DNA of 20,133 bases. Origin: a virus. Below, one piece after another: positions 1 through 20,133 of the stretch. Position 1 is the first letter of the stretch. Every line of letters begins with the position of its first letter. Location of the stretch: the IMG/VR virus record IMGVR_UViG_3300045019_000156, positions 1 to 20,133 of that record; one strand, 5' to 3'. A program made the translations under genes and the position numbers. The notes under the pieces were generated by a model, which was given only the letters and a program-made list of their open reading frames with translations, ran no database searches and was not told where the DNA came from.

Positions 1-381
1 CTATTCCGGGGAATGTCGCGGTTCGGGGCAGGGATAGGCAATGGTTAAGGCGCCGCCCAGCGCGATATCCATGGACTCGGCGTCGAGAAGGTTGGGCGTC
101 TTGGTTTGGCGAGCGGTACGGACCATGCGGATATAGGCCGCGCGGACTTCAAGCGGGGCGAGGTAGTCCGGCAGGCAGAACGGCGCGTCAAGCGCCCCGC
201 CCGCTGCGCGTGCCCCGTGCGTGTAGCCTGCGACGTAGAGCGAGCACAGCGTGTCGGGGATGGTGCCGGGCTTCGCCGTGCACCACTCGTAGAGGTCTCG
301 TCCGGTGAACTTGCTTTCTGCCGCTCCGGCGGGCTGGACATGAAACAGCGTAAGTGCTGCTGCGAACATCGCCCAGCGCAT
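1..381 (-). CDS. Secreted Rap1a/Tai-like immunity-family protein
   Basis: A 126-residue protein with a clear signal peptide: a positively charged start, a hydrophobic stretch at residues 4-15 and a likely cleavage after the Ala-Gly-Ala-Ala segment near residue 21. The mature part has four cysteines (C34, C46, C69, C118) and the pattern Cys-x11-Cys-x2-Tyr-Val-x-Gly-Tyr-x2-Gly, which I recognise from the Rap1a/Tai family. Founding members of that family are periplasmic immunity proteins against type VI secreted peptidoglycan amidases. The start codon overlaps the integrase stop (TGATG), so it is the last visible gene of the leftward operon and phage cargo, not a host flank. Inferred role: envelope protection of the lysogen, or exclusion of competing phages or bacteria. 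Family membership is fairly secure; the role is a guess. Confidence 0.75.
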   Translation of the reverse strand: MRWAMFAAALTLFHVQPAGAAESKFTGRDLYEWCTAKPGTIPDTLCSLYVAGYTHGARAAGGALDAPFCLPDYLAPLEVRAAYIRMVRTARQTKTPNLLDAESMDIALGGALTIAYPCPEPRHSPE

Positions 382-1532
382 CAGCGGCCCTTCCGGTTCT
401 TCGCCCTTGGGGGCGGCGCAGAGGCCGCCTCGACGGCTTCCAGAGCCGCCAGCACGTCCTCGTCCATCGCGTGCACGTAACGGTTCGTGGATCGGGGATC
501 TAGGTGTCCTAGAAGGCGTTGGGTCGCCTTCACGTTCTTTCCCGCCCGCTGGGCCATGGTGCCGGCGTGGTGGCGGGCGCCGTGGATCACGCGGCCCTGT
601 CTGATGCCGGCGCGCCGCGACGAGCTGCGCAGCCGCGCCTGAAGGCCGTAGTAGGGGATTTCGACGAGGCGGGGCGGGTCGCCTTCCTTCTTCGGCGGCG
701 CCTCCTCGTACCAGATGGTTTCGAGCTTGGCGGCCTGAGCGCGGCCGACGCGCGCCGCGATCTCCTGCGCGTCCTCGTCGAGAAGCGGGATTGTGTGCGG
801 CACGTCGAGCTTGCGACCCTTCATCCAGGCGAGGCGAGGGCCCTCCGGCTCGAAGGCGTGCAGGGGGAAGAACAACTCGCCGAGGCGCAGGCCGTAGCGC
901 ATCAGGAGCCGCAGCGCGAGCCGGGTGGTTGGGTCAGCCTCGTCCGCCCACGCCTCGCGCTCGGCGCGGCTGTAGACGCGAACGGTCTCACGCGGCACGG
1001 GCAAGGCCAGATCGCCCCACGCGATCTCCGGTAGGCCCTTGGCGTCCCAATGGGTGCGCGCGCGGCGCAGGATCGGGCGAAGGGTCTGGATCACGTCGCG
1101 GTTCACGGTCGCGTTCGACGGGGTGTACTCTTTGGCCTTCTTGATCGTGCCGTCGCGCATGATGCGGTCTGGCCCTCTTTTGAAGGTTTGGCCTCGCCGC
1201 TTCTGCATCGCCTCGGAGACAACGCCGGTGGTGATGTCCGCCAGGCGCATAGTCTTGGGGATGAGCTTGAGGAGGTTGTCTAGACGACGCTCTGTGTCGA
1301 CGGCGTCGCCGCGGTCCTTGGCGTGCTCCAGCCAATACTTGCCGGCCGCCTGGTCCAAGGTGAACTGCGAGGCTTCGCCCAGCCGACCCTCTGCGGCGTC
1401 GAGGCGCAACTTGCGCTCTACTGCCTCGGCAGCGCGGCGCGTCTGTTGGCCCGTGGAGCCATGATACCGGCGTCCCTTATAGACGAAATCATACTGCCAG
1501 AAGCGGCTTTTCGCGGGCTTGTAGACGGTCAT
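381..1532 (-). CDS. int: Tyrosine recombinase / phage integrase
   Basis: Site-specific tyrosine integrase of 383 residues that would insert and excise the element. The catalytic set is visible: R216 in YGLRLGEL, a likely beta-hairpin lysine near 238-241, H317 and R320 in the HGAR motif, H343 in LLGH, and the nucleophile Y352 in NRYVH. Residues 1-50 look like an N-terminal arm-binding domain and about 55-165 like the core-binding domain. An upstream in-frame extension to 1730 exists, but the ATG at 1532 is chosen because it overlaps the preceding stop as ATGA and the extension has the composition of an out-of-frame shadow of that gene. It shares a transcript with the excisionase-like gene at 1953-2318. 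All key residues are present, so it looks functional. Confidence 0.93.
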   Translation of the reverse strand: MTVYKPAKSRFWQYDFVYKGRRYHGSTGQQTRRAAEAVERKLRLDAAEGRLGEASQFTLDQAAGKYWLEHAKDRGDAVDTERRLDNLLKLIPKTMRLADITTGVVSEAMQKRRGQTFKRGPDRIMRDGTIKKAKEYTPSNATVNRDVIQTLRPILRRARTHWDAKGLPEIAWGDLALPVPRETVRVYSRAEREAWADEADPTTRLALRLLMRYGLRLGELFFPLHAFEPEGPRLAWMKGRKLDVPHTIPLLDEDAQEIAARVGRAQAAKLETIWYEEAPPKKEGDPPRLVEIPYYGLQARLRSSSRRAGIRQGRVIHGARHHAGTMAQRAGKNVKATQRLLGHLDPRSTNRYVHAMDEDVLAALEAVEAASAPPPRAKNRKGR

Positions 1533-2011
1533 CGCGCCGTCCAGTTCGCGAGGACAAGCCGAAGTTCCTCGCGCGTCCCATCGCGCTTGAGAGCATTGGC
1601 GCGGTGGGAGATTACGCGGGTGTTTTCGCGGGTATAGCCGCCGCTGTTGTCGATGCGGTCGAGGGACGGGGCGCCAGGCTGAACGCTTTGCCCAGACTCG
1701 ACCACAATAGGGATGCCGAGGACGGGGCAAACGGCGGGAATGACGACGTCGGCGAGTTCAATCGTGAACTCCAGGCCGCGCTTGACGGCCCGAATTTTGG
1801 CCGTCCGCCACAGGTAGAGAGCACGACGCTTCACCCGATCCTGTCGCGTCCACTCCTTCTGATATGCGCGAATGTCTTCCCGCCGCGCTGCGGCGCGCGC
1901 CCGAGCACGGGCCTTGAGGCGGTCGCGGTTGGCCGCATAGTAGGCGCGGCTCCTAGCGCGCTCTTCCTCGCGGTCGCGCTGATAGATGGCGGCCCGGTCC
2001 CGCGGCATCAC
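1529..2011 (-). CDS. Endonuclease-like phage protein with Arg-rich N-terminus
   Basis: A 160-residue protein. The first 75 residues are strongly basic and helical (repeated Arg/Ala/Tyr), which suggests nucleic-acid binding. The C-terminal half contains CPVLGIPI followed by a SLDRIDNSGGYTREN segment and ISHRANALK. The D-R-I-D...G-Y-T-x-x-N signature is typical of small HNH/endonuclease VII-like proteins of phages. Only one cysteine of a zinc site is visible, so nuclease activity is uncertain. The start overlaps the upstream excisionase-like gene by 59 nt, and an alternative ATG lies one codon downstream at 2008. It is coupled to the integrase by ATGA. It could instead be a non-catalytic DNA-binding accessory of integration. 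Confidence 0.6.
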   Translation of the reverse strand: MMPRDRAAIYQRDREEERARSRAYYAANRDRLKARARARAAARREDIRAYQKEWTRQDRVKRRALYLWRTAKIRAVKRGLEFTIELADVVIPAVCPVLGIPIVVESGQSVQPGAPSLDRIDNSGGYTRENTRVISHRANALKRDGTREELRLVLANWTAR

Positions 2012-2318
2012 GCTTCCCCTTCATGTCGCTGAAGGAGACGACCTTTGCTGATCGGGTGGCGGCCTTCTTCGGCGCTGGGGGCGGACACGAAGCCTTATGC
2101 TCCTCAGTGAGATAGGCGCGAAGGTCGCGCTCGGTGTAGGCCCGACGCTTGCCCCGCGGAACCCATCGGATGACGTTGCTATCAGAGAGGGCCGCCAGGG
2201 TCTTCGCGTCAAGTCCGAGCAGATCGGCTGCGGCTGTCGCGGTGATCGTGGCGCCGTCGGCGAAGGCGTCGTCAAACAGGCGCTCGGTCGCCGGCCCCAG
2301 GTAGAGCGCTTCACCCAT
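1953..2318 (-). CDS. Excisionase-like helix-turn-helix protein
   Basis: A 121-residue protein with a MerR/excisionase-type HTH at about residues 22-75: a turn with TAAADLLGLDAKTLAAL, then a wing ending in RRAYTERDLRAYL. This pattern is common in phage Xis proteins and HTH_17-type DNA-binding domains. The C-terminal tail is basic and proline-rich. The longer in-frame ORF to 2408 is rejected as the start because the ATG at 2318 overlaps the preceding stop by 8 nt in a chain of overlapping genes, and the extra residues look like shadow sequence. Its place just ahead of the integrase supports a recombination directionality role. A general transcription regulator is the alternative. Confidence 0.65.
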   Translation of the reverse strand: MGEALYLGPATERLFDDAFADGATITATAAADLLGLDAKTLAALSDSNVIRWVPRGKRRAYTERDLRAYLTEEHKASCPPPAPKKAATRSAKVVSFSDMKGKRDAAGPGRHLSARPRGRAR

Positions 2319-2466
2319 TGAGGGCGTCCTTGTGCTGGAGGGCGAGACAGCGTTTGCAGGTGACGCCCGCGATGCCGTAACGCCAGTACAGTCTGAACGA
2401 CACCTCACGCCCGCATACGGACCGCACGCCGACCGGCGCGTGATGGACGACGAATTGCCTAGCCAT
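2311..2466 (-). CDS. Small Cys-containing protein, unknown
   Basis: A 51-residue protein of unknown function. It contains a single cysteine (VCGREV) followed later by a CKRC pair, so a small zinc site with one further ligand (possibly the N-terminal HH) is possible. The ATG at 2466 is preferred over the upstream ATG at 2499 because an excellent AAGGAGG lies 8 nt before it and the start overlaps the preceding stop. It lies between the 106-residue unknown and the excisionase-like gene, with an 8-nt overlap on the latter. Confidence 0.6.
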   Translation of the reverse strand: MARQFVVHHAPVGVRSVCGREVSFRLYWRYGIAGVTCKRCLALQHKDALNG

Positions 2467-2779
2467 CTCCCCGGCCTCCTTGAGATAGGGCGGCGTCAAT
2501 GGCAGCGTCGGCGTCTTCCTCAGTGAGGATCAGGTTTTCGGGGACCTGGCCGATGAACAGGCCCGGCGGCAAGTGATCAGGCGGTCCAGCATCGCGGTTG
2601 CGCAGGTGGCGATAACGGTCGGAATCGACCTCCAGCGCGCAGATGAGGTCCGTCGCGGCGAACATCATCACCTCGCCGAGCCGCATGGTTTCCTCGATCT
2701 GGTCGAGGGTGTCCTGGCTCCACGCCCGACACGCGGCCTCCCAGGCGCGGCGGGCTTCGGTTACGTCCTTACCCGCCAC
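2459..2779 (-). CDS. Hypothetical acidic protein, GTG start
   Basis: A 106-residue acidic, mostly helical protein that I do not recognise. The open frame extends to 3076, but everything upstream of 2779 is the shadow of the deoxyribosyltransferase-like gene. GTG at 2779 is chosen because a GGAGG (2786-2790 on the opposite strand) sits 6 nt upstream and the resulting overlap with the previous gene is 11 nt, matching the operon's style. The sequence includes an amphipathic segment around TLDQIEETMRLGEV and ends in a D/E-rich stretch. No domain can be assigned. Confidence 0.7.
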   Translation of the reverse strand: MAGKDVTEARRAWEAACRAWSQDTLDQIEETMRLGEVMMFAATDLICALEVDSDRYRHLRNRDAGPPDHLPPGLFIGQVPENLILTEEDADAAIDAALSQGGRGDG

Positions 2780-3233
2780 GTCCGGCCTCCAGGGCCTTGC
2801 GGCGGGCTTCGCCCCAATCGAAGGCGCGATATCGCTGCTCGCAGCCGGCGGGGCCGGTGCGCAGGTTGTAGACCGTGGGCTCGCCCCGGTAGGCGTAATA
2901 CACGCGCTTGCCGGCCGCCCTGGCGTGAGCGATCTCGCGACGGGTCGAATCTCCGATATAGCCGCCGGGGTTGATGACCACGATGGCGTGCGACGCGTCG
3001 ATCTTGGCCAGGTGGACCTTATCGAGCCTCGCCTTCTCTTCGTCGGTGAAGCTGTCGCCGCTATGGCCGAAGCCACTCACCGAGTAGACGAGGAAGCCCG
3101 CCAGCGTCAGCCGCTTGTTCCACAGCTCGAACTCATCCTTGAACCGAGTGGACCCGCAAAGGGTCAGGCGCGCGATCTCCTGATGGCCGACGTAGAACTG
3201 GGGCAGCGGTTCGTCCCGCAGCTTATCGGACAT
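2769..3233 (-). CDS. Nucleoside 2-deoxyribosyltransferase-like (DUF4406-type) protein
   Basis: A 154-residue protein with the fold signature of small nucleoside deoxyribosyltransferase-like proteins: an opening strand LTLCGSTRF (about residues 23-31), a central strand and loop HAIVVINPGGYIG followed by DSTRREIAHA, and then a strand GKRVYYAY. The conserved GYIG-x-S/T-x3-E-I element is typical of the family, whose members bind nucleosides or nucleotides and can cleave N-glycosidic bonds. Many phage copies have no proven substrate. A GGAGG 5 nt before the ATG supports the start, which overlaps the preceding gene by 11 nt. Inferred role: nucleotide salvage, or modification of nucleotide signals during infection. 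Confidence 0.65.
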   Translation of the reverse strand: MSDKLRDEPLPQFYVGHQEIARLTLCGSTRFKDEFELWNKRLTLAGFLVYSVSGFGHSGDSFTDEEKARLDKVHLAKIDASHAIVVINPGGYIGDSTRREIAHARAAGKRVYYAYRGEPTVYNLRTGPAGCEQRYRAFDWGEARRKALEAGRGG

Positions 3234-3579
3234 CTTCGCCTCCGGTGGCTAGGGCCAGGGCGGCGCGGTAGGCGGCCTCAGCGGCCTCGCGAGTGGTGAA
3301 TACGGATACTTCCCACTCTTCCGGGCCTGACTCCGTCCAGCTTATCGGCAGGTTGACCGCATAGATGTTGGGGAGCGCCTGTAGGCGCCCGACATCGACG
3401 ATCCGGCCGGTGTAGTCGAAATTAAGGTCGGTCTGTTCGGATACGCCGGCAAGGTCATGATGCGTGACGCACCAATCGTCCCGGTCGTACATGAAGTCGG
3501 CCTCCGACAAGAGGCGACGCTCTTCGGCAGAAACCGATGGCAGGTGCTTCCCGCCTTCTGTGGGGATGGGGGAGGTCAT
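3223..3579 (-). CDS. Hypothetical protein
   Basis: A 118-residue soluble protein of unknown function. It is rich in Asp, Glu and Tyr, with a predicted mix of strands (NIYAVNLPISWT, EEWEVSVFTT) and an alanine-rich C-terminal helix (REAAEAAYRAALALA). No signal peptide or membrane segment is visible. The start overlaps the upstream stop as ATGA, so it is translationally coupled within the leftward operon. Confidence 0.7.
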   Translation of the reverse strand: MTSPIPTEGGKHLPSVSAEERRLLSEADFMYDRDDWCVTHHDLAGVSEQTDLNFDYTGRIVDVGRLQALPNIYAVNLPISWTESGPEEWEVSVFTTREAAEAAYRAALALATGGEDVR

Positions 3580-3806
3580 TGGGAGGCCTCCGCGAGCTTC
3601 ACGCCGAAGAACTCGGGGTCTTCGTTCCAGTAGGAGAAGACCTCCCCGTATTCGAGGCCGAGACGGTCGTGGATCAGCGCCCAGTGCGCGCCGTCCGGTA
3701 GGTCGAGAGCATCGACCTCAGCCATCACGTCGCGGACGTGTTCTTTGGTCGGGCGACGTGCAAGCCGCTCGCGCTCCCGGCGCGCAAGCCAAACGGCGCG
3801 GGTCAT
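3576..3806 (-). CDS. Hypothetical small protein
   Basis: A 76-residue protein that I do not recognise. The N-terminal third is basic (ARRERERLARRP) and the rest acidic with several aromatic residues (HWALIHDRLGLEYGEVFSYW). Either the ATG at 3806 or the GTG one codon upstream at 3809 could start it; an AAGGA lies 6-9 nt before them. About 45 nt separate it from the upstream gene, one of the few gaps in this operon. Confidence 0.65.
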   Translation of the reverse strand: MTRAVWLARRERERLARRPTKEHVRDVMAEVDALDLPDGAHWALIHDRLGLEYGEVFSYWNEDPEFFGVKLAEASQ

Positions 3807-3851
3807 CACGACACGTCCTTTCTGTTCTCTTGGGCCTGGGATTGGAGGGCT

Positions 3852-4046
3852 CTACGCATTGCGGGCTTCCTCCATCATGTTGTTGAAGTCCCGCGCCGCC
3901 TCGTGGGTCAGCAGCAGGGCGGGCTTGCCGCGCTGATGGATCACGACGCCTTCGGGCGTGCTCTCCAGCCGGTCGCTCTTGCCCAGGCGAAGCGGCGCGA
4001 GCGCGTTCAGCATGTCGGCCGCCATTTCGATCAGAGGGTTTTTCAC
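3852..4046 (-). CDS. Hypothetical 64-aa protein, GTG start
   Basis: A 64-residue protein starting with GTG in a GTGA overlap with the preceding HNH-like gene. The open frame continues upstream to 4262, but that part is an arginine- and proline-rich shadow, so the overlap start is preferred. The sequence has a short hydrophobic helix near the start (IEMAADMLNALAPL) and a strand-turn-strand EGVVIHQRGKPALLLT followed by a helix with Asn and Met. The middle strand pair resembles small DNA-binding or antitoxin-like folds, but this is too weak to name. Confidence 0.6.
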   Translation of the reverse strand: MKNPLIEMAADMLNALAPLRLGKSDRLESTPEGVVIHQRGKPALLLTHEAARDFNNMMEEARNA

Positions 4047-4582
4047 GTGCGCCTCGTCGGGATGAACCGGCGCTGCACGGCGTGACCGTCGGCGTCGGCG
4101 CGGTAGGCTTGATGGAGCGCGGCGCAGTAGTCGGCCGCGTCGATTTCGAGGCGAGCCCAGAACTTGCGTTGGCCCTTGTCGCAGGCGTTCGGCGCAAGCT
4201 GGTGATGCCAGCGGCAGAGCGGGCAGGAATGGCGGTCGTGGGCCTTCCTGCCGGCCTTCCAACCGTCGATGCGCTGGTGGGCTACCTCGATATGGTTCGG
4301 CTCGCCTTTCAGGGTGGCCGGCGACGGCGCCCCTTCGATCTCGCAGGCGATGCAGACGAGCCCGCTGGCGTGCTGCCAGGCCATGTAAGCCGGGTCGGCC
4401 TCATGCCCGCCCTTGGGCTTGCTGCGGCCGTGCTGGACGCGCTCGGCGCGGGGAGAACGGGCCGCCTGGCGCTGGGCGCGGGCGATCTTCCGGGCCTCGA
4501 CGTCGGGGCGCTCCAGTTCGCGCACCCGGCGCCGGGCCTCGGCCAGGGCGTCCCGCCGCTCCTTGTCGTGGCGAAGACCCAT
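4043..4582 (-). CDS. HNH/treble-clef nuclease-like protein
   Basis: A 179-residue protein with a basic, coiled N-terminal region (residues 1-60) and a cysteine/histidine-rich core: CIAC, then NHIEVAH, then HSCPLCRWHHQ. Paired CxxC motifs around a conserved H-x-E-x-x-H and a terminal C-R-W-H-H are typical of treble-clef HNH proteins in phage recombination and replication modules (the DUF968/Ref-like group). Its position two genes downstream of the exonuclease/annealase pair in transcription order fits processing of recombination intermediates. The start ATG directly abuts the upstream TAG stop. Metal binding is likely; the nuclease assignment is inference. Confidence 0.6.
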   Translation of the reverse strand: MGLRHDKERRDALAEARRRVRELERPDVEARKIARAQRQAARSPRAERVQHGRSKPKGGHEADPAYMAWQHASGLVCIACEIEGAPSPATLKGEPNHIEVAHQRIDGWKAGRKAHDRHSCPLCRWHHQLAPNACDKGQRKFWARLEIDAADYCAALHQAYRADADGHAVQRRFIPTRRT

Positions 4583-5098
4583 CTACGCGGCCTCCTGCTG
4601 GCGGCTGAGCGTCTGGGGATCTACCCCGATCATCTTCGCAAGGACGCCGAACACCGCGTCCTTGCTCTCCTGAAACTCCCGCCGGTTCATGTGGGCGAGG
4701 TCTTGGGACCGGGCATTGAAGGCGCGCACGACGTTGTCGCGGACGATCACCAATGCGTATTCGTCCACCGGGCGCATGAACGCTGCGATGCGCTGGGCTT
4801 CGGCCTTGGACTTCGCGACGTACGATCGCTCAAGGTAGTAGCCCGCCTTGATGAGGGCGTACTTGCGAAGGTGCTCGGGGGTCGGGAAGCGCTCGGCGTC
4901 GCGCTCGTTGAGGTTCATCCACGCGTTGCGGACGACGGCGAAATATTGCCGGTGCGAGGCGGTAGACCGGGCCAGATACTCGACGAGGTCGTAACAGACG
5001 CCGACGACGAAGGTCTGCGCCGCGCGCCGGGCGAAGCGCAGCAGCGGAACCATGGCCTCGCCGTTCCAGACGAAGGCGATAGGGGCTTGGGTGCTCAT
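4583..5098 (-). CDS. Phage recombination-module protein, DUF1367-like
   Basis: A 171-residue protein starting with a strand IAFVWNGEAMVPL, followed by a helical segment with SHRQYFAVVRNAWMNL and ALIKAGYYLE. This arrangement (replace-or-modify-like N-terminus, HRQYFA, then L-x-x-AGY) recalls the DUF1367 proteins found next to recombination genes in temperate phages, although the similarity is by eye. The start overlaps the exonuclease stop as ATGA. The function is unknown; the tight coupling suggests it works with the exonuclease/annealase pair or with later DNA processing. Confidence 0.55.
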   Translation of the reverse strand: MSTQAPIAFVWNGEAMVPLLRFARRAAQTFVVGVCYDLVEYLARSTASHRQYFAVVRNAWMNLNERDAERFPTPEHLRKYALIKAGYYLERSYVAKSKAEAQRIAAFMRPVDEYALVIVRDNVVRAFNARSQDLAHMNRREFQESKDAVFGVLAKMIGVDPQTLSRQQEAA

Positions 5099-5712
5099 GC
5101 CGCGACCGCCACAACGCCGCGCTGCCGCAGCTTCTCGACCAGCGCGTCAAGATCGTCGTTGAAGCGCGCGACCTCGCCCGCAAGGTTGGCGATGTAGGCT
5201 TCGTCGCGGCGGGCGGGCTTGATATCGGGCGCTATGCCCGGCCAGAACCCGACGAAGTCGACCCACGCGCGTTCGGCGACCCAGAGCTGACCTTGCGTTT
5301 GCGCCTTATGCTCCGGCGGGATGTCGTCGCGAAGAATGGCCTCGATAAGGAGGTGGGGCATCTTCCGCTTGATTTCGGCCATGCCGTCGCTGCCGACGAG
5401 GCAGTCAGGGCTCGCGCCCACCCTGCCGTTGCGGATGAAGCCGACCTGTTGGACGTCCATGCCCTTGATGTAGGCGTAAGCGTCGCGCGCCTGGGCCTCG
5501 ACCCGCTTCCCATGCTCCATGTGGGCGTTGGAGAAGGAGTCCATGGGCTCGCCGGTGATGATCTCCCCGGCCAGCTTGAGCATGTAGGTCTTGCGGGTCT
5601 TGCCCTCGCCCTTCGCCATCACGGTCGCGAACATGCTCGCGGTGGGAATGCCCGCCCGAGCTGCGAACCATTCGGGCGAGCCCTGCGGAAAGTCGAAAAT
5701 CTGCATGGCCAT
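5095..5712 (-). CDS. YqaJ/lambda-exonuclease-family 5'-3' exonuclease
   Basis: A 205-residue alkaline-exonuclease-type nuclease that resects double-stranded ends to give 3' single strands for annealing. It opens with QGSPEWFAARAGIPTAS, the standard YqaJ beginning, and has MEHGKRVE at residues 65-72. The metal-binding triad has the exact spacing of lambda exonuclease: D103 in SPD, E113 and K115 in AEIKRK (D-x9-E-x-K). The length is normal for the family. ATG at 5712 follows a GGGAG by 8 nt; a second ATG lies two codons later at 5706. It sits 2 nt after the ERF gene, so the two form a SynExo-like recombination pair. Confidence 0.9.
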   Translation of the reverse strand: MAMQIFDFPQGSPEWFAARAGIPTASMFATVMAKGEGKTRKTYMLKLAGEIITGEPMDSFSNAHMEHGKRVEAQARDAYAYIKGMDVQQVGFIRNGRVGASPDCLVGSDGMAEIKRKMPHLLIEAILRDDIPPEHKAQTQGQLWVAERAWVDFVGFWPGIAPDIKPARRDEAYIANLAGEVARFNDDLDALVEKLRQRGVVAVAA

Positions 5713-5714
5713 GG

Positions 5715-6455
5715 TCAGGCTCCCACCCGCGCGTGGTTGAGGCGGCGGGCCTCGTCGAGGCGGTCGCGCGGCAGTTCCGCCAGGGTGTTGACGCGAAGGG
5801 CGCGAAGCAGGCGCTCGACGCTGCCGCCGACGCGCTGCACCTCGGCGACCAAGTCGGCCACCTCCGCTTCGGTGATGAACTCGACCGGCGCCGGCGGCGG
5901 GTTGCCGTCGGTGTCCTCGTCGATCAGCCGGACGTTGAAGGTCATCACCTTCGCGTACCGCTGGCCGTAGGTCATGGCCGAGCCGAAGGCGTGAACGGCG
6001 ATCTTCTCCCGCTCGTCTTCGTAGGCGTCGGCGTCGCGCGGCACGTCCCAGGGGTAGGTTTCGCTGTGCCCGCCTTCGTGCCGAACGATGCAGAGCACCC
6101 GGTAGTGACCCGCCAGCGCAGAGTCGCCGGTCGCGAAGGAGATCGACAGGCCGTGCGCCAGGATGACCGGGTCAACGGCCATGCTGACCGTCTCAAGCCG
6201 CGCGTATCGCGACATAGTCAGGTCGTTGGTCGCGTCCCGCACGACGGCGGGAATAGCCTTCTGAGCCGCGACGAACGCCGTGTTGTAGGCCGCGACCGCC
6301 TCGCGAGCGGTGAAGCGGTCGTGGGCGTCGATGACTTGGCCCAGCTTGTCGGGGCTGACGGCCGGGTTTGCCGCCAGATCGGCCAGGGTGGCCAAGAACC
6401 GGCTGTGTTCGGACATGCGCGGCTTGCGCGGCGCGCGCTTCGAGGGGGTGCTCAT
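5715..6455 (-). CDS. erf: ERF-family single-strand annealing recombinase
   Basis: A 246-residue protein of the ERF superfamily (P22 Erf-like), which anneals complementary single strands and helps phage DNA recombine or circularise. The core covers about residues 20-180: a helical start (KLGQVIDAHD, AYNTAFVAAQKAIP), the strand RYARLETVSMAVDPVILAHG, and the hallmark end GSAMTYGQRYAKVMTFNVRLIDEDTDG. The C-terminal part is helical and ends in Arg-rich sequence. The longer frame to 6548 is rejected: ATG at 6455 has a GAGGT about 5 nt upstream and the extra residues are shadow-like. It is partnered with the adjacent YqaJ exonuclease. No single-strand-binding protein gene was recognised nearby. Confidence 0.88.
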   Translation of the reverse strand: MSTPSKRAPRKPRMSEHSRFLATLADLAANPAVSPDKLGQVIDAHDRFTAREAVAAYNTAFVAAQKAIPAVVRDATNDLTMSRYARLETVSMAVDPVILAHGLSISFATGDSALAGHYRVLCIVRHEGGHSETYPWDVPRDADAYEDEREKIAVHAFGSAMTYGQRYAKVMTFNVRLIDEDTDGNPPPAPVEFITEAEVADLVAEVQRVGGSVERLLRALRVNTLAELPRDRLDEARRLNHARVGA

Positions 6456-6463
6456 AGGCGACC

Positions 6464-6622
6464 TCAGAAGATGTGGGACAGGAAAAGCGGGACGCCGAGG
6501 AGCACGCCGTAAACGGCGGTGATCTTGAGGAGCTCGAGGAGCGCCCACAGGGTGGTGTTACGACGCTGGTCGGCGGCAAGTTCGTCCTGCCAGACCTCGT
6601 ATTCGGTGCGGACGCGGCTCAT
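6464..6622 (-). CDS. Small membrane protein
   Basis: A 52-residue protein with a polar N-terminal half (MSRVRTEYEVWQDELAADQ) and one strong C-terminal transmembrane segment at about residues 26-48 (LWALLELLKITAVYGVLLG and following). The ATG overlaps the previous stop as ATGA, which fixes the start against a longer in-frame ORF to 6775. An early-operon single-pass protein of this size could act in exclusion or host-membrane modulation. Nothing identifies it as a holin and it is far from the lysis genes. Confidence 0.65.
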   Translation of the reverse strand: MSRVRTEYEVWQDELAADQRRNTTLWALLELLKITAVYGVLLGVPLFLSHIF

Positions 6623-6849
6623 TGAATGGCCTCGTCGACATTCGACTCGACGTCTTCCAGCGCGCCCGCAGCCTCTTCGAGCGCGTTGGCCGCCTCGTCG
6701 AGGCGCTGGCCGAGCTCCGACTCCTGCAAGCCCAGCGAGAGGTTGTCGAACGCCGCGCGCTCCTCCTCTCCGCACATGGAGATGATTTCCCTGGCCTCCG
6801 AAAGGAGGTCCAGGGCGCGACGTAGTTCCTTCCGGCGAGCCGCGTTCAT
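6619..6849 (-). CDS. Hypothetical acidic coiled-coil protein
   Basis: A 76-residue acidic protein that is almost entirely helical. The C-terminal half, with repeated LDEAANALEEAAGALEDVE-type heptads, is a likely coiled coil. It starts in a TAATG overlap with the upstream gene and ends in an ATGA overlap with the small membrane protein. The function is unknown. Confidence 0.68.
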   Translation of the reverse strand: MNAARRKELRRALDLLSEAREIISMCGEEERAAFDNLSLGLQESELGQRLDEAANALEEAAGALEDVESNVDEAIQ

Positions 6850-7322
6850 TACGCGGCCCGCTGGACGGGGAGCATCAGCAACTCGGCCAGGGCGCGGCGC
6901 GCTTCCACGCCGTCCTCGCCGATGACGCCCGCGAGCGCTTCCAGGGCCACGCCGACCTCATGCGTGCAGATTGGGCGGTTTTCGTCGGCGAAGCCGCGAG
7001 CGTAGGCCTTGCGGGCGAGTTCGGCCTCGTAGGCGTAGACGTCGGCCCGCTGAATGTTGGCGATGGCCGTCATGAACCGGCCGCGCGACGACGCCGCAAA
7101 GCGCTGGCTGATCGTCATGGCGCGCTCAGCGGCAGCTTTGATCTCGTCTTCGGTGCGGGGCTCGTAGAGGCCGCCGGTCAGGCCGCTCCAGGCGACGCCG
7201 CGACCGCGACGGGCGAGGTCTTCGTTGTGCTCGGCTCGGGCCGCTTCCTTGGCGCGCTCCCGGGCCAGGAAGTGGGTCTCAAAGGGGATGGGGTCGTTCG
7301 CCGGGGTGGGCGGGATATGCAT
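6849..7322 (-). CDS. First gene of the leftward early operon, hypothetical
   Basis: A 157-residue hydrophilic, helical protein with no recognised domain. Notable segments are the proline-rich start (MHIPPTPANDPIPFE), a basic stretch of alternating Arg and Ala around residues 20-50, and a C-terminal helical region ending in LAELLMLPVQRAA. The in-frame extension to 7529 is rejected because it runs through the operators and promoter. ATG at 7322 has a GGAGGG about 7 nt upstream and lies roughly 22 nt from the predicted transcription start. As the first gene after a repressor-controlled promoter it is the analogue of the first N-side gene of lambdoid phages, but it shows no antiterminator-like arginine motif that I would trust. 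Confidence 0.72.
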   Translation of the reverse strand: MHIPPTPANDPIPFETHFLARERAKEAARAEHNEDLARRGRGVAWSGLTGGLYEPRTEDEIKAAAERAMTISQRFAASSRGRFMTAIANIQRADVYAYEAELARKAYARGFADENRPICTHEVGVALEALAGVIGEDGVEARRALAELLMLPVQRAA

Positions 7323-7350
7323 GGGGTGTCCCTCCGTTGGGGTAGGAGCG

Positions 7351-7379
7351 ACGTTACCGACGGTAATGTTTGGGTGCAA
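7351..7379 (-). promoter_or_regulatory. Leftward early promoter (PL-like)
   Basis: On the minus strand, TTGCAC (7379-7374) and TAACGT (7356-7351) are separated by 17 nt. The -10 box is built from the right half of an operator (7354-7366), and a second operator lies just upstream of the -35 box. The predicted start falls near 7344, about 22 nt before the ATG at 7322, which has a strong ribosome binding site. The 51-bp block 7352-7402 aligns without gaps to the cro promoter block 8489-8539. Confidence 0.65.
7354..7366. promoter_or_regulatory. Operator OL1, TTACCGACGGTAA
   Basis: A perfect 5-bp dyad (TTACC/GGTAA) around GAC. It extends to a 19-bp imperfect palindrome (7351-7369) with one mismatched pair. 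It overlaps the spacer and -10 box of the leftward promoter, so bound repressor would block the polymerase. Confidence 0.72.
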
Positions 7380-7387
7380 GCGGAAAA

Positions 7388-7400
7388 TTACCGGTGGTAA
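7388..7400. promoter_or_regulatory. Operator OL2, TTACCGGTGGTAA
   Basis: A perfect TTACC/GGTAA dyad whose centre is 34 bp from OL1. It sits upstream of the leftward -35 box. The same 34-bp spacing recurs in the right operator cluster, which suggests cooperative binding of repressor dimers about three helical turns apart. Confidence 0.72.
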
Positions 7401-7454
7401 CGCATCGGTCGTCGGAGATGCGTCAGAAACGGTCGTGTGAGTGCGCGAGTGCGG

Positions 7455-7485
7455 TTGACTCGTTAACGAACGGCCGCGCTTAGAT
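7455..7485 (+). promoter_or_regulatory. Possible rightward promoter for the 90-aa gene
   Basis: TTGACTC at 7455-7461 followed after 16 nt by GCTTAGAT (7478-7485) resembles the alphaproteobacterial housekeeping pattern (TTGAC...GCTANAWC), although the spacer is somewhat long. It lies about 32 nt before the ATG at 7517 and outside the operators, so it may be active in the lysogen. Confidence 0.4.
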
Positions 7486-7516
7486 GTTCTTGTATTGTTC
7501 TCATTTTGGGGAAGGC

Positions 7517-7789
7517 ATGGGACATCCAATCAGGCTCCATGAGCCCGAGCGCGCGGCGCACCTGATCACTATCTATGCTGTTCAAACCTATTGGTTTGAC
7601 GGGCGGCGAGCTGCGCGGGGGGCGCTTAAGGAGTGCGCGACCGAAGAGAAGGCAATCGCGCTGGGGCGTCGCCTCGCGCGTCGGCACTACGCCGTTCTTG
7701 CTTTCTCAGTGGTGGGAAATCCGGAGGCGGATTACTGGGCCGCGCCCCGCATCCTCGAAGCGCACGGCCCGGCGCCGCTATTTGGATAG
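7517..7789 (+). CDS. Hypothetical protein between the operator clusters
   Basis: A 90-residue protein read opposite to its neighbours on both sides. It has a basic middle (ALGRRLARRHYAVLAFSVVG) and an aromatic-rich start (YAVQTYWFDGRRAARGA), and resembles small Arc-like or nucleotide-handling folds only in length. An in-frame ATG exists upstream at 7484, but ATG at 7517 is preceded by GGGGAAGG about 1-8 nt upstream and is the better start. It occupies the immunity region between the leftward promoter and the repressor, where lambdoid phages carry rex-type exclusion genes. That location is the only clue to its role: a gene expressible during lysogeny. Confidence 0.55.
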   Translation: MGHPIRLHEPERAAHLITIYAVQTYWFDGRRAARGALKECATEEKAIALGRRLARRHYAVLAFSVVGNPEADYWAAPRILEAHGPAPLFG

Positions 7790-7847
7790 GAGGCGAAGTT
7801 GTATCAGGCCAACCGAAACCAGATTGCGAACGAGCGCCGTTGCCCAA

Positions 7848-8099
7848 TCATGGCGAAGAAATCTGTTCAGCGTGCTCTAGAAGAGCTTGAGCAAGCGCAC
7901 GCGCCATCTCAGGAGTCAGGGCCATCTGGAAGCGTTCGTCGTCCATCGCCGCCCCCTTCAGGCGCTCGCTAAAGCCAACGACTACGCCAATAAAGCGGTC
8001 GCCGAAAGTTGCTGACGTGAAGTCGTGAACCGCGGCAAAGGACATGTCACCCAAATCGTTGAAGAGCCATTCAACGTCGGGCCGGGTGGGCTTGGTCAT
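7848..8099 (-). CDS. Hypothetical protein co-transcribed with the repressor
   Basis: An 83-residue protein whose ATG is separated from the repressor stop by no intervening base, so it is made from the same leftward transcript and is probably expressed in the lysogen. The sequence has a strand DRFIGVVVGFSER and a C-terminal helix ARALAQALLEHAEQI. I do not recognise a domain. Being coupled to the repressor suggests a lysogeny-maintenance or exclusion function, as inference. It is convergent with the 90-residue gene, with 58 nt between them and no obvious hairpin terminator there. Confidence 0.62.
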   Translation of the reverse strand: MTKPTRPDVEWLFNDLGDMSFAAVHDFTSATFGDRFIGVVVGFSERLKGAAMDDERFQMALTPEMARALAQALLEHAEQISSP

Positions 8100-8465
8100 C
8101 TAGCTACCAGTGCGCAGAAGCTGTTCGAGGGCGGCCACAAAAGCTTCCTGGCGTTCGGCGGGTTGCGCGTCGACTAGGCGTTTCACCCGATCACCGGGCG
8201 TCTCTTCTAGCCAAGGCTTGCCTTGTCGATTGAGGAGCCATTCCCAACGGACCCCGAACCGGCTGCCAAAATGCACGGCGCGGTCATAGGTCAGGGGAAT
8301 GTGCTTAGACGCTTCGGGTGGGCGCTCGTACGCCGCGTAGGTGCCTGGCTCAAGGCCGAGCGCATCGGCGGCGGCCTTGGCCGTTCCATGTTTTCGCAAC
8401 CGAGCCCAGCGCAGCCGGTCCCAGCTATTTTCTAACTGCGTCCAAGTGAGGTCATTGTGGTCCAC
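8100..8465 (-). CDS. CI-like lysogeny repressor (HTH)
   Basis: A small repressor of about 121 residues. An XRE-type HTH is visible around RLRWARLRKHGTAKAAADAL and GLEPGTYAAYERPP, followed by FGSRFGVRWEWLLNRQGKPW, a pattern seen in many short phage repressors. The C-terminal part is helical; no S24/LexA peptidase domain is present, so it is unlikely to be inactivated by RecA-stimulated self-cleavage. The open frame runs to a GTG at 8531, but that start would place coding sequence across three operators; GTG at 8465 lies just past them and is preferred, with TTG at 8474 as the alternative. No clear ribosome binding site is visible. It is the likely reader of the TTACC-N3-GGTAA operators. Confidence 0.75.
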   Translation of the reverse strand: MDHNDLTWTQLENSWDRLRWARLRKHGTAKAAADALGLEPGTYAAYERPPEASKHIPLTYDRAVHFGSRFGVRWEWLLNRQGKPWLEETPGDRVKRLVDAQPAERQEAFVAALEQLLRTGS

Positions 8466-8475
8466 AGACCACAAG

Positions 8476-8488
8476 TTACCGGCGGTGA
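8476..8488. promoter_or_regulatory. Operator OR3, degenerate copy
   Basis: TTACCGGCGGTGA matches the operator with one change in the right arm. It is centred 15 bp from OR2, between the inferred -10 of the repressor promoter and the repressor start, where it could mediate autorepression. Confidence 0.55.
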
Positions 8489-8518
8489 CGTTACCGAGCG
8501 TAATATTCCTATTGCCAA
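8489..8518 (-). promoter_or_regulatory. Possible repressor promoter (PRM-like)
   Basis: On the minus strand, TTGGCA (8518-8513) and TAACGT (8494-8489) are spaced 19 nt apart, longer than ideal. The -10 again comes from an operator half-site, as at the other two promoters. Transcription would start near 8482, about 17 nt before GTG 8465. The weak spacing could fit a promoter that needs activation by repressor bound at a neighbouring site. Confidence 0.4.
8491..8503. promoter_or_regulatory. Operator OR2
   Basis: TTACCGAGCGTAA, one mismatch in the right arm. It is the equivalent of OL2: upstream of the cro -35 box and centred 34 bp from OR1. Confidence 0.62.
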
Positions 8519-8540
8519 TGGATATTACCACGGGTAACGA
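8512..8540 (+). promoter_or_regulatory. Rightward early promoter (PR-like)
   Basis: TTGCCA (8512-8517), a 17-nt spacer and TAACGA (8535-8540), with the -10 inside operator OR1. The geometry is identical to the leftward promoter. The predicted transcription start (about 8547) is within a few bases of the cro-like ATG at 8549. Confidence 0.62.
8525..8537. promoter_or_regulatory. Operator OR1, TTACCACGGGTAA
   Basis: A perfect TTACC/GGTAA dyad overlapping the -10 box of the rightward promoter. It is the equivalent of OL1. Confidence 0.7.
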
Positions 8541-8548
8541 TAACTCCC

Positions 8549-8776
8549 ATGGTTCGCACCCCTGCCCAGATCATCGACGAAAAAGGCGGCCCTGCAGCGT
8601 TCGCGGAAAAGGTCGGCGTGAAGCCCTCCCATGCGAGGGTCTGGAAGCACCGCAATCAGTTCCCTCGCCGTTACTGGCCGGAAATCAGCGCAGGTCACGC
8701 TGACCTCAACCAAAAGGTCCTTCTCGCCGCAGAGCGAGCGGCTGAGCGTCTGACCATCAACAAGAAGGCCGCCTGA
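8549..8776 (+). CDS. Cro-like regulator
   Basis: A 75-residue HTH protein divergent from the repressor. The motif IIDEKGGPAAFAEKVGVKPS then HARVWKHRNQFPRRYWPEI is the compact Cro/C1-type fold seen in many alphaproteobacterial prophages; the rest is a short basic helical tail. It would bind the same operators to shut off the repressor and tune early transcription. No Shine-Dalgarno sequence precedes the ATG (only AACTCCC), and the predicted mRNA start almost coincides with the ATG, so leaderless translation is likely. Confidence 0.8.
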   Translation: MVRTPAQIIDEKGGPAAFAEKVGVKPSHARVWKHRNQFPRRYWPEISAGHADLNQKVLLAAERAAERLTINKKAA

Positions 8777-8845
8777 GCTATGAGCCCGGCGGCCTCCGAA
8801 ATCCAATCGCGCACGGGGAACGCCATCCCCACGGCTCCGTGCGCG

Positions 8846-9061
8846 CTACCCGCCGGCATGGCGGGTGGGGGAGGGCGCGCGCAGGGATTGCTGCGCGCCC
8901 TCCATCTCAATCCCCATGGCGCCCGCCAGATACTTGAGGCCCGCCCTCCCCAGGGCGCGCCTCACCAGCGGGTCGCTCTGGCCCATCGCCGCCAGCAAGC
9001 AGCGTTGGGCCGCATCGAACTGTCCCAAGTTCCCAACCCTGTTTCCCGATCCCGCCTCCAT
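8846..9061 (-). CDS. Possible small antisense-oriented gene
   Basis: A 71-residue leftward frame in the 344-nt space between the cro-like gene and the next rightward gene. An AGGAG lies 9 nt before its ATG, and its residue mix (GQFDAAQRCLLAAMGQSDPL, VRRALGRAGLKYLAG) looks more natural than the rightward frames over the same DNA, which are rich in Pro, Ser and Arg. It would run against the rightward early transcript, which is unusual. The rightward alternative is 8780-9121. No domain is recognised and the whole stretch may be non-coding. Confidence 0.35.
   Translation of the reverse strand: MEAGSGNRVGNLGQFDAAQRCLLAAMGQSDPLVRRALGRAGLKYLAGAMGIEMEGAQQSLRAPSPTRHAGG
8848..8898. terminator. Tandem hairpins after the cro-like gene
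   Basis: Two adjacent inverted repeats: ACCCGCC/GGCGGGT (8848-8854 and 8860-8866, 5-nt loop) and GCGCGCAG/CTGCGCGC (8877-8884 and 8891-8898, 6-nt loop). They lie about 70 nt downstream of the cro-like gene, and also at the end of the possible leftward ORF. There is no T-run, so they may be an attenuator or processing site rather than a simple intrinsic terminator. Confidence 0.4.
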
Positions 9062-9120
9062 GTCGTCGCCTGTCTCCTGGGCGGCGCGGTCGTGGCGCTC
9101 ACCCCTCAGAGGTCACTCTG

Positions 9121-9534
9121 ATGGGGAACGTCATGCCTTTCCGGAAAAATATCCGCGCGAAACGGGAAACCAGCTTCGGGCTCGAAAACGCCCTGGCGGG
9201 CTACGTCCGCCGCCGCTGGCCTGAAAAGACCATCGGCCACGTCCAGCGCGAATGGGACCTGACGGAGAGCGAGGCGGCCAAGGTCGTCTACGCCCAGGCG
9301 TCCAAGAACACCCTCAACAAGCTGCTGCACCACAAGCGCGGCGGCATCGCTCTGGGCGTCGCGCTCGTCACCGACGTGTGCGCGACCAGCCTTGAAGAGC
9401 ACATTCAATCCCAAGCCGAAAGGGCCGCCCATGAGCGCGCGTTCTGGGAGGCCGAGGAGCGTCGGCACCTCCGCTTGGTGGCTCTGTCGACTGATCTTCC
9501 TGGGTCTCGTCGCGTCGCTGGGCGCCGCGATTAG
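9121..9534 (+). CDS. Hypothetical basic protein
   Basis: A 137-residue basic protein that I cannot name. It starts after a GAGGT spaced 7 nt from the ATG. Residues 20-70 (ENALAGYVRRRWPEKTIGHV, then WDLTESEAAKVVYAQASKNT, then LNKLLHHKRGG) suggest a helical DNA-binding region with an HTH-like turn. The middle part is a helix rich in Glu and Ala. The last 34 residues are encoded in DNA that also carries the small membrane ORF in another frame, so its true C-terminus is less certain. Confidence 0.65.
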   Translation: MGNVMPFRKNIRAKRETSFGLENALAGYVRRRWPEKTIGHVQREWDLTESEAAKVVYAQASKNTLNKLLHHKRGGIALGVALVTDVCATSLEEHIQSQAERAAHERAFWEAEERRHLRLVALSTDLPGSRRVAGRRD

Positions 9535-9607
9535 CACCCTCGGCGACGCCGGGCGGCGTCTCCGCTTCTGGGCTCAACAGCAAATAGAGAACGGCCGTCA
9601 TGGCTGA
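9431..9607 (+). CDS. Small membrane protein overlapping its neighbour
   Basis: A 58-residue frame starting inside the preceding gene (104-nt overlap). It has a basic N-terminus, one transmembrane segment at about residues 16-35 (WWLCRLIFLGLVASLGAAIS) and a polar tail. Its stop overlaps the ATG of the TetR-like gene by 8 nt, which supports real translation coupled to that gene. Its start has only a weak ribosome binding site. No function is assigned. Confidence 0.5.
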   Translation: MSARSGRPRSVGTSAWWLCRLIFLGLVASLGAAISTLGDAGRRLRFWAQQQIENGRHG

Positions 9608-9890
9608 AAGCAAGCGTCAGATTCAGAAGGCCAGCACCCGCGCGCGGGTCGTGCAAGCCGCCACCGTCCAATTCCAGGCCGAGGGCTATGACGGAACCAA
9701 CCTGCGGGACATCGCCAAGATGGCCGGCGTCTCCACCGGCGCCATCTTCGCCAACTTCCGCGACAAGGAGGCGCTGTATCGCGAGGTGTTCGGCCACGCG
9801 CCCTACAGTGCCGAGCAGGGCCGCGCAATGGCGAGCGCCCTCAAGAGCCTGGGCGTCGACCCGGTCCTGATCCTGGCCGCTGCCGCCTGA
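9600..9890 (+). CDS. TetR-type DNA-binding domain without ligand domain
   Basis: A 96-residue protein. Residues 12-65 are a textbook TetR N-terminal domain: RARVVQAATVQFQAEGYDGT, LRDIAKMAGVSTGAIFANF, RDKEALYREVF. The usual C-terminal ligand-binding and dimerisation domain of about 120 residues is absent, and the protein ends soon after in a short Ala-rich helix. It therefore cannot sense a ligand in the usual way and may be a constitutive DNA binder, a dominant-negative competitor or a phage regulator that dimerises differently. The frame ends cleanly at a TGA and the next gene has its own strong ribosome binding site, so this looks like a settled short gene and not a frameshift. Confidence 0.8.
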   Translation: MAESKRQIQKASTRARVVQAATVQFQAEGYDGTNLRDIAKMAGVSTGAIFANFRDKEALYREVFGHAPYSAEQGRAMASALKSLGVDPVLILAAAA

Positions 9891-9919
9891 TCCCACCCCT
9901 TCACCAAGGAGAGCCGACC

Positions 9920-10186
9920 ATGTCGGAAGAGAACGCGCGCGGCGACGTGCTGCACCAGGCCACGCAAGGCCAACTCAAGTCGACCATCGAGCGCATCGAG
10001 CGCCTGGAGCAGGAAAAGACCGAGATCGCCGAGCAGATCAAGGAGGTCTTCGCCGAGGCCAAGGGCAACGGCTTCGACGTGAAGGCCCTGCGCAACGTCA
10101 TCCGCATCCGGAAACAGGATCGCGCCAAGCGCCTCGAGGAAGAGGCGATCACCGACCTGTACCTGTCGGCCGTGGGGGAGATCTGA
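9920..10186 (+). CDS. gapR: GapR-like nucleoid-associated protein (DUF2312)
   Basis: An 88-residue protein matching the DUF2312/GapR family along its whole length: TQGQLKSTIERIERLEQEK, a helix TEIAEQIKEVFAEAKGNGFD, the block VIRIRKQDRAKRLEEEAI, and the end DLYLSAVGEI. GapR of Caulobacter is a small helical protein that clamps overtwisted DNA ahead of replication and transcription and aids topoisomerases. The match is close to the host protein as I remember it, so recent acquisition from an alphaproteobacterial host is plausible. It has an AAGGAG ribosome binding site and lies directly upstream of the sliding-clamp-like gene (2-nt gap). Inferred role: support of phage DNA replication or control of host chromatin. 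Confidence 0.9.
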   Translation: MSEENARGDVLHQATQGQLKSTIERIERLEQEKTEIAEQIKEVFAEAKGNGFDVKALRNVIRIRKQDRAKRLEEEAITDLYLSAVGEI

Positions 10187-10188
10187 TT

Positions 10189-10929
10189 ATGGCGGGTCAA
10201 CCCTTCGAGTGCATCGTCTCGGCCGACCTCTTCGCCCGCGCGATGGTCGCCGTCTCGACGAGCGAGGCGCGTTATTACCTTCGAGGCGTCCATGTCGAGC
10301 CCGCTCCGGATGGCGGCGCGCTTCTCGTCGCTACCGACGGCCGCCGCCTGATCGCCCTGCACGACCCGAGCGGCGTCGTTCGGAACGGAACCGGCATCGT
10401 CTCCCTCAACAAGACCATGGCCAAGGCGCTGACCGCGAAAGCGTGGTCGCTGCCCAACTGGCTCAGCAACCGACCGCCGAACGCCAACGACGTGCGCCAT
10501 TTGGTCGTGAAGGGCGAGCGGTCGGCCATCGTCGCGCTCGGGCCGGGCTATGATCCTGACGCGGTGTTGGCGCTCGCTGATACCCCCAGCGCCGCCGTCG
10601 GCGCGTTCCAGTGGGTCGGCTCGCTGATCGACGGCCAGTACCCGGAATGGCGGCGGGTGCTCGCGGAGCCGGACAACAGCGCCGCTCACGTGCCGGCGTT
10701 CGACCTTGCGCTTGCGGCTCCCCTGGCGAAGGCGCTGGTGGACCAGGGACTCAAGGGCGTTCGCCTTGTCCCGACCAAGGGCGTGTCGGAAGGCCCTATT
10801 TACCTGTTCCCGGCCGAAGGCCGCGGTCAGTGCTTTGGCGTCGTCATGACCGTTCGTGGGTATCACACGCCCCCTGCGGTCCACGTCCCGGCGTGGGCCG
10901 AGCGACCCCCGCAAGATCAGGCGGCCTGA
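10189..10929 (+). CDS. DNA polymerase III beta sliding-clamp-like protein, short form
   Basis: A 246-residue protein with signatures of the bacterial beta clamp: an early YYLRGVHVEP strand, the block LVATDGRRLIALH (residues 46-58; compare ATDGHRLA in bacterial clamps), and IDGQYPEWRRVL near residues 147-158, which matches the G-x-F-P-D-Y-x-R-V-L motif. Bacterial clamps are about 370 residues with three domains; this one has room for two, so a ring would need three subunits, as in PCNA, instead of two. It may recruit host polymerase or repair factors to phage DNA. It follows the GapR-like gene by 2 nt, with a GGGAG 9 nt ahead of its ATG. Clamp-like identity is good; ring formation is inference. 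Confidence 0.75.
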   Translation: MAGQPFECIVSADLFARAMVAVSTSEARYYLRGVHVEPAPDGGALLVATDGRRLIALHDPSGVVRNGTGIVSLNKTMAKALTAKAWSLPNWLSNRPPNANDVRHLVVKGERSAIVALGPGYDPDAVLALADTPSAAVGAFQWVGSLIDGQYPEWRRVLAEPDNSAAHVPAFDLALAAPLAKALVDQGLKGVRLVPTKGVSEGPIYLFPAEGRGQCFGVVMTVRGYHTPPAVHVPAWAERPPQDQAA

Positions 10930-10931
10930 CC

Positions 10932-11249
10932 ATGGGCGCCCAGATCGATATCGACGACATCTTGGGCGCCAACTACCCGAACGCGCCCGGCTGGAAGGCC
11001 CGCGACACCGCGCAGGCTGCGGCCGAGGCTATCGCGCCCCAGGCCAAGACCCTGCGCGCCCGCATCATGGACGAGTTGCGCAAGGCGCCGGGCACGCCCG
11101 AGCAAATCGCGCTGCGCCTCAAGGCCCCGCTCATGAACGTCCGCCCGCGGTGCAGCGAACTCGCCCGCCAAGGGCTGATCGTCGACAGCGAGGCCCGCGG
11201 GACCGCCATGGGCGGACGCAAGGCCATCATCTGGAAGGTGGCGGCGTGA
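10932..11249 (+). CDS. Winged-helix DNA-binding protein
   Basis: A 105-residue protein. An acidic N-terminal tail (IDIDDILGANYPNAPGW) leads into a winged-helix at about residues 40-104: RARIMDELRKAPGTPEQIAL, PLMNVRPRCSELARQGLI, then a two-stranded wing ending AIIWKVAA. This is the ArsR/MarR-like minimal fold used by many phage regulators. The start at 10932 follows the clamp gene by 2 nt; longer in-frame extensions to 10611 are shadow. The stop overlaps the methyltransferase GTG (GTGA), so the two are coupled. It could regulate the late genes. I considered it as a small terminase, but the layout is a regulator's. Confidence 0.65.
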   Translation: MGAQIDIDDILGANYPNAPGWKARDTAQAAAEAIAPQAKTLRARIMDELRKAPGTPEQIALRLKAPLMNVRPRCSELARQGLIVDSEARGTAMGGRKAIIWKVAA

Positions 11250-12061
11250 CGGTCACGGTCCACCACGGCGATAGCCGCGAGGTCTTGAAGACCCTGGATG
11301 ACGCGTCGGTCGACTCCTGCGTCACCGACGCCCCCTATGCGCTGACTGCGATCCTCAAGCGGTTCGGCGCCGACGGCGCGGCCCCGGCGAAGTCCAAGGG
11401 CAAGAGCGGCGTCTACAAGCGGGCGTCGTCGGGCTTCATGGGCCAGCGCTGGGACACGGGCGAAACCGCCCATGATCCGGCGTTCTGGGCCGAGGTGTTT
11501 CGCGTGCTCAAGCCGGGCGGCCACGTCGTCGCGTTCAGCGGGACGCGCACGCAGCACCGCCAGACGTGCGCGATTGAAGACGCGGGCTTTGAAATCCGCG
11601 ACCAGATCGGGTGGGTCTTCGGCTCGGGCTTTCCGAAGTCCCATAACCAGAAGGGCGATTGGGAAGGCTGGGGCTCTGCGCTCAAGCCGGCCTGGGAACC
11701 CATTTGCGTAGCCCGCAAGCCGCTCGTCGGGTCTATCGCTGTCAATCTCGCCGCGCATGGGGTCGGTGCGCTCAACATCGACGGATGCCGCATCCACGCC
11801 GGTGACGCGCAGGGCGGCGAGTATGTGGTCAAGCGCCTCAAGCCCGGCGCGACCCTGGAGAAGTCCGGAGGCAACTGGCGACCGGAGCAGGGGGGCGTCG
11901 AGTACGTCGGCAACATGAAGCCGGGCCGTTGGCCCGCCAACATCGTCCATGACGGCTCGGAGGAAGTCGTTGCGGCGTTCCCCGCCGAGGCGGGGGCGTT
12001 TGCTCCCGTGCGGGGGACCGAGCCCAGCAACGCGACCAACAACGTCTATGGTGAACATTGA
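11246..12061 (+). CDS. DNA methyltransferase lacking its C-terminal SAM-binding part
   Basis: A 271-residue member of the phage N4/N6 amino-methyltransferase family. The catalytic motif IV region reads VTDAPY at residues 26-31 (usually D-P-P-Y), followed by family blocks KRFGADGAAPAK, GFMGQRWDTGE, FRVLKPGGHVVAFSGTRT, FEIRDQIGWVFGSGFPKS, LKPAWEPI and NIDGCR. Relatives then continue with a T-V-K-P block and D-P-F-x-G-S-G, the SAM-binding motif at the C-terminal end. Here the protein stops 30 residues after RWPANIVHDG, so those parts are absent. The stop lies inside the first codons of the terminase gene (14-nt overlap). Either the enzyme is dead or it needs another subunit. GTG start coupled to the upstream gene. 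Confidence 0.8.
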   Translation: MTVTVHHGDSREVLKTLDDASVDSCVTDAPYALTAILKRFGADGAAPAKSKGKSGVYKRASSGFMGQRWDTGETAHDPAFWAEVFRVLKPGGHVVAFSGTRTQHRQTCAIEDAGFEIRDQIGWVFGSGFPKSHNQKGDWEGWGSALKPAWEPICVARKPLVGSIAVNLAAHGVGALNIDGCRIHAGDAQGGEYVVKRLKPGATLEKSGGNWRPEQGGVEYVGNMKPGRWPANIVHDGSEEVVAAFPAEAGAFAPVRGTEPSNATNNVYGEH

Positions 12062-13382
12062 GCTTCCCAACGGCTGGTCGCCGCGGCCGTATCAGCTTCC
12101 GTTGTGGAGCTATCTGGAGAACGGCGGCCTTCGCGCTGACGTCGCAGCGCACCGGCGCTGGGGTAAGGACGACGTGGCCCTGCATTGGGCCGCCTGCGCC
12201 GCGATGCAGCGGCCCGGAACCTACTGGCACCTTCTGCCCGAGGCGTCGCAGGCGCGTAAGGCGATCTGGGATGCGGTGAACCCGCACACGGGTTTGAAGC
12301 GGATCGACCAAGCGTTTCCGCCGGCCATCCGTACCCGCAAGCGCGAACAGGAAATGCTCATTGAGCTTGCGAACGGTTCGACGTGGCAGGTTCTTGGCTC
12401 CGACAATTACAACAGCCTCGTCGGTTCGCCCCCCGTCGGCGTCGTCCTGTCCGAATGGGCCTTGGCCAAGCCGGACGCCTGGACCTACCTGCGCCCGATC
12501 CTCGCGGAAAACGGCGGCTGGGCTATCTTCATCTGGACGCCTCGCGGCCGGAACCACGCGACGAAGTCTTTCGAGGCTCGCTCGCGCGACCGGGCGACGT
12601 GGTTCACGATGAAGTCGAAGGCGACGGAAACCGGCGTCTTCACGGCCGAACAGCTCGCCAAGGAAAAGGCAGAGCTGATCAGCGAGAACGGCCCGGAAGA
12701 CGGCGAGGCCAAGTACGCCCAGGAATACCTCGTCGACTTCGACGCGGCCACGCCGGGCGCCTACTACGCCAGCCTCATCAAGGCGGCCGAGGAACAAAAG
12801 CGCGTCGGCGTCGTGCCTTACGACCCGGCCTTGAAGGTCGATACGGCCTGGGACCTGGGGATTGATGACTATACGGCCATCTGGTTCTTCCAGCAGTCCG
12901 GCCATCAGGTCCGCGCCATCGACTATTTCGAGACGTCGGGCGAGGGGCTGCAGTCCATCGTCCGCCAGGCCATCGCCAGCAAGCCCTACGTCTTCGGCAA
13001 CCACTACCTGCCGCACGACGTGATGGTGCGCGAGTTGGGGGCCGCCGGCCGTAGCCGGTACGAAACCCTCCGTGGTCTGGGCGTGTCGCCGATCTCCGTT
13101 GGCGTCGCGACCGATCCCGAAGACCGGATCAACGCGTCGCGCAGCCTGATCCCGCTGACGTGGTTCGACGGGGAGAAGTGCGCGACCGGCCTCGACCGGC
13201 TCCGCTCCTACCGCAAGCGCTGGAACCGCAGCCTCAACGCCTACGCCGGCCCGCTGCACGACAGCGCCAGCCATGGCGCGGACTCCTTCGGCGAGTTCGC
13301 GGTGAACCGGCGCAGCAACATCGCTTTGGCGGCCCCCACAGCGCCGCCCCCTGTTTCTGGAGACTTCGGATGGATGGCCTGA
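12048..13382 (+). CDS. terL: Terminase large subunit
   Basis: A 444-residue packaging motor that cuts concatemeric DNA and pumps it into the procapsid through the portal. The ATPase half shows a Walker A-like HRRWGKDD (35-42), Q-motif-like RPYQLPLW near residue 13, and Walker B VVLSEWA with E136 as the catalytic acid. The nuclease half has DTAWDLGIDD (265-274), which provides acidic metal ligands, and HGADSFGEFA near the C-terminus. The length is normal. The in-frame extension to 11949 overlaps the methyltransferase and is rejected. The gene looks intact, but no small terminase is recognisable upstream, where it is normally found. It overlaps the portal gene by 13 nt. Confidence 0.9.
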   Translation: MVNIELPNGWSPRPYQLPLWSYLENGGLRADVAAHRRWGKDDVALHWAACAAMQRPGTYWHLLPEASQARKAIWDAVNPHTGLKRIDQAFPPAIRTRKREQEMLIELANGSTWQVLGSDNYNSLVGSPPVGVVLSEWALAKPDAWTYLRPILAENGGWAIFIWTPRGRNHATKSFEARSRDRATWFTMKSKATETGVFTAEQLAKEKAELISENGPEDGEAKYAQEYLVDFDAATPGAYYASLIKAAEEQKRVGVVPYDPALKVDTAWDLGIDDYTAIWFFQQSGHQVRAIDYFETSGEGLQSIVRQAIASKPYVFGNHYLPHDVMVRELGAAGRSRYETLRGLGVSPISVGVATDPEDRINASRSLIPLTWFDGEKCATGLDRLRSYRKRWNRSLNAYAGPLHDSASHGADSFGEFAVNRRSNIALAAPTAPPPVSGDFGWMA

Positions 13383-15637
13383 CCGACACGCCCGAAAAGG
13401 CCGAGGTCGAGCTGCCGCCTGGGTACGAAGACGTCGAGAGCTTCCTCAAGGAGGCCCGCGAGCGCTTCACCGAAGGCGAGAGCGCTGATCAGGAGAACCG
13501 CGAAGCCGCCCTCGACGATCTGAAGTTCCTGACCGGCGAGGGCCAATGGGACCCCCAGGTGAAGGCGGCGCGGCAACTGAAGGGGCGGCCCTGCCTTGTC
13601 ATCAACGACCTACCGCAATTCGTCGGCCAGGTCATCGGCGACACCCGCACCAACCGCCCGTCTATCAAGGTGCGGCCGGTCGAGGATGCGGACCAAGAGC
13701 TTGCCGACATCCGCGCCGGCCTGATCCGATCGATTGAGAACCTGTCGAACGCGACCCAGGTTTACGCCCTTGCCGGCGAGGATCAGGTGTCGTGCGGCAT
13801 CGGCCATTTCCGGATCGGCCTGGAGTACACGAACGACGACGCTTTCGACCAAGACATCCGCATTCGGCACATCCCGAACCCGTTCGCCGTGGTCTGGGAC
13901 CCCTACAGCACCGACCAGACCGGCGCGGACGCCAATTTCGTGTTCGTGGTCGATCAGGTCGACAAGAAGTCGTTCAAGGCCGCCTATCCGGACGCGATCA
14001 CGTCCGAACTGACTGTGGCGACCGGCGCGAGCGAATGGGTCATGGCCGGCGGCGTCCGCGTGACTGAGTATTGGCTTATGCAGTCGGTGGCGCGGACCAT
14101 TGCGCTTGTTCAGGAGACGCCCGAGGCCGCGCCGAAGGTGGTCGACATCACCGGCCGCGAGGAGGAAGTGGCCTCGTTCGTCGTCACCGGCGCCGACGGT
14201 CGCCCGCGGGTGCGGGAAGTCCAGCGCCGCGAAGCCTGGATGTACCTCATTACCGGCGCGGAGGTGCTGGACGGCCCTTACAAGCTGCCCATCAGCCGCG
14301 TCCCGATCTTCAAAGTAACGGGCCGGGAAATCCGCGTCGCTGATCGCCGCTACCGCTTCGGCCTCATCAGGTTCGCCAAGGACCCCATGAGGATGAAGAA
14401 CGTTTGGCGCTCGTCGGCGGCCGAATGGCTGGCAATGTCGCCGAAGCAGCAATGGCTCGCCCACGCTGCGAACCCCGACGACGTCGAGTCTCTGCGGAAC
14501 GCCCATCGCTCGGGCGACACCGTGTTGCCGTACACCGGTGTGAACCCGCCGACCCGGCTAGATCCTCCCAGCCCGCCCGTTGCGCTCCTTCAGGAAGCGC
14601 AGCTCAGCGCGCAGGACATCAAGGACGTGACGGGGCTGCATGACGCCTCGCTCGGCATGAAGTCGAACGAGACCAGCGGCAAGGCGATCATCGCGCGCGA
14701 GCGGCAAGGCGACGTCGCCACGTTCATGTATCACGACAACCTCAACCACTCGATTGAGGAGTGCGGGAAGGTCTGCAACGAGCTGATCCCCGTGGCCTTC
14801 GACACCCCGCGCACCCTGCGCGTTCTGGGGGCGGACGAGGCGTCGAAGATCATGCGCGTGAACGACCCGAAGGCCGATGGCGGCTTGGTCGACATCACCA
14901 AGGGCAAGTACGACGTCGTCGTTGAGACTGGACCCAGCTACGCGACCAAGCGACTCGAAACCGCCGACAGCATGACCAACGCCCTGCAGGCCATGCCCAA
15001 GCTCGGCGAGGTCGCTGCCGACCTCTATGTGCAGGCCCAGGACTGGCCCAACGCCGACATCCTCGCCAAGCGCCTCAAGAAGGCGATGCCGCCCGAGATC
15101 GTCAACGATGACGACGACGAGCCCACGCCCGAACAGGCCCAGGCCAAGGCCCAGGCCGAGCAGATGGCGGCGCAGCAAGCCCAGATGCAGCAGCAGGCCG
15201 CCCAGATGGCCCAGGAGCAGGCGAAACTGGCGCTAGAGGAGCAGCGGGCCAAGACCCGCCAGGCGGTCGCGCAGGCCGATAAGGCTGTGGCGGACGCCGA
15301 GAAGGCCAAGTATTCCGACGATTGGAACCGCTCGCGCAGCACCTACGAGAGCGACCGCAACTACCTGACCGGCCGCTTCGACCGATCGACTGACGACCTC
15401 TTCCGGCTCACGGCGCTCGGCCAGAACGCGGCGAGTTCGTCGGCCAACGCCGCTCTCGGGCAAGGCGCGACGGAATCGAACCTGCTGGAAGGCATCGGCG
15501 ACACGACCGCCAGCAACGCGCTTGCGCAAGGTGCGATCTGGAGCGGCGTCTTCGGCGACCTGGCCGGGACCGCGGCCGGCGTCATCAACGGGTGGGGCAA
15601 GGGCTCCACCGCTCCCAAGTCTAAGGCTCAACGCTGA
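13370..15637 (+). CDS. P22-type portal protein with an extra C-terminal domain
   Basis: A 755-residue protein. Residues 1-585 follow the P22-like portal layout: FLKEARERF start, WDPQVKAARQLKGRPCLVIN, QFVGQVIGDTRTNRPSIKV, HIPNPFAVVWDPYSTD, and later DVTGLHDASLGMKSNETSGK, then AIIARERQGDVATFMYHDNL. About residues 585-647 form a Gln/Ala-rich coiled coil, as in the portal barrel. From Y648 on the sequence changes to SDDWNRSRSTYESDRNYL, LTALGQNAASSSANAALG and a Gly/Ala/Asn-rich, weakly hydrophobic end. That pattern is familiar from P22 gp7-like DNA-transfer proteins, not from portals. I infer a fusion of a portal with the tail end of an ejection protein. GGAG precedes the ATG by 7 nt. Confidence 0.85.
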   Translation: MDGLTDTPEKAEVELPPGYEDVESFLKEARERFTEGESADQENREAALDDLKFLTGEGQWDPQVKAARQLKGRPCLVINDLPQFVGQVIGDTRTNRPSIKVRPVEDADQELADIRAGLIRSIENLSNATQVYALAGEDQVSCGIGHFRIGLEYTNDDAFDQDIRIRHIPNPFAVVWDPYSTDQTGADANFVFVVDQVDKKSFKAAYPDAITSELTVATGASEWVMAGGVRVTEYWLMQSVARTIALVQETPEAAPKVVDITGREEEVASFVVTGADGRPRVREVQRREAWMYLITGAEVLDGPYKLPISRVPIFKVTGREIRVADRRYRFGLIRFAKDPMRMKNVWRSSAAEWLAMSPKQQWLAHAANPDDVESLRNAHRSGDTVLPYTGVNPPTRLDPPSPPVALLQEAQLSAQDIKDVTGLHDASLGMKSNETSGKAIIARERQGDVATFMYHDNLNHSIEECGKVCNELIPVAFDTPRTLRVLGADEASKIMRVNDPKADGGLVDITKGKYDVVVETGPSYATKRLETADSMTNALQAMPKLGEVAADLYVQAQDWPNADILAKRLKKAMPPEIVNDDDDEPTPEQAQAKAQAEQMAAQQAQMQQQAAQMAQEQAKLALEEQRAKTRQAVAQADKAVADAEKAKYSDDWNRSRSTYESDRNYLTGRFDRSTDDLFRLTALGQNAASSSANAALGQGATESNLLEGIGDTTASNALAQGAIWSGVFGDLAGTAAGVINGWGKGSTAPKSKAQR

Positions 15638-17487
15638 TGGTCGATATTGCGGGCTACCGCTTCCCCAACGTCGCGGCGCGCGCTCGGGAAGCCTACGACG
15701 GCGTCAACGCCATGCGCACGGACCGCGCCCGCATGGACGCGGGGAACGCCATGGCGAGCGGCGATTACGGCAGCGCCGCCCGTGCGCTCTACGGCGCTGG
15801 CGATATCGAGAGCGGTTCCCAGGTCCAGGCCATGGGCCAGCGCGAGCAGGCGGCTGCAGCCAAGTCGGAGAGGGACCAGCAAGGCGAAGTCCTGGCGCTG
15901 ACGGGCGAGATGGCCGGTCGGCTCTCGACGATCCTTGAGGGCACGAAGGGCGACCCGGCCGCCGCGCTGGACGCCTTCGACAGCTTCTTTGCGCCCCGCT
16001 TCCGGCAGCTCGGCGAAACTGACGAGGAGATCGGCCAGATTCGCCAGCACCTCAGCACCAACCCGCGCGAAACCCTGATCGCCCTTGGCGCAGGCGCGGC
16101 GAAGGAGGCTGGTTATGACGTCAAGGTCGTCGGCAATGAGGCCCTGGTGTTCCAGGGCGGCAAGGTCGTCAACCGGTACGGCAGCAGCCGCCCGGAGTGG
16201 CGCGAGGTCAAGCGGGCCGACGGCTCTACCGAGTTCATCGACCTGAACAGCGGCGGCGGTGGCGACGCGGACTATCGCACGCCGGATTTCAACCCGGATG
16301 TGCAGCGCGAACGCCCGCTGCCGAACATGGGCGACATCGGGCCGCGCATCACCGGCGGCCCGGCCACCAAGGACGCCGAACGCTTGATGGGGGCGCTGAT
16401 CGCGCAGGAGAGCGGCGGCGATGGCAATGCGGTTGGACCGCAGACCCGCTATGGCCAGGCGCTCGGCTCGACGCAGATGCTTCCGGAAACCGCCGAAGGC
16501 ATGGCCCGCAAGCTCGGCGTGCCGTGGCGACCGGACCTCCTGCGCGGCGACACCCCGCGGGCGCTTCAGTATCAGCGCCAGCTTGGCCAAGCCTACCTTC
16601 AAGAGGGCCTGGACAAGTACGGCGGCGACGTCGAGCGGGCGCTGATGTACTACCACGGCGGCCCCGATGAGAGCATTTGGGGTCCGAAGACGCGCCGCTA
16701 CGCCACCGAGGTTATGGGGCGGCTCAGCCAGCCCTATGAAGTCGCGTCGGCTGGCGACACGCCCGCGCCTGGCCCGCGCCGCATCCCGGGCAGCGCTCCC
16801 CAGCCGAAGGAGGGCTATCGCACCCTCTCGACGCAGGAGGCCGCAGAGATGGGCCTTCCCGCCGACGGCATCTATCAGGCAGGGCCGAGCGGCCAAATCA
16901 GCGCTATCCGCCAGCCGCGGAACAACGAGAAGCCGACCGAGGGGGCGAAACGCAACGTCGCGCTGACGCACCGGATGCTGGATGCGAACGAGCGCCTCAA
17001 CGCCATCATCCAATCGGGCGTGACCCGTCCGAGTTACTGGAAGCTGGTCACGGAAGGTGGCGTCGCCCGGCTGGAGCTGCGGACCGAGAATGACCGTCGG
17101 TTCGTCGCGGCGGCCAAGGAGTGGATGTCGCCCATCCTGCGCAAGGACACGGGCGCAGCGGTCACCGACTCCGAGTTCCTGATGTACGCCGACACCTACA
17201 TTCCGGCGCCGGGCGATCCGCCGTCGGTTCTGCGGCAGAAGGCCGAAGCCCGGCAATCGGCCATGGTGGCCATGGCCGGCGAGGCGGGCTCGCTCTACAG
17301 CCAGACCCACGGCAAGCGCACCTTCAAGTCGCAATGGGCTCCCATCCGCGACAAGGCGCCTGGCGGTGGCCAGGGCGGCGGCCCGCCGGCCGCGGCCATT
17401 CAGCACCTCAAGGCCAATCCCAACCTCCGCAGCCAGTTCGACGCCAAGTACGGCGCGGGCGCTGCCCAAAGGGCCCTCGGGCGATGA
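15637..17487 (+). CDS. Ejection protein with lytic transglycosylase (SLT) domain
   Basis: A 616-residue probable internal virion protein ejected with the DNA. Residues 1-180 are an Ala-rich helical region ending in strand-rich sequence ([20 protein letters not shown]). Residues about 248-365 are an SLT domain with catalytic E258 in IAQESGG, then [10 protein letters not shown] and YYHGG, typical of peptidoglycan-cleaving transglycosylases that open the wall for genome passage. The C-terminal third contains [14 protein letters not shown], and the extreme end reads [20 protein letters not shown]. The start overlaps the portal stop (TGATG). In P22-like phages several tail and head genes separate portal from ejection genes; none is present here. 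Confidence 0.85.
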
Positions 17488-19400
17488 GCAATCCCTTCGA
17501 TCAGTTCGACGAGGCCCCCGCGCCGGCGCGCCGCAAGGTGTCGCCGCGCGTGCCGGGAAACATCGACCTCGGGAAACGTCCCATAGTTCGCAATGCCGAC
17601 GGGTCGATCAGCACCGTTCGTTCGATGTCGTTCGGCACCGATCAGGGCGAGGTTCTCGTTCCGACCGTCAGCGACGACGGCCGGATCATGAGCGACGACG
17701 AGGCGGTGGAGAACTACCGCCGCACGGGTCGGCACCTTGGCGTGTTCGCGAGTCCTGACGACGCGACGGCCTATGCCCAGCAGCTCCACGAAGACCAGGC
17801 GGCCGAGTATCTGCCGAAGGCCCAGGGCGCGAACCCGTTCGATCAGTTCGACGATGTCGAGGACGTCGGCGGGGTCGAGAGCCGGGTAGCGAAGCGTCGC
17901 AAGATGAAGGGGCTGGGAAAGGCCGCCCGCCGTGCTGACGCCGCCATGCGCGGCGCGGCCGACATGCTGACGGCTGGTTTCGCCGACGAGATCGCCGGGG
18001 GTGTTTCGGCCCTGCCCGAACTTCGTCACGGGCTCGAAGCCTACGACGAAGCTAAGGACCGCATCACGCGCGAGGAGCGCGCGATTGATGCAGCCGACCG
18101 CGAGGATATGCCGATCACCCGCGGCGCGGGGCAATTCGGCGGCTTCGTGGCGGGCCTCGGCGGTGGCGCTATCGTGAACCTCGGCAAGCTCTCGACCAAG
18201 GTTCCGAATGCGCTTCGGGCCACCGGCGCAGGGGCGATCTACGGCGCGCTCGGAGCGGCGGGTAACGCAGAGGGCGACTTCGACGAGCGCCTACCGGCCG
18301 CCGCTGGCGGCGCTGGCCTTGGGGCGGTGCTCGGCGCGGCGTCGGTTCCGATCACCGGCGCTATCGGTATGGGCGTCAACGCCATGCGCAAGCACATGGC
18401 GCCGGCAGCGGAGCGTGTGGCGAACCACATGCGTTCTCGCCTCGACGTCGGACAAGTCCGCGAGCGCATCAACGCCATGCGCGAGGCCGGGGCCGAACCG
18501 AGCTTGGTAAGTGCGCTGGACGAAGCGGGGCGGGGCTTCGTTCGTGCCGCGGCCTCGCGGATGACGCCGGCCCGGGAGATCGTTCAGCGTCGGGCGGAAG
18601 CTGCGTCGCTGGACCTTCCGGGGCGGATGAGCCGCCAGGCGCGCCGCATCATGTCGGACGACGCCAGGACGCCCGCGGAGATCGCCAAGGAGCTGAAGGC
18701 CGCCCGCAAGGCGAACGCTGACCGCGACTTTTCGGCGGTGCGTGACGAGCGGGTCAGCCTATCGCCCGACGCGGTCACGGCGCTGCGGACCGATGATGGC
18801 CGTGACGCGGTCCGTTCGGCTGCGTCGGCCGCGCTGCGCGCCCTCGATCCGGCACGCCGAGAGGTGGGGGCCGAACTCAATCGGCTTGCAGGCGACCTCC
18901 TCGACAATCCAGGCGGGGTGAAACTGTCGGTCGGCATGGCGCAGGAGATCAGCGATTCGCTCTTCGACGCCGCCGACGCCGCAGCCCGACAGGGCTATGG
19001 CCGGCGCGCGAAAGACCTTGGCGACCTTGCCCGCGCGGTGCGCGACAACGCCCGCGAGGGCGTCGAGGGCTACGGCAAGGCCCTGGACGCCTTCAAGGCC
19101 GACAGTCGGCGCTTGGAGGCGGCGGAACGCGGCGAGGACTTTCTGGCGCGGAACACTGACGAGTTCGCGGCGGAAATCCCTGGCCCTGGCCAGCCGGGGA
19201 ATGACTTGGCGCGAGCCTCGGCCCGGCGCGCGGTCGAACGTAAGGCGGGCGAGAACACCGCAGCGGCACCCGGTGTCGCCCGAGCGATCGCTGACGCCCC
19301 GGAGCAGCAGGCGCGCAACCGAGCCCTTCTCGGCGAGGCGGACGCGACTCGGCTGCAGGACGCGATGCGAACCGAGGCCCGTGTACGTGCCGGCCGATAG
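17484..19400 (+). CDS. NPFDQFD-motif ejection/internal virion protein, C-terminus apparently truncated
   Basis: A 638-residue phage virion protein. The motif NPFDQFD occurs at residues 3-9 and again at 117-123; this short acidic-aromatic repeat is a recurring feature of podoviral ejection proteins. Between the copies lies a conserved module ([45 protein letters not shown]). Residues about 150-300 include Gly/Ala-rich stretches that could insert in membranes ([33 protein letters not shown]). The remainder is a long charged helical region. The end, [20 protein letters not shown], resembles a segment that lies well inside related proteins, so the C-terminus appears cut at the endolysin junction. 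The start overlaps the previous stop (ATGA). Confidence 0.8.
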
Positions 19401-19638
19401 CGCCGTGTCGTTCGTCTCCTTCGCCTCAAACGTCGGGGCGGCTGACTTCTGCCGCTCCACGCTGAACCGCAAGCTCAACGCGGGCGATCTCGCCGGCGCC
19501 TGCAACGAGTTACCCCGCTGGGTCTATGCCCAGGGGATCAAGCTGCCCGGCCTCGTCACCCGCCGCCAGGACGAGCGCGCCCTGTGTCTGAAGGGCCTCA
19601 CGTGGTGGGAAAGGACCGGGCAATGGCTGAAGCTCTGA
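19381..19638 (+). pseudogene. C-terminal fragment of a GH24 (T4/R21-type) endolysin
   Basis: An 85-residue frame that matches the C-terminal half of phage GH24 lysozymes: VSFVSFASNVGAADFCRSTL, NRKLNAGDLAGACNELPRW and LPGLVTRRQDERALCL. The N-terminal half of the family, with the Glu-x8-Asp/Cys-x5-Thr catalytic triad and the G-Y-G-H block, is missing. Upstream in this frame there is only the shadow of the ejection gene, whose own 3' end overlaps by 20 nt. GTG codons at 19381 and 19387 could start translation, but a peptide without the triad should not be lytic. I read this as a deletion product. It still overlaps the spanin gene normally. Confidence 0.82.
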
Positions 19639-19964
19639 TGTCGAGGGCGGGGGCGATCCTCGCGGTATGCGCAGCGGTCGCCCTGATCGTGCTGGCCGCC
19701 TGGTTCAACCACGACCGAGCCCGCCGGGCCACGGCGCGAGCAGCGGCGGCCGAGCGCCAGGCCGAGATGAACGCCGAGGCGACCCGGCAGCTCGACCGCT
19801 ATGCGACCACCACCACCATCATCCGTGAGAAGGCCCAGGAGGCCGAAAATGCAGTTCGATCCGCGCCCGGCGCTGACGCGCCGCTCGATCGGCACGATCT
19901 CGCCCACGTCAGCACCCGTTGCCGACCGGCGGCTTGCGGTGAAAGAACGTCGAATCGCCCGTGA
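19623..19964 (+). CDS. Rz-like inner-membrane spanin
   Basis: A 113-residue protein with one N-terminal transmembrane segment (about residues 7-28, AGAILAVCAAVALIVLAAW) and a periplasmic coiled coil (ARAAAAERQAEMNAEATRQL, then TIIREKAQEAENAVRSAPGA). This is the standard layout of an i-spanin, which links inner and outer membranes at the end of lysis. An AAAGGA lies 7 nt before the ATG at 19623; an ATG at 19638 is an alternative. After residue 89 the expected end is replaced by a Cys/Arg-rich tail unlike spanins, and the last 56 nt overlap the convergent gene. The C-terminus may therefore be altered. No holin was found nearby. Confidence 0.7.
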   Translation: MAEALMSRAGAILAVCAAVALIVLAAWFNHDRARRATARAAAAERQAEMNAEATRQLDRYATTTTIIREKAQEAENAVRSAPGADAPLDRHDLAHVSTRCRPAACGERTSNRP

Positions 19965-20133
19965 AGAACCCCGCGCACTCGTCTATGGCGGTCTTCACCT
20001 TGTCGAGGGCGCAATACTGAGCGTCGAACGGACGGCAGTTCTCTTTGAGCTTGATGATTTCGCGGCGCAGCTCGCCGAGCGTCGCCAAGTCGCTCTCTGG
20101 GAACATGATACCGGGGTAAGTGCGTCTGACCAT
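19909..20133 (-). CDS. Hypothetical protein, convergent with the lysis genes
   Basis: A 74-residue protein that I do not recognise, read leftward from the window's right edge; its upstream region lies outside. It contains a helical stretch LGELRREIIKLKE, two paired segments with Cys (ENCRPFDAQYCALD, DECAGFF) and a polar end HRKPPVGNGC. The four cysteines suggest a disulfide-bonded or metal-binding protein. The first ten residues are not a signal peptide. It could be a phage cargo gene or the first gene of the flank. Its 56-nt tail-to-tail overlap with the spanin frame is unusual. Confidence 0.5.
   Translation of the reverse strand: MVRRTYPGIMFPESDLATLGELRREIIKLKENCRPFDAQYCALDKVKTAIDECAGFFTGDSTFFHRKPPVGNGC

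Follow-up and report, generated by a model that had tools for sequence, protein, structure and literature searches.

A probable lambda-like immunity switch with five operators in a temperate phage fragment

We analysed the temperate phage fragment IMGVR_UViG_3300045019_000156, a 20,133-base IMG/VR record taken entire (the window; GC 0.67), which carries an integrase gene at the left and a P22-like portal gene (E 9e-171) and a terminase-like gene at the right. The window is part of a temperate phage genome, and the region around its repressor gene is the immunity on/off switch. The switch is very probably a lambda-like one with five operators that works as modelled below; its layout, the conservation of that layout and the fold class of the repressor are described here.

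Five probable operators at two early promoters

The features of the switch are as follows.

6849-7322, minus strand: 157-aa gene that opens the left operon, without a family match; ATG at 7322, SD GGAGGG at 7335-7330
7351-7379, minus strand: PL core promoter as read from the sequence; -35 TTGCAC (7379-7374), N17, -10 TAACGT (7356-7351)
7354-7366, no strand: operator OL1, TTACCGACGGTAA, covering parts of the PL spacer and -10
7388-7400, no strand: operator OL2, TTACCGGTGGTAA, 5′ of the PL -35 and 34 bp from OL1
8100-8465, minus strand: repressor, 121 aa, lambda-repressor-like HTH, GTG start, without a peptidase domain
8476-8488, no strand: operator O3, TTACCGGCGGTGA, 15 bp from O2
8491-8503, no strand: operator O2, TTACCGAGCGTAA, over the PRM -35 region
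8512-8540, plus strand: PR core promoter; -35 TTGCCA (8512-8517), N17, -10 TAACGA (8535-8540)
8525-8537, no strand: operator O1, TTACCACGGGTAA, 34 bp from O2 and overlapping the PR spacer and -10
8549-8776, plus strand: Cro-like protein of 75 aa with an HTH and a weak match to YdaS, probably leaderless

The five palindromes give CG-TTACC-N3-GGTAA-CG as a candidate operator consensus. When up to two mismatches were allowed, TTACC-N3-GGTAA matched the window six times against 1.67 expected, a count reached in 0 of 100 shuffles. Five of these matches (0-1 mismatch) are the sites at 7354, 7388, 8476, 8491 and 8525; the sixth, at 14895 with two mismatches, lies inside the portal gene and is chance-like. 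A sequence-only reading of this DNA had placed the operators 34 bp apart at both promoters, which is what we find at the left and at the right, and had noted a fifth copy at 8476-8488, which is indeed present 15 bp from the operator at 8491.

Structure prediction gave the repressor an all-helical HTH fold (pLDDT 91). When compared with solved folds, the model had weak matches (best E 0.03) that were for the most part lambda-repressor-like HTH proteins, among them SinR, lambda, 434 and a Salmonella temperate-phage repressor, and the HTH_3 Pfam match of the protein was below cut-off. Judged by the predicted fold, the window repressor is of the XRE/lambda-repressor-like HTH class. The Pfam search of its 121 aa gave no S24 peptidase match, and hence no RecA-cleavable C-terminal domain; the protein is short and without a peptidase domain, in line with the short, non-LexA-type repressor suggested by the sequence-only reading. 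An antirepressor is one possibility for the inducer of this phage. The Cro-like protein matched YdaS (PF15943) with E 4.2e-5 and 23.7 bits, under the gathering cut-off of 30.

Two relatives of the repressor are built differently. One family member (L085:2989-3690) keeps an S24 peptidase domain, with operator type and spacing as in the family, whereas the window repressor is without it; forms with and without the peptidase therefore share this operator kind. In L018 (3982-4703) the repressor carries a fused HicB-like domain (Pfam DUF1902, E 1e-5), and a gene for a HicA toxin (E 3e-8) comes next, right before the PL module, so that the repressor of this prophage may double as an antitoxin. Small look-alike genes diverge from the PL module at 7484-7789 (plus strand) in the window, L020:676-912 and L022:1426-1770; that of the window has no family match, and genes of this kind may represent a shared lysogenic gene. 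A further ORF of the window (9600-9890, plus strand; 96 aa) has the N-terminal DNA-binding domain of TetR in full (Pfam E 2e-14) but no ligand domain.

Likeness of the two promoters

The stretches 7402-7352 (minus strand) and 8489-8539 (plus strand) align without gaps and are identical at 34 of 51 positions, exactly as claimed beforehand. The identities are divided between the operator columns (19/26) and the columns outside them (15/25), and the next-best unrelated 51-base stretch in the whole window, on both strands, reached at most 26/51. This had been taken to mean that the two promoters are copies of one module. The 51-bp likeness stands, yet it comes mainly from shared operator specificity and does not demonstrate duplication. 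We consider true duplication of PL and PR, by recent copying or gene conversion, to be unlikely; the alternative is selection that keeps two promoters similar. The 15 identical bases outside the operators would fit duplication, as would the observation that PL resembles the PR of its own phage more than a random partner, also when the flanks are left out (7.4 versus 6.4 of 18, p 0.015). However, among phages with the operator type of the window this excess is slight and for the most part non-significant (p between 0.07 and 0.29 for the columns outside the operator), most of the common bases are functional (TTGC and the operator flank), and the excess likeness of same-phage pairs arises mostly via the operator flank.

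Conserved geometry in relatives

Searches of viral contigs, genomes and annotated phages with the window repressor as a single sequence yielded no relatives. A signature of 19 fixed bases, in which TTG lies between two TTAC-N5-GTAA sites spaced by 34 bp, matched 17 viral stretches, where fewer than one was expected by an estimate from base counts. Three of the matches (L013, L018 and L022) have true repressor relatives (E 6e-20 to 1e-21) and Cro relatives, and alignments built on these three yielded more relatives, found by the repressor protein only and independently of the operators. Some matches to the operator pattern (L004, L008, L010, L015, L016) were discarded as chance or other palindromes. 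We also left unused the weak matches from a search of 385 genomes in the class of the Gluconobacter genome, which lay in longer open frames and carried no signature, and rejected a Rhizobium phage ‘repressor protein C’, which had a 36% match to L081 only and, by eye, no TTAC operators in the same place.

We applied the window geometry, in which O1 precedes the repressor start by 72 bases, O2 by 38 and O3 by 23, to 18 protein-found loci. It outscored all other positions of the locus in 10 of the 18, several loci being closely related; at L057 just 2 of 12361 positions scored as well. In an unbiased scan of 24 non-redundant phages that allowed any spacing, O2 and O3 were 15 bp apart in 23. O1 and O2 were 33-35 bp apart in 20 phages as scored and 43-45 bp apart in three, and in the remaining one, L055, 38 and 33 bp tied. 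A second operator pair was present elsewhere in 15/24 phages, always at 33-35 bp and at no other spacing, and shuffled loci contained zero such pairs. Two dozen related phages share this rigid arrangement, and the relatives identified through the repressor protein have paired operators, promoter cores and operator-embedded -10 boxes at constant distances.

The promoter core of L018 and L039 stays with O1, and it is O2 that is shifted. The jump of the O1-O2 distance from 34 to 44-45 bp, with nothing clear between, corresponds to one turn of DNA and points to repressor dimers that touch each other on one particular side of the helix. The held-out loci L079-L086 fitted the geometry broadly. Three repressor relatives (L040, L043, L052) were without the window layout, and the half-sites of L048, L051 and the H-type loci (below) were degenerate or differently arranged.

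Promoters and message starts

At both PL and PR the downstream operator occupies the 17-bp spacer and starts the -10, and PL of the relatives has the same order of TTG, 10 bp and operator as in the window. The sequence-only reading had the -10 embedded in the operator; this holds for TAA, which is inside the 13-bp operator, but not for CG, which is outside and belongs to the conserved operator flank.

The candidate -10 of the repressor promoter PRM is TAACTT (8478-8473, minus strand), consisting of the end of O3 plus CTT. The proposed promoter has no TTG or -35 consensus, and O2 occupies that region with its centre at about -32 from the inferred start. A leftward TTGGCA (8518-8513) overlaps the PR -35 but would require a 19-bp spacer. 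In 22/24 phages a TANNNT hexamer starts where O3 ends and is followed 6-8 nt later by the repressor start; its final T lies outside the 13-bp operator. The cro ATG follows the O1 -10 by 6-9 nt in all 19 phages checked. In the window, the repressor GTG is 7 nt past the O3 -10 and the cro ATG is 8 nt past the PR -10. With start codons 6-9 nt past the -10 boxes, both the repressor and the cro messages are probably leaderless. The left operon differs: in L018, L022 and the window an ordinary leader with GGAG or a similar sequence precedes its ATG, and the same probably holds for L013.

Operator flank and recognition helix

In ten phages whose repressor has G before TY in the recognition helix, the base after GTAA was C 51 times, T 15 times and never G. 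With N, D or E in that place (five phages) the flank was mostly G (30/42), with L037 as an exception. Held-out L080 (D) and L085 (N) had mostly G flanks and held-out L086 (G) mostly C flanks, as predicted; L037 and L079 (N before TY, T/C flank) do not fit, the held-out L079 having T. V-type repressors (L055, L057) pair with ATAC/CTAC half-sites. Fisher's test gave p 0.004 per phage, with too few tree-corrected pairs or independent changes for proof. The operators had been said to form a complete repressor-operator code. They do recur with a fixed layout, but ‘complete’ overstates a match between helix and flank that is suggestive. In phages with H-type repressors (xxHTYRAYE; L081, L082, L083, L084, L048), O1 is CGTAAC-N5-GTAACG near the repressor start, a direct rather than inverted GTAAC repeat with a 10-bp period.

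The flank also bears on which protein the operators serve. It is very unlikely, in our view, that the palindromes are bound chiefly by the Cro-like protein, or by both proteins to the same degree, and that the product of 8100-8465 acts elsewhere or with a partner. Cro of PY54 and of phiKO2 binds one OR site (PMC4488713, PMC4997575), YdaS and PaaR2 bind the same region (PMC8630535), and Cro and the layout occur together in the window, L013, L018 and L022, all of which would suit Cro sites. On the other hand, the flank type follows the recognition helix of the repressor, the left pair is distant from cro, as expected of a prophage repressor, and phiKO2 Cro does not bind OL (PMC4997575). Short palindromes are frequent by chance, but the idea that these repeats arose by chance, or that such a palindrome is common in this DNA and forms no regulatory layout, has practically nothing left to it and is refuted by the comparative data, with no pairs in shuffled loci, near-identical spacing in 24 phages and sites fixed relative to start codons.

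Model of the switch

Returning to the repressor-operated switch, we infer operator binding, cooperativity, transcript starts and the role of Cro from these patterns. A short dimeric XRE repressor (8100-8465, minus strand) would occupy the five palindromes. A dimer on O1 or OL1 would cover the spacer and -10 of PR or PL and exclude RNA polymerase, and dimers on O2 and OL2, 34 bp upstream, would reinforce repression by protein contact on a fixed helix face. O3 overlies the putative -10 of the repressor itself and may limit repressor synthesis. Cro (8549-8776), presumably the first to be made upon infection or induction, is a probable competitor for this region. The messages for repressor and Cro would begin at or beside their start codons, and the leader of the left operon would supply a ribosome-binding site.

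We found no description of this switch family in the open-licence papers searched. A bolder proposal combines several points: that this is an undescribed, widespread family in which an operator pair 34 bp apart, or 44 bp with one turn more, surrounds the promoter, both regulator messages are leaderless, a repressor promoter lacking a -35 is driven or blocked by the repressor at the -35 place, and the residue before TY sets the flank (G to C, D/E to G) as a readable code. Taken jointly, these points are tentative and we rather doubt that all of them hold.

The approximately 24 diverged repressor-operator pairs with one geometry constitute a natural test set for change in phage immunity specificity, suited to tests of helical phasing between operators and of leaderless cro and repressor behaviour in a switch. 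TTAC-N5-GTAA-N8-TTG-N10-TTAC-N5-GTAA provides a simple DNA signature for locating immunity regions in unannotated prophages.

Comparison with known systems

In lambda, the repressor gene lies between PL and PR, there are three right operators and six operators overall, and the repressor message is leaderless; an operator overlaps the PR spacer and -10, and OR2 is at -42 relative to PRM. The window resembles lambda OR/OL in that its repressor and cro genes diverge from an intervening set of related operators and a second group lies at the leftward promoter. It also shares the repressor gene between PL and PR, the operator overlapping the PR spacer and -10 and a leaderless-looking repressor message. 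In contrast to lambda, it has five operators, these are 13-17 bp TTAC palindromes spaced by 34 bp (O1-O2) and 15 bp (O2-O3), the repressor is without a peptidase domain, cro also looks leaderless, and O2 lies over the PRM -35 region at about -32.

In function, the window switch most resembles N15/phiKO2, PY54 and CP-933P PaaR2/YdaS. The immB region of N15/phiKO2 (CB repressor, Cro) has three OR and two OL operators and a repressor without self-cleavage residues (PMC4997575). The window likewise has three plus two operators and a repressor without a peptidase, a likeness by description; the N15/phiKO2 operators, however, are 16 bp with a T-A-N10-T-A motif in place of TTACC-N3-GGTAA, and OL controls repA. 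PY54 has leaderless cI and cro messages by RACE (PMC4488713), comparable to the leaderless-looking repressor and cro of the window, whereas just one operator (OR3) is recognised in its immunity region. CP-933P has a short, leaderless XRE repressor, PaaR2, with YdaS as the Cro counterpart and operators over the PRM, PR and PL promoters (PMC8630535), similar to the short XRE repressor and weakly YdaS-like Cro of the window. Unlike those of the window, its operators are equally spaced 18-bp GTTTAGTAA palindromes, and its repressor operon has toxin-antitoxin genes, an arrangement that is absent from the window but related to that of L018.

Acetobacteraceae prophages (L005, L006, L007, L009, L028 of Gluconobacter and L034 of Asaia) have two perfect TTACCGCCGGTAA sites, spaced by 34 bp, that flank TTG. 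Their PL has two operators and their PR one, versus three in the window, and their repressor is remote from that of the window (hhalign probability 95, 17% identity). At L006:10607-10840 and L005:4290-4515, the single operator covers the -10 of cro, whose ATG follows after 6 nt, and cro looks leaderless here too. Since such promoter-operator units occur with a remote repressor, the design is wider than the window family. The window system is lambda-like and of a known kind, a new lineage that combines known traits with its own operators and a fixed geometry.
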